64,000 nt of DNA. Origin: an uncultured Flavobacteriales bacterium (GTDB lineage: Bacteria; Bacteroidota; Bacteroidia; Flavobacteriales_D; Crocinitomicaceae). The stretch is taken from positions 1 to 64,000 of the forward strand of contig CAJXMN010000006.1 in assembly GCA_913056215.1 (NCBI GenBank). Reading direction: 5' to 3'. The notes beneath the pieces were generated by a model, which did no database searches, had not been told where the DNA came from, and saw only the letters and a list, made by a program, of their open reading frames with translations. Below, piece by piece: positions 1-64,000 of this stretch (its first letter is position 1; every line of letters starts with the position of its first letter). The position numbers and the translations under genes were made by a program.

Positions 1-2366
1 TGGGTTGAAATAAAGTACTCAAGAATTGAGAGCCCTTCTTTAAAGTTCGATAAAATCGGGTTTTCAATAATTTCTTGCGTTGAAGCTCCAGACTTTTGTG
101 GTTTCGCCATCAACCCTCTCATACCGGAAAGCTGACGAATTTGTTCTTTCGAACCACGCGCACCAGAATCGAACATCATGAAAATCGAGTTGAATCCTTG
201 CTTGTCATTCTTGAGCTGTTCCATCAAGGTATGCGTAAGTCTCGAGTTCGTACGTGTCCAAATATCAATAATCTGGTTATAACGCTCGTTATTAGTGATA
301 AGTCCCATGTTGTAGTTTTCCATTACTTCTACAACACTTGTATTGGCTTTATCAACAAGCTCTTCTTTTTCTTTAGGAATTATAATATCATCAAGGTTAA
401 AGGACAATCCGCCTCGAAAGGCCATGTCATAACCTACATCTTTAATCTCATCAAGGAATTCTGCTGTACGCGAAGTACCTGAAATCTTCAATACTTTACC
501 AATAATATCACGCAAAGCTTTCTTAGTCAGAATATCATTGATGAAACCAACTTCTTTGGGTACCATTTCATTGAAAAGTACACGACCAACCGTTGTTTCA
601 ATCATTTGTAACGTCGATTCCCCTTTATCGTTCAGGTCATACGTTCTCACCTTGATGTGCGCATGTAAATCAACGCTTCCTTCATTCAATGCAATGCGTA
701 CTTCTTCCGGTGAATAGAATGTCATTCCCTCACCTTTCATCGTACGATCTTTATCCGTTTTACGCCCTTTAGTCATATAGTAAAGACCAAGTACCATATC
801 CTGTGAAGGTACGGCAATAGGCGCACCGTTCGCTGGATTCAGAATATTGTGCGAAGACAACATCAGAAGCTGTGCCTCAAGTATTGCAGCATTACCCAAT
901 GGAAGGTGTACCGCCATCTGGTCACCATCAAAATCGGCATTAAAAGCTGTACAAACAAGGGGGTGTAGTCGAATCGCTTTACCTTCAATTAATTTCGGTT
1001 GAAATGCTTGAATACCTAATCGGTGCAATGTCGGTGCACGGTTAAGTAACACAGGATGTGATTTGATGACATTCTCTAAAATATCCCAAACTACAGGTTC
1101 CTTTTTATCAACGATTTTTTTGGCAGACTTCACCGTCTTTACGATACCTCTTTCAATCAATTTACGAATAATAAACGGCTTGTAAAGTTCAGCAGCCATG
1201 TCTTTAGGAATACCACATTCGTGCATTTTCAAATCAGGACCTACAACAATCACTGAACGCGCTGAATAATCCACTCGCTTACCAAGCAAGTTTTGACGAA
1301 AACGTCCTTGCTTCCCTTTTAATGAATCAGAAAGTGATTTCAATGGACGGTTAGACTCAGTTTTCACCGCACTCGATTTACGAGAATTATCGAAGAGCGA
1401 ATCTACAGATTCCTGCAGCATTCGTTTCTCATTACGCAAGATAACTTCAGGTGCTTTAATTTCAATTAATCGTTTCAAGCGATTGTTTCGAATAATCACA
1501 CGACGATATAAATCGTTCAAATCTGAAGTCGCAAAACGTCCACCATCAAGAGGCACGAGTGGACGCAACTCTGGAGGGGTAACTGGAACTACCTTGATAA
1601 TCATCCATTCCGGACGATTTTCAATACGATCTTGAGAATCGCGCATAGCCTCGACAACCTGCAAACGCTTCAATGCTTCATTTTTACGTTGCATTGAAGT
1701 CTCCGTATTCGCTTTATGTCGCAAATCGTAAGATAGTTGGTGCAGATCAAGTCGTTGTAATAAATCATAAACTGCTTCTGCCCCCATCTTAGCAATAAAT
1801 TTGTTAGGGTCAGAATCGTCCAAATACTGATTTTCCTTAGGTAACTCATCAAGAATATCTAAATATTCCTCTTCCGTGAGGAACTCCATTTTCTCAAGAG
1901 GTTCTCCGTCTGCTTTTTGACCTTCACCACCTTGAATTACGACATATCGCTCGTAATAAATGATCTGGTCTAATTTTTTTGTCGGTAAACCAAGTAGGTA
2001 TCCAATTTTGTTAGGTAACGATCTAAAGTACCAAATATGTGCAACAGGAACTACTAACTGAATATGTCCCATTCTTTCACGACGTACTTTTTTCTCTGTC
2101 ACCTCTACACCACAGCGATCACAAACAATTCCTTTATATCGAATACGCTTGTATTTACCACAGTGACATTCATAATCCTTTACAGGACCAAAGATGCGCT
2201 CGCAGAACAAACCATCTCTTTCTGGTTTATACGTTCTATAATTTATCGTTTCCGGCTTCAACACCTCTCCGCTGGATTGCTCCAAAATTTGTTCTGGAGA
2301 CGCTAGAGAAATCGTAATTTTCGAGAAATTACTTGCCGTATCTTTTGTATCTTTTCTATAAGCCAT
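1..2366 (-). CDS. rpoC: DNA-directed RNA polymerase subunit beta' (partial, C-terminus beyond window)
   Basis: Reverse-strand translation from the ATG at 2364-2366 ([17 protein letters not shown]...) contains the zinc-site region [22 protein letters not shown] and the catalytic [12 protein letters not shown]; runs off the left edge, so absent from the ORF track. Confidence 0.97.
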
Positions 2367-2399
2367 TTTAAACAAGTGTTTTCAAATTCAACATTGACC

Positions 2400-5300
2400 T
2401 TAATCCATTGAGATGTTTAGTCCTAAACCGCGTAATTCGTGAAGCAATACATTGAAAGACTCTGGAATTCCAGGTTCTGGCAGATTATCTCCCTTCACAA
2501 TTGATTCATACGCTTTTGCTCTACCGTTTACATCATCAGACTTCACGGTCAATATTTCCTGAAGGATATTAGCAGCACCGAATGCCTCAAGTGCCCATAC
2601 CTCCATCTCACCAAATCGCTGACCACCAAATTGTGCTTTACCACCGAGCGGTTGTTGCGTTATTAATGAATATGGACCAATCGAACGCGCATGCATCTTA
2701 TCGTCTACCATGTGCGATAATTTAAGCATGTAAATCACACCTACCGTCGCTGGTTGGTGGAAGCGTTCACCAGTGCCCCCGTCATACAAGAAAGTTTTTC
2801 CTGAACGTGGAATACCCGCTTCGTCACAATATTGATCAATTTCATCAGGATGTGCTCCGTCGAATATAGGTGTAGCAAACTTTTTACCTAATTTCTCACC
2901 AGCCCATCCAAGGACAGTTTCATAGATTTGTCCAAGGTTCATTCGCGATGGTACACCGAGTGGATTCAACACGATATCAACAGGCGTTCCATCGTCGAGG
3001 AATGGCATGTCTTCTTGACGTACAATATTCGCTACGATACCTTTATTACCGTGGCGACCTGCCATTTTATCCCCTACTTTTAATTTACGTTTCTTCGCGA
3101 GATAAACTTTAGCCAATTTAACGATACCAGAAGGAAGTTCATCTCCCACTGAAATATGGAACTTTTTGCGTTTATAATTTCCAAGAAGGTCATTTGCCTT
3201 AATGTTAAAGTTATGGATCACGCGTTGAACCATTGAATTGGTATTGTCATCCTTTGTCCATTGACTTGGATTAACGATGGAATAATCAATAATGCCAAGA
3301 CTTTTTTCAGAAAACTTTGATCCTTTTTTAATAATCTCTTCTCGGAAGTTATTCGTCACTCCTGCTGACTTATGTCCTTCAAGGATTTTTAGTAACTTAT
3401 CAATCAGGACCTTCTTCAACTCACCGAGGTCTTTCTCAAAGTCTGCATCTAACTGTTCGAGAATGGGCTTATCTTGTGCTTTGGTCTTACGATCTTTTAC
3501 TGCTCTAGAGAACAGTTTCTTATTGATCACAACCCCCTTAAGAGAAGGACTCGCCTTGAGCGATGCATCTTTCACATCGCCTGCCTTATCACCAAAAATA
3601 GCGCGAAGCAATTTCTCTTCCGGAGAAGGATCTGTCTCACCTTTCGGAGTAATCTTACCGATGAGTATATCACCTTCTTTTATTTCAGCACCAATACGTA
3701 TCAATCCATGTTCATCGAGATCTTTCGTCGCATCTTCACTTACGTTCGGAATATCAGCAGTAAGCTCTTCCATTCCGCGTTTCGTATCGCGAACCTCTAA
3801 TGAGTATTCATCAATGTGAACTGAAGTAAATACGTCATCCCGAACAACACGTTCAGAAATAACAATTGCATCCTCAAAGTTATAACCTTTCCAAGGCATG
3901 AAAGCGACCTTCATATTTTGACCGAGGGCCAGCTCCCCTTTTTGGGTTGCATATCCTTCACAGAGTACTTGACCCTTCACCACCTTATCACCTTTCTGAA
4001 CGATCGGCTTCAAATTCATGGTTGAGCCCTGATTGGTCTTATGGAACTTAGTTAAATTGTATGTCTTCGTGTTACCATCAAAAGAAACAATCTCATCTTC
4101 TTCTGACAAGTTATAACGAATAATGATTTCGTTAGCATCTACATATTCAACAACACCTTCGCCTTCTGCATTAATTAGTACGCGAGAATCTTCAGCAACG
4201 AGTTTTTCAATTCCAGTCCCTACAATAGGCGAATTTGGCTTAAGCAATGGCAAAGCCTGACGCTGCATGTTTGACCCCATCAAAGCGCGGTTGGCATCAT
4301 CATGTTCCAGGAATGGAATCGAAGAGGCTGCAATAGATGCAATCTGATTGGCTCCTACATCCATTAAATCCAACTCACTTGGCGCTACTACCGGAAAGTC
4401 ACCTTCCTCGCGTGCCTTAATCAAATCATTTTCGAACTCTCCCTTATCGTTAATTGGAGCATTCGCCTGAGCGATCATTTTTGCGTCTTCTTCTTCAGCC
4501 GACAAATAAACGGGTTCTTCGTCGAGCTTTACTTTACCTTTCTCTACTTTACGGTAAGGCGTTTCTATAAAACCGAGTTTATTAACCTTAGCAAATACAC
4601 AAAGCGAAGAAATCAAACCAATATTAGGACCTTCTGGGGTCTCAATTGTACACAGACGACCGTAGTGCGTATAGTGAACGTCACGCACCTCAAATCCAGC
4701 ACGCTCTCTAGACAGACCGCCAGGCCCGAGTGCAGAAAAACGGCGTTTATGTGTTACTTCAGAAAGCGGATTCGTTTGATCCATGAACTGCGATAACTGG
4801 TTCGTCCCGAAAAAAGAATTAATCACGGAAGATAATGTTTTCGCATTAATCAAATCAATGGGGGTAAACACCTCATTGTCGCGTACGTTCATACGTTCTC
4901 TAATGGTTCTAGCCATTCTGGCCAAACCTACACCGAATTGAGAATATAATTGTTCACCAACAGTTCTCACGCGACGATTCGACAAGTGGTCAATATCATC
5001 CACCTCAGCCTTCGAATTAATCAATTCAATGAGATATTTAATGATTTTAATGATATCACTTTTCGTTAAAACACGTGATTCCTCGTCATCAGATATTTTT
5101 AATTTCTTGTTGATTCTAAAACGACCAACCTCTCCGAGGTCATAGCGTGTATCTGAGAAGAATAGTTTTTCAAAAACGTTACGAGCCGTTTCAAAATCTG
5201 GTGGTTCAGCATTTCTCAGTTGACGATATATATGTTCTACAGCTTCCTTTTCGGAATTTGAAGTATCTTTTTGTAAAGTATTATAAATAATCGTAAAATC

Positions 5301-6212
5301 GGCAGTGTTGACATCCTCCTTGTGGAGAATCACCGTTTTTACACCGGCATCCATGATTTCGTCAATATGCGCTTCTTCAAGCACTGTCTCACGGTCTAAG
5401 ATCACTTCGTTTCTTTCGATAGAAACAACTTCTCCAGTATCCTCATCAACGAAATCTTCTATCCACGATTTTAAAACTCTCGCAGCTAGTTTACGCCCTA
5501 ATATTTTTTTCAGGTTGGTTTTATTCGCTTTCACTTCATCAGCCAAATCGAAAATCTCCAGGATATCTTTATCACTTTCGTATCCAATAGCTCTGAATAG
5601 TGTAGTAACCGGTAATTTTTTCTTTCGGTCGATGTAAGCATACATCACATTATTGATATCTGTAGCGAATTCCATCCAAGATCCCTTAAAAGGAATAATT
5701 CGAGCAGAATACAATTTGGTACCATTAGCATGTCGCGATTGACCAAAGAATACTCCTGGAGAACGGTGTAATTGCGAAACGATAACACGTTCTGCGCCGT
5801 TCACAACAAAAGAACCCTTTTGCGTCATGTATGGAATCGTTCCAAGATAAACATCTTGAACAATAGTTTCAAAATCCTCATGTTCAGGATCTGTACAATA
5901 CAGTTTTAATTTCGCTTTAAGGGGAACACTATACGTTAAACCACGTTCAATACACTCTTCAATCGTGTAGCGTGGCGGATCAACGAAATAATCTAAAAAC
6001 TCAAGGACAAACTGATTTCGGGTGTCCGTAATCGGAAAATTTTCCGAGAACACCTTGAAGAGGCCTTCTTTTTCTCTGTTCTCTGGAGTCGTTTCTAATT
6101 GAAAAAACTCACGAAATGATTTAATCTGAACATCCAAAAAATCAGGATATTCAAATGGACTTTTGCTCGATGCAAAGTTAATTCTTGTAGCGATATTATT
6201 TGATGTTGCCAA
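2400..6212 (-). CDS. rpoB: DNA-directed RNA polymerase subunit beta
   Basis: 1270 aa; RpoB motifs such as [37 protein letters not shown]; immediately upstream of rpoC. Confidence 0.98.
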
Positions 6213-6243
6213 GACTACTAAATTTTATTAGAAAAAAGAACCG

Positions 6244-6304
6244 TTGCGTTCTAAACGCAATAAAACAGCACGAGGCATCCCAAAAAATTGGGGATGCCCG
6301 TGCT
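6244..6304 (-). terminator. Tandem hairpins (attenuator/processing site candidates) in rplL-rpoB spacer
   Basis: AGCACGaGGCATCCC/GGGATGCCCGTGCT (6267-6304, one bulged base) and TTGCGTT-CTA-AACGCAA (6244-6260); on the minus strand they are followed by TGTTTTATT and CGGTTCTTTTTTCT. Confidence 0.65.
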
Positions 6305-6322
6305 AAAAAATAAGTTAAAAAC

Positions 6323-6700
6323 TTACTTAACTTCAACTTCTGCGCCTGCTTCTTCAAGAGAAGACTTAAGACCCTCAGCCTCGTCTTTTGCTACACCTTC
6401 CTTCACTGGAGATGGAGCACTATCAACGAGCTCTTTAGCTTCTTTCAGCCCAAGACCAGTAAGTTCTTTTACTAATTTCACAACTGCCAACTTACTACCT
6501 CCGGCAGCATTGAGGATTACGTCAAACTCTGTTTGTTCATCAGCACCGTCGCCGTCTCCAGCTCCGCCGCCACCTGCAACTGCAACAGCAGCAGCTGCTG
6601 GTTCAATTCCGTGTTCCTCCTTGAGGATATCAGCTAGTTCGTTTACTTCTTTTACTGTAAGGTTTACTAGCGTTTCTGCGATTTCTTTTAACTCAGCCAT
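6323..6700 (-). CDS. rplL: 50S ribosomal protein L7/L12
   Basis: 125 aa; [29 protein letters not shown], Ala/Gly hinge, EKTEFDVIL-like C-terminal domain. Confidence 0.97.
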
Positions 6701-6743
6701 TTTATTTAATTTAAAAAAGGTTCAATAATAAATTTAATTCTAA

Positions 6744-7265
6744 TTAAGCTCTTTCTGAGAGCGTTTTAACGATTCCTGCAATTTTATCTCCCTGTCCTTT
6801 AAGACCAGACACAACATTTTTAGCTGGACTTTGCAGTAAGGAAACGATATCACCAATAAGCTCTTCCTTGCTTTTGATTGCCGTCAAGGCATCTAGTTGA
6901 TCATCGCCTATATAAATAGCGTGATCCACAAAAGCAGCTTTAAGTAATGGTTTTTCGTTCTTTTTGCGGAAATCTTTGATCACTTTAGCAGGTGCATTAC
7001 CTACTTCAGCATACAAGACAGATGTCGGACCCGACAGTACTTCTCTCAATTCTCCGAGTTCCTTGTCTTCAACTTGATCCATCGCTTTCGCCAAAAGTGT
7101 ATTTTTGACTACTTGGACACTGATTCCATTTTTAAAACATTTCCCTCGAAAATCATTGATTTTCTCTACTGTCAATTCTGACGTGTCTGCCAGGTAGAAG
7201 ACTCCAGTTTCCTGTAGTTCAGTTGTCAAGTCTTCAATATACTTCGCTTTTTCTTCTCTAGTCAT
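6744..7265 (-). CDS. rplJ: 50S ribosomal protein L10
   Basis: MTREEKAKYIEDLTTELQETGVFYLADTSELTVEKINDFR; the longer ORF start (7289) overlaps rplA, ATG at 7265 preferred. Confidence 0.93.
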   Translation of the reverse strand: MTREEKAKYIEDLTTELQETGVFYLADTSELTVEKINDFRGKCFKNGISVQVVKNTLLAKAMDQVEDKELGELREVLSGPTSVLYAEVGNAPAKVIKDFRKKNEKPLLKAAFVDHAIYIGDDQLDALTAIKSKEELIGDIVSLLQSPAKNVVSGLKGQGDKIAGIVKTLSERA

Positions 7266-7278
7266 AATTTCAACAATT

Positions 7279-7974
7279 TTAAGCGACAACAGACTTAGCG
7301 TCGATTTGAATACTTGGACTCATGGTAGAGCTCATATAGATACTTCTAATATAAGTACCTTTAGCTGCAGCCGGTTTCATTTTAATCAAGGTTGTCAACA
7401 ACTCATTAGCATTGTCTTTAATCTTACTACCATCAAACGAAGCTTTCGCTATGTTTGAATGCACAATACCATATTTGTCAACGCGAAAGTCAATTTTACC
7501 AGCTTTCACTTCCTGAACTGCTTTTCCAACATCCATTGTAACTGTTCCGGTTTTCGGATTCGGCATTAAACCGCGTGGTCCTAGAACTCGACCTAGCGCA
7601 CCGACTTTACCCATTACAGAGGGCATTGTGATGATCACATCTACATCGGTCCAACCTCCTTTGATTTTATCGATATATTCATCGAGACCAACATAATCGG
7701 CACCAGCCTCAGTAGCTTCATGTTCCTTATCAGGTGTACAAAGTACGAGTACTTTTACATCTTTACCTGTACCGTGCGGAAGTGCCACAGTTCCTCTTAC
7801 CATTTGATTCGCTTTTCGCGGGTCTACGCCCAAACGAACACTCACGTCAACAGAAGCATCGAATTTAGCCTTGGTAATTTCCTTTACTAAATCACACGCC
7901 TCAGTCAACGAATAAGACTTGCTACTATCAACTTTCGCAAGCGCATCTTTTCTTTTCTTAGAAATACGTCCCAT
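7279..7974 (-). CDS. rplA: 50S ribosomal protein L1
   Basis: 231 aa; [40 protein letters not shown]. Confidence 0.97.
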
Positions 7975-7986
7975 GATTCATGTTTT

Positions 7987-8427
7987 TTAGTTTCCAGGAA
8001 ATTCACCTTTTACGGTAATTCCCATACTTCTTGCCGTTCCGGCAACCATTTTCATTCCAGATTCCACTTTAAAGCAATTCAAATCGGGTAATTTATCTTC
8101 AGCGATAGCACGAACTTGGTCCCACGTTACTGAAGCTACTTTTACACGATTAGGTTCTGCAGATCCACTTTTGAGTTTAGCTGCCTCCTTTAATTGAACT
8201 GCTGCCGGTGGCGTTTTGATTACAAAATCAAAGGATTTATCACCATAAACGGTAATAACCACTGGCAAAACCTTTCCTCCGCGATCTTGAGTTCTTGAGT
8301 TAAACTGCTTACAGAACTCCATGATGTTGACCCCTTTTGCACCAAGTGCGGGTCCTACGGGCGGAGAAGGGTTTGCAGCACCACCTTTGATCTGTAATTT
8401 GATCAATCCTGCTACTTCTTTAGCCAT
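7987..8427 (-). CDS. rplK: 50S ribosomal protein L11
   Basis: 146 aa; [35 protein letters not shown]. Confidence 0.97.
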
Positions 8428-8512
8428 TTGTATATAATTTGTGTAGTACTAGCGTGGAAGATCGATGGGAAGCTTTAATCATCGCAACCACTCCTACCGG
8501 TTAAAAAACTTA

Positions 8513-9064
8513 TCAACTTTCTTTTTCTACTTGCATGTAAGACAATTCAACGAGATTCTTTCGTCCAAATATCTTAACCATCACTTTGAGTTTCTTTTTC
8601 TCTTCGTTTATTTCTTCAATTGTACCATTAAAATTATTAAATGGACCATCAACAACTTTAACGGACTCTCCAACCACGAAAGGAATTTTCATTTCCTCTT
8701 CCGATTCCGAGAGTTCATCTACTTTTCCTAAGATACGGTTTACCTCACTTTGGCGCATTGGCAACGGATCTCCGTGCTTTTCTGCTCCAAGGAAACCTAT
8801 AACATTAGGAATACCCTTAATTAAGTGTGGAGCTTCTCCAACTAGCGCAGCTTCCACCAAGACATAACCTGGTAAGAAAGCCTTCTCTTTACTCTTCTTT
8901 TTTCCATTACGGATTTGAAAAACCTTCTCCGTTGGGATAAGGATTTGACCGAAATAATCGTTCATTTTCATCCGATTTATTTCCATCTCCATGTATTCCT
9001 TCACCATGTTTTCCTTACCGCTTATAGCACGGACTACATACCATCTTTTCTTTACCTCTTCCAC
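8513..9064 (-). CDS. nusG: Transcription termination/antitermination factor NusG
   Basis: 183 aa; RWYVVRAISGKENMVKEYMEMEI, FLPGYVLVEA, KOW-like GESVKVVDGPFNNFNGTIEEI. Confidence 0.96.
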   Translation of the reverse strand: MEEVKKRWYVVRAISGKENMVKEYMEMEINRMKMNDYFGQILIPTEKVFQIRNGKKKSKEKAFLPGYVLVEAALVGEAPHLIKGIPNVIGFLGAEKHGDPLPMRQSEVNRILGKVDELSESEEEMKIPFVVGESVKVVDGPFNNFNGTIEEINEEKKKLKVMVKIFGRKNLVELSYMQVEKES

Positions 9065-9096
9065 TGCACTTAAACTTAATAAATTTCAAAAGATCA

Positions 9097-9309
9097 TTAC
9101 GGATAAATAATTCCGAGTATTCCTTCCCAGAAATAACTGGATGGATTGACTCCGAAGATAAAATCCATCACAAAGATAATAAGGGAAAACAATACAGAAC
9201 CAATAACCACAATAATCGTATTATTCTGCAATTCCGTCCATGTTGGCCAGCTCACCTTGTGAACTAACTCATGAACTGTATCCTGAAGGTATCCAACAAT
9301 ATTTGCCAC
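9097..9309 (-). CDS. secE: Preprotein translocase subunit SecE
   Basis: VANIVGYLQDTVHELVHKVSWPTWTELQNNTIIV; GTG start at 9309 preferred (ORF-track GTG at 9327 lies inside the tRNA-Trp 3' end). Confidence 0.88.
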   Translation of the reverse strand: MANIVGYLQDTVHELVHKVSWPTWTELQNNTIIVVIGSVLFSLIIFVMDFIFGVNPSSYFWEGILGIIYP

Positions 9310-9324
9310 TTTCTTTTGTATTTG

Positions 9325-9397
9325 CACGGGCGGTAGGGTTCGAACCCACGACCAATGGTTTTGGAGACCACTACTCTACCAGCTGAGCTACGCCCGT
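9325..9397 (-). tRNA. tRNA-Trp (CCA anticodon)
   Basis: Minus-strand cloverleaf ACGGGCGTAGCTCAGCTGGTAGAGTAGTGGTCTCCAAAACCATTGGTCGTGGGTTCGAACCCTACCGCCCGTG. Confidence 0.97.
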
Positions 9398-9401
9398 AGA
9401 A

Positions 9402-9427
9402 AAAGGGGAGTTGAAAAACTCCCCTTT
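9402..9427 (-). terminator. Strong hairpin between tuf and tRNA-Trp (intrinsic terminator/attenuator-like)
   Basis: Minus strand AAAGGGGAGTT-TTTC-AACTCCCCTTT followed by TTC; perfect 11-bp stem ending 4 nt before the tRNA-Trp 5' end. Confidence 0.75.
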
Positions 9428-9447
9428 CACTCAATTGTTAATCCAAA

Positions 9448-10635
9448 CTATTCAATGATCTCAGTAACCTGTCCGGCACCTACAGTTCTACCTCCTTCAC
9501 GGATAGCAAAACGTAATCCTTTCTCCATCGCTACAGGTACAATCAATTCGACTGTTATAGTAACGTTGTCACCAGGCATAACCATATCACGACCTTCTTC
9601 CAACAAAATCTCTCCAGTTACATCAGTTGTTCTGAAGTAAAACTGTGGACGATACTTGTTGTGAAAAGGAGTGTGACGACCACCCTCTTCTTTCTTTAAA
9701 ACGTAAATCTCTGCTTTAAATTTAGCATGAGGCGTTGTAGATCCAGGGTGACAAATCACCATTCCACGACGGATTTGTTTCTTGTCAATACCACGTAGCA
9801 ATAAACCAACGTTATCACCAGCTTCACCACGATCCAAAATCTTACGGAACATTTCAACTCCAGTAATCGTTGATTTCAACTTTTCGTCTCCCATTCCTAG
9901 GATATCTACTTCGTCACCTGTGTTCACAACACCAGTTTCAACACGACCTGTTGCTACTGTTCCACGACCTGTAATAGAGAAAATATCCTCAACAGGCATC
10001 AAGAATGGTTTGTCTACATCACGCTCTGGAAGCTCAATGTATTCATCAACTGCATCCATCAACTCGTCGATTGCTTTTGTCCACTTCTCATCACCATCCA
10101 ACGCACCAAGCGCAGAACCTTTGATAATCGGTGTATTATCACCATCGTAGTCGTAAAAAGACAACAACTCTCTAATTTCCAACTCAACGAGCTCTAAAAG
10201 CTCCTCGTCATCCACTAGATCTACCTTGTTCATAAACACAACGATTCTTGGAACACCAACCTGACGACCCAAAAGGATATGCTCGCGTGTTTGCGGCATA
10301 GGACCATCAGTAGATGCTACTACCAAGATCGCACCATCCATCTGTGCAGCTCCCGTAACCATGTTTTTTACATAGTCGGCGTGACCTGGACAGTCAACGT
10401 GTGCGTAGTGACGGTTGTCTGTTTCGTACTCAATGTGAGACGTGTTAATAGTAATACCACGCTCTTTCTCCTCTGGAGCGTTGTCGATTGTATCGAAATC
10501 GCGCGATTCAGCAAAACCTTTCTTGTTCAATACAGCTGCAATTGCCGCTGTCAACGTTGTTTTCCCGTGATCGACGTGACCGATTGTTCCAATGTTTACG
10601 TGTGGTTTGGAACGCTCAAATGTTTCCTTAGCCAT
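9448..10635 (-). CDS. tuf: Elongation factor Tu
   Basis: 395 aa; [44 protein letters not shown]. Confidence 0.98.
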
Positions 10636-10732
10636 TTTTATCTATTTGTTACTTGTTAATATACTAGTTAATTACCTACCTTTAATATATGCGAAATTTC
10701 ACCCATTTTCACGAGTGAATCTCTTCATTCAG

Positions 10733-10804
10733 AGCCAATGACGAGAATTGAACTCGTGACCTCTTCCTTACCAAGGAAGCGCTCTACCCCTGAGCTACAT
10801 CGGC
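10733..10804 (-). tRNA. tRNA-Thr (GGT anticodon)
   Basis: Minus strand GCCGATGTAGCTCAGGGGTAGAGCGCTTCCTTGGTAAGGAAGAGGTCACGAGTTCAATTCTCGTCATTGGCT. Confidence 0.97.
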
Positions 10805-10831
10805 AATTGAATTCTTTTAAAAAGTTAACAG

Positions 10832-10904
10832 AGCGGGAGACGAGATTCGAACTCGCGACCCTCAGCTTGGAAGGCTGACGCTCTACCAACTGAGCTACTC
10901 CCGC
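10832..10904 (-). tRNA. tRNA-Gly (TCC anticodon)
   Basis: Minus strand GCGGGAGTAGCTCAGTTGGTAGAGCGTCAGCCTTCCAAGCTGAGGGTCGCGAGTTCGAATCTCGTCTCCCGCT. Confidence 0.97.
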
Positions 10905-10925
10905 TTATATTTCTAACAACTTTAG

Positions 10926-11007
10926 TGGGGAGAGCAGGATTCGAACCTACGAAGGCGTAGCCAGCAGATTTACAGTCTGCCCTCGTTGACCACTTGAGTA
11001 TCTCCCC
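10926..11007 (-). tRNA. tRNA-Tyr (GTA anticodon), long variable arm
   Basis: Minus strand GGGGAGATACTCAAGTGGTCAACGAGGGCAGACTGTAAATCTGCTGGCTACGCCTTCGTAGGTTCGAATCCTGCTCTCCCCA. Confidence 0.97.
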
Positions 11008-11024
11008 AATCAAAGTTTAACATG

Positions 11025-11098
11025 AGCCGATGGAGGGACTCGAACCCACGACCTGCTGATTACAAATCAGCTGCTCTAGCCAGCTGAGCTACATCGGC
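11025..11098 (-). tRNA. tRNA-Thr (TGT anticodon)
   Basis: Minus strand GCCGATGTAGCTCAGCTGGCTAGAGCAGCTGATTTGTAATCAGCAGGTCGTGGGTTCGAGTCCCTCCATCGGCT. Confidence 0.97.
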
Positions 11099-11158
11099 GC
11101 TTTGTTGGTAACAACTTTTTAAAGAACTCCCTTACACGTTAAAACCCGTTCGGGGATG

Positions 11159-11218
11159 CAAATGTATAAAAGAATTAATTTACAGCAAGCGTTTTCAATA
11201 CTTTTTTTTTGTTTTTTT
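11159..11218 (-). promoter_or_regulatory. Bacteroidota-type promoter for the tRNA/tuf/rpl/rpo operon with upstream A-tract
   Basis: Minus strand TTG (11186-11188)-N19-TACATTTG (11159-11166), matching TTG-N19-TAnnTTTG; A-runs AAAAAAACAAAAAAAAA (11202-11218) just upstream; ~60 nt ahead of the first tRNA. Confidence 0.8.
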
Positions 11219-11306
11219 CACGCCCTCACTTTGAACAAGGTGAAGGGTCCGCTACATCACACAATTAAACCGCTAAAAACAAGAACATTATAACTATTAG
11301 CGCGTT

Positions 11307-12173
11307 TTAATCACCACCTCTTGGATGCGCCTGACTGTAAATATCCGCCAATTGATCAAACGAGTTATGGGTATACACCTGAGTAGCATTCAAGTTGGCG
11401 TGACCAAGCAACTCTTTAAGTGACTCCAGGCCTGCTCCGTTATTAAGCATGTGTGTCGCAAATGTGTGTCGTAAAACATGTGGACTTCGCTTCTCCAAAT
11501 GAGTCAGGGTAGAGAGGCACGCATTCACTTTACGGTATACATATTTCGGATAAAGCGGCTTGCCCTTATCAGTAAGAAAAATGTGCGGATCGTCCCCATG
11601 TAAAGGATCATTCATTAAATCTTCCAGTTCCTTATACAATGGAAGTGTGAGTGGTATCATGCGCTCTTTATTGCGTTTCCCCAAGACCCGAAGCGCACTG
11701 TTCGAAAGCGCAGTCCTTTTCAACCCAATTAACTCTGACAACCTGATCCCGGTCTGATAGAGAACCTCAATAATTAACCGATCCCGCTTACCTGAATAAT
11801 CCTTGGAGAAGAGCTCTTCTAATTTTGATTCATCAAGCGACTCGCGCTTTACGAATTCAGGAAGTCGTTTGCGTTGTTTAGGTCCTTTAATTCTTGTCAT
11901 TGGATTAACTGCTATCACCTTAGAATTGAGTAGCCATAAAAAAAAGGTTCGCAGCGAAGACAACTTACGGTTCACGGATCGACTCCCCAAACCTTCATCC
12001 ATTAACTCAACTATCCAACCTCGTACGAGTTGATAATCTACTTCTTTTAGACCCGATTCATCTTCTAAATTTACAAAATTTAAAAACTGAGATACATCGC
12101 GAAGGTATGCCTTGACCGTGTGATCTGACATTCGCCTTTCGGCCACGAGATATGTTTCAAAACTTTCAATCAT
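11307..12173 (-). CDS. Tyrosine recombinase XerC/XerD family
   Basis: 288 aa; N-terminal SAM-like domain, catalytic YQTGIRLSEL, HVLRHTFATHMLNNGAGLESLKELLGHANLNATQVYTH. Confidence 0.92.
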   Translation of the reverse strand: MIESFETYLVAERRMSDHTVKAYLRDVSQFLNFVNLEDESGLKEVDYQLVRGWIVELMDEGLGSRSVNRKLSSLRTFFLWLLNSKVIAVNPMTRIKGPKQRKRLPEFVKRESLDESKLEELFSKDYSGKRDRLIIEVLYQTGIRLSELIGLKRTALSNSALRVLGKRNKERMIPLTLPLYKELEDLMNDPLHGDDPHIFLTDKGKPLYPKYVYRKVNACLSTLTHLEKRSPHVLRHTFATHMLNNGAGLESLKELLGHANLNATQVYTHNSFDQLADIYSQAHPRGGD

Positions 12174-12203
12174 AAAAAAAGGAGCCTGTTACCAGACTCC
12201 TTT
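12174..12203 (-). terminator. Rho-independent terminator after rpsU
   Basis: Minus strand AAAGGAG-T-CTG-GTAA-CAG-G-CTCCTTT then U-tract TTTTTTT ending at the xerC ATG; ~11-bp stem with one T.G pair and a GTAA (GNRA) loop. Confidence 0.88.
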
Positions 12204-12228
12204 AACGTAAAAAAAACAAAAATGTTTC

Positions 12229-12420
12229 TTATATCTCTTCAGATTCCATGCGCTGTTTGTAGGCAGCTTTAATTCGCTGTTGACGAATTTTTACAGAAGG
12301 CTTGATAAATTCCTTGCGTTTTCTTAGCTCTCGCATAACGCCAGTCTTTTCAAATTTCTTCTTATACTTTTTGAGTGCACGCTCAATGTTCTCTCCTTCT
12401 TTTACTGGTACTACTAACAT
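12229..12420 (-). CDS. rpsU: 30S ribosomal protein S21
   Basis: 63 aa; MLVVPVKEGENIERALKKYKKKFEKTGVMRELRKRKEFIKPSVKIR. Confidence 0.96.
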   Translation of the reverse strand: MLVVPVKEGENIERALKKYKKKFEKTGVMRELRKRKEFIKPSVKIRQQRIKAAYKQRMESEEI

Positions 12421-12490
12421 ATAATTATATTATTTCTTTTTTATTCAAAACGGACGGCAAAGATAAAAAGAAAATTGTTTTCCACAAATG

Positions 12491-13630
12491 TTATTTCAAA
12501 ATTTCTCTGGAAATTACAACTTTCTGAATTTCTGAAGTTCCTTCTCCTATAGTCATTAATTTAGCGTCGCGCAAAAACTTTTCCGCGGGATACTCTTTCG
12601 TATAACCATATCCCCCCATAATTTGAACCGCTTCATTACCACATTTTACGGAAACTTCACTTGCAAAATACTTCGCATACGCACCTTCTTTCGTCATTCG
12701 GTCACCATTATTTTTTAAAGCTGCAGCATTAAAGGTTAGTAATTCAGCAGCCTTAACATTTGTAGCCATATCGGCTAGTTTAAATGATATACCTTGAAAA
12801 GAGCCGATGGGCTTTCCAAATTGCTCTCGTTCTTTTGCATATTGAACAGAAGCCTCATAGGCACCTCTTGCTATCCCACAACTTAAAGCAGCAATCGATA
12901 TTCTTCCTCCATCAAGGATCTGCATGGCCTGCATAAATCCTTCACCGACCTCTCCGATGACATTTTCTTCAGGGATACGAACATCCTCAAAAATGAGTTC
13001 TGCCGTTTCACTAGCACGAACACCAAGTTTATCCTTAATTTTCACTGCCGAAAATCCAGGAGTACCTTTTTCGACGATAAAAGCAGTAATCCCTTTACTG
13101 TCGAGTAATTCACCAGTCCGTACCAAAACAACTGCGACGTCTCCCGATAAACCGTGAGTAATCCAATTTTTAGCTCCATTAATCACCCATTCATCACCAT
13201 CTTTAACAGCTGTAGTTTTCATGCGCATGGCATCAGACCCAGTATTCGGCTCTGTCAACCCCCAAGCGCCTATCCACTCACCTGATGCTAATTTAGGTAA
13301 GTATTTCTTCTTTTGCGCTTCAGTCCCATGATAATAGATATGTCCGGTACACAATGAGTTATGAGCTGCTACAGACAGACCTATTCCTCCACATACTTTA
13401 CCTAATTCTATTAGTGCTGTAACGTATTCATCATATGTAAAACCGCTACCTCCATATTCTTCAGGAATATAGATTCCCAATAGACCGAGCTCTCCCATCT
13501 TTTTCATAACATCAACGGGGAAATGCTCTTCTTCATCCCATTGCAGGAGATTTGGTTTAATTTCTCTAGCAGCGAAATCCCGCACCATTTGCTGGATCAT
13601 TAACTGATTTTCATTTAAGTCAAAATTCAT
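12491..13630 (-). CDS. Acyl-CoA dehydrogenase
   Basis: 379 aa; GAWGLTEPNTGSDAMRMKTTA, YTKEYPAEKFLRDAKLMTIGEGTSEIQ. Confidence 0.95.
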   Translation of the reverse strand: MNFDLNENQLMIQQMVRDFAAREIKPNLLQWDEEEHFPVDVMKKMGELGLLGIYIPEEYGGSGFTYDEYVTALIELGKVCGGIGLSVAAHNSLCTGHIYYHGTEAQKKKYLPKLASGEWIGAWGLTEPNTGSDAMRMKTTAVKDGDEWVINGAKNWITHGLSGDVAVVLVRTGELLDSKGITAFIVEKGTPGFSAVKIKDKLGVRASETAELIFEDVRIPEENVIGEVGEGFMQAMQILDGGRISIAALSCGIARGAYEASVQYAKEREQFGKPIGSFQGISFKLADMATNVKAAELLTFNAAALKNNGDRMTKEGAYAKYFASEVSVKCGNEAVQIMGGYGYTKEYPAEKFLRDAKLMTIGEGTSEIQKVVISREILK

Positions 13631-13666
13631 CTTCTAAAATTTTCAAACGTTTCCAAACGTGGTTTG

Positions 13667-14203
13667 TTAGTAGGTCGCTAATTTAATAATATTTTCGTTC
13701 ATTGTCCCAAGCTCGTCTTGTCCATTTAAATACGAAAGGTGGATCAAAAAAAGATACCCAACGACATCTGCACCAGTCGAACCTACTAATTCAGCGGCGG
13801 CTTTCGCAGTCCCACCAGTAGCTAAAAGGTCGTCATGTACAATAACACGATCATTCGGGTTGATTGCATCCTTGTGCATTTCAATAGTTGCTTCACCATA
13901 TTCAAGAGCGTATGTATTGGTTATTTTTTTATACGGCAACTTACCCGCCTTACGAACCATAACAAACGGAAGTCCCAATCGCATGGCCAATGCCTGACCA
14001 AACAAAAAACCGCGACTCTCTACTCCAACCACTTTCGTTACACCCGAATGCTTAACCTGGACCACCATTTCTTCTAATACCGCGTTGCACAATTCAGGAT
14101 TCATCAAAAGTGTTGTGATATCCTTAAACTGAATCCCTTTTTTTGGGAAATCCGGAACATTTCGTACACTATCTTTAATTCTCTGTTCTAAGTTCACATT
14201 CAT
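13667..14203 (-). CDS. apt: Adenine phosphoribosyltransferase
   Basis: 178 aa; VPDFPKKGIQFKDITTLL, VESRGFLFGQALA, VIVHDDLLATGGTAKAAAEL; ATGA overlap with upstream gene. Confidence 0.95.
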   Translation of the reverse strand: MNVNLEQRIKDSVRNVPDFPKKGIQFKDITTLLMNPELCNAVLEEMVVQVKHSGVTKVVGVESRGFLFGQALAMRLGLPFVMVRKAGKLPYKKITNTYALEYGEATIEMHKDAINPNDRVIVHDDLLATGGTAKAAAELVGSTGADVVGYLFLIHLSYLNGQDELGTMNENIIKLATY

Positions 14204-15135
14204 TCAGTTGAAATATAGGGTTTCAATTTATCCAACAGCTCACCATCAATATAAGGCGATTGTAACAATTGGTCCACCGATTCAAAGGGTCCGTAATTCT
14301 CTCTCAGATATATGATTGACTTTGCCATATCTGTTGTAATATCAGGATGCAAAGCTAGTTCTTCACGAGATAAGCTATTTATATTTTTTCGATTGACTTC
14401 ACCGGGATCGACATCGAGATAATTACTTAAACTATCAAGCTTAGCTGGAGTCATTTTATAGAAGTCCTTCAATTGATCCAAAGCAATGATCCCCCCATAC
14501 GCTTTTCTTAAACTGATTATTTCTTCAGCGTAATATTTCCCGATACCCGGAACAGATTTTAACTCAGAAAAGGAAGCGGTATTAACTGAAATAGGGTATT
14601 TGACACTTTTTTCTTTATCATCATTGGAAGAGCCATCATCATCTGGGGAAATCCTTTCCACTGAGTTCTGTTCATTATTCTTAATGGATGTATTTTTAGT
14701 TTCGGGTAAATCAATATAAGGATATAGTTTTTTATAAAGATCTTCATCAATAGCATATAGCTTTAAAACATCAGATTTGATCTCCAACTCAGCTCCAGTG
14801 TTTAAATAATTCTGGATTGAATTAGCCTGTTTTTCTGTCAGACCTATTTCCATCCATTGTTCATTTGTTAATTTATTGGGATCGAACTGCTGATCGGGCA
14901 ATTTAAATTCACGCTCACCATCAGCTTCACCTTTTTCACCCGCATTTTCTTGAGGTAACGTTTCCGATATTGCTATTTCTTTTATTTCTGGTGATAATGA
15001 AGATTGCTGAATATAGTTTCTATATATCCTCGGGAGAATAGCAATTAGTACGAACAAGATAAGTAGAACAAATGCTCCATTTCTAGCCCGTTTTGAAAAA
15101 ATTAACCAATCGCTATCCCAACCCGCATCAGACAA
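14200..15135 (-). CDS. ComEA-like helix-hairpin-helix DNA-binding protein
   Basis: 311 aa; N-terminal TM helix then repeated HhH motifs (SVNTASFSELKSVPGIGKYYAEEIISLRKAYGG). Confidence 0.85.
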   Translation of the reverse strand: MSDAGWDSDWLIFSKRARNGAFVLLILFVLIAILPRIYRNYIQQSSLSPEIKEIAISETLPQENAGEKGEADGEREFKLPDQQFDPNKLTNEQWMEIGLTEKQANSIQNYLNTGAELEIKSDVLKLYAIDEDLYKKLYPYIDLPETKNTSIKNNEQNSVERISPDDDGSSNDDKEKSVKYPISVNTASFSELKSVPGIGKYYAEEIISLRKAYGGIIALDQLKDFYKMTPAKLDSLSNYLDVDPGEVNRKNINSLSREELALHPDITTDMAKSIIYLRENYGPFESVDQLLQSPYIDGELLDKLKPYISTE

Positions 15136-15141
15136 AATAAA

Positions 15142-17217
15142 TTACTTGAACTTTTTGATTGCTCCTGATTTGATTCTGGCAAAGTAATCCACCATATCGC
15201 GACGCACCTCACCTGACATAATAACAAGTCCAAGAATGTTAGGGAACGCCATACCCAAAATCATTAAGTCGGAAAAGTCAATTACAGCACCGAGTCCGAT
15301 AGAAGATCCGACCACTACAAAAATTAAGAAAATCAATTTGTATGTGATGGCGGCTGCTTTTGTCTCCCCGAAAACGTAAGTCCACGCTTTCAGTCCATAA
15401 TAGGACCAGGATATCATTGTTGAAAAGGCAAAAAGCACCACAGCAAAAGAAAGTACATATAGTGACCAATCACCGAGAGATGAAGAGAAAGCTGCTGATG
15501 TCAGAGCGGCACCTTGCAAGCCTTCAGGATCTTCTGCGTATCCCGTGAAAATTATCACTAATGCCGTCATAGTACAAACTACCACTGTATCAATGAGTGG
15601 TTCCAGCAGTGCTACAGTACCCTCACTAATGGGCTCTTTTGTTCTTGCCGCCGAGTGAGCAATAGCCGCTGAACCAACACCTGCTTCATTAGAAAATGCC
15701 GCGCGCTGAAAGCCCATAATTAATACGCCTATAAACCCACCGTAAATAGCATCGGGACTGAATGCACCATAGAAGATCGTTTTAAAACCATTGCCGAGGT
15801 TGTCATAATTGAACAAAATGATTGTAATTGCCGAAATAACGTAAATCGCTACCATTGAAGGAACAATTTTATCCGTAACACGTGCGATACTTTTAATACC
15901 ACCAATAATGACTATACCGACTAGGATTGCCATTATCACGCCAAAAATAAAACCGTAAGATTCAAAGCCTTCCCAACCGGGGATACCTGCTAATTGATTG
16001 AAGGCTTGATTAGCCTGAAACATATTTCCACCCCCTAGTGAACCACCTACACATAGTATAGCAAACATAACTGCCAGGACTTTTCCTAAACCTTTAAAAA
16101 ATGGTCCGCGCTTAGCCAATCCTCTACTCAAATAATACATGGGTCCTCCAAACACTTCACCATCTTCTTTTTGGTGGCGATATTTAACACCTAGTGTACA
16201 TTCTACAAATTTCGAAGCCATTCCAATCAGTCCTGCAAGAATCATCCAGAATGTAGCACCTGGTCCCCCCATACTGATAGCTATTGCTACACCGGCAATA
16301 TTTCCAAGTCCAACAGTCGCAGACAAGGCTGTAACCAACGCCTGAAAGTGTGATACTTCACCAGAATCATCCGATGGATCATCGTATTTACCACGGACCA
16401 ATGCAATGGCATGTCTCGCACCTTTCAGCTGCACAACCCCAGTCCGCAATGTAAAAAAGAGTGCACCACAAACGAGCCAAACAACGATTAATGGAATACC
16501 CTGAATTTTTTGTGTAAGATTTTTAAAATAGTAGGGTTGCGGCTCATCATAATTGATCCTTCCAAGAACTTTTTCGGAACGGTTACCTCTTTTGTTCGTA
16601 AAATAAACGTGATCGCCAGACCCAACTTTACTTCCTTTAAAATCCCCATGGTGAAGCGTACCTTTTCCCATAGCGAAGAGTGGAAACTCATGATCCCCAT
16701 CCTTTAATATAGCAATCCGTTCCTGGTGCTCAACCTTTTCACCATCACCTTTGAGCCATTTTTTGATCGTGTAATCTTTTTTCTTCTGATTCAGAGCGAA
16801 AGGAGCTTTTAATATATACTCTCCTACTTTTACGGTATCCGACCAAATATTGGAGAAAAGCACACTCTGCATAGCTGCCACGGCTGGTTTCATCGAATTA
16901 TTAAAATGCTCAGGGATACTGTTTGGCTTTACGATACCCTGAAGGCTTACAGTGTCATCATTAGCATCCACAACATCTACGGAGATTTTCTCACCCTCCG
17001 AAAGTCCTTTAGCTACGCGATGATAAATCGAAATCTCCTTCTTATTCCAAATATAACGATAAGGCTCCTTTCCGCCTCGAGGAAGAACCTCTGCAGTCAC
17101 ATCGTCAATTGCCGGTAACGAATCTTTAATCACAAACTCAGCACTTAATGGTTCGTTCTGACCGAAAACACTAAGTGAAAAAATAATCGTCATTGATAGT
17201 AGCAAGAACTTCATCAT
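15142..17217 (-). CDS. Alanine/glycine:cation symporter (AGCS) family protein with N-terminal extension
   Basis: 691 aa; AGCS core [55 protein letters not shown]; signal peptide plus ~220 aa extracytoplasmic-looking N-terminus. Confidence 0.9.
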
Positions 17218-17303
17218 TGTTGTTTTTTAAATGTTTAAATAGTATTAGCTTTCGTTATCTCAATCATTTGACTTAATTCGCTAAAATATAAATATTTTTG
17301 ATT

Positions 17304-18194
17304 TTAAGGCTTCATAAGTGCAATGCTTTCTATGAAGGAGTGTGGTTCGTAATGGATGAGCTCGCGCGCTTTGTCTATTTGAAGTCCTGAGGAAGCGGGG
17401 CGTCGTGCTTTTTGGGCTAATTGTTTTGAGGAAATGGCCTGAACAGATTCTCCAGATTTCCCTAACCAAATCGCAATCTCTCTAATATATGCGCACATGG
17501 ACTTGACATTTGGTCCAGCAATATTGACAACACCATCGTACCTGAGACGTCCTAGATCGAGACAACCTCTTGCCAAATCATCAGCAAACGTGGGCGATCG
17601 GAATTGGTCGTCTACAATTGTTAACTCCTCATCATTTTTGAGTTTTTCCACTGACCAACTGAAGATATTACCCTTGGAGAGCGACTCGCCCTCACCAAAG
17701 ACTAAAGAAGTTCGTACAATAGTGTATTTCAACAACTTTTCACGTATCAGCCTCTCCGCACGTAATTTTGATTCTCCATAAACACTCAAGGGATGCGGTT
17801 CATCATCCTCTGAATACATCTCCTTTTTACCGTCAAAAATGAAATCTGTGGACAACTGTATAAAGTGTGTATCTTTCGAAAATGAATTGATTACTTCTGC
17901 TATATTTTTAACGCCTTCAACATTTATGTGCAAACAATCTGCTTTATGTTCCTCACATTTATCAACGTGCGTCATGGCAGCTGTATTGACAATGACATCT
18001 GGTTGAAAAGACACTATTCGTTCTTTAACTTGATTTTTATCTGTAATATCCATCGTTTGAAAACGATTCGATGGACAAGAGCTGAAAATATTTGGTTTTC
18101 TTGAGGTTGCCAAATAGTCAACACCTTCGTCATTCAACAATTTAACCAGTTTTTGTCCTAAAAGCCCGTTGCTTCCAGTAATCAACATTTTCAT
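17304..18194 (-). CDS. RmlD-like NAD-dependent sugar nucleotide reductase/epimerase
   Basis: 296 aa; MKMLITGSNGLLGQKLVKLL, STDFIFDGKKEMYSEDDEPHPLSVYGESKL. Confidence 0.88.
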   Translation of the reverse strand: MKMLITGSNGLLGQKLVKLLNDEGVDYLATSRKPNIFSSCPSNRFQTMDITDKNQVKERIVSFQPDVIVNTAAMTHVDKCEEHKADCLHINVEGVKNIAEVINSFSKDTHFIQLSTDFIFDGKKEMYSEDDEPHPLSVYGESKLRAERLIREKLLKYTIVRTSLVFGEGESLSKGNIFSWSVEKLKNDEELTIVDDQFRSPTFADDLARGCLDLGRLRYDGVVNIAGPNVKSMCAYIREIAIWLGKSGESVQAISSKQLAQKARRPASSGLQIDKARELIHYEPHSFIESIALMKP

Positions 18195-18204
18195 AAATCC
18201 GTGC

Positions 18205-18441
18205 TTATAGTTCCCAAATTGATTTGCGTTTTCTTCTCAACTTGAAGATGTGCTTATTCTCAAGAATCCAGCCCATGGCAAGATAAATTAACAAAGGCGA
18301 TCCCAGAGCAATAAAAGATGTATAAATAAAGAACAGCCTGACTTTAGAACTTCGAACACCCAACTTCCTAGCCCACCATTCACTCACGCCGAACGAACGC
18401 ATCTCAAAAAAGAAAATTATTTTCTGAATCAAACCCCTCAT
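18205..18441 (-). CDS. PspC-domain small membrane protein
   Basis: 78 aa; SEWWARKLGVRSSKVRLFFIYTSFIALGSPLLIYLAMGWILEN. Confidence 0.8.
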   Translation of the reverse strand: MRGLIQKIIFFFEMRSFGVSEWWARKLGVRSSKVRLFFIYTSFIALGSPLLIYLAMGWILENKHIFKLRRKRKSIWEL

Positions 18442-18452
18442 TATTCTTCAAA

Positions 18453-19721
18453 TTAATCGAGTAGATTTCTGCCTACTTCACAAGATAAACATTTTTTAAA
18501 AGTACAAAATTCGTTATTCAATTCGAGAATTCCCTGCGATTCTAATGCATTTTCAATGTTAACACCTCTTTGATGCCATTGTTTCACAATCGTATTCTGT
18601 TCAGGGTGTAAATCGATCATTAAGTCAATTAATGCTTGCTCATAAGCATAATCTTGATTTAAATGCTTAAAAAAAACAAAAAGGGGAGCAACTGCATTGA
18701 TCATAATCCCACGAATGACATTTCGTGAAATATTTACTGCATGGCGTTTACTACATTGTCTTTCGAAGGTGAAATGCTTTTCCCAAAATGGGTGTAATTC
18801 TATGTCCCCTAATTTTTCAGTCAAGCTTTTTGCGTCTGTGGCTGTTTTCAATTGAAAGTTAAATACATCAACGGCATGAATAATCCCTATTAACTGAGCG
18901 ATTTTCAACGTTGGGAAACTATAAGGACGCACTCCGCTAAACTTCCAGGCGGACTTTTGCATTTCCGCTAAGTTGTATTTTCTTTTTATGAGTGCCCAAT
19001 CGTTTTTTAATCTATCAACGTATGGATGCGCGTAATTTACATTAAGCAGACCCGCAACACCAAACAAAAGCGCAGCTAACCGATTGCTGTTCCATCGTTC
19101 GCGCTGGACAATTACGGGGTCGATACGCTGTGCCAGTTCGAGAAAAGGTAATTTATTAACGCGGCCTCCCAATGATTGGCAAAGCGCCGCAAGAACAGCC
19201 GTTTTCCTGTTTTTGCCAGCGCGTTCATAAGTACCTACCAACTCCAAGCCTTTCCTTTCCATACGCTCCAAGAATGCATTAGTCACCTGCCTGTTTAAGG
19301 GTTCCTGCATATTCGCAATTCGGCTTTCACAAGGCAACTTTTTTTTACTTTTGAGCAACTGATAAAACTGGTTGTAATGCTGTTTATCAATCCTATTCTT
19401 TAAAGTTAAAGTAGGCAGTATATGTTGTTGAACCCGAACTTGTCGATCATGTTCCAAGACAACGTGAAGCACTACATTATCGTAAGCGCGGTCCAGATGA
19501 TGACGGTGGAGATACCAATCAGAAGATTTTATATGTAATTCTATATTTCCTGACCACTCGATACCTTCAATTGCTATAGTACCGTTGAAGAAGTCTGGAC
19601 CTGCATCAAAATTATGCCAACCCACATTTTTTATGGTCACACTTCGACCGTCTTCGAGTTCCAGTCCACGAAAATCAAATCGTTTTGTTTTCCAAATATA
19701 ATGGAGATATTCCTCTTTCAT
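18453..19721 (-). CDS. DUF2851 family protein
   Basis: 422 aa; EEYLHYIWKTKRFDFRGLELEDGRSVTIKNVGWHNFDAGPDFFNGTIAI. Confidence 0.85.
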   Translation of the reverse strand: MKEEYLHYIWKTKRFDFRGLELEDGRSVTIKNVGWHNFDAGPDFFNGTIAIEGIEWSGNIELHIKSSDWYLHRHHLDRAYDNVVLHVVLEHDRQVRVQQHILPTLTLKNRIDKQHYNQFYQLLKSKKKLPCESRIANMQEPLNRQVTNAFLERMERKGLELVGTYERAGKNRKTAVLAALCQSLGGRVNKLPFLELAQRIDPVIVQRERWNSNRLAALLFGVAGLLNVNYAHPYVDRLKNDWALIKRKYNLAEMQKSAWKFSGVRPYSFPTLKIAQLIGIIHAVDVFNFQLKTATDAKSLTEKLGDIELHPFWEKHFTFERQCSKRHAVNISRNVIRGIMINAVAPLFVFFKHLNQDYAYEQALIDLMIDLHPEQNTIVKQWHQRGVNIENALESQGILELNNEFCTFKKCLSCEVGRNLLD

Positions 19722-19796
19722 TAGGTGGTTAATGTTTACAGATTCCTAATAAAGATAAAAAATATGAGGGAAACCACCAATTAAAAGTCACTGAGG

Positions 19797-22700
19797 TTAT
19801 TTACGAGCTTTCACCCCTCTAATACCAATGACAGTGATATCATCCGTTTGCGGTTCATCTCCAATCCAAGCAGAAAGGTGCTCTCTGAAAATTTCATTTT
19901 GCTCTTGCATATCCTGTGGTGTCAGTGCATCGAGCAATGCCAAGAACTTCTTAATCGATAGTTTTTTATTCTTTTCTCCTCCAAACTGATCTGGATATCC
20001 ATCTGAGAAGAGGTAAAGTGCCTGATTATTGGAAAGCGACATTTCCTGTGTCTTGTAGGAGAAGTTTTCTTCGCGTGGCTCATCCCCAATGTGCTTGGAT
20101 TCCCCTTTAAAAACTTGAATTTTATCATTGTCTTCATCAGTCACAACAAATCGACCTCCTGCTGTTGAGTACGTGAGATTCGAGGTATGATGATCAAAAA
20201 CACAAACAACCGCCTCCATTCCATCTTTAATTCTATTTTGGCCATCTCTTGGCAAGACCTGCTTTAATCGAGCATCTAATTCATTAAAGATTTCTCCAGG
20301 ATCTGTTATTCCCGCTTCGAGAATAATCTGATTAAGGATATTAATCCCTAGCAAGGTCATAAAAGAACCGGGTACACCATGCCCTGTAGAATCAGAACAA
20401 ATCAAGATGGTTTTATCATCAACTTCATTTAACCAGTAGAAGTCACCACTCACGATATCTTTTGGTTTAAACAAAATGAAATGTTCCTCAAAAACTCTTT
20501 CAAATTCAGAAGACCGAGGCAGCATGTTGAACTGAATACGACGAGCATAATTAATAGAAGCCGTAATATCCTTGTTCTGTTCTTTAATAATCGAATTAGC
20601 TCTTCTCCGCTCAGTGATGTCACGCGCCAAACCTAAGAACCCTGTTACTATATTATCTGCTCCTGGCTTTAATAGCGTGGTTAGGTTTTGTCCCAACCAT
20701 TTCACCTTTCCTTCTGGTGTTTCGATTGGAAACTCAATGTAATCATTTTTCTTTCGATCCTTGAAATTGGTCGTATAGAATTGCTGCACTCTAGACCGGT
20801 GTTTTTCCGGAATAACTGCAGCGATTGAAGTCCCAATTAGCTCCTCGTACTTCCGATCCAAAACGTCGAGCCCTTTTTCATTTATGAACGTGAAGTTTCC
20901 ATTGGGATCCGTTTGAAAAATTAAATCATCTGCATTGCGAACAATGAGCTCATAATAATTTTCGAGATTAATTTTATCCGTGACGTCCTGACCTAAAATG
21001 ACGCGAACGTCACCAGAGAATTCTTTGCACGACCATTGGTAATAGACAATTTCATTATTTTTCGTGAACAGCGGAGTAACGAAGATTTTGCCCTCTTCAA
21101 AATCTTCTGTGAGGTCAATATTTGAAAACTTCTTGTGGTTTTTAATCTCAGGTTGATGGCGATTGAGCTCCTTAATGTAATGCCCCCGAAGTGATTCCTG
21201 CAGGTCCAATAACTCCTCAATATTTTCACTCGAATACGATATCTTACCATTTCCATCAAAAGCTACAACGAGGGCATTCCCCTTATTGACAACTCCTGAA
21301 GTGAAAATCAAGCGTTCCAACGAATTATTCCGCAGATAAGTCATGAAAATAACGAGAAAAGCAGCAACTGCAATACCAACTAAAAATAAATATTGATTGT
21401 AGATCGCACTATCTAAATAGAACACCACAGCTACACTCGCCAGCATAAGTACAAAACTAAATGCAATAGCTGATTTTAAAGAGCGAAAAACAAAGGGCGC
21501 TACATAAGCAACAACTAAAGTAGCCATAAAGTAAAAGGGGTGGATATCTGAGAGGAAAGTGAGCAAATGGTTGTATCCTAGCAATCCTAAAAAACCGAGG
21601 ATCAAAAGCTCGTTGGAATAGCGCATAAATCGACGATTGAATGCGACCAATAGGAATAATACAAAAACTACTACACCGAGGATAATCGCTGACAGATCAT
21701 GAACTTGAATCGTTTCATCTAATCGTGGAGCAAAAATGTGAGCAGCCGTATTAGCAAAAGCACCAAAGAGTAAAATACTTCCAGCCATTCTCCTATCCGC
21801 ACCTACATCCCTAGAAAGAATAATATTTTTTTTATTGAAACTTTTGGTTCTTTCGAGTACCAAAAAATTAGCTAGAATGACTATTCCTATAACAACAATG
21901 ATGAACCATTTAGATGTATAGAAAGGTTCATATATTTGAAACGAAAAAGTAGAAACATCACTCACCAATTCCTCATCAACTGTTGACCGAACTTTAAACG
22001 TGTATTTTCCTTTATCTAAATTATTGAAAAACACTTCCTCTTCCGCCGACCAATCTGACCACTCGGAATTCTCTAAACCTTCCAGTTTATAGCTGTACTT
22101 AACGAAACTCGATTTAGTATTGATACTTTTGAATTGAAAAGAAAAGTTACTCTCATCCGAATTGAACACGTTTCGGCTCTTATCTAATTCATACCATTCG
22201 TAATCTTTATTCTTGATTTGTTTTATCCTCGGCGATACAGGTTTCAGGTTTTTCTTAAAATATTCAGGTCGAATCATGAAAAGCCCTTCAAGTGTACCGA
22301 CAAATATAGTTCCATAGCGCGTCTTAAATGAAGAACGCATGTGGGTTTCATATCCGCCAAAACCATTTTCTTGATTATAAGTACTACTCGATTTGGCATT
22401 GCCGTTAGCGTCAACACGTATAACAGTAATCCCTTTATTGGTCCCCACGATTAAATTGCCGTTACTATCCGTGTTTAAGGTGTAGATTAAAGTAGATGGT
22501 AAAAATCGCTGGGCAGTGATCGCTCTAATATCTCCGGATTTTGTAAACCCTAGTAACCCTTCGTCCAGGCTAAACCAACACGTTCCAAAACTATCTTGAG
22601 CTGAATTCCCCACATAAGCACCTAAGGATGTTCCATTTACCTCCTGAGGCAACTTTTTGAATAAGTCCGATGAAATATCATATTCAAACACACCATTATT

Positions 22701-24125
22701 CGACCCAAAAAGAACCTTGGAGGAATCCGCATTAAAAATAGCTGTGTAGAAATAGGCTGGTGCTTCACTAAAATGCATCGTGGTATCATTACTTTCATCA
22801 CGGTAATAAAGCCCTTTACCTTCAATCGCATACCACAAGTGCTGATTTTCACCGAACACCAACGTTAGTCTAGCTTTATCATCTATGTTAAATAGCTCAT
22901 CTCTAACAAATTTCGTATTCTTTACTTGCCACAACCCCTTATTGGAAGCTACGTAATTACGCCCCTTAAATTGGGTAAGACTTTTAACAGATAAATCTTC
23001 ATGCTTGATAAAGTCTGTATCATTCTGACGGTTCCCTATGTAAGTCTGTCCTTCACCAACAGCAATAATGGCATCATATTCCTTTGTTCTCCCTATGAAT
23101 GTGATGTGCGTGTTGCGATAAACTTCGTTAAAATTAATTTTAGTGAAGGGTTCAAGTGAAATTCGAAAAACACCACTTTGCTGCGTCGTCACCCAAATAT
23201 CCCGATTCCGATCTATAAATACATCCGTAGGCCCAACGATCTTTTTTGTAGAATTATTAACGAGTCGTGCGTACCTTTTGCTGGATTTATCTTTTAAAAT
23301 GACATTACCTTGATTGGTGATAAAAACGAATTTATCGAATCGTTCTGCACATTTTATCACGTATTCTTTTTCGCCCGTATAATCGCTCTTTAATTCTTCA
23401 TCAATAAAAAATTTAGGGCGGAAATCATCCATCAAAACGGTCAACTCCATGCTCAACTCCCTATTAGCGAAAACAAGACTATCACCAGATTGATAAGCAC
23501 CCACTAATTCCTCTGTCATGGAGCGATCTGTTCCCAGCCAATCGTGCAAATTCTCCACGCGATCCTCATATACCACATAATTCCCTTTAGATGTGAACAT
23601 GAATACCCCCCGATCTAATTTCAATGAACCATAAAAATGGGTTTGCTCATTGTACGGGAACGTTTTTCTTTCATAAACGAGGGTACTGTCATCAAAAATA
23701 AAAACCCCACCATCCTGCAACACAATCTGACGATCCTGGAACTGCAAAATTGCATGGTTTTGACCGTATTGAGTAATATAATCAAGCTGATCTATCTGAT
23801 CATAGGATAAGGTATAATTATTTCTAAAAAGGGTTGAAAAATAAACGCGTTCATCTGAAAATGAAATTGAATTTACATGGCGATTCGTGCGGCCTTGAAT
23901 ATCCTCCAGATAATCAAATTTTTTTCCATCGAACCGCATAAGACCTGCCCCATCCGTTCCAAACCACAAATAACCATATTTATCTTCATTGACACTAAGT
24001 ATGGAGGACAACGTCAGTCCATCCCGATGGTTATAATTTTTAAATGTGTAGAGCTGCGTCAATGCATTACAAGAGACTATCAGAAAACTGATGACAATAA
24101 ATATGCGCTGCAAGGATGCTATCAT
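19797..24125 (-). CDS. Propeller-type sensor with 7TM-like region, PAS domains and SpoIIE (PP2C) phosphatase output
   Basis: 1442 aa; signal peptide, Reg_prop-type repeats ([20 protein letters not shown]), Y_Y_Y-like [35 protein letters not shown], multiple TMs, two PAS-like segments, [42 protein letters not shown]. Confidence 0.9.
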   Translation of the reverse strand: [1442 protein letters not shown]

Positions 24126-24311
24126 TTCATAAGCAGAATTAGGATGTTAAATCTACAAAAAAATATTGGAACAATAGGTGAATTTTGACCGTTATGAAAA
24201 ATGGTCGTCAACTCACTACAAAAGGAAGCATAAATCCTGGTTTGAAGGACCTACGGAAAGAAACGATTAAAATTGTTGCAACCACTGAATATGTCTAGAG
24301 GTGAGACAGCT

Positions 24312-24329
24312 AATTCTAGATGTAGAATT
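24312..24329. repeat. Perfect 7-bp inverted repeat AATTCTA-GATG-TAGAATT in intergenic DNA
   Basis: Direct reading of 24312-24329, within the ~330-nt gap between purK and the sensor phosphatase gene. Confidence 0.6.
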
Positions 24330-24455
24330 CCATACAACCATACCTACTTCTTGCACGCTCACATTTCGAGCATTAACTAATTTATTTTGATTCTTTCTTT
24401 TTCGGTCGCCCTTTGATCCACTCGTAAGTTAGTAATGAGCATAGAAAACCTATCA

Positions 24456-25610
24456 CTATTTTCCTCGTGCCACAACTTGAATTATTTCCTGAACTTGACG
24501 AGCGCGTTTTTTAGCTTCATTTAACCGATCACTAGTAATTGTCGCGTGCCCCATTTTTCGATGAGGTTTCGTCTCTGATTTACCATAATTATGAATATAA
24601 ACTCCGTGCATACCCATAGCTTCCTCTATCCCTTCATACATTGCTTTGCCTCTATAGTGTGGATGCCCCAGCAAATTAACCATAACACCTGGCCTAACGA
24701 GCGAGGTGTCACCGAGAGGCAGACCAATAATGGAACGAAGATGCTGTTCAAATTGAGAGGTAAGGTTACATTCAATGGTGTGATGACCACTATTATGCGG
24801 TCGCGGTGCAACTTCGTTTACCAACAGCTCTCCTTCCTTGGTAAGAAATAACTCCACAGCCAGTAGCCCCACCATATCAAGTGATTCTATCACCTTTTTT
24901 CCAAGCGCTTCGGCTCGCTGCTCAATAGACACCTCCACGTTTGCTGGAGCAAATAAAAACTCGACGAGATTGAGGTCGGGATTAAACTCACACTCAACCA
25001 ACGGAAACGTGGCAACTTCTCCCTCTCTATTTCTCGCAACAATGACCGATAATTCTTTTTCAAAATCTATTGTTGTTTCTAGCAGTGAAGGAGCATCAAA
25101 ACCATTTTCTACATCCGTATCATCCTTAATGCGCGTAACACCCTTTCCATCATACCCCCCAGTACGCATTTTTTGAATGGCCGGAAAGCGACTATGGTGG
25201 GCTTTGAGATCCGCACGCCCCTCGAGCAAAACGAAATCTGCTGTGGGAATATCGTGATCCACATAAAACTGCTTTTGTAATCCCTTATCTTTTATGATTT
25301 TTAACACTCGAGGCTGCGGAAAAACATGAACACCACGATCCTCTAGAACTTCAAGTGCTTCAATATTTACATTTTCTATCTCGACTGTAAGCACATCCTT
25401 ATCCGCTCCGAATTCAAGAACATCCTGATAATTTGTAATATCACCTTCGACGAATTCATTCGCTAAAAGACCACATGGCGCTTCTTTGCTTTTATCCATA
25501 CAGTGAATAAAAACGTCATAACTTATAGCTGACTGAATCAACATTCTCCCTAATTGTCCGCCGCCTAGAACACCTAACTTATATTGTTCTCCGTACCATT
25601 TATTTTCCAT
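24456..25610 (-). CDS. purK: 5-(carboxyamino)imidazole ribonucleotide synthase
   Basis: MENKWYGEQYKLGVLGGGQLGRMLIQSA, EVAPRPHNSGHHTIE; ATG at 25610 preferred over the ORF-track start. Confidence 0.95.
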   Translation of the reverse strand: MENKWYGEQYKLGVLGGGQLGRMLIQSAISYDVFIHCMDKSKEAPCGLLANEFVEGDITNYQDVLEFGADKDVLTVEIENVNIEALEVLEDRGVHVFPQPRVLKIIKDKGLQKQFYVDHDIPTADFVLLEGRADLKAHHSRFPAIQKMRTGGYDGKGVTRIKDDTDVENGFDAPSLLETTIDFEKELSVIVARNREGEVATFPLVECEFNPDLNLVEFLFAPANVEVSIEQRAEALGKKVIESLDMVGLLAVELFLTKEGELLVNEVAPRPHNSGHHTIECNLTSQFEQHLRSIIGLPLGDTSLVRPGVMVNLLGHPHYRGKAMYEGIEEAMGMHGVYIHNYGKSETKPHRKMGHATITSDRLNEAKKRARQVQEIIQVVARGK

Positions 25611-25615
25611 ATTCA

Positions 25616-25647
25616 CAAAAATAGCGAATTCAAAACGTGTTCTCCAA
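25616..25647 (-). promoter_or_regulatory. Putative promoter of purK
   Basis: Minus strand TTG-N21-TATTTTTG, then TGAAT-ATG. Confidence 0.6.
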
Positions 25648-25828
25648 TCATTTCTTTTCTTTTGCTGCAAGCGAACTAAATATAAACAAGAAGAAATCTG
25701 AATGATCCATTGACTAATGATCACACCAAGACCTCATTCAACTTTCAAGAAAACATCCGGTATTCGGTAGTTTTAGTCCCGTAGCAAAAAGTCATTCGCT
25801 GAGGTGGCAGTAAATCATTACACACAAG

Positions 25829-25857
25829 TTGAGCGTACTTAGAAAATATTATCTTTG
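25829..25857 (+). promoter_or_regulatory. Putative promoter of hpt-adk-obg-PAP2 operon
   Basis: TTG (25829-25831)-N18-TATCTTTG (25850-25857) upstream of GTG start at 25879. Confidence 0.7.
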
Positions 25858-25878
25858 TGGTTTCAAACTTATTGCAAC

Positions 25879-26409
25879 GTGCGAATCAAAGATAAAGAGT
25901 TCGAACCTTACATATCGTCTTCAGATATTCAGTCAACTATTCAAAAAATAGCTGATCAGATCAACACCGATTACTCTGGTAAATCTGTCATATTTGTTGG
26001 AGTACTCAACGGCGCTTTCATGTTCGCTGGTGACCTGCTGAAGAACATTGATTTTAATTGTGAAATCTCCTTCATAAAGGTAGCTTCTTACGAAGGTACT
26101 TCAAGTTCAGGAAAGGTGCATGAATTAATAGGCTTAGTAAACGATATTAAGGATAAACATGTCATTATATTAGAAGATATTGTTGACACTGGACTGACTC
26201 TTAATAAGATCTTCTCAATGATCAATCACGATGAACCTGCTTCCCTCGAAGTTGCCTCGTTGCTTTACAAACCCGAAGCTTTCCAGGGTAAACACTCTCC
26301 AAAATACGTAGGTTTTGAAATTCCGAAAAAGTTTATCGTCGGTTACGGTTTGGATTACCTCGAAGAGGGCAGGAATACGAAGGATATTTACGAATTGAAA
26401 GACAAATAA
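25879..26409 (+). CDS. hpt: Hypoxanthine phosphoribosyltransferase
   Basis: GTG start MRIKDKEFEPYISSSDIQ; IFVGVLNGAFMFAGDLL, VIILEDIVDTGLTLNKI. Confidence 0.93.
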   Translation: MRIKDKEFEPYISSSDIQSTIQKIADQINTDYSGKSVIFVGVLNGAFMFAGDLLKNIDFNCEISFIKVASYEGTSSSGKVHELIGLVNDIKDKHVIILEDIVDTGLTLNKIFSMINHDEPASLEVASLLYKPEAFQGKHSPKYVGFEIPKKFIVGYGLDYLEEGRNTKDIYELKDK

Positions 26410-26410
26410 A

Positions 26411-26986
26411 ATGTTAAATCTTGTATTATTTGGACCTCCCGGAGCGGGAAAAGGTACACAATCAGAAAGAATAATTGAACATTACGGTTTAATACATCTC
26501 TCTACAGGAGATATTTTTCGATCTAATATCGGAGATAAAACGGAACTTGGTAAGCTCGCCAAGAGCTACATCGATAAAGGTCAATTGGTTCCAGACGAAG
26601 TAACGATCGACATGGTGAAATCTGAGGTGGAAAAACATAGCACCCCTAAAGGATTTATATTTGACGGATTTCCACGGACACAAGTACAAGCCAAAGCGCT
26701 AGATGAATATATGAAGAAAAAAAACACTTCAATATCTGCTATGATCGCGCTAGACGTTCCGGAAGAAGAACTCAAAGAACGTTTACAGCAACGCGCTAAA
26801 GATTCTGGAAGGACTGATGATGCCGATCCTAAAGTGATTGAACAGCGCATTGAAGTTTACAGAAAAGAGACGGCACCCGTTAAATCCTTCTACCAGGAAC
26901 AAAGTAAGTTCCACGAGGTAGATGGAATGGGAAGCATCGAATCAATTACAGACCGCCTGTTTTCAACCATCGAAAAAATTAAATAA
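26411..26986 (+). CDS. adk: Adenylate kinase
   Basis: 191 aa; MLNLVLFGPPGAGKGTQSERIIEHYGLIHLSTGDIFRSNI. Confidence 0.97.
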   Translation: MLNLVLFGPPGAGKGTQSERIIEHYGLIHLSTGDIFRSNIGDKTELGKLAKSYIDKGQLVPDEVTIDMVKSEVEKHSTPKGFIFDGFPRTQVQAKALDEYMKKKNTSISAMIALDVPEEELKERLQQRAKDSGRTDDADPKVIEQRIEVYRKETAPVKSFYQEQSKFHEVDGMGSIESITDRLFSTIEKIK

Positions 26987-27001
26987 GAAGCGACATACAC
27001 C

Positions 27002-27991
27002 ATGGCCTCAGACAACTTTGTTGATTACGTTAAAATATATTGTCGTTCGGGGAATGGCGGAGCTGGTTCACGCCACATGAGGCGGGAAAAGTACATTCCA
27101 AAAGGTGGACCTGACGGCGGTGATGGCGGTCGTGGTGGTCACATTATTCTTCGAGGAAATGAAAACACGTGGACGTTACTCCATTTGAAATATCAAAAAC
27201 ACATCAAAGCCAAACACGGAGAGCCCGGGCGCGGCAATTTAATGACAGGTGCAGAAGGTGATGACATTATTTTGGACGTTCCAGTAGGCACACTAGCGAG
27301 AGATGCCGAAACGAATGAAGTCCTTTTCGAGATTAGTGAAAATGGTCAGGAACATATTCTCATGAAAGGTGGCCGTGGCGGTCGTGGTAATCATCATTTC
27401 AAAACCTCTACCAATCAAGCACCCGAGTACGCTCAGCCTGGTGAAGAAGGTAGTGAATCCTGGTGTATACTCGAATTGAAAGTACTTGCAGATGTCGGTT
27501 TAGTCGGCTTTCCAAATGCCGGCAAGAGCACATTACTTTCGGTAGTTTCAGCTGCTAAACCTGCTATTGCGAATTATCCTTTCACAACCTTGCGCCCCAA
27601 CCTCGGAATGGTAGATTATCGTGGAAATCAGTCTTTTGTCATGGCAGATATACCTGGAATTATTGAAGGAGCCCATACGGGAAAAGGATTAGGATTGCGA
27701 TTTCTGCGACATATTGAGCGCAATGCAACGTTGCTTTTTTTAATACCTGCGGATAGTAACGATATCGCTAAAGAATATGCGATACTTCTGAAAGAACTTG
27801 AGCAATATAATCCAGAACTTTTAGATAAGAAAAGAGTATTGGCTATTTCAAAATCCGATATGCTTGACGAAGAGCTCATCGCTGAAATCGAACCTGACCT
27901 TCCTGATATTCCTCATTTATTTATATCTTCAGTCGCGGAATCAAATATTTCAGAACTGAAAGACTTACTGTGGAAAACACTGCAGGTATGA
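27002..27991 (+). CDS. obg: GTPase Obg/CgtA
   Basis: 329 aa; [58 protein letters not shown]. Confidence 0.97.
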
Positions 27992-28575
27992 TCGAATGGT
28001 TGGAACAAATAGATCAACAACTTCTTATAGCTATAAATAGTTGGAGATCACCTTTTTGGAGTGATGTGATGTGGGCCATTAGCAACAAATTCGTCTGGTT
28101 TCCATTCTATATCTTATTATTTGTTTTGGTCTATGTTAAATACTCTATTCGGGCAGCTCTTTTGTTTACGCTTTTCGGATTTGCGGCCGTGGGGTTGGCA
28201 GATTTTACGGCAACGCACCTTTTCAAAGAAGGTGTAGCTCGTTACAGACCATCGCATCATGAAACATTAAAGCACCTTTTATATTTCTACGAAATGAAAC
28301 CAGGTGAACTCTACAAAGGTGGTCAATATGGGTTTGTATCTGGCCACGCTACCAACTCGTTCGTTATCGCAATTATGTTTTCACTTCGGTTGCGTAGTAC
28401 CTTTCGTTGGATTACACCATTCTTATTAATCTGGGCATGTGTTGTTGCTTATAGCCGTATTTATTTAGGCGTCCATTATCCATCTGATATTATTGGTGGA
28501 ATACTTTTAGGTTCACTGATAGCTCTACTTTTATACAGCACCTATCAATGGTTACTCACTCGTCTTAATCGTTAA
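27988..28575 (+). CDS. PAP2 family phosphatase
   Basis: ATGA overlap with obg; [38 protein letters not shown]. Confidence 0.92.
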
Positions 28576-29901
28576 CTAAGCTACAGGAATAGATTCCTCT
28601 ATCTTTTTCATCAACTTCTCTCGCTCTGTGAACACACTGTAGTCACCGCTGTTTTTCTGCACACTTGATCTTCGTCTGAGCTGATTCAAACGTAAAAACC
28701 AATTGTATGCAATAACTCCAGAGAGAGGGACGATAAAGAAATAATAGAGCAGCCAAAAACTCCAAGATGCGTAAACCCAATAATATCCTCCAAAAAGAAA
28801 AATCAAATTAAAAAGACCTGTAGCCACCACGCCAAGCATCATCTTGACGCTACCCCAAAAAACGCGTCTCCGGAAAGAACGTTCAACAAAACGCTTGATA
28901 AAGATGTAAGGCAAATAATTGCTTAGCATACCCAACACCATTATCGGAAATAACAGAATTAAAAAAGTTCTATCTCGCCATTTGCTCCAACTCCTCGAGC
29001 AAACATGGTACAAATCATTTTCTTTTACATTGAGCCGTTTCAATTCATCAAAGTATGTCTGTAAACTCGTTTTCAACGCTATCAATTTTTCCTCTTGAGC
29101 ATTTTCATTCTCATTGATCCAGTGGGCTAATTCTTTGCTATATTCCCATCTCTTCAGTAGAGGGATATTCTTATTGGTATCGGTTACATGCATTCCTCTG
29201 CGCGTAATACGCATAATCATCTCATGTAACGGTGCCCATTTTTTATTTCTCACATCCGTAATTTGTGCACGCATACGACGTTCTACCTCCATTGTCAGAT
29301 CATGAATCGTTTTGTTCGGGTCGCGGAGATAAGCTGCCTTGTAATTATTCAAACAAATCGGCTCACTATTCGAAATCACTAAATCACTGCCCAAATGATT
29401 AGGGTGAGCGTAATTTGCTCCAACAGCCTGAATATAAATAGTTTTTTTCCAGTTTTGCTTTTCCAATGCTCCAAATCCAATACGCACAGCACCTTTTTTT
29501 ACGGGTTTTAAGCGTCGAATAAAAACATCATCGGTAAACCCTTCCGAAAAAATGAGTAAGCTTCGACCATAATTTAAAACACGATAACACTTTTGAAATA
29601 CCTTTTCATTTTTCGCTTTGGTATCCTCTCCATCTTGTTGGCGGTAAATAGGAAACATGTGTGAAGCCCATAATATTGGTTTCAGCAACGGGGTAAAAAC
29701 ATCTGATCGCGTCATAAAAAAAACAATCGAGGGTTGTGTTGCCGCCACCACCAAAGGATCCATAAAAGAGGCTGAATGATTACTCGCGAAAATAGTTCTT
29801 GCGAAACGCTTTTTCGGTTTATTCACGTTTTTCATCCGCGGATAATAAATCCACAACGGAATTTTCAAAATATACTTTAACAAAAAATATAACAATCTCA
29901 T
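28576..29901 (-). CDS. PlsC-type 1-acyl-sn-glycerol-3-phosphate acyltransferase-like protein
   Basis: 441 aa; FASNHSASFMDPLVV (HX4D), IFSEGFTDD, C-terminal TM segments. Confidence 0.85.
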   Translation of the reverse strand: MRLLYFLLKYILKIPLWIYYPRMKNVNKPKKRFARTIFASNHSASFMDPLVVAATQPSIVFFMTRSDVFTPLLKPILWASHMFPIYRQQDGEDTKAKNEKVFQKCYRVLNYGRSLLIFSEGFTDDVFIRRLKPVKKGAVRIGFGALEKQNWKKTIYIQAVGANYAHPNHLGSDLVISNSEPICLNNYKAAYLRDPNKTIHDLTMEVERRMRAQITDVRNKKWAPLHEMIMRITRRGMHVTDTNKNIPLLKRWEYSKELAHWINENENAQEEKLIALKTSLQTYFDELKRLNVKENDLYHVCSRSWSKWRDRTFLILLFPIMVLGMLSNYLPYIFIKRFVERSFRRRVFWGSVKMMLGVVATGLFNLIFLFGGYYWVYASWSFWLLYYFFIVPLSGVIAYNWFLRLNQLRRRSSVQKNSGDYSVFTEREKLMKKIEESIPVA

Positions 29902-29939
29902 ACTGCCGCAAATCTAACACTTTTCGTGCAAATCATTTC

Positions 29940-31211
29940 TTAGCCTAAAAGATTAAAACAAAGGAAAAAACAATTTCGCCCATCGTAGACCACCTCAAAC
30001 TCTCCTTCTAGTTGATCTATCAAAGCCGTAATTAAGACCGCATTTATACTCGCTTCCTCCTGCAGATTCAGGTGCTCAAATAATTTATTTTCGCGGTCAT
30101 CAGCTATTTTAAGCATGTATTTTGTACTGTTATCACATGGAGCTAAATCTACCGTAAATTGAATTTCATCCATTCCCTGGTGGATCGCCCGGTCAAGCCA
30201 CATATGAATACACTCGGTAATAAAAAGGCCTAATGGAACCAATGTATCTAAACTCATGTGCTTGTATTGCACGTGTTCCTCAAAAGAAACATAGATATCT
30301 CTATACAAGCTCTTCAAATAACTCATGAGATCACGTATATAAGAAGTGGCATCCACCAAGTTCATCTCCATCGTTTTATAAATATTCTGATGAATCAAGG
30401 CCATGGTCTGTACCCGGTTATGAATCTCCACGAGATCATTCGATTCTTCTTCTGACTTATTAATGTATAGTTTTAGGATACTCGAAATTATCTGCAAATT
30501 ATTATTCACCCGGTGGTGCACTTCTTGAATGAGCGACTCTCGTTTTTTGTGATGATATTTTAACTCGCTGTACTGAGAGGACAACGTATCGATAGCGCGG
30601 TCTAAATCGGAGCTTTTACGCTCTAGAATGCTTTCTAGACGACGTTTAATAGCAGCTAACTCCTGGTTTTCCTGTATTTTAACGAGTGTTCCCACTGCGA
30701 TCGATGCAAGAATTTCAAAGAGCTTTACATGAAACTCATTGTAAAATCCTTTTTCGGGATGTTCGCTACTAATCACAGCGTATACATCATCATTGATTTT
30801 AATCGGAATTTCAATCTCAGAACCCGCCTCAATTAGATCCATAACATAATCTTCGTGCGCAGAAACATCTTGAATTAACAGAGATTCTCCGTCACGAGCT
30901 GCAATACCAGCAAAACCTTCTCCTAAATCCAAAGTGAGTCGATTGAGAATAGCTGAGCTACCATCTTTCTTATGCCCGTAAGCTGCAACTTGATTAATAC
31001 ATTGATGCTCGTAATCTACCTTATAAATCACACAATCCTCTAATCCCAGACGGGGCGTAATTTCACCAACGAGAATCTTAAACACGTCCTGTTCTGATTT
31101 CAGATTAATCACCGATTGGCTAAAAAAATGAATCACTTCCAAAAACGACGAAAGCCCCTCCTGGATGCGAGGTTCGTGTAGATTGAGACTATGTGTGGCT
31201 TTACGTTTCAT
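29940..31211 (-). CDS. GAF + HisKA_2-type sensor protein with degenerate ATPase domain
   Basis: GAF-like region; H-box QEVHHRVNNNLQIISSILKLYI; the region aligned to N/G boxes reads PLGLFITECIHMWLDRAI ... LKIADDRENKLFEH; ATG at 31211 preferred. Confidence 0.8.
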   Translation of the reverse strand: MKRKATHSLNLHEPRIQEGLSSFLEVIHFFSQSVINLKSEQDVFKILVGEITPRLGLEDCVIYKVDYEHQCINQVAAYGHKKDGSSAILNRLTLDLGEGFAGIAARDGESLLIQDVSAHEDYVMDLIEAGSEIEIPIKINDDVYAVISSEHPEKGFYNEFHVKLFEILASIAVGTLVKIQENQELAAIKRRLESILERKSSDLDRAIDTLSSQYSELKYHHKKRESLIQEVHHRVNNNLQIISSILKLYINKSEEESNDLVEIHNRVQTMALIHQNIYKTMEMNLVDATSYIRDLMSYLKSLYRDIYVSFEEHVQYKHMSLDTLVPLGLFITECIHMWLDRAIHQGMDEIQFTVDLAPCDNSTKYMLKIADDRENKLFEHLNLQEEASINAVLITALIDQLEGEFEVVYDGRNCFFLCFNLLG

Positions 31212-31289
31212 TTGTCGAATCAACAATTTAATAAGTTTAAATCATTGATTCTTAAAAGATGTCCATAAAATGGTCACTTTTTCGACCAA

Positions 31290-32306
31290 TCACATTTTTT
31301 CTTCGTCCTGTAGCTCTTTCTCAATGTTACGATTGTTTCCAATCACCATACCTAGTTGTAATTCATGTACATAGTTTGTTGCCTGTTGAACAGCGCCCAT
31401 TGGAGAATCATAGGCATAGCCAATTCTGAAACGTTGACCGACATTCATTCCTGCAGCAAAATTGAGAGCGTCATTAAAGCGGTATGCAATGTTCGCCCAA
31501 AAACGACGTTGATAGATCACACGTGCACCCAAATTAAAAGATACGGGTGCTTTTCCCACAATTTGCGCCATGAAATGTGGTTCAATTGCTAAATCTGTTG
31601 TGGGAATTGGGAATTTATACATTCCGTAAGCAAACCAGTGTCGACCTAATTGAGACTGAGTTACTACTTCGTCAATGACCAATTCATTCTTGAGAAGTTG
31701 AGTGCTTGAAACACCCGCTTGGAAGCGTTCGCCATATAGTGCTATACCAGCATTAATATCAAACAAGTTTTGATTCGAATTATTCGCGAGAAACTTGTTG
31801 TATTCAGCGTCATCCTGATCCAATAATACTACTCTATCACTTCGAATTCCTAAGCTCGACCAACCTGCACTCATTCCCAAACTGAGCATAGTTTTTTTTG
31901 AAAATCGCAAATGATATGCATAACTTCCCATAACGCTCGTTTTCTGAAAAGGTCCTATCTGATCGCTCATCATACGGCCTCCGACAACGTGTTTTGTTAT
32001 GCCTATACTTTTCTTTGGACTTTTGAATATATTTTCACGGTCGACATTAAATTCATTAAGCACTTTATCGCGATCGTTTAAACTTATTTCGGAATGCCCT
32101 GTAACATAAAAACTCTGCGGTGTTCCTTCCAGCCCCAGCCATTGACGACGATAACCGACATCTATGTTAATAGTCTTGGTGAGTCCGCCTGCAGCAGGGT
32201 TAAAGAAATAAGGATTGTTGTAATATTGAGAAAACTGTGCTTCTTGTTGTGCCCAACCCCCAATGCTGAACATTAAGACAATGCATATACTCAGTAAAAT
32301 TTTCAT
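31290..32306 (-). CDS. PorP/SprF family type IX secretion-associated membrane protein
   Basis: 338 aa; QQEAQFSQYYNNPYFFNPAAGG, FRIGYAYDSPMG. Confidence 0.92.
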   Translation of the reverse strand: MKILLSICIVLMFSIGGWAQQEAQFSQYYNNPYFFNPAAGGLTKTINIDVGYRRQWLGLEGTPQSFYVTGHSEISLNDRDKVLNEFNVDRENIFKSPKKSIGITKHVVGGRMMSDQIGPFQKTSVMGSYAYHLRFSKKTMLSLGMSAGWSSLGIRSDRVVLLDQDDAEYNKFLANNSNQNLFDINAGIALYGERFQAGVSSTQLLKNELVIDEVVTQSQLGRHWFAYGMYKFPIPTTDLAIEPHFMAQIVGKAPVSFNLGARVIYQRRFWANIAYRFNDALNFAAGMNVGQRFRIGYAYDSPMGAVQQATNYVHELQLGMVIGNNRNIEKELQDEEKM

Positions 32307-32316
32307 AAGTCTTGGT

Positions 32317-35300
32317 TTATCGGATAATACTAACTGAACCTTTCAATTCGTTTCCTTCTCCGTCATTCAATAAAATTCTGTAAAAATAAGTGCCAATAGG
32401 TAATTGTTCTCCTTCATTCATGAGTGTGCCGTTCCATGGTTTTTCATATCCTTCAGACTCAAAAACGAGATCTCCCCAACGATTCACAATTTTTACTTGC
32501 GCCTTAGGATATAGGATATTCAAATTTTCAACAACGAATAAATCATTGCGTCCGTCTTCGTTTGGAGTAATCACTGTCGGTATTACGGGTTGGTATTCAC
32601 CACATTGCTCGGCAGTCAATGTAATAGTATCTAACGTAGTTGGACAGAAGGGATGACTTTGACCAAATACAATTACATTCTCGCCACCATCAAGATTAGT
32701 CACCAATGTGGATGACGTAGTGCTATTAGCAAAATCGGCACCTCCCTCAATCACGTACCAAATACTCTTTATATCTCCAAAAGTTGCCGTACCCGACAAA
32801 TTGATACCATCATTAATAACACACACTGTGGTATCCTCGTTAGAGATGTCTCCTTCCTGCATGTAAAAAACACTCATCGTATCAGCTGAAGGTGGGCATG
32901 TTCCATTAGTAATAGTCCAAGTCAAATCATTCCAACCGCCCTGAAAATCAAAAGCGAGTGTATTAGCAGATGAACTATCGAGGAAATTAACTACTCCATC
33001 CACGTCGGACCAAGCGCCTGAACCAGAAGAGGGCTGATTCGCAGCAATATTAATTGAAGTATCTTGACACAAATACAATGAGTCCTGTAAACTTGCGGGT
33101 AATGGCTGTTCATAAACAGTAACTATTAATGAATCCGAAAGGCTTCCACAGTTAGTAGTAGAGACAGTCCAAACAAAGGTGTTATCTCCATAAGTTAAAT
33201 TAGTAGCACCTGTATTGTTCGCCAGTTCATTGCTGACCGTAGCCCCACCGGTGGTCACGCTCCATTCACCAGTACCGCTAGAAGGGTTTTCAGCATTTAA
33301 GCTTAAACTAGTGGTGTCGCACAGCCCGGTAGTCGTAGTGTTAATAGTAGGTGTGTCGGGATATTCGAGCACTTCAACATCGAAGGTGCATGTAGCTGTA
33401 TTACCTGATGAGTCAGCTACCTCATAAGTTTGTGTTGTAATCCCAATAGGGAACTCGTCACCAATAGAATAACCCGACCCATCTATCTGAGTCAATTGAT
33501 AACCATTGCAATTTTCAGTGACCGCTGGCAAATCGTAGTTTACAACTGGATCACAAGTCGTAGTATCATCCGGACAAGTAATCACTGGATTTACTGATTC
33601 TGTTATAGTCAACATAAATGAACAGGAATCCGCATTACCAGCAGCGTCCGTCGCTACAAATATTACTTCATGCATTCCTGTACCTATTGCTGTTCCCACA
33701 GCAGGTATTTGAGACACTGCAGGTGTACCACAATTATCAGAAACTGTTGCCAATGATGTGAAATCAGTGATCGCATAATTACAATTCGTTCCATTACTGA
33801 AAACTTGATCTGAAGGACAAGCGATATCTGGCGCAATAGTATCATCAGGTATGACGTCTACGAAACAACTTGCACTGTTTCCATTCTCATCTGTCAGCGT
33901 CACTTCAATGGATTGAGCACCATTCAGATTAGTTCCAGGTGCTATATCCTGCGTTAAGGTCATATCTCCAAGAATAGAGCAATTATCTGTCCCCCCAACG
34001 ATCCCAGTCACATCTGGTGCATTGTACCCACATGATGCATTGACGGTCACCATAGTGTCCGAGGAACAATCTGGAACAGGGTTGATCACATCATTCAATG
34101 TTACTTCTAAATCACACGTTGAACTGTTCCCCGATAAATCCGTTACAGTCAGTGTGACAGTAGTCGTACCACTAATTAAAGATCCAGGTGCCGGACTTTG
34201 AGTAACGCTGAGATCACCCGTCGCATCACAATTATCAGTAGCACTCAGTTGTGATCGATAGTCACCAACATTGGCTTCACAATTAGCTCCCGCATTTTCA
34301 ACCTGATCAGGCGCACATGAATTAATCGTGGGATCAATATCGTCGACCACATCAAGTGTAAAAGAACAGTTGGAAATATTGCCCGACTCATCTTCAACAG
34401 TCATTTCCACAGTATGAGAACCCACAGGTAACGATGAATTTACAGCAACATCTTGTGAAACGAGCAGGTCACCTACAGCACTGCAATTGTCATCCAAGGT
34501 GAGTGCGGAGCTATAATCGGGAACTGTGAAATCACATGAAGCCCCAGCGCTCTCCGTCTGGGTTCCAGGACACGTAATTTGAGGTGAAGTTGTATCTGAG
34601 AGTGTCACATCGAAGGTACATGAATTTGTATTTCCAGCCTCATCCTCTGCTGTCATTGTAATGGTTTGAACAGTTCCTTCTCCGCTAATTACAGTACCGA
34701 TTGAAGGAGACTGCGTAACAACAATATCAGTGTTATTACTGCAATTATCGTTTAAGCCGATATTTCCTGAAAAATCGGGCAACTGTACCTCGCAATTGGC
34801 ATCAGTAGCTATCGTTAAATCACTGGCACAGGTGATTTCTGGAGCCTCTTCGTCAATCACTTCTACGTCAAAACTACACAATGTGCTATTGCCTTCAAGG
34901 TCAAAAACTTCTATGTCGACAGTGGTAGTTCCTGAAACAGTTAGCATTGGACTGGGACTCTGTTGGAAAGTCATATTGTTGACATCAGAGACACAGTTAT
35001 CATTCCATACAACCTCATCCGTATAATCTAACAACAACGTATCACAACTATTCAGTGCTGTAGACTGCGTTTGCGTCGGTGGGCAAGTAATCACTGGAGC
35101 AGTGGTATCCACCAATTCAACCATAAAATCACAAGAATTCGTATTCCCAAGGTTGTCGGTTGCACTGATTTCAACCAGTTGATCGCCAGATATCGTTGTG
35201 CCTTGTGTTGGGTTCTGAGTAATGGTTAAATCTCCAAAAGCCGAACAATTATCGTTAATAGTAGCCAAAGATATATAATCGTCTAAGGTTCCTTCACAAG

Positions 35301-36306
35301 CTGCGTCGGCTTCAATCGTTTGAGTGGAAGGACAATTCATGACAGGACCAGCCGTATCCAATGCAGTCACGTCTATAGCACAGCTGTTCGTATTACCCGA
35401 AAGGTCTTCAACAGTAACATTGACTGTTATTGTCGTACCGTGACCAGCTATAGGCGTTCCTGAAGCAACATCTTGTGAAACAAGCAAATCACTGTCATCC
35501 GTACAATTGTCAGAAACAACAACCGTGGGCGGCAGAATAAGGTCAGGGACCTGAGCTTCACAGATCGAAGGAGACATATAAACATCCACATTTCCATCAC
35601 AGGTAATTGCAGGATCCGTTCCATCAGTTGATGAAAGCTGAATATTATAAATAGCTACAGAAGGATTTGTTCCCACTCCGTCAGTGTTGTTTACCCAACG
35701 AAAACCCAACTGAACATTAGGGTTGTTGTCTGCCGAAGCTGGTAATGTCGTAGAATAGGATGACCATTCACCATCGGTTGCACAAGTAAGTGGTGTCTTT
35801 ACCGGATCATCGAGTTGTGTCCAATTTCCACCATCAAAATACCATAATGTAAAATTATCATTCGTTCCATCGCCATTTTCCAAATATTCGAACGTTAGAT
35901 CAATTCCGCATTGACCAGAGCAATCAATGATTGGGGATTCTGCGCGAGTATCGGTCAATACATCATAACCAAAACCGCTACCATCGGTAAGATAGGTAGC
36001 TCCTGTGTCTGCAGTAGCGTCTCCTATATGTAATGTAGGGTTTGAACCACAGCCAGTTCCACAATTACCCACACCTACACCATTTTCTTCCGCACTGACA
36101 TACCAGATATTCGCATCTGCACCATTATTACCGGCAGGTGTTTCCGTAGTCCACTGTCCATTTGGAGAACTGAAAGCATTAGCCGCCGTTCCTGAGTTGC
36201 ATCCGCTGCCGAACGTTTCAGTCCAAAAAGGCTGAGCATTAGCAAAAGACGTCAATAACATGCAAAAGAGTAACCGACTTAAATTCTTTGTGAGGATAAG
36301 TTTCAT
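32317..36306 (-). CDS. HYR-repeat surface protein with T9SS type B (gliding motility-associated) C-terminal domain
   Basis: 1329 aa; signal peptide; ~9 repeats of ITCP...C..(x)DY...DNCS...(S)C.F; C-terminus IPTVITPNEDGRNDLFVVENL...VKIVNRWGDLVFES...GTYFYRILLNDGEGNELKGSVSIIR. Confidence 0.93.
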   Translation of the reverse strand: MKLILTKNLSRLLFCMLLTSFANAQPFWTETFGSGCNSGTAANAFSSPNGQWTTETPAGNNGADANIWYVSAEENGVGVGNCGTGCGSNPTLHIGDATADTGATYLTDGSGFGYDVLTDTRAESPIIDCSGQCGIDLTFEYLENGDGTNDNFTLWYFDGGNWTQLDDPVKTPLTCATDGEWSSYSTTLPASADNNPNVQLGFRWVNNTDGVGTNPSVAIYNIQLSSTDGTDPAITCDGNVDVYMSPSICEAQVPDLILPPTVVVSDNCTDDSDLLVSQDVASGTPIAGHGTTITVNVTVEDLSGNTNSCAIDVTALDTAGPVMNCPSTQTIEADAACEGTLDDYISLATINDNCSAFGDLTITQNPTQGTTISGDQLVEISATDNLGNTNSCDFMVELVDTTAPVITCPPTQTQSTALNSCDTLLLDYTDEVVWNDNCVSDVNNMTFQQSPSPMLTVSGTTTVDIEVFDLEGNSTLCSFDVEVIDEEAPEITCASDLTIATDANCEVQLPDFSGNIGLNDNCSNNTDIVVTQSPSIGTVISGEGTVQTITMTAEDEAGNTNSCTFDVTLSDTTSPQITCPGTQTESAGASCDFTVPDYSSALTLDDNCSAVGDLLVSQDVAVNSSLPVGSHTVEMTVEDESGNISNCSFTLDVVDDIDPTINSCAPDQVENAGANCEANVGDYRSQLSATDNCDATGDLSVTQSPAPGSLISGTTTVTLTVTDLSGNSSTCDLEVTLNDVINPVPDCSSDTMVTVNASCGYNAPDVTGIVGGTDNCSILGDMTLTQDIAPGTNLNGAQSIEVTLTDENGNSASCFVDVIPDDTIAPDIACPSDQVFSNGTNCNYAITDFTSLATVSDNCGTPAVSQIPAVGTAIGTGMHEVIFVATDAAGNADSCSFMLTITESVNPVITCPDDTTTCDPVVNYDLPAVTENCNGYQLTQIDGSGYSIGDEFPIGITTQTYEVADSSGNTATCTFDVEVLEYPDTPTINTTTTGLCDTTSLSLNAENPSSGTGEWSVTTGGATVSNELANNTGATNLTYGDNTFVWTVSTTNCGSLSDSLIVTVYEQPLPASLQDSLYLCQDTSINIAANQPSSGSGAWSDVDGVVNFLDSSSANTLAFDFQGGWNDLTWTITNGTCPPSADTMSVFYMQEGDISNEDTTVCVINDGINLSGTATFGDIKSIWYVIEGGADFANSTTSSTLVTNLDGGENVIVFGQSHPFCPTTLDTITLTAEQCGEYQPVIPTVITPNEDGRNDLFVVENLNILYPKAQVKIVNRWGDLVFESEGYEKPWNGTLMNEGEQLPIGTYFYRILLNDGEGNELKGSVSIIR

Positions 36307-36545
36307 CGCGTAATAGTTATAATCTTCAAATATTTAGCGAATATAGAGAAATAAGGTTGAATTAAAAAGGAAACTTTCATCAAGATAAAACGTTTTCATT
36401 TAGGTAGTGATCATTCCTCAAGTTACTGGTTAAAAAATCAATTTTCTCGCCCGCCAAGTAGTAATCGCTTCAAAATGAAACATCCACGGAAAGTGATCGA
36501 ACTGTAAACCGATCAGAAGTCAGTTGTATGAGCGATTCTCCTCTT

Positions 36546-37217
36546 TTAGAAGTTTGGAGTGAGTGCATGCGTTTTAAAGAATTCATCAATATAATCAATA
36601 GCTTCTTCCTCAGTATCCACAAGCGCAAAAAGGTCTAGATCATCCTCAGAGATATTCCCTTCAGCAAGCATTGTCGATTTAATCCATTCAAAGAGTCCCT
36701 CCCAGTATGACTTCCCAATCAGGACAACGGGTTTTCTATTGATTTTTTTTGTCTGAATTAATGTAAGTGCTTCACATAGCTCATCCATTGTCCCGAATCC
36801 TCCAGGCAAAACAACAAACCCTTGTGAATATTTGACAAAAACTACTTTTCGGACAAAGAAATAATCGAATTTCAAATTAGATTCCGGATCAATATATTGG
36901 TTTCCACTTTGCTCAAAAGGCAAGTCAATGTTCAAACCTACCGATTTACCACCACCTTCTTGGGCACCCTTATTACCAGCCTCCATAATACCAGGACCAC
37001 CACCAGTAATGACTCCATAGCCTCGTTCTCCCAATAATTTCGCAACGTTGACAGCCAACTGGTAGTACTTACTTTGGGGCTGTGTTCTTGCCGAGCCAAA
37101 AACAGAAATACATGGCCCTATTTTAGCCATACTTTCATAACCATTAACAAATTCTGCCATGATCTTAAAGATCGCCCAGCTGTCATTGGTTTTAATCTCG
37201 TACCAATCTTTTTTCAT
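36546..37217 (-). CDS. TIGR00730-type Rossmann-fold (LOG family) protein
   Basis: 223 aa; ISVFGSARTQPQSKYYQLA, GYGVITGGGPGIMEAGNKGA, VVLPGGFGTMDEL. Confidence 0.92.
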   Translation of the reverse strand: MKKDWYEIKTNDSWAIFKIMAEFVNGYESMAKIGPCISVFGSARTQPQSKYYQLAVNVAKLLGERGYGVITGGGPGIMEAGNKGAQEGGGKSVGLNIDLPFEQSGNQYIDPESNLKFDYFFVRKVVFVKYSQGFVVLPGGFGTMDELCEALTLIQTKKINRKPVVLIGKSYWEGLFEWIKSTMLAEGNISEDDLDLFALVDTEEEAIDYIDEFFKTHALTPNF

Positions 37218-37220
37218 CTA

Positions 37221-40022
37221 TTATCGTTTTAATTCTTCGGCTAAAAATTTTGCCGTAAATGATGATTTCTTCTTTTTTGATAATGCCTCGGGTGTTCCTT
37301 CGGCTATTATTTCACCTCCTTTACTTCCGCCTTCAGGGCCGATATCAATAATATAATCCGCGAATTTAACAATATCTAAATTGTGTTCAATTACCAATAC
37401 AGTATTCCCCTCTTCAACAAGCTTATCCAACACATCCAGCAACATTCGAATATCTTCAAAATGAAGACCAGTAGAAGGTTCATCCAATATATAAATCGTT
37501 TTACCTGTACTGCGTTTAGCAAGCTCAGAAGCCAGTTTTATACGCTGCGCTTCCCCTCCGGACAAAGTTGTTGAAGGTTGTCCGAGTTTGACGTATCCGA
37601 GCCCAACAGATTTCAATGTCGAGACGACGCGATAAATTTTTGGAATAGGCTCAAAAAATGATTCAGCATCGTCAATGGTCATATCCAACACATCAAAAAT
37701 AGATTTACCTTTGTATCGAACTTCTAGTGTTTCTCGATTATAACGCTTCCCCTTACATGTTTCGCATTCCACATACACATCGGGTAAAAAGTTCATCTCA
37801 ATTTGTTTAAGTCCTCCCCCTTTGCAAGTTTCGCAGCGACCACCTTTCACATTGAATGAAAAACGACCGGGCTTATATCCGCGAATTTGAGCTTCTGGCA
37901 AACTAGCAAACAAACTGCGGATTTCATCAAACACCTTTGTATACGTTGCTGGATTCGAACGTGGAGTCCTGCCAATAGGGCTTTGATTGATTTCAATCAC
38001 TTTATCCAGCGCCTCTAACCCTTCTATTTCTTTATAGGGAAGCGGCTTCTTTACCCCCTTGTAGAAATGAGCATTTAAAATAGGATATAGTGTTTGATTG
38101 ATTAATGTTGATTTTCCACTTCCTGAAACACCCGTAATACATGTAAAAGTTCCTAAAGGGATCTTCATTTTGACATTTTTGAGATTATGTCCTGAAGCTC
38201 CTTTAAGCACTAGTTTATTTTCATTTCCCTTTCGACGTTTTTTCGAAACTGGAATAACGCGTTCATTTTTAAGATATTGAGCTGTTAAAGAATTGGTTTT
38301 AAGTGTGTTTTCATAATTAGTCGCACTAAGAATGACACCGCCATGCACTCCTGCTCCGGGTCCAATATCCACAATAAAATCGGCTGACTCAATCATTTCT
38401 CGGTCGTGCTCTACAACTATGACAGAGTTTCCCGCATCGCGCAACTGTTTCAGCGAATCAATCAAACGGGTGTTGTCTCGTTGATGGAGCCCTATACTCG
38501 GTTCATCAAGAACATACAAAACATTCATCAACTCAGAACCAATTTGCGTGGCCAGTCGAATTCGCTGCCCTTCTCCACCGGAAAGTGTCCTTGCCGAGCG
38601 ATTTAAAGTCAAATAATCCAATCCAACGTCAAGAATAAAGGAAAGTCGGTCATTGATCTCTTTCAGAATTTCTTTTCCAATTTTCAATTCGTTTTTTGAC
38701 AGTTTACGAGGCAAGGTTTTAAAAAAATCAGCTAATTCTGCAATATCCAGCTGCACCAGCTCGCCAATATGTCGCCCCTCGATCTTGAAATAGTGTGCCG
38801 ATTTATTCAAACGCGAACCTTCACATTCCGGACATATTTTTTTATTCATGAACGACTGTGCCCAACGTGTTACTTTTTTTGAATGCTTTTCTTCAAAGTG
38901 ACGCGTCATAAAATCCACGACCCCCTCAAAGGCAGAAACATTTTTCCCCAATCTATTTCTCGTCGCCTCACGACCGTACAGAATCGTCGTCATGACATCA
39001 TTCGGAATTTCCGATAATGGCGTATTTATACTATACCCTTCCGCCTCTAGCAAATCGCCAAGCTTATCAAATATCCAGGTGCGTTTATATTTCCCTAAGG
39101 GGGTCAAACCTCCTTTTTTTATCGAAAGCTTTGGATCGGGAATTATTTTTTTCATATCGATAACAGATACTTCACCAAGTCCGCTACAATTTGAACATGC
39201 TCCGTAGGGAGAATTAAATGAGAACAGATTTGGTTCGGGCTCTGGATAACTAATTCCTGAAGTTGGACACATGAGCGAACGGCTGTAAAAACGAACTTCA
39301 TCAGTCCCATATTTGTGGAGCATCATCGATTTATCTCCATGCTGCATTGTAGCTTCCACAGCACTCTTTAGGCGCTGACGGTCCGATTTATCGACTATTA
39401 CACGGTCCACTACCATTTCAATATCATGGATTTTATAGCGATCCAGTTTCATGCCGCTTTTGATATCCTGAATATCTCCATCGACACGTACTTTTGTAAA
39501 TCCCTTTTTCCTTATTTTTTCAAAGAGCTCGCGATAATGTCCTTTCCTCCCCTTGATTAAGGGAGCCAGAAAAACAACCTTTTCTCCACTGAATTCTTTT
39601 AGGATGAGGTCAACAATTTGATCATCAGAATATTTGACCATTTTCTCACCTGATACGTAAGAATAAGCTGTCCCCAGTCGAGCAAACAACAACCGCATAA
39701 AGTCGTATACCTCCGTGATTGTTCCTACCGTCGAGCGCGGATTTTTAGAAACAGTTTTTTGTTCTATTGAGATCACGGGAGAAAGACCTTCAATTTTGTC
39801 AACTTTAGGGCGGTCCATCCCTGACAGGAATTGGCGCGCATAAGAGGAAAAAGTCTCAATGTACCGTCGCTGACCTTCTGCAAAAATAGTATCAAACGCT
39901 AAAGAGGATTTACCACTACCACTTAAACCTGTAAATACCACCAGCTGATTTCTGGGTATCGTAATATCAACATTCTTTAGGTTGTGCTCTTCAGCTCCGT
40001 AAATTTCAATGCTTTCGCTCAT
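37221..40022 (-). CDS. uvrA: Excinuclease ABC subunit A
   Basis: 933 aa; LVVFTGLSGSGKSSLAFDTIFAEGQRRY, CPECEGSRL, CETCKGGG. Confidence 0.98.
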   Translation of the reverse strand: MSESIEIYGAEEHNLKNVDITIPRNQLVVFTGLSGSGKSSLAFDTIFAEGQRRYIETFSSYARQFLSGMDRPKVDKIEGLSPVISIEQKTVSKNPRSTVGTITEVYDFMRLLFARLGTAYSYVSGEKMVKYSDDQIVDLILKEFSGEKVVFLAPLIKGRKGHYRELFEKIRKKGFTKVRVDGDIQDIKSGMKLDRYKIHDIEMVVDRVIVDKSDRQRLKSAVEATMQHGDKSMMLHKYGTDEVRFYSRSLMCPTSGISYPEPEPNLFSFNSPYGACSNCSGLGEVSVIDMKKIIPDPKLSIKKGGLTPLGKYKRTWIFDKLGDLLEAEGYSINTPLSEIPNDVMTTILYGREATRNRLGKNVSAFEGVVDFMTRHFEEKHSKKVTRWAQSFMNKKICPECEGSRLNKSAHYFKIEGRHIGELVQLDIAELADFFKTLPRKLSKNELKIGKEILKEINDRLSFILDVGLDYLTLNRSARTLSGGEGQRIRLATQIGSELMNVLYVLDEPSIGLHQRDNTRLIDSLKQLRDAGNSVIVVEHDREMIESADFIVDIGPGAGVHGGVILSATNYENTLKTNSLTAQYLKNERVIPVSKKRRKGNENKLVLKGASGHNLKNVKMKIPLGTFTCITGVSGSGKSTLINQTLYPILNAHFYKGVKKPLPYKEIEGLEALDKVIEINQSPIGRTPRSNPATYTKVFDEIRSLFASLPEAQIRGYKPGRFSFNVKGGRCETCKGGGLKQIEMNFLPDVYVECETCKGKRYNRETLEVRYKGKSIFDVLDMTIDDAESFFEPIPKIYRVVSTLKSVGLGYVKLGQPSTTLSGGEAQRIKLASELAKRSTGKTIYILDEPSTGLHFEDIRMLLDVLDKLVEEGNTVLVIEHNLDIVKFADYIIDIGPEGGSKGGEIIAEGTPEALSKKKKSSFTAKFLAEELKR

Positions 40023-40960
40023 AAATTCTTCTTGATCGTATCATTCATAACCGCTGAAGTTATAGAGTTGTTCGTTTCATCAGGTAAACTTAATATCATC
40101 GTGTCAGCACGAGGCACTTTCAAATAAGATTGTCGAATCCATGGATTAAGTTGTCGCGTTGTTTTGTATAGCTCTCCTCTCTCCAAAGACCATTCTACGA
40201 GGTCATCTATGTCTTCGGTAACTTGAACTTTTCGCACTTTCCGTTCAGGATACATTTGCGTTTGAGTAAGATGAAAACCAAACTCCTCAGGGTTTTTCAT
40301 AATTAGTTTAACGGCCAATATGCGAAATACGTAACGGTGTGTTTCTGCATTTAGCTGTAAATCTGTATAATCATCCACCTGTTGATGTTCTAAGGCGTCT
40401 TCTATTCCCCGAACACCTCTATTATATGCCGCAGCGGCCAGCAACCAAGAACCCAGTTCTTCATAAGCATTCCGCAAATATTGACACGCTGCCCGAGTAC
40501 TCTTTTCTACATGAAGCCGCTCATCAATCTCACCATTGACAATTAAACCATATTGCCGAGCTGTTTGTGGCATTAATTGCCAAAATCCACGTGCTCCTGC
40601 AGGACTTCTTACCTGCATTAGTCCACTTTCGACAATACTGATATAAATCAAATCCTGAGGAACATCATAATTTTTAAAAATTTCTTTCATCTTGGGAAAC
40701 CATCGATGGGCTCGCTTCATAAAAAGGATTGTGTTGGAATGCCAAAAGTTATTTACAATCAATTCTCGATCAAATCGCTCTATTTGATCTCTCGTATCAA
40801 GTGCTATCGTTTCTCCCGCAAACTGAATACTATTCGGAACCTCTGGAATATTAAACTGACGAAGAGAGGTAACTTCTTGGTTGGTTGTTGACGATTGTTC
40901 TTCTTGTTGAACGCACGTTACAAAAATTGTACACAGAAATAAAAGTATAATTAGCTTCAT
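40019..40960 (-). CDS. Lytic transglycosylase (SLT/MltD-like)
   Basis: 313 aa; lipoprotein-like signal (LCTIFVTCVQQ), YISIVESGLMQVRSPAGARGFWQLMPQTARQYGL. Confidence 0.9.
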   Translation of the reverse strand: MKLIILLFLCTIFVTCVQQEEQSSTTNQEVTSLRQFNIPEVPNSIQFAGETIALDTRDQIERFDRELIVNNFWHSNTILFMKRAHRWFPKMKEIFKNYDVPQDLIYISIVESGLMQVRSPAGARGFWQLMPQTARQYGLIVNGEIDERLHVEKSTRAACQYLRNAYEELGSWLLAAAAYNRGVRGIEDALEHQQVDDYTDLQLNAETHRYVFRILAVKLIMKNPEEFGFHLTQTQMYPERKVRKVQVTEDIDDLVEWSLERGELYKTTRQLNPWIRQSYLKVPRADTMILSLPDETNNSITSAVMNDTIKKNL

Positions 40961-41022
40961 TCAACGCATTTTTAGGGGTCACAAAAATAGTGATTTATCT
41001 CGTAGTAAAAAGTAGATTCAAT

Positions 41023-42093
41023 TCAGCCTCGCGGTTTATACTTCATTGTATTCCAATAAAGCGAGAGAAATACAAGCAAGAAAAAAACGAGTCCCAACCA
41101 AGTGATACTTACCTCACCCATTAGAATCCATCGTCCGAGAAGAATAGTCAAAAGAAGAGATGCAGCACTGATCATCAAGAAAACCAACCAAACCCGTAAA
41201 TCTGAAAAGCCTCTGTACACCAAATGGTGAGTAGTATGATCTTTCCCTCCAACCATAGGGGAAACGCCTCTTTTTAACCGATTGATCACCACAGTTAGTG
41301 TATCTGCCGCTGCGGGAGCAAAGGCAACCAAAGCCAACAACAGACCGCTCCAAGAAGACACCTCTACTTCCGCTGGTACGTTCCACAAGCCCTGAATAGC
41401 AAAAAAGCCTACATACAACCCAATAAACTGGCTTCCCGTATCACCCATAAACATTCGAGAGGGGTTCACGTTATAAAACAGAAAACCAACGATTGCACCA
41501 ATTTCAGCGACTAAGATAATAACCCAAAAACTAAACTGATAATTCGCGACCATTAAGATCATGAACATACAGGCCAACAAAATAAATAATGCTACTGTTG
41601 CCGTAATTCCATCCATATTATCAAGCATATTGAGACTATTCATCACAATAACGATCCAAACTACTGTGATGATTAGGTCAACAGTCTCATGATGGAATAA
41701 CTGGATCACACTTCCAGATCCCGCTACGATAATCCCACATAAGAGTTGACCACTCAACTTGAGCAATGGCTTCGTATTATAAGCATCATCGGCCAATCCA
41801 ATCCCAAAAGCTACAGCTGAGGCCAACATCAAACCAATAAACTGTGTATTGTTAAAGATAGAATCCCCCTGGTGATAGGACGCATAAAAAACTGTGGTGA
41901 TCATAAACGTGATGTACATACTTATTCCTCCAAGTGAGGGTTTCGACTCGTTGCTCCAGCGTACCACAACATCATTTTTATTGCGTATACCTAGATTTCG
42001 AGAGAATTTAAGCAGCAACCGATTGATTAGCCAGGATATCAATACAGCGCCGGAAAAAAAAGCAGCAATTTCTAAAAAGTAGTTTTCTAACAC
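41023..42093 (-). CDS. MraY/WecA-family undecaprenyl-phosphate glycosyl-1-phosphate transferase
   Basis: 356 aa; multi-TM; NSLNMLDNMDGITA, GFLFYNVNPSRMFMGDTGSQFIG. Confidence 0.9.
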   Translation of the reverse strand: MLENYFLEIAAFFSGAVLISWLINRLLLKFSRNLGIRNKNDVVVRWSNESKPSLGGISMYITFMITTVFYASYHQGDSIFNNTQFIGLMLASAVAFGIGLADDAYNTKPLLKLSGQLLCGIIVAGSGSVIQLFHHETVDLIITVVWIVIVMNSLNMLDNMDGITATVALFILLACMFMILMVANYQFSFWVIILVAEIGAIVGFLFYNVNPSRMFMGDTGSQFIGLYVGFFAIQGLWNVPAEVEVSSWSGLLLALVAFAPAAADTLTVVINRLKRGVSPMVGGKDHTTHHLVYRGFSDLRVWLVFLMISAASLLLTILLGRWILMGEVSITWLGLVFFLLVFLSLYWNTMKYKPRG

Positions 42094-42103
42094 GTATCCC
42101 TAA

Positions 42104-42649
42104 TTAAAATGGGGAATCAAAGTTACAAAAATTACTATAAACCTTATCTTTATCAGCTATTAAAGGATTGTTAACTCCCCAATTCACTTTTAATTCGGGG
42201 TCATCCCACAAGAGTCCGCCTTCACTATCTGGTGCATAAAAGTTCGTACACTTATAACTAAAGATGGTGTTATCCTCAAGGGTAAGGAATCCATGTGCAA
42301 AGCCCTCAGGTACATACAGTTGCTTTTTATTTTCTGCACTTAAATGAACAGCGACATGTTGACCGTATGTCTGTGACTCCTTTCTTATATCTACCGCTAC
42401 ATCAAGTACAGATCCCTGAACAACTCTCACCAATTTTGCCTGCGCGAATGGCGGCTTCTGGAAGTGTAACCCCCGGAGAACACCTCGATGAGACTTGGAC
42501 TCATTATCCTGCACGAATTGAGGCACCCTTCCTAAATTTTCATCCCATTTTCTGGCATTAAATGATTCAAAAAAATACCCGCGTTCATCTCCGAATACTT
42601 GTGGCTCAATCACCACGACTCCATCAATAGCTGTTTGTTCTACCTTCAC
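42104..42649 (-). CDS. rfbC: dTDP-4-dehydrorhamnose 3,5-epimerase
   Basis: 181 aa; VVIEPQVFGDERGYFFESFN, HRGVLRGLHFQKPP, VPEGFAHGFLTL. Confidence 0.95.
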   Translation of the reverse strand: MKVEQTAIDGVVVIEPQVFGDERGYFFESFNARKWDENLGRVPQFVQDNESKSHRGVLRGLHFQKPPFAQAKLVRVVQGSVLDVAVDIRKESQTYGQHVAVHLSAENKKQLYVPEGFAHGFLTLEDNTIFSYKCTNFYAPDSEGGLLWDDPELKVNWGVNNPLIADKDKVYSNFCNFDSPF

Positions 42650-42654
42650 CTGAA

Positions 42655-44997
42655 TTACCTTTTAAGTTTGAACCAACTTTTTTTCTCCTCGTCTGAATAA
42701 TAACCGCCATACCCATACCCGTAAGCGGTCTTAGACTGTGATTCTGCATTGAGTACAACATTCAAATGTTCAATTTCTTTTGGGTCTGCTATGTCCACCA
42801 CATTTTTAACAAAATTCCGCTTTGAGTAATTCGCTTTAAATACGTAAATGGGTATGTCTACCTTAGAAAGTACATTAATTCCATCGGAAACTAATCCAAC
42901 GGGTGGATTATCAATAATAACCATGTCAAAACTTTCTTTTAACTTTTGCAAGACCTCATCAAAATAATCACTTAAAATCAATTCTGAAGGGTTCGGTGGA
43001 ATAGGTCCTGCAGAAACATAAGACAAGTTTCTAATTGGAGTATCACAAATCACATCTCCAATCGCAGCATGGCCCGCCAGAACATTACTCATCCCAACGG
43101 AGTTATCACCATTAAAGCCATGATGAACCTTCGGTTTTCTCAAATCGAGATCCAGGATAACTACAGATTTACCGCTCATCGCAATAATACCTCCTAAATT
43201 AAGTGTAATAAACGTTTTTCCTTCGCCTGAAATTGAAGACGTGACAGCTATTGTACGCGCTCGTTTATCAACGAAAGACAAATTTGTTCGAATGGTCCTG
43301 AATGACTCGCTCACTCTCGATTTTGGAGCGTCAGAAACCAAGAGTTGAGAATGCTCCATTTTCTGTCGAACTTTGGGAACTGATCCTAGCACACCGATAT
43401 TGGAAGGCAAAATCTTACGCAATTCATTAACTTCATTTATTTCGTCGAACGTCAGATACTTTATAAGTAGTAGTCCAAAACTTAAGCTGAGACCTAAAAA
43501 AGTAGCGATACCATAAATCACCTTGCCATTTGGGGCAATGGGTGAAACAGGTTTTGAAGGTGGATTTAAAATCTTATTCTGAGGGGTATAACCTGCATTC
43601 GATATAGAGTAAAGCACTTTCTTTTCTGTAAGCAGCGTGTAATATTTTTCATTCAGATTCTGTATATTTTTTAATCGCGATAATTCCATCTGTTTTTCAG
43701 GTAGATCGTAATATTGATTTTCTAGTCGGTGGATTTCTTTTTGAATAACAGCTAACTTATTCTCAAGTCGTCCATTAATTGTTTTGATTATTTTGTTGAT
43801 ATAATCGACCCGATTATCGATCCTTGCATTCAATTTTTCAATCACTTGATGGTTATTGGTCACTTGATAACTTAAATCCTCTTTACGTTCAATAAGTTCT
43901 TGCAGCGTAGTAACCTGTTCGTCTAAACTGGATTCAAATGACTTTCCCAACAATTGCGGTATCAATTGATAGATCTCTAAGCTGTTGGCGTCGCTGGACA
44001 ATTCAGTTTTGAGCATTTTAAGTGTACGCAACTCACTTTTAACCTCATATTCATCCGACAGAAACTGATCTAACTTGTCTTCTACAGATTCACTATAACT
44101 ATCTGCATTGGGAAGACTTTCCCGTCTTTGAAAAGCCATTATACTGTCTTTGGACTCGCTTAGTTCTCGTTGCAACGAATCCAGTTGCACAGATATGAAA
44201 GAAAGCACATTTTCAGCACTTTCCTTCTTAAAATCCTCGTCGTACTCAAAAAAGTTGGCTCCCACTGATTGAACGACATCATGCGCAAAGCGAGAGCTGT
44301 GACTTTCGAACCTGATTTCAATCGTTTTAGCACTTGGGTCGATCGGGGTTACTTTCAACTTGCTGATATACCGTGCCACTAAAATGTCAAGATTATTAAA
44401 CTCAAAATAAAGTTGATTGGTTGAATTATCCTTGACAAAATCGTCCCAATTAGCTACCTGCGGTGTAATTTCAAAATAGGGTGTTTCAAGGCGTTCGTTC
44501 GGTTTACACAGCCAACGCTTTTTACCTTGCCGATCAAGACTAATACTAATCTGTTCATCCTCAACCGATACAAACAAAGGTTGATTGCAAAGAGCTGAGT
44601 CCTTAAGGACATGTGGAACGATGGTGAAATTGCTGTATTCATATCTTTTTTCGGTGAGTACATCTCCTTCGGCATAATAACTGATATCGAGGTGCAAATC
44701 TCGTATTGCTCGGCGGAACAATAATTCAGATCGAAGCAATTCTATTTCTTTAGATATGGAAGACTCCTCATCGAGTTTTTTAAAGTCTAAAACGTCAGCC
44801 CCTTGGTTTTCAGAACTTATCTGAATCAACATGTGTGATTCATAAACTGGTTTTGTATATCTCAAATAGAAAAAAGCTCCGGCGACGCAAAGTCCCAGCA
44901 AGATGAAAATCCAATACCAATTGCGACGCAAAACAATGCGTATCACATCAAAATCGATATTAAAAATTCCCGCTATTTTATCCTGTTCATTTTGCAT
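42655..44997 (-). CDS. Wzc-like exopolysaccharide tyrosine autokinase
   Basis: 780 aa; Wzz domain, coiled coil, TSSISGEGKTFITLNLG, VVILDLDLRKPKVH, C-terminal Tyr cluster YGYGYGGYYSDEEKK. Confidence 0.93.
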   Translation of the reverse strand: MQNEQDKIAGIFNIDFDVIRIVLRRNWYWIFILLGLCVAGAFFYLRYTKPVYESHMLIQISSENQGADVLDFKKLDEESSISKEIELLRSELLFRRAIRDLHLDISYYAEGDVLTEKRYEYSNFTIVPHVLKDSALCNQPLFVSVEDEQISISLDRQGKKRWLCKPNERLETPYFEITPQVANWDDFVKDNSTNQLYFEFNNLDILVARYISKLKVTPIDPSAKTIEIRFESHSSRFAHDVVQSVGANFFEYDEDFKKESAENVLSFISVQLDSLQRELSESKDSIMAFQRRESLPNADSYSESVEDKLDQFLSDEYEVKSELRTLKMLKTELSSDANSLEIYQLIPQLLGKSFESSLDEQVTTLQELIERKEDLSYQVTNNHQVIEKLNARIDNRVDYINKIIKTINGRLENKLAVIQKEIHRLENQYYDLPEKQMELSRLKNIQNLNEKYYTLLTEKKVLYSISNAGYTPQNKILNPPSKPVSPIAPNGKVIYGIATFLGLSLSFGLLLIKYLTFDEINEVNELRKILPSNIGVLGSVPKVRQKMEHSQLLVSDAPKSRVSESFRTIRTNLSFVDKRARTIAVTSSISGEGKTFITLNLGGIIAMSGKSVVILDLDLRKPKVHHGFNGDNSVGMSNVLAGHAAIGDVICDTPIRNLSYVSAGPIPPNPSELILSDYFDEVLQKLKESFDMVIIDNPPVGLVSDGINVLSKVDIPIYVFKANYSKRNFVKNVVDIADPKEIEHLNVVLNAESQSKTAYGYGYGGYYSDEEKKSWFKLKR

Positions 44998-45004
44998 TAC
45001 ACTA

Positions 45005-45781
45005 TTACAATGAAATAATCACTGAAATGACGACAATTGCCGAAGAAATCAATGAAATTATTGGAGCTGTTTCTTTCAAGAGCTCGCGCGATAATTGTTT
45101 TGTTGGCTCCACATATATAAAATCATTTGACTGTACAATCATGTCGGCGTATTTTAACCCGTCCATCGTACTCAAATCAATGAGATAAACTCTTCGTTCA
45201 CCGTCTATTTTACGCATCACCTTTATCACTTTGGCTTTCCCTCGTTCCGTTATTCCTCCGGCCAATGCAATAGCCTCCATCAATGTTGTATTATTATTGG
45301 TGATAGGAATCACTTTTGCATCTCCGCCCGAACCAGGAAAAACAATCACCCTTCTATTCGTCACTTCTACCAGAACAAAAGGATTGCGGTACTGCTGTCC
45401 ATAAAGTTCCGCTAGTTTTTCCTGACATTCAACGATACTTAAACCTTCAACTTGTACTGTTCCTAGAATCGGAAGTTCTACCATTCCGTCAGTGCGAACC
45501 AGGTACTCAATCTCTCCACCTACCCCAATGCGACTAGCTGTCTCACCGTCTTCAGAAATACCTGACATCACTTCAACTATGCGCTTCCCCTCTTCCGCAT
45601 ACATCGTGAACCGAATTTTATCATCTGGAGAGATCCTATAAGCATCTGATGGTGACAAAGGAATATCTTCTCTAATCACCTCATCCTCATCTTGAAACAT
45701 GATATGACTGTTCACTCCGCAACCGCTGAGCAAAACAACACCAACAAAAGCTAATATAAATTTGTAAAACGTACTATTCAT
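45005..45781 (-). CDS. Wza-like polysaccharide export lipoprotein
   Basis: 258 aa; lipobox LLSGCG, DAYRISPDDKIRFTMY, SLBB-like GGDAKVIPI. Confidence 0.9.
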   Translation of the reverse strand: MNSTFYKFILAFVGVVLLSGCGVNSHIMFQDEDEVIREDIPLSPSDAYRISPDDKIRFTMYAEEGKRIVEVMSGISEDGETASRIGVGGEIEYLVRTDGMVELPILGTVQVEGLSIVECQEKLAELYGQQYRNPFVLVEVTNRRVIVFPGSGGDAKVIPITNNNTTLMEAIALAGGITERGKAKVIKVMRKIDGERRVYLIDLSTMDGLKYADMIVQSNDFIYVEPTKQLSRELLKETAPIISLISSAIVVISVIISL

Positions 45782-46946
45782 TTTTTATCAACGTTTTATA
45801 ATATCGATCCATATCAGCAACTAATCGCTGATAACTAAATTGTTGACGAACAAACTGCTGCCCAAAAGTACCATACTTTTCCCGCAATTCCCTGTTTTCA
45901 ACAAGTAAACGGAGTTTTTCGACATAAGTTTCAATATTCCCCCTTTTTATAACAAATCCAGATTTACCATCGACAACAATATCACGTACACCCCCCACAT
46001 CTGTTGAAACTACTGGCAATCCTGAAGCCTGAGCTTCAATGAGACTAACGGGCGTACCTTCATTTTTTGATGTCAAACACATGATATCCATGCCGGCGTT
46101 AAACGTTGCAATATCAAGAATCCATGAAGTCATCGTTATTTTTATCGTTCCAGAAGTAATTTGCATCAATCTTTTTTCAATCGCAGCACGTTCCGAACCA
46201 TCCCCAACAATGAATACGTGCAGAGGATTGTTTATTTTTCCTGCCAGCCGTTCAATAACCTCCAAAAAATAGGCGTGGTCCTTTATTGGTGCTAAACGTC
46301 CAACAATAGCCAATGCAACTTCGTTTTTTGCTATGTCATATTTGGCTCTGACAGTCGCTCTACTAAGCCTCCGGGCATCAATGAATTGCTCTAATTGAAA
46401 ACCCAACGGGATTACTTGAATTTTCTTAGGAGGTGCAATTTTATGCACCTCCCCTAGTTCAATTTTTTGTTGTTTGCTAATGGCAATAATACCTGAAGAC
46501 TTTTTCGCAATGTAACGTTCAATATTTTTAAAGAATTCAGTTTTGAATTTCCCAAAATATGAATGGAAAACATGTCCATGAAAGGTATGAACGATAACAG
46601 GAATATTCAGTTTCTGTGCTGCCAAACGACCTAACAAACCTGCTTTTGAAGCATGTGTATGAACAATATCGGGATTATACTCCCTAATTATTTGTTTAAT
46701 TCTAAAGTACGCCTTCCCGTCCTTCAAAGGATGAATGGAACGCGATAGTTCAGGGATAATAATCGGCTCGATACCATGCTCCTTCAAAATGTGCAACGAG
46801 TCTTTCTCTCCATCATCAGGAACACCGCCAATCAATATAGTCTCATAATTTTTGGGGAGATAATGCGTTAAATAAGTTGCGTTAAAAGTTGGACCGCCAA
46901 TATTAAAGCGATTAATAATCCGGACTATTTTAATTTTTCGCTCCAT
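45774..46946 (-). CDS. GT4-type glycosyltransferase
   Basis: 390 aa; RFNIGGPTFNATYLT, IVHTHASKAGLLGRLAA, SLIEAQASGLPVVSTDVGGVRDIV. Confidence 0.92.
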   Translation of the reverse strand: MERKIKIVRIINRFNIGGPTFNATYLTHYLPKNYETILIGGVPDDGEKDSLHILKEHGIEPIIIPELSRSIHPLKDGKAYFRIKQIIREYNPDIVHTHASKAGLLGRLAAQKLNIPVIVHTFHGHVFHSYFGKFKTEFFKNIERYIAKKSSGIIAISKQQKIELGEVHKIAPPKKIQVIPLGFQLEQFIDARRLSRATVRAKYDIAKNEVALAIVGRLAPIKDHAYFLEVIERLAGKINNPLHVFIVGDGSERAAIEKRLMQITSGTIKITMTSWILDIATFNAGMDIMCLTSKNEGTPVSLIEAQASGLPVVSTDVGGVRDIVVDGKSGFVIKRGNIETYVEKLRLLVENRELREKYGTFGQQFVRQQFSYQRLVADMDRYYKTLIKNE

Positions 46947-48781
46947 CGATCATACCAATTTTGAAAAACAATATATGCCCACATTTGAATCGCTGATTCA
47001 TTTGGGTGTTTACCAAAAAGCTGCCCTTTTAATTGCTCCACGCCCGCTGGTCGAAATAAATTTTGTTGCTGTAGATATGCTGAATCGAACCATTTTGGTC
47101 GTACAACAGACTCCCAGCCTTGTCTGAGCCATGTCGTTAATGGAACTTCAAACCCTTTTTTTGACCTCTTGAACACTTCCTCTGGTAATAAATCCGAAAA
47201 AGCATCTTTTAAAATCTTTTTACTGATTTCGCCGTCATTCTTCCAATCAGAAGGCATTGCATTGGCCAAATTAATAACCTCAGCATCTAAAAACGGCACC
47301 CTTACCTCCAAACTATTGGCCATACTCATTAAATCTACCTTTTTGAGCATATCGTTAGGTAAAACATAAGATTGGTCCATTTGTAAAAAGGCATTCAAAG
47401 TGTCCTGCTGGTCAAATGATGGTAGTTCAAAACGCGCTGTCTTCAGCAATGCGCTGTAATCTTCTTCATCGATAAAAGAGGCGAGAAACCAATAGTTCTC
47501 TGGCCAATCCAACGATTGGAGCTTCTTAAACTTTTGAAGTTGCCTTATTTTATTCGAGAACCAACTGGACCTTGATCCCTGCTTATTTCCATCGATCAAC
47601 TTTGTAGCTAAATTTAGTAAAAGTCCAGGTGATTTAGACTTGAGAAAAGCCCGGTGTTTATTATATCCCGCAAACAATTCATCAGCTCCATCACCTGATA
47701 AACAGACGCTGAGATGCTGAGTCGCTTTTTGAGAAAGAAAAAACATGGCGATTGCACTAGAATCTGCAAACGGCTCATCAAAAGTATTGAGAATTCGTGG
47801 CAATTCATCAGTTACAATATCATTGGAAAGCGTAATTGCATGATGATTGGATCCAATATGATCAGCCACCATTTGAGCATATTTTGATTCATCGTAGAAC
47901 TCATGTTCTTCAAAACCAATTGAAAAAGTAGAAAGCTCTGTTTTAAAATCAGCGGCAATAGCCGAAACAATAGAACTATCAACTCCACCACTCAAAAATG
48001 TCCCCAAAGGCACATCTGCATTTAACCTGGAAATTACAGCGTGTTCTACTTTTTGTCGCAAGTCCATTGATGCTGCCTCATAGTTTTCCCATTTATTCGT
48101 CGTTTCTTTCTCTGTGTGATAAGAGACCATATCTAAATCCCCTCCTTTTATCTTTAAGCAATGTCCCGGCATTAATTTTTGCACCTGACTCAACATCGTC
48201 CTTGGTGCAGGGACGTAGGTAAATCGAAAATAATGTGAGAGTGCTACGTCATCAATCGTATGTTCATCAATTAACCATTTAAATGCATTAAGTTCTGAAG
48301 CAAAACTAATTTGCTCTTCGGCAATTGAAAAAAGCAGGGGTTTAATCCCCATACGATCTCGTGCTAGTATCAAATCGTCTTCTTCAGCATCGTAAAAAGA
48401 AAATGCAAAACAACCTTCGAGATCCGAAATTCCTTCTGTTCCATATTGGATTAAATGATAAAGCAGTACCTCGGTATCGGAAGACGTTTGAAACTGATAA
48501 TCTTGTTTAAGCAAATCATTTTTTAGCGATTGATAATTGTAAATCTCTCCGTTAAACACAATCGAATAGCGACCTGTTGCATCAACCAATGGCTGATTGG
48601 AACGCTCTTTGGTATCAATTATTGCTAAACGATTATGGCCCAAAACTGTATTCCCTTTCACCAAGACCTTCGAATGATCAGGTCCGCGATGACACTGCAT
48701 CGGCAATGCATTTTCTACACGCATTTGATCACCTTTCTCAGGAGCACTGCTAAATATTTTAATTCCGACTATGCCACACAC
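46925..48781 (-). CDS. asnB: Asparagine synthase (glutamine-hydrolysing)
   Basis: 618 aa; GTG start giving catalytic Cys2 (MCGIVGIKIF), LSGGVDSSIVSAIA. Confidence 0.93.
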   Translation of the reverse strand: MCGIVGIKIFSSAPEKGDQMRVENALPMQCHRGPDHSKVLVKGNTVLGHNRLAIIDTKERSNQPLVDATGRYSIVFNGEIYNYQSLKNDLLKQDYQFQTSSDTEVLLYHLIQYGTEGISDLEGCFAFSFYDAEEDDLILARDRMGIKPLLFSIAEEQISFASELNAFKWLIDEHTIDDVALSHYFRFTYVPAPRTMLSQVQKLMPGHCLKIKGGDLDMVSYHTEKETTNKWENYEAASMDLRQKVEHAVISRLNADVPLGTFLSGGVDSSIVSAIAADFKTELSTFSIGFEEHEFYDESKYAQMVADHIGSNHHAITLSNDIVTDELPRILNTFDEPFADSSAIAMFFLSQKATQHLSVCLSGDGADELFAGYNKHRAFLKSKSPGLLLNLATKLIDGNKQGSRSSWFSNKIRQLQKFKKLQSLDWPENYWFLASFIDEEDYSALLKTARFELPSFDQQDTLNAFLQMDQSYVLPNDMLKKVDLMSMANSLEVRVPFLDAEVINLANAMPSDWKNDGEISKKILKDAFSDLLPEEVFKRSKKGFEVPLTTWLRQGWESVVRPKWFDSAYLQQQNLFRPAGVEQLKGQLFGKHPNESAIQMWAYIVFQNWYDRWSEKLK

Positions 48782-48819
48782 AATATTTTAACGACTTTTA
48801 ATGCAAAAAAAATAATGCC

Positions 48820-50286
48820 ATGAAGATAATAGTTGTCAGTATATTTTGGGTCTTTTTTCTGAATTTCTGCCATGGCCAGTCTGATAACGTCATCCAGAAC
48901 GCTATAAATGATTTCCTAAACCATGAGGAGTTAAAAAACGCCGCTGTAAGCTTTGCCGCCTATGATATAACTGGAGATAGCCTTATTGCTGCACATAATG
49001 ATGAAATGGCCATCCCACCAGCTTCGACAGTTAAACTCTTTACAACGGCGACGGCATTTGAAGAACTCGGTGCAGACTACAAACCGAAGACAAGAATATA
49101 CACGAAAGGGAAGATTGACACTTGCGGTGTTCTCAAAGGAGACCTCATCATTCGAGGAGGTGGAGACCCCACTTTAGGAAGCAAGTATTTTACAAATGAA
49201 TCAACACGACAAGATTTTTTAAAACAATGGGTAAGCCTCATCAAAAAAGAGGGGATTCATTCGATTGAAGGAAATATCATCACCGATGCTTCAGCGTTTG
49301 GATATCAGGGCGCCCCCGATGGCTGGTCCTGGTCCGACATGGGGAATTATTATGGTGCAGGCCCAAGTGGGCTCGTCATTTACGATAATATGACCCGACT
49401 TCATTTCTCAACGAGTCGAGGAATGAATGAACCCACCGAACTCGATTCAATGACACCTCCTGTTGACGGTTACCGTTTACTTAATACCGTGACCACCTAC
49501 AACTCAAGTCGAGACAATTGCTATATCTACGGAGCTCCTTTTAGTTACGACCGTTTTGCCGTTGGAAATCTTCCTCGCAATCGCAGTAATTTTGAGGTCA
49601 AAGCCAGTATCCCCGATCCCGAATTATTAATGGCGCAAGAGGTTCGCAAAGCATTGCTTCGAGATAGCCTGACAATCACGGGAAAAGGGCTCGGAATGCG
49701 AGAATTACTAAAATCCCAACGTGAACCCATCGACTATAAAGCATGTAATAAAGTTGCTACTTACACCAGCAAGACCATCCAAGATATTGCCTACTGGACC
49801 AATAAAAGAAGCGTCAATCTTTTCGCAGAGCAATTATTAACATTAATCGCTTATGAAAAAACAGCACTTGGAACCACTGATAATGGGGCCACTTACATTA
49901 ATTCATATTGGGCACCGCGACTAAACATAGAAATGTTTCAAACTGATGGCAGCGGTCTATCGCGAAGTAATGGATTTAGTGCTCAGCATTACGTTCGACT
50001 TATAGATTACATGCATGAAAGTAACCAATTTGAAAATTACAAATCTACCTTCGCTGTAGCTGGGAAAAGCGGTACATTGAAAGGCGTATGCAGGGGCCAA
50101 GCTGCAAGTGGAAGGCTTTATGCAAAAAGTGGAACAATGAGTCGAATTAAGGCTTATGCTGGATTTGTCGAGAGTACTTCAGGAAAAAAAATTGCCTTTG
50201 CACTCATTGTAAACAACGATCATCTATCCAATTACAGATTGATCAAAAGAATGGAGACATTGTTCAATAAGTTGGCGCGGTTCTGA
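48820..50286 (+). CDS. dacB: D-alanyl-D-alanine carboxypeptidase/endopeptidase (PBP4)
   Basis: 488 aa; PASTVKLFTTATAFEELG (SxxK), RSVNLFAEQLL, AVAGKSGTLKG, AKSGTMSRIKAYAGFVES. Confidence 0.92.
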   Translation: MKIIVVSIFWVFFLNFCHGQSDNVIQNAINDFLNHEELKNAAVSFAAYDITGDSLIAAHNDEMAIPPASTVKLFTTATAFEELGADYKPKTRIYTKGKIDTCGVLKGDLIIRGGGDPTLGSKYFTNESTRQDFLKQWVSLIKKEGIHSIEGNIITDASAFGYQGAPDGWSWSDMGNYYGAGPSGLVIYDNMTRLHFSTSRGMNEPTELDSMTPPVDGYRLLNTVTTYNSSRDNCYIYGAPFSYDRFAVGNLPRNRSNFEVKASIPDPELLMAQEVRKALLRDSLTITGKGLGMRELLKSQREPIDYKACNKVATYTSKTIQDIAYWTNKRSVNLFAEQLLTLIAYEKTALGTTDNGATYINSYWAPRLNIEMFQTDGSGLSRSNGFSAQHYVRLIDYMHESNQFENYKSTFAVAGKSGTLKGVCRGQAASGRLYAKSGTMSRIKAYAGFVESTSGKKIAFALIVNNDHLSNYRLIKRMETLFNKLARF

Positions 50287-50754
50287 TTAACGCGGGTAAA
50301 CCCTTTTATATGTAAATTCAATATTTAACGGTATATCAAATCGACCATATTCCTTTTTATAAGTAAAAGATGAATCGCTCCATCGAACCAGGGGCATGAC
50401 ATATTGATCTTCAGTTGTTTTTAAATTGATCTGCGAACGATCTGCCATAACCGAATATTGCCCCCTAATGATCGTAATCTCATCAGGACCTCCATTGAAT
50501 TTTTCAATATACGTACCATCTGGCTTAAAAGTAATTGTTGATTGAGTATGGTTCCGTCCATCTTCAATCCAATTATTTACTTTTGCTCTCCAGTTTTCAG
50601 GTATTAATTCCGCCAGACTACCAGCTCCCTTTTCCTGAACCTCGTACTTCTTATATTCCCACGATCCAATGAATGGATCTTCCGGTTGTTCACAGGCTGA
50701 CATAGTTGTGAAAAGAAAAATCAAAATACCACTGCTTTTCAATAAAGTTCCCAT
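50287..50754 (-). CDS. Lipocalin-like hypothetical lipoprotein
   Basis: 155 aa; lipobox-like TTMSACEQ, FIGSWEYKKYEV, TFKPDGTYIEKFNGG. Confidence 0.65.
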   Translation of the reverse strand: MGTLLKSSGILIFLFTTMSACEQPEDPFIGSWEYKKYEVQEKGAGSLAELIPENWRAKVNNWIEDGRNHTQSTITFKPDGTYIEKFNGGPDEITIIRGQYSVMADRSQINLKTTEDQYVMPLVRWSDSSFTYKKEYGRFDIPLNIEFTYKRVYPR

Positions 50755-50801
50755 AATTTTGTTTTACATACTATAGTACAAAGATATCAAAATTTGAAGG
50801 C

Positions 50802-51314
50802 ATGGAAGAGATCGTAAATAAGGTAAAGAAAAGTGGATTGGTTCAACTGGATTTAGCTGATTTTAAAGCTCAAACACCAGTAGTCACCATTGATCTAAAG
50901 AATAATTTATGGCAGGGACTGGCTTTAAAGGAAAAGGATTTCCGTGCCTTTGTAAAAGAACACGACTGGACGCAGTATCACGGTAAAGCTGTTGGTGTAT
51001 TTTGTTCTGTCGACGCGATCATTCCAACCTGGGCTTACATGTTAGTAATTTCGCATCTCCAACAGGCAGGTGTCATGGCTTTCGTAGGAGACGAAAAAGC
51101 TGTAGAAAAAGAATTGATCAAACAGAATATCGACGCTACAGACACTAGGGAGTACCAAGATGCAAAATTAATCATTAAAGGTTGTGCTGATATTGCAGAT
51201 CCTGCATACACCATGTCTGAACTATTAAAAAAATTACAACCTGTTGCTTCGAGTATCATGTATGGTGAGCCTTGTTCTACGGTTCCTGTGTATAAAAAGC
51301 CGAGGAAGAAGTGA
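50802..51314 (+). CDS. DUF2480 family protein
   Basis: 170 aa; VQLDLADFKAQTPVVTIDLKNNLWQGLALKEKDFR, VFCSVDAIIPTWAYMLV. Confidence 0.85.
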   Translation: MEEIVNKVKKSGLVQLDLADFKAQTPVVTIDLKNNLWQGLALKEKDFRAFVKEHDWTQYHGKAVGVFCSVDAIIPTWAYMLVISHLQQAGVMAFVGDEKAVEKELIKQNIDATDTREYQDAKLIIKGCADIADPAYTMSELLKKLQPVASSIMYGEPCSTVPVYKKPRKK

Positions 51315-51439
51315 TAAATGTTGGCAGGCAAAGAGCATTTTCGCTTTGTTCCCCGATGCGTCCATCTCTATGGTCCTGCTTTTAAAGCGAGGGAATAATC
51401 AGCCTGCATGTACCTCAGTAGTTTGCAGTAGAAACAAAA

Positions 51440-51823
51440 CTAAGTATCTTTAAGCTTACTCAGCAATGTTTCAATCTGTTTGTTACATTCATCTAATTGT
51501 ATTTTCAAAATATTTATGGTTTCCTGAAGAAGCTCCTTTTGCTGGTCGAATATTTCCTTTTGACTGTTTAACAAACTTGAGATATGGTCGAAGTGCAGTG
51601 AATTGTTCTCCAGACTTATATTTTCCGGAGAATTAAAAAAGTTTTTTTCTTCAACTTGAAACAAATGAGACAACAATGAAATGCGCTCTGCAGATAATTT
51701 TGTAATATTATTTTCTAACTTACTATAAGCTGTTTGGGAAATACCAAGAAAATCAGCAGCCTCCTCTTGAGAAACCCCTTTTGATTTTCTGATTTTTCGA
51801 ATACTATTACTATTTATAACCAT
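51440..51823 (-). CDS. XRE-family HTH regulator with coiled-coil C-terminus
   Basis: 127 aa; IRKIRKSKGVSQEEAADFLGISQTAYSKLENNITKLSAERISLLSHLFQV. Confidence 0.9.
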   Translation of the reverse strand: MVINSNSIRKIRKSKGVSQEEAADFLGISQTAYSKLENNITKLSAERISLLSHLFQVEEKNFFNSPENISLENNSLHFDHISSLLNSQKEIFDQQKELLQETINILKIQLDECNKQIETLLSKLKDT

Positions 51824-51878
51824 AATATTCGTTTTTAGATTGTAAATATAATTTTCTAGAATAACAATGAGAGGCGTT

Positions 51879-52009
51879 TTATCATAAATTTGGTATACAC
51901 TAATGTGTTATGATAATTATATACATTTAATTGCGGTAAAGTGTAGCCAACTTTTGGTAAAATATAATTAAAGTAGTACCGTTTATTAACCGATTAAAAT
52001 TTATCATAA
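51879..52009. repeat. Three copies of 9-bp motif TTATCATAA (two direct, one inverted) between XRE gene and divergent secreted-protein gene
   Basis: TTATCATAA at 51879-51887, TTATGATAA at 51908-51916, TTATCATAA at 52001-52009. Confidence 0.75.
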
Positions 52010-52069
52010 CAGGAGACAAAGCCTGAACACTCCTAAAATCAAAGTAAGGCCTAATTTAATTTTAATGTT

Positions 52070-53119
52070 ATGAATAATTACTTAAAAGTATTATCTGTAT
52101 TAATTCTATCAATGAATTTCCCATTTATGAGTATAGCAGATGGGAATTGCAGGACTCGAAATGACTGTAACTTGACAGGCTGGAAGTATAAAGCAAGAGC
52201 AAGAGTGAATAAATTTGGATACCCTTCAAGAGATGTTGATAAAGGATGTCCCGGAGGGTATTATTTTGCTTATGTGGACAATGGATGTGCTTGGCAGAAT
52301 GCTGAAAATTGGTATGGTACACATGCTGAAAATGGCTCTGTTTACAAAAACACTAGTATATGTGCCAGAGGAAATTCAAGCTCAGAATTATATTACGATT
52401 ACTATTTAAACAACAGAAAGGATAATTCATTTTTTGAACACGGAAAATACAGTACCGCAAGAGTCCAATTCCAAAACAAAAAAGTTACATTGGACTCTAT
52501 TAATATTCAACTTCAAGCAAAAGGTGAAGATTTATATAGTTCTTTTGAAGTAATGATGTGGTTACCACAAAATGAACATGATACAATTCAGAGTCTTGAA
52601 AAAAGTTTCCTGTTTGGAAAAATTAAACTAATGAATGGGGAGGTTAAAGGTGAAGGTATATTCGAAGATGTGCCTCTAAGTGTGAGAAAAGATGCTAAAG
52701 GCATATATTCAGTTACACTAAATAATTTTAAAGCTATCGGTAAATTACCAGAGGGTATCACTAATCAAAATAGTACAATAGAAGTTTATACATCCTCTGA
52801 CGGAGGCATCGATGAAAAATCAGCAATAGAGAATGCTTTAGATAACAATTCGTTCGAAGTGAAAACTTACCCAAATCCAACAAGTAAAATAATAAGTGTA
52901 TCTATCAATGAGTTAAATTCTGATGAAAAATATTCACTTACACTTTATAACAGAAATGGGAAAGCAATTTCTATCATAGGAAACAACATCTCTGCTCATA
53001 AACTGGATGAATACCAGATTAATTTAAAAGAGAAAACAAGCAGTAAAGGGATGTACTTTTTGTTTATTAAGTCTAATGATGGAAAACAAAAGCGATTATC
53101 AAAGATAATTTATCAATAG
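52070..53119 (+). CDS. Secreted Cys-rich protein with T9SS type A sorting domain
   Basis: 349 aa; signal peptide, NCRTRNDCNLTGWKYKARARVNKFGYP...GCPGGYYFAYVDNGCAW, C-terminal KTYPNPTSKIISVSI...SSKGMYFLFIKSNDGKQKRLSKIIYQ. Confidence 0.85.
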   Translation: MNNYLKVLSVLILSMNFPFMSIADGNCRTRNDCNLTGWKYKARARVNKFGYPSRDVDKGCPGGYYFAYVDNGCAWQNAENWYGTHAENGSVYKNTSICARGNSSSELYYDYYLNNRKDNSFFEHGKYSTARVQFQNKKVTLDSINIQLQAKGEDLYSSFEVMMWLPQNEHDTIQSLEKSFLFGKIKLMNGEVKGEGIFEDVPLSVRKDAKGIYSVTLNNFKAIGKLPEGITNQNSTIEVYTSSDGGIDEKSAIENALDNNSFEVKTYPNPTSKIISVSINELNSDEKYSLTLYNRNGKAISIIGNNISAHKLDEYQINLKEKTSSKGMYFLFIKSNDGKQKRLSKIIYQ

Positions 53120-53126
53120 TATGAAC

Positions 53127-53162
53127 AACTTTCCCCTTTTAAATTTACAAAAGGGGAAAGTT
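53127..53162 (+). terminator. Perfect 14-bp hairpin between secreted protein and beta-barrel genes
   Basis: AACTTTCCCCTTTT-aaatttac-AAAAGGGGAAAGTT followed by TAATT. Confidence 0.75.
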
Positions 53163-53174
53163 TAATTCAAGAAT

Positions 53175-53885
53175 ATGAAGAAAATTTTGAGGTTATTCAT
53201 GACAGTTGGGTTTGCTTTGCCAATATTAGCTCAAAATAACTCCTTTAAAGATAGAACAAATCACATTATTTCAGTAGGAGCTACCAATTCGGTCATTATT
53301 AATAAATACAAGTATATCAATGACTATGCAGGATTTAGCAACAAACAAATATCCATAGATTTTGAATTTGGGTATTTATTTTCCTATCAAATCATAAGGG
53401 AATTAGAACTGAAAACAGGAGCAAACATCTATTCATTTGTCCGGGATGCGTTTAAATATTACAGTACTACGCGAATATCATCAAAGGGCTTACCAAACAT
53501 ACCATTATTGATCGAATATAAACCATTTACTCAATCAAGTTTATTTATTTCTGGTGGTTTAAAAATATCCATGGATCCTTATGACGCAACTTTTGAAACA
53601 TATTACCCAGGTAATTCCAATGACTTATATCCTGAAAAGTCAATTATGACAGAACATAAAGCGGGTGTGAACCCAATAATTTCATTAGGAATAGGCCGTT
53701 CAAAATTAATTAAGGATAAATACAGAATAGAATGGTTGTTATCCTATAACCAAGGCACAAAATCGTTGCGAAATTTTACTTTTATCCGTTATAACCCTTA
53801 TGTAAAATCGGAGGTAAAATCATATGGTTCACACCTTAACTTTAGTCTAAGATACTATCTTAAAAAGTACAATAAAAATGAATAA
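53175..53885 (+). CDS. Outer-membrane beta-barrel protein
   Basis: 236 aa; signal peptide (MKKILRLFMTVGFALPILAQ), alternating aromatic beta strands ending SHLNFSLRYYLKKY. Confidence 0.75.
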   Translation: MKKILRLFMTVGFALPILAQNNSFKDRTNHIISVGATNSVIINKYKYINDYAGFSNKQISIDFEFGYLFSYQIIRELELKTGANIYSFVRDAFKYYSTTRISSKGLPNIPLLIEYKPFTQSSLFISGGLKISMDPYDATFETYYPGNSNDLYPEKSIMTEHKAGVNPIISLGIGRSKLIKDKYRIEWLLSYNQGTKSLRNFTFIRYNPYVKSEVKSYGSHLNFSLRYYLKKYNKNE

Positions 53886-54531
53886 AAACATCTTAATCTC
53901 ATTACTTGCGTTCGTTTTTTACCACTCGTTTTTATTCAGTCAGAACAGCAACAAAAAAAATGAATTCTGGATCAATGCAGGTGTCACATCAGAATTACTA
54001 AGTGTTAATGCAACAAATGTTGGTAGCTTCAAAAATAGAAATAGAATAGGTGCCAGTCTTGGAATTGAAAGACGAAGTTATCTTCAAGAACAATTTAGTG
54101 TGAATTATGGATTCCAAATTAAATCTTTCCGTAAGTCGTTCATTTTTAATTTTAACGAAGTTTTTATAGAAGATATTAATTTACACATACCAATATCATT
54201 GAATTACAATTTAAAACTAGTTGATCAGCATTTTGTAAGTTTTTTATTGGGTTTAAATGGAGTTATACAGACATCTGAACAAGCTAAATTTTCTACGTCA
54301 GATTATCAAATGAAAGTTGAGCGGAAAGCAGGTATTTTTCCTAATCTTAAATTCGGTTTTGGGTATAAGTTTTTAAATAGAAGAAGTTTTGCAATAAATA
54401 TTCATTACAATATGGGCTTTATTCAAAGAAAAAGCGAAACTGTAGAATATGTTCCCTCAGAAAGCAATGTTGAATTATGGTCTGACGGTTCTTTTATGGA
54501 AGTAGAGTTTCAATTTAGATTGAGTAAATGA
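53878..54531 (+). CDS. Outer-membrane beta-barrel protein
   Basis: 217 aa; signal peptide, beta-barrel-like strands, C-terminal EVEFQFRLSK; overlaps upstream gene by 8 nt. Confidence 0.75.
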   Translation: MNKNILISLLAFVFYHSFLFSQNSNKKNEFWINAGVTSELLSVNATNVGSFKNRNRIGASLGIERRSYLQEQFSVNYGFQIKSFRKSFIFNFNEVFIEDINLHIPISLNYNLKLVDQHFVSFLLGLNGVIQTSEQAKFSTSDYQMKVERKAGIFPNLKFGFGYKFLNRRSFAINIHYNMGFIQRKSETVEYVPSESNVELWSDGSFMEVEFQFRLSK

Positions 54532-54913
54532 TGTACTCATTACATAAAAAAGCTCAAGCGACAAAAGTTCACTCGCAGCAGTTGCATGTGCCAGTTTGCA
54601 AACCGTAGTTCACAATATTGAACCTTTTAAACATGAATGAGATGATAAGTAGAAAGTTCGTCTGTTTTTAAAAGACGCTGGCTTTTATATTGGAATTTGA
54701 AGTAGCTTTCAACTAATTCCATGGAGACCGAATAAAAAGTCACGATAAAAAAAGTGAAACACGATAAAAAGACTTATCAACCCAGCTAATACTATCCACC
54801 ACCGTTTTCTTTATCCACATGCTACTCAAAAGCGCCACGTGTGCTTTGTCGAAGTATGCCGCAAAACAAATGTCTTTGAAGGTATACCGATTTATTTTCA
54901 GCTGACTTTTTAG

Positions 54914-54921
54914 TATCTTTG
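54914..54921 (+). promoter_or_regulatory. -7 element TATCTTTG immediately ahead of uvrC
   Basis: TATCTTTG-TGACA-ATG; no clear -33 TTG. Confidence 0.5.
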
Positions 54922-54926
54922 TGACA

Positions 54927-56738
54927 ATGTCAGAGCGGCTCGAAAAGATCAAAGCAAAAATCAAAACGTTACCCAATAAACCGGGGATTTATCAATATTT
55001 TGATGAAACAGGTAAGATCATTTATGTCGGTAAAGCTAAAAACCTCAAAAAACGAGTCAGTTCGTATTTTACCAAAAATCACGATACAGCTAAGACGCGC
55101 ATTCTCGTTCGACGAATTCACGACATTCATTATATCGTAGTTGACACAGAGACAGATGCCTTGTTACTGGAAAACAACCTCATCAAAAAGTATCGCCCTC
55201 GCTACAACATTCAACTCAAAGACGACAAGACATACCCCTGGATCTGTATTAAGAACGAACGATTTCCACGTGTTTTTAGCACCAGGAGAGTCATCAAAGA
55301 CGGATCAAAGTACTATGGTCCCTACCCTTCTGTGAAGATTGTTAACACGTTGCTATCACTCATGCGTGAATTGTATCCGCTGCGAACCTGTCACTATGAC
55401 TTGAGTGAAGAGAACATCCAAAAAGGTAAATATAAAGAGTGTTTAGAATATCATATCGGGAATTGCAAGGCACCTTGCATCGGCAAAGAGAGTGAATCTA
55501 ACTACCAAGAATACATCGATCAGATTGAGCATATTGTAAAAGGAAATATCGCTTCCGTCATCCGCATGCTGAAAGAAAAAATGAGCGCTGCGGCAGAAAA
55601 GTTCGAATTTGAAGAAGCGGAAAACCTCAAACAAAAGATCAAATCACTGGAAAAGTACAAGGCTAAATCAACGGTTGTATCCCCTACCATACATCAGGTA
55701 GATGTTTTAACCCTTAACAAAGGAGAAAAAAATGCTTTTGTGAATTATTTGGTCATCAACAACGGTGCGATCATTCATGGACATACGGTCGAGGTTAAAA
55801 AGAAGCTCGACGAACCCGATGAAGAAATTCTCACCTTTGTCCTTTTGAATATGCGAGAGAAGTTCAACAGTCAATCCAGGGAAGTCCTCGTGGAAAATGC
55901 AAACGCTTTAGATGTGAAAGGTCTCGATTTCTTTACTCCACAGCGTGGCGATAAAAAACATCTGCTCGATCTATCGGCTCGGAATGCAAAATTCTACCGC
56001 ATGGAGCGACAAAAACAAGAACACGCCAAAAATCCAGAGGTCAGAACTGAACGATTGCTCCAAAAGATCCAGAAGGATTTCCGGTTAAAAGAACTTCCTG
56101 TACACATGGAGTGTTTTGATAACTCGAATATTCAGGGTACAAATCCCGTATCAGCTTGCGTCGTTTTTAAGAATGGGCGACCGAGCAAAAAGGATTACCG
56201 CCATTTCAACATTCGGACCGTGGAAGGTCCCGACGATTTTGAATCGATGCGCGAAGCAATATACCGTCGCTATAAACGAATGCTTGAAGAAGGAGGGTCA
56301 TTACCACAGCTGCTTATTGTCGATGGAGGTAAAGGACAACTCAGCGCTGGTGTAGAAGCACTTGAACGACTCGAACTTCGCGGTAAATTGCCAATCGTTG
56401 GGATTGCCAAACGGCTGGAAGAAATATTCTTCCCGGGAGATAACTTACCGTTGTATCTGGACAAGAAAAGTGAAAGCCTGAAGGTCATACAGTATATGCG
56501 AAACGAAGCCCATCGCTTCGGAATTGAGCATCATCGCAACCGCAGAAGTAAAGCGGCGCTTGGATCTGAGCTGCTGGAAATTGAAGGGATCGGTGAAAAA
56601 ACCCAAGAAACACTGTTAAGGCATTTCAAAACGATTTCAAGGATTAAAGCCGCTTCTGAAAAAGAACTCGAGGAAGTCGTAGGATTAGCAAAAGCTAAAA
56701 TTTTGCAACACCATTTTTACTCCTCGCAAACCCAATAA
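54927..56738 (+). CDS. uvrC: Excinuclease ABC subunit C
   Basis: MSERLEKIKAKIKTLPNKPGIYQYFDETGKIIYVGKAKNLKKRVSSYF; HMECFDNSNIQGTNPVSACVVF; ATG 54927 preferred. Confidence 0.97.
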   Translation: MSERLEKIKAKIKTLPNKPGIYQYFDETGKIIYVGKAKNLKKRVSSYFTKNHDTAKTRILVRRIHDIHYIVVDTETDALLLENNLIKKYRPRYNIQLKDDKTYPWICIKNERFPRVFSTRRVIKDGSKYYGPYPSVKIVNTLLSLMRELYPLRTCHYDLSEENIQKGKYKECLEYHIGNCKAPCIGKESESNYQEYIDQIEHIVKGNIASVIRMLKEKMSAAAEKFEFEEAENLKQKIKSLEKYKAKSTVVSPTIHQVDVLTLNKGEKNAFVNYLVINNGAIIHGHTVEVKKKLDEPDEEILTFVLLNMREKFNSQSREVLVENANALDVKGLDFFTPQRGDKKHLLDLSARNAKFYRMERQKQEHAKNPEVRTERLLQKIQKDFRLKELPVHMECFDNSNIQGTNPVSACVVFKNGRPSKKDYRHFNIRTVEGPDDFESMREAIYRRYKRMLEEGGSLPQLLIVDGGKGQLSAGVEALERLELRGKLPIVGIAKRLEEIFFPGDNLPLYLDKKSESLKVIQYMRNEAHRFGIEHHRNRRSKAALGSELLEIEGIGEKTQETLLRHFKTISRIKAASEKELEEVVGLAKAKILQHHFYSSQTQ

Positions 56739-56964
56739 CGCACTCTTCTTTCAGCGCTCTACATTAATAAAGTGGATGAACATGATTTCAAACAAAGCAA
56801 TCACTTAATGATCCTCTTTTATCCCTGCACGGAAAAAAACAGCTCTTAGAAAGCCACCTACCAAAACTTTTAGCGTTAAAGTAGTGATAGGTATTGAAGA
56901 GTTTCAAGCAAAATAATTATTAATTTTGCAGTAATTAAAACTGGATCAACAAGTTAAATTCTGA

Positions 56965-59900
56965 ATGATAAATAATAAGATAGATACATCCTTTGTCGCA
57001 TCAATTACTCTATTCACCATTTTCATGGCGTTTGGTTTTCATGCTTATAGTCAGTGCAGTAATGTAACTCCTCAATTTAATGTCAACCAAAATTCATTTT
57101 GTGGCGCAGGACCACATTCAGTAGTACTGACAAATACCAGTATTGGACCTAATGCAGCTACTGCCAACTATGAATGGCTACTTAACGGGACAACTTTTGA
57201 TAACACTACAGGTCTCGCTAGTCCTAATAACGCAACACTTCCAGGCTCTGGAACTTACACGATAGAACTTATCGCTTCTGATGGTCCTCCACCATGTACG
57301 GAAAGCACAACAAGTAATATCACTGTTTTTTCTCAACCCAATGCTGATTTTTCATTTGCACCTAATAATGATTGTGCGGGTGTTGATGTAGATTTTACCA
57401 ATCTTTCTACAAATACGAACGGGGGAACATCCTATACTTGGGATTTTGGAGATGGAAATACATCAAATCAAGAAAATCCGACTCATGTATATGCAAGTGG
57501 TGGCAACTATAATGTTACGTTAACAGTACAAAATGCTTCTGGATGCTCTTCGAATTTTTCACTAACTGTTACTGCATTAGACATTCCAGACGTTGCCATT
57601 TCTGGTGATGACGGAGATGGTAATCTCACTAATTGTTTACTCCCTGGAGATCCCACAGTCTTGAACACGGTCGACTTTTTTAATTCAACTACAGGTGCGA
57701 CAAATTATTACTGGGATTTTGGAGATGGTAACGCTAGTACTGGGTATGAACCCCCACACATCTATAATACATTCGGAACCTTCAATGTGGTCATGACCGC
57801 AACAGGATCCAACGGATGCTCAGCAAGCGATACAATAGAAGTCGTATTTGAAAAATTTGTTTCGGCTTCTTTAAATTTAGATGTTACCGAATACAGCGGA
57901 TGTGCTCCCTTTGAATTGACAACATTACAAAACAATTCAAATAATGCCAATTCATTTGTGTGGGACTTCGGAGATGGTTCCCCTCCCTACACTACAACGA
58001 ATCAAACACCACCCAATCATATCTACACAGATGCTGGAACCTACACCATTTCATTAACAGCCTCCAATAGCTGTAATACAGCAAATGCGACTATTAGTCC
58101 AATCGTGATCGTAGATAAACCAGAAATCGATTTCATGACATCTGTCACAGTCGGATGTGCTCCAGAAACGGGTATTAGTTTCACTAATAATTCCGTGGGC
58201 GCTTCACCAGCTAATGACTATGAATGGGATATGGGAAATGGTAACACCTATACAAGCACAGTTGATCCGCCCAATCAAACTTATCTGAATGCTGGGACTT
58301 ATACGGTCTCCTTAAACGGAAGTAACGCATGCGGTGATTCTATGCTTACCCAAAACATCGTTTTAGATACGGTACCTACTGCATCAATAGATGTTAATCC
58401 AGTGGACGAGTGCTCTCCAGAAACGTACATATTTGATAATTTCTCGAGTGCAAATACCGATAATTACACCTGGTATCTCGATGGAGCGGTCTACAGTAAT
58501 GACTCAATCATTGCTCCCTTGACATTTACTTATCCTCCTGGAAATACTCCGGTAGAACATGAGATTGTTTTAGAAGTCTCTAATGCGTGTGGAACCGATT
58601 TAGATACTGTGAACATCACAGTACACCGGCCAACAGAAGCACAGTTTAATATTTCAGCCCCCAATAGTTGTTTAGGTGATCCAGTGACGTTCACCAACAA
58701 CAGTTTGGGAGAGAACCTTACATATGAATGGGATTTCGGAAATGGAACAACCTCAACCATCGCGGGTCCACACACCATTAATTACACCTCCCCTGGAAAC
58801 TATACCGTTCAATTAATTGCTGATGGCTATTGTGGATCAGACACCGTGGAACAAACTATTGTGGTCAATCCATTGACTTCAGCAAACTTTCAAGCTTTAG
58901 ATCCTATTGAAGGCTGCTCTCCATTAACAGTATCACTTGACAACAACTCTACTGGCGTCAATTTATCCTACAACTGGACTGTAGATGGAAATCCTGCAGG
59001 TACGACTACAGATTTGGGACCATTAACCTTTACTGAGAGTCCGGGTAACTCGCCAGTGAATCACACCATAGAACTTACGGTCAATAGCGCATGTGGTGTA
59101 GTAACGGATCAAATTACCGTTACTGTGCATCGTCCAACAGAAGCAGCTATTGACGTTACACCCAATGAAATTTGTTTAGGTGAAAGTATCACTGCAACGG
59201 ACAATTCTCTCGGGGAGAACCTTTCTTTTAATTGGGATTTTGGAGATGGCACTACCTTCAACAGTCAAGGGCCCCACACCCATACCTATTCCGCTGACGG
59301 AACATATACCATAGCCCTTGTTGCCGATGGATATTGTGGGCCTGACACTATAGAACAAAACATTATTGTTCACCCGTATCCCGTTGCTGATTTTACACCT
59401 GACCAACTTGACGGTTGTGCTGCTTTAGATATGACATTTACAAACAACTCAACTACGAGTGCGAATCACTCCTGGGATTTTGGTCCCAATGCAACTCCCG
59501 GAACCAGCGCGAGCGTAAATCCTGGCGCGATCACTTTCCCTAATGCAGGTACAGAAACCATCATTTTAGAAGTTGAAGAAAACGGCTGTATTTCAAGTGA
59601 TACCAATTCCATAACGGTTTATCCAGCGCCCGTCGTTGATTTTGCTGTAACCCCTGACGAAGGTTGTAGTCCGCTCGATGTTGTAATTACAAACAATTCT
59701 ATTAATACAGGAATAGAGACTTTTACCTGGGATTTTGACAATGGAAATTCATTTGTAGGTTTCAATGCCCCAGATCAGACCTATACCTCTATTTTAAACG
59801 ATACGATCTACGATTTACAACTACACATTCAAAGCGGCGATGGCTGTGAAGACTCTCTCAACGTTCCAATAACTGTTCACCCCGTTCCAAATGCTGAATA

Positions 59901-62900
59901 TGATTTCTATGAAGATTCAATTTGCCTCAACGAATTAGTTAATATTAATAATACGTCTACTCCAGGAATGATTTACAACTGGGATTTCGATGACGGAAAT
60001 ACCTCTAGCGCCTTTGAACCATCACACCAATATGCTTCAGCAGGCACCTATAATGTTGAACTTATCACAACTTCACCATTCAATTGTACCGATACGGTTA
60101 CACGAACAATTACCGTTCTTCCTATTCCTGATGCTCAATTTTCCAATACGACCGAATGCCTGGGTAATCAGACAGTTTTTACTGACAATTCAACGGGAAA
60201 CATCACAGGATGGTCATGGGTGTTCGGGGATGGAAGCACATCCAACGTACAAAACCCAACACATAACTATACTTCTGCAGGAACCTTCAATACTGAACTA
60301 ACCGTCGAAAATAATTTTAACTGTTTCAATTCAATTACTCAAACTGTAAATGTGAACGATGTACCAACTGCTGATTTTAATGTTACTGATTTTTGCCTGG
60401 GTGACAACACACAATTTACTAACCAAACGATAGGAACTACAACACAAGTCGAATGGAATTTTGATGATGGATCACCGCTGACCAACACTAATAACCCCAT
60501 ACATACTTTTCCTACAACGGGCTCTTACGATGTTCAGCTCATAGCTTTTGGGGGTAGTGGTTGTTCCGACACTATTGTTCAAACAATCACTATTACAGAC
60601 ACCCCAACTGCAGACTTCTCATTCTTAACAGCGTGTACTAATGACAGCACATTCTTTACTGATTTATCAACAGGATCTCCGGATAGCTATCTATGGGATT
60701 TTGACAATGGAACGACATCAACGACACCTAACCCGACTAACATTTACAACACTCCTGGTACTTATGACGTAAGTCTAACAGTCGCATATACGAGTAGCGG
60801 TTGTTCAAACACCATCAGTTATGCCGTAGATGCTCACCCGAGGACAACTCCTCAGTTTACAGCCAATACACCATGCCTCGGTACCGAAACTGATTTTATT
60901 GATCAAACAGGTAATAATCCTATATTGTGGGAATGGGATTTTGATAATGGAAGTCCTGTTTCTAATGTTCAAAACCCTTCTCATGAATACACTTCACCTG
61001 GTATATATGAGGTATCTCTTATTACCGAAAACGCATTCGGTTGTTCCGATACACTCACTCAAAGTGTTGAAGTATACGAACTACCAACTCCTGACTTTAC
61101 TTTTGATACGGTTTGCTTGAATGCAGTGACTTCAATTATTGATCAAAGTCAAAATGCTGTAGATTGGGAGTACGATTTTGGAGATGGAACCATCGTTAAT
61201 GGGCAGAACCCAACACACACTTATGGCTCAGACGGAACATTCACCGTTTCACAAGTGGTTACGAATACAGAAGGCTGTTCAGACACCTTGGAGCATGATG
61301 TGATCGTTCGGCCGAATCCTACGGCTTTATGGCAGGCAGATACCGCTTGTTTCTCTTATCTTACTTCATTCACAGATATTTCTGTGGATGCAATTACCTG
61401 GGACTGGAATTTTGGTGATATGGGTGCAACAAGTACTCAGCAAAATCCTCAACATGTATATAGTGCAGACGGGACCTACAATGCAGAATTGATCGTTGCA
61501 AATACTTTTGGTTGCACGGACACCCTAAACGAAGCTGTTCTCGTTCATCCACAACCAGTCGCTGATTTTACGAATGCCACTGTTTGTGCAGGAAATGCTG
61601 TTAATTTCACAAACACATCTCAAGGTAATCCAATACTGTTTAATTGGGATTTTGATGACGGAAATCCGGTGAGCACAAACGAAAATCCTACGCATACTTT
61701 TGTTACAGGCGGCTTCTACGACATTGAATTTATCGCCGAGAACAATGTAGGTTGTGCAGATACATTGGTGGAACAGATTGAAGTATTCACTGTTCCAGAT
61801 GTAAATTTCGAAGCAGATACGGTTTGTTTATTTGACATTACCAACTTCACCGACTTAACGCAGGACCCAACTCCACTCCTTTCATGGGATTGGGATTTTG
61901 GAGACGGTAATACGTCGTTCCAGCAAAACCCTTCGTATATCTATCAGAATCCAGGTACTTATGATGTAGCTTTAACCGTAACCAATAACAATGGCTGTGA
62001 CTCTACCATCAATCAGGATGTCATCGTTTCTCAGGTACCAGAGGCCGACTTTACTGTTCAAACTGATTGCTTCGGAGCACCGACGCAATTTACTGATCAA
62101 TCCACCAACAACCCAGGAATTTGGCTCTGGGACTTCGGCGATGGAACAACGATTAACGGAGGCCCTAATGAAACACATACCTACGCTGCTCCCGGAAATT
62201 ATGTGGTCACATTAGATGTGTTTGGAAGTGATAGCATTTGCTCAGACCAGGCGGTTCAAGTGGTCACGGTGAATCAACAAGCACAAGCGGATTTCTTTAT
62301 TCCGAGTCAAATCTGTGCAACCGAAACCTTCAACTTTACCGATAACAGTTCTACCAACTTAGGGAATATTACTTCCTATGAATGGGATATGGGCGACGGA
62401 TCAATTTACACAACAGCAAATGGTACTCATAATTACGCTACAAATGGGATTTACACCGTAACGCTCACTATTACTACCACTAATGGTTGTCAAAGTACCT
62501 ATAGCGAATCAATAGAGGTATTCCCGATCACCGTAGCGGATTTCGACTGGAGTTTAGCCTGTGAAGGACAATCCATATTATTCACAAATATATCTACTGG
62601 AAATACAACCAATTGGTTTTGGGACTTTGATGACGGCACGACATCGAGCAACCAAAACCCCACACATACCTTTAATTCACCTGGAAGCTACGACGTTCGG
62701 CTTATTGTACAAAATCTGGCCGGGTGCCCCGACACCGTAGTAAATACAATTGAGGTACACCCTGCACCAGTGGCAAACTTTACTTCAAACAATGTGTGTT
62801 ATGGTGAAGCTACCAGCTTTTCTGATTTGTCCACCTTAAACAGCGGGAATATCGCGAATTGGGAGTGGCAATTCGAAAATGGCAATACGAGTAATAATCA

Positions 62901-63789
62901 AAACCCAAATTACACCTTCTCAAATTATACAGAGCAACACGATGTTCAACTGATCGTTACATCTGACCAAGGATGTAATGACACCATTCAAAAGATAGCT
63001 CAATTACTCCCTATTATCGATTTTCAGATTGCCATCGAAAACAGTATCGGTTGTGCCCCTATGGAGGTGCTTTTTGATAACCAAAGTACCTTGAATGGAG
63101 CGAATATCACAAATTATTCCTGGAGTTTTGATGATGGCTCTACATCTTTCCAGCAAACACCTACTCATTTATTTGATTCGACGGGTACTTACAACGTTTC
63201 GCTATCTATCTCAACAGATACCGACTGCCAATTTATCAACGATAGTTCTATTACAATCGAAGTATTTCCAAAACCACAAGCTGGTTTCGATGCCACTCCT
63301 TCTATTGTTTCAATTACAGACCCCGTCATTGGAGTTACAGATGAATCTAACGGAGCGAACAGTTGGGAATATGAGTTGAGCGATGGCAATTACTATAATG
63401 CTCCCAATTTCAATCACACTTTTAACGGACCTGGAGAATTCTTCATCACTCAGTTTATATCAAACGAGTATGGCTGTCTTGACACAACGCGTCGCGCAGT
63501 GCGTGTCAAAGATCAACTCAACTTGTATGTTCCCAATAGCTTTACTCCTAACAACGATGGTAAAAATGATGTATTTAAATGGGAGGTTACTGGTTACAAA
63601 CATGCTGAAATGCGAATATTTAACCGTTGGGGGGAAGAGATCTTCAATGCGCAAGATCCGACTGAATATTGGGACGGCACTTATACGGGCGAAACAGTAC
63701 GAGATGGCGTATACATCTGGCAAGTCAAAATCATTGATCTCAATGGCGACGAACAACTCTACACAGGCCATGTTTCAGTAATTCGTTAA
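56965..63789 (+). CDS. Giant PKD-repeat surface protein with T9SS type B (gliding motility-associated) C-terminal domain
   Basis: 2274 aa; ~26 PKD-like WDFGDG-type motifs; C-terminus VPNSFTPNNDGKNDVFKWEVTGYKHAEMRIFNRWGEEIFNA...DGVYIWQVKIIDLNGDEQLYTGHVSVIR. Confidence 0.95.
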   Translation: MINNKIDTSFVASITLFTIFMAFGFHAYSQCSNVTPQFNVNQNSFCGAGPHSVVLTNTSIGPNAATANYEWLLNGTTFDNTTGLASPNNATLPGSGTYTIELIASDGPPPCTESTTSNITVFSQPNADFSFAPNNDCAGVDVDFTNLSTNTNGGTSYTWDFGDGNTSNQENPTHVYASGGNYNVTLTVQNASGCSSNFSLTVTALDIPDVAISGDDGDGNLTNCLLPGDPTVLNTVDFFNSTTGATNYYWDFGDGNASTGYEPPHIYNTFGTFNVVMTATGSNGCSASDTIEVVFEKFVSASLNLDVTEYSGCAPFELTTLQNNSNNANSFVWDFGDGSPPYTTTNQTPPNHIYTDAGTYTISLTASNSCNTANATISPIVIVDKPEIDFMTSVTVGCAPETGISFTNNSVGASPANDYEWDMGNGNTYTSTVDPPNQTYLNAGTYTVSLNGSNACGDSMLTQNIVLDTVPTASIDVNPVDECSPETYIFDNFSSANTDNYTWYLDGAVYSNDSIIAPLTFTYPPGNTPVEHEIVLEVSNACGTDLDTVNITVHRPTEAQFNISAPNSCLGDPVTFTNNSLGENLTYEWDFGNGTTSTIAGPHTINYTSPGNYTVQLIADGYCGSDTVEQTIVVNPLTSANFQALDPIEGCSPLTVSLDNNSTGVNLSYNWTVDGNPAGTTTDLGPLTFTESPGNSPVNHTIELTVNSACGVVTDQITVTVHRPTEAAIDVTPNEICLGESITATDNSLGENLSFNWDFGDGTTFNSQGPHTHTYSADGTYTIALVADGYCGPDTIEQNIIVHPYPVADFTPDQLDGCAALDMTFTNNSTTSANHSWDFGPNATPGTSASVNPGAITFPNAGTETIILEVEENGCISSDTNSITVYPAPVVDFAVTPDEGCSPLDVVITNNSINTGIETFTWDFDNGNSFVGFNAPDQTYTSILNDTIYDLQLHIQSGDGCEDSLNVPITVHPVPNAEYDFYEDSICLNELVNINNTSTPGMIYNWDFDDGNTSSAFEPSHQYASAGTYNVELITTSPFNCTDTVTRTITVLPIPDAQFSNTTECLGNQTVFTDNSTGNITGWSWVFGDGSTSNVQNPTHNYTSAGTFNTELTVENNFNCFNSITQTVNVNDVPTADFNVTDFCLGDNTQFTNQTIGTTTQVEWNFDDGSPLTNTNNPIHTFPTTGSYDVQLIAFGGSGCSDTIVQTITITDTPTADFSFLTACTNDSTFFTDLSTGSPDSYLWDFDNGTTSTTPNPTNIYNTPGTYDVSLTVAYTSSGCSNTISYAVDAHPRTTPQFTANTPCLGTETDFIDQTGNNPILWEWDFDNGSPVSNVQNPSHEYTSPGIYEVSLITENAFGCSDTLTQSVEVYELPTPDFTFDTVCLNAVTSIIDQSQNAVDWEYDFGDGTIVNGQNPTHTYGSDGTFTVSQVVTNTEGCSDTLEHDVIVRPNPTALWQADTACFSYLTSFTDISVDAITWDWNFGDMGATSTQQNPQHVYSADGTYNAELIVANTFGCTDTLNEAVLVHPQPVADFTNATVCAGNAVNFTNTSQGNPILFNWDFDDGNPVSTNENPTHTFVTGGFYDIEFIAENNVGCADTLVEQIEVFTVPDVNFEADTVCLFDITNFTDLTQDPTPLLSWDWDFGDGNTSFQQNPSYIYQNPGTYDVALTVTNNNGCDSTINQDVIVSQVPEADFTVQTDCFGAPTQFTDQSTNNPGIWLWDFGDGTTINGGPNETHTYAAPGNYVVTLDVFGSDSICSDQAVQVVTVNQQAQADFFIPSQICATETFNFTDNSSTNLGNITSYEWDMGDGSIYTTANGTHNYATNGIYTVTLTITTTNGCQSTYSESIEVFPITVADFDWSLACEGQSILFTNISTGNTTNWFWDFDDGTTSSNQNPTHTFNSPGSYDVRLIVQNLAGCPDTVVNTIEVHPAPVANFTSNNVCYGEATSFSDLSTLNSGNIANWEWQFENGNTSNNQNPNYTFSNYTEQHDVQLIVTSDQGCNDTIQKIAQLLPIIDFQIAIENSIGCAPMEVLFDNQSTLNGANITNYSWSFDDGSTSFQQTPTHLFDSTGTYNVSLSISTDTDCQFINDSSITIEVFPKPQAGFDATPSIVSITDPVIGVTDESNGANSWEYELSDGNYYNAPNFNHTFNGPGEFFITQFISNEYGCLDTTRRAVRVKDQLNLYVPNSFTPNNDGKNDVFKWEVTGYKHAEMRIFNRWGEEIFNAQDPTEYWDGTYTGETVRDGVYIWQVKIIDLNGDEQLYTGHVSVIR
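58399..59400 (+). repeat. Tandem super-repeat of a two-domain unit (period ~504 nt) inside the PKD protein
   Basis: PVDECSP...VHRPTEAQF...NSLGENLTYEWDFGNGTT...ADGYCGSDTVEQTIVV versus PIEGCSP...VHRPTEAAI...NSLGENLSFNWDFGDGTT...ADGYCGPDTIEQNIIV, spaced 168 codons. Confidence 0.8.
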
Positions 63790-63841
63790 TAATCGATCAT
63801 TTTCCAAGCATCCTAACCATACATTCGTTATATTTAAACCA

Positions 63842-64000
63842 ATGAAATTCGAAAAATGCCATAAAAAAACAGTACTTATGAGTTTTTTACTCCTTTCTCT
63901 GGCTTGTGTTAATCATGCGCAAAGCGGTGAGGGAAAGCTGGCAACCGTTCGTTTTGAATTCATCTGTGATCACTCGCAAACAACAATTGTAGCAGATCAG
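63842..64000 (+). CDS. Hypothetical secreted protein (partial, runs off right edge)
   Basis: ATG at 63842: MKFEKCHKKTVLMSFLLLSLACVNHAQSGEGKLATVRFEFICDHSQTTIVADQ...; signal peptide-like. Confidence 0.6.
   Translation, partial: MKFEKCHKKTVLMSFLLLSLACVNHAQSGEGKLATVRFEFICDHSQTTIVADQ

Follow-up and report, generated by a model that had tools for sequence, protein, structure and literature searches.

The window (the whole 64-kb stretch of DNA analysed here) carries, between its DUF2480 and uvrC genes, a compact block of four genes: a small XRE regulator and, divergent from it, the gene for a secreted T9SS protein (hereafter the cargo) followed by two genes for small outer-membrane barrels (Table 1). 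All four open reading frames lie where an earlier sequence-only reading of this DNA had placed them. The XRE protein scored 55.8 against an HTH_3 cut-off of 23 and has the coiled-coil-like tail that had been described for it. The two barrel genes overlap, as had also been noted, with the start of barrel 2 lying 8 bp inside the end of barrel 1.

Table 1. Features of the inserted block and of related loci (window positions unless a locus or residues are named)
Feature	Coordinates	Strand	Basis
Whole inserted block	51313..54911	.	Aligned flanks abut in G009; absent in six other congeners
XRE/HTH_3 regulator with coiled-coil-like C-terminal tail, 127 aa	51440..51823	-	PF01381 E=4.8e-15
Candidate operator array	51878..52011	.	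TTATCATAA at 51879-51887(+), 51908-51916(-), 52001-52009(+)
T9SS type A cargo, 349 aa	52070..53119	+	PF18962/TIGR04183 above cut-off; RemA-CTD fold; homologues in G093, G597, G120
Cargo layout	Signal peptide, residues 1-23; Cys-containing domain, about 24-115; beta domain, about 127-250; CTD, 263-349		
Small outer-membrane barrel 1, 236 aa	53175..53885	+	Similar to barrel 2 and G120 barrel; signal peptide by inspection
Small outer-membrane barrel 2, 217 aa	53878..54531	+	PF13568 27.3 bits (cut-off 27); AlphaFold2 model; Foldseek
Non-coding tail of insertion	54532..54911	.	No transposase/integrase ORF in block; no copy elsewhere in own genome
104-aa protein/membrane protein/HisKA_3/LuxR set	L118:10887-13358 (G120); L126:12500-15048 (L107:181-1144) (G597)		

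Insertion site and composition of the block

Alignment to the closest available congener (G009; uvrC 91% and DUF2480 82% identical) revealed that the DUF2480–uvrC junction carries an extra block of 3.6 kb in the window. Window positions 48516-51312 and 54912-56702 correspond to abutting stretches of G009 (L098 1-2797 and 2795-4584), in which 9 bp separate the DUF2480 stop codon from the uvrC ATG. Since the two genes are so close in G009, the block either was inserted into the small space between them or was cleanly lost from the others. It is also absent from all six of the congeners G001-G006, with a DUF2480–uvrC spacing of about 90-640 bp, and DUF2480 was not found in G008. In G007, DUF2480 and uvrC are about 56 kb apart (G007:C25:32090-89895). 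Change may recur at this junction.

The GC content of the block is 0.30-0.33, versus 0.38-0.43 for its flanks. The four block genes (0.295-0.320; z values of -4.4 to -5.7 relative to the 36 other genes of the window) lie below every other window gene in GC, the lowest value among the other 36 being 0.355. On this evidence from alignment and composition the block is an accessory insertion, and horizontal acquisition is the best reading of its origin, consistent with the inserted AT-rich module that the sequence-only reading had described. The same reading had named conservation of the genes at this locus with normal composition, or a lack of co-occurrence elsewhere, as results that would speak against it; we found neither. 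The ORF list of the block contains no transposase or integrase, and a similarity search with the edge DNA and the non-coding tail of the insertion yielded no similar copy elsewhere in the same genome. No toxin, integrase or phage match was obtained for the four block genes with the profile libraries. A phage, toxin-antitoxin or defence origin of the block was considered and rejected, the matches being to generic HTH domains only.

The surroundings of the junction have some features of their own. A 155-aa lipocalin-like lipoprotein gene (window 50287-50754; Pfam matches all sub-threshold) adjoins DUF2480, as it does in G007, where repeat-rich and secreted proteins adjoin both DUF2480 and uvrC. 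On the other side, a 2274-aa PKD-like repeat protein with a CHU_C/type B-like sorting domain at its end is encoded 3' of uvrC (window 56965-63789). For uvrC, the GTG at 54921 is probably not the true start; the likelier one is the ATG at 54927, a codon conserved among congeners.

The cargo family and its barrels

The C-terminal domain of the cargo was recognised by both Por_Secre_tail PF18962 (38.4 bits; cut-off 27) and TIGR04183 (29.8; cut-off 23), in agreement with the type A sorting domain proposed from the sequence, whereas its CHU_C (type B) score was only 14.9 against a cut-off of 27. The modelled CTD resembles the RemA-CTD (8gl6_D) in a Foldseek comparison (TMt 0.66). The N-terminal Sec signal peptide, MNNYLKVLSVLILSMNFPFMSIADG, was recognised by inspection only. 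The region that follows had been called Cys-rich and unrecognised. It is indeed assigned to no named family in the profile libraries searched, and as to its cysteine content it contains five residues (C27, C33, C60, C73 and C98), three of which (C33, C60 and C73) are invariant among the relatives. The N-terminal part had no sequence match in plasmids or the PDB, and neither the Cys-containing nor the middle beta domain had a known match in the profile libraries or, by sequence, in the PDB. The structure model of the Cys domain has a pLDDT of about 22; whole-cargo Foldseek matches outside the CTD had very low TM-scores and were treated as meaningless.

The sorting domain is common, and a search with the full-length cargo returned mostly unrelated proteins sharing only this domain, which were set aside; homologues were therefore sought with the N-terminal domains alone, in 240 genomes of the family and 395 genomes across the class. 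Homologues were identified in three genomes (G093, G597 and G120), which together with the window represent four genera of one Flavobacteriales family. In small pairwise comparisons across the Cys and middle beta domains, E-values were 1e-14 for the window and G597, 2e-9 for the window and G093, and 6e-14 for G093 and G120. The G093 cargo is frameshifted between the Cys domain and the middle domain, or misassembled, and its downstream barrel is intact (L026:9411-10515). The 395 genomes drawn across the class yielded no further convincing member, a scan of 84,980 species with the single sequence was negative, and a motif scan returned one contig, the same as that of G597 (MAG Flavobacteriales bacterium ZH-Oct18-23). 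Weak matches in other families (L024, L030-L034, L109-L112, L114, L115 and L117) proved to be stop-containing frames or unrelated proteins. Judging from these searches, the cargo belongs to a rare, unnamed T9SS type A family.

In all four genomes, the cargo gene is followed on the same strand by one or two genes for exported barrels of 216-244 aa (two in the window and in G597, one in G120 and in G093), and the four cargo–barrel loci occupy different genomic places. Cargo and barrel overlap by 1 bp in G120. Paralogy is clear for the two barrels of G597 and weak for those of the window; between loci, the barrels are highly divergent and barely similar. Barrel 1 gave a sub-threshold PF13568 match only (E=0.17) and was identified chiefly by its resemblance to barrel 2. 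The AlphaFold2 model of barrel 2 (pLDDT 66, pTM 0.59) has about ten predicted strands, and its best Foldseek matches in the PDB are the 8-stranded barrels OmpA, NspA and OmpW. A barrel profile gave no convincing PDB match, and no relative of barrel 2 was found in viral contigs. In profile searches, PF11751 (PorP/SprF) matched neither the window barrels nor those of the homologous loci.

The cargo neighbourhoods of G597 and G120 share a set of genes encoding a 104-aa protein (MSFNG...CPPRCS...NS), a membrane protein of about 200 aa, a HisKA_3 kinase and a LuxR-type response regulator; the first two had no Pfam family match. CBASS-like defence genes, encoding a DncV-like nucleotidyltransferase, a 149-aa protein and a SAVED-domain protein, lie beside the G120 cassette (L118:13547-16344).

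The XRE subfamily and the candidate operator

Co-occurrence of all four genes in other Bacteroidota had been put forward as a check on the sequence-only reading. The cargo and its barrels do recur together, but the XRE lies beside the cargo in none of the three other cargo-family genomes, two of which have the two-component set nearby. A profile search for the XRE subfamily (115-135 aa) gave 66 matches, spread over 35 of the 100 family genomes. We read 40 of these loci with flanks of up to 6 kb, taking the first three genes as the head-to-head operon. With a home-made T9SS tail profile, a simple ORF caller and a small control set (20 regions from same-family genomes, each head-to-head pair counted from both sides), a T9SS tail was found in the head-to-head operon in 13/34 cases for the subfamily versus 5/58 for the controls (p=0.0009). 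With redundant XREs (60% identity or more) left out, the value was 8/19 versus 5/58 (p=0.002). The first divergent gene encoded a signal peptide in 21/34 versus 16/58 cases (p=0.002). The XRE is thus linked to T9SS cargo at the level of its subfamily, and not to the cargo family of the window.

Two of these loci resemble the window in layout. In L198, the XRE faces an M4 peptidase with a T9SS tail and a 239-aa barrel-like protein (4-bp overlap), and in L172, from the same genus, a 577-aa secreted protein and two related barrel-like proteins; the barrel-like proteins of both loci have no Pfam family match and were called barrels from their sequence alone. Homology of the window cargo to the 577-aa protein was tested and found no support. 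Other partners of the subfamily include lipoproteins and grasp-with-spasm peptide clusters, the latter at L167:3107-7792 (TIGR04192 above cut-off) and L175:6844-9009 (TIGR04192 below cut-off). Similar leader-like small ORFs occur near subfamily members in L177 and L184.

The repeat TTATCATAA has three copies in the 64-kb window, all located between the divergent XRE and cargo start codons. Of 2000 dinucleotide shuffles of this 246-bp intergenic region, 29 also reached three copies of a 9-mer, which makes the repeat only modestly unusual; none of the other XRE intergenic regions examined contained it. The three copies are suggestive, and only suggestive, of an XRE operator.

Interpretation and comparison with known systems

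We give about even chances to the reading of the whole block as a T9SS surface-protein cassette that was acquired, is repressed by the XRE and brings dedicated barrels as partners of its cargo. The XRE, probably dimeric via its coiled-coil tail, would bind the TTATCATAA sites between two divergent promoters and repress both its own gene and a three-gene operon. Derepression would lead to a Sec-exported cargo, which the T9SS would move across the outer membrane via the type A CTD, and the small Cys-containing domain and the beta domain would be displayed or released. The two barrels, produced from the same transcript, would be partners of the cargo in the outer membrane (anchor, receptor or protector), like SprF for SprB. 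In favour of this reading are the empty site and the low GC, the sorting domain, the barrel fold, the recurrence of cargo plus barrel, the head-to-head association of the XRE subfamily with T9SS operons, the two loci of similar layout, the intergenic repeats and the SprB/SprF precedent. Repression and the operator, cotranscription, contact between cargo and barrels and a role at the surface we infer. The sequence-only reading had suggested a regulated surface display or secretion unit, and regulated display is likewise an inference here. We regard as doubtful the further proposal that the cargo is a T9SS type A surface protein from a new family, partnered by a dedicated pair of small (8-10 strand) barrels of non-PorP/SprF fold, under a local XRE switch and spread as a mobile cassette.

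Several observations count against the cassette reading. The type A cargo known so far are secreted through PorV, the general shuttle (PMC12618676), and so do not require a barrel of their own; the barrels diverge strongly between loci; the XRE is missing beside the other three members of the cargo family; and the operator repeat is only modestly unusual and lacking in the other XRE intergenic regions examined. The first two, together with Foldseek matches to generic 8-stranded barrels, would suit ordinary small porin or OmpW-like barrels, cotranscribed with the cargo for shared regulation only and otherwise unconnected to it, physically or functionally. This explanation nevertheless appears unlikely, as cargo–barrel adjacency is kept in four of four genomes, in different surroundings and twice with two barrels. 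The missing XRE, and the presence of a HisKA_3/LuxR two-component set near two of the homologues instead, could be accounted for by two independent insertions that brought a stand-alone XRE beside a cargo–barrel operon by chance, without control of the operon. We consider this quite improbable, because the XRE and the operon are alike in their low GC and are enclosed by one pair of insertion edges, with no scar separating them, because members of the XRE subfamily face T9SS and secreted-protein operons more often than control genes do, and because the intergenic repeats sit between the two divergent start codons.

The block might also serve in competition, with the secreted Cys protein acting on neighbouring cells, the barrels protecting the producer and the XRE keeping a costly product off. 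The block is rare, patchy, low in GC and fast-diverging, the cargo copy of G093 is frameshifted, and the same XRE subfamily adjoins grasp-with-spasm clusters (L167 and L175), loci of the secreted bioactive-peptide type, all of which would be in keeping with such a role. However, no toxin, bacteriocin or immunity family was matched and there is no enzymatic motif, and elsewhere the cargo in this arrangement is of an ordinary kind, the M4 peptidase for instance. Competition is therefore an improbable explanation, as is the role that the barrels would have in it, for example occupying or sequestering an outer-membrane target.

T9SS cargo of type B are known to depend on cognate barrels, while those of type A are presumed to have PorV in common. 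If the type A cargo family always has small non-SprF barrels downstream, this would argue for another class of outer-membrane partners, each specific to its cargo. That a single XRE subfamily goes with T9SS cargo, lipoproteins and peptide clusters suggests that Flavobacteriales control their cell surface locally, at the level of the cassette; we found no account of such control in the literature searched.

The barrels can be compared with the outer-membrane beta-barrel families PF13568/PF13505: barrel 2 and the second barrel of G597 reach the PF13568 cut-off, whereas no cut-off is reached by barrel 1 or by most of the barrels at the homologous loci. The regulator resembles the small Cro/CI-type autorepressor RstR (NF041951) in its single HTH_3, short helical tail and divergent orientation from the adjacent operon, but scores only 37.8 against a cut-off of 80 and has no phage or toxin genes beside it. 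The cargo shares with RemA and AmyB (TIGR04183/PF18962) a Sec signal and a type A CTD of about 80 aa with a RemA-CTD-like fold, whereas its Cys-containing domain at the N-terminus and its middle beta domain have no known counterpart. The closest parallel in organisation is that of SprB/SprF and Fjoh_3952/Fjoh_3951, in which the gene for a cognate PorP/SprF-like barrel, needed for secretion and anchoring of the type B cargo, lies directly downstream of the cargo gene (PMC12618676, PMC9143113). The window likewise has the gene for a presumed cognate barrel directly downstream of its T9SS cargo gene, as do all four loci. It differs in the type of CTD (A rather than the B of the SprB class), in its barrels, which have 217-236 aa and match 8-stranded OmpA/OmpW-like folds instead of the 14-stranded FadL type of PorP/SprF, and in having two barrels rather than one, plus an adjacent XRE regulator. 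Since the CTD is not of type B and the barrels do not match PorP/SprF, we do not file the cassette as a member of the SprB/SprF class; by analogy, it may work like one.
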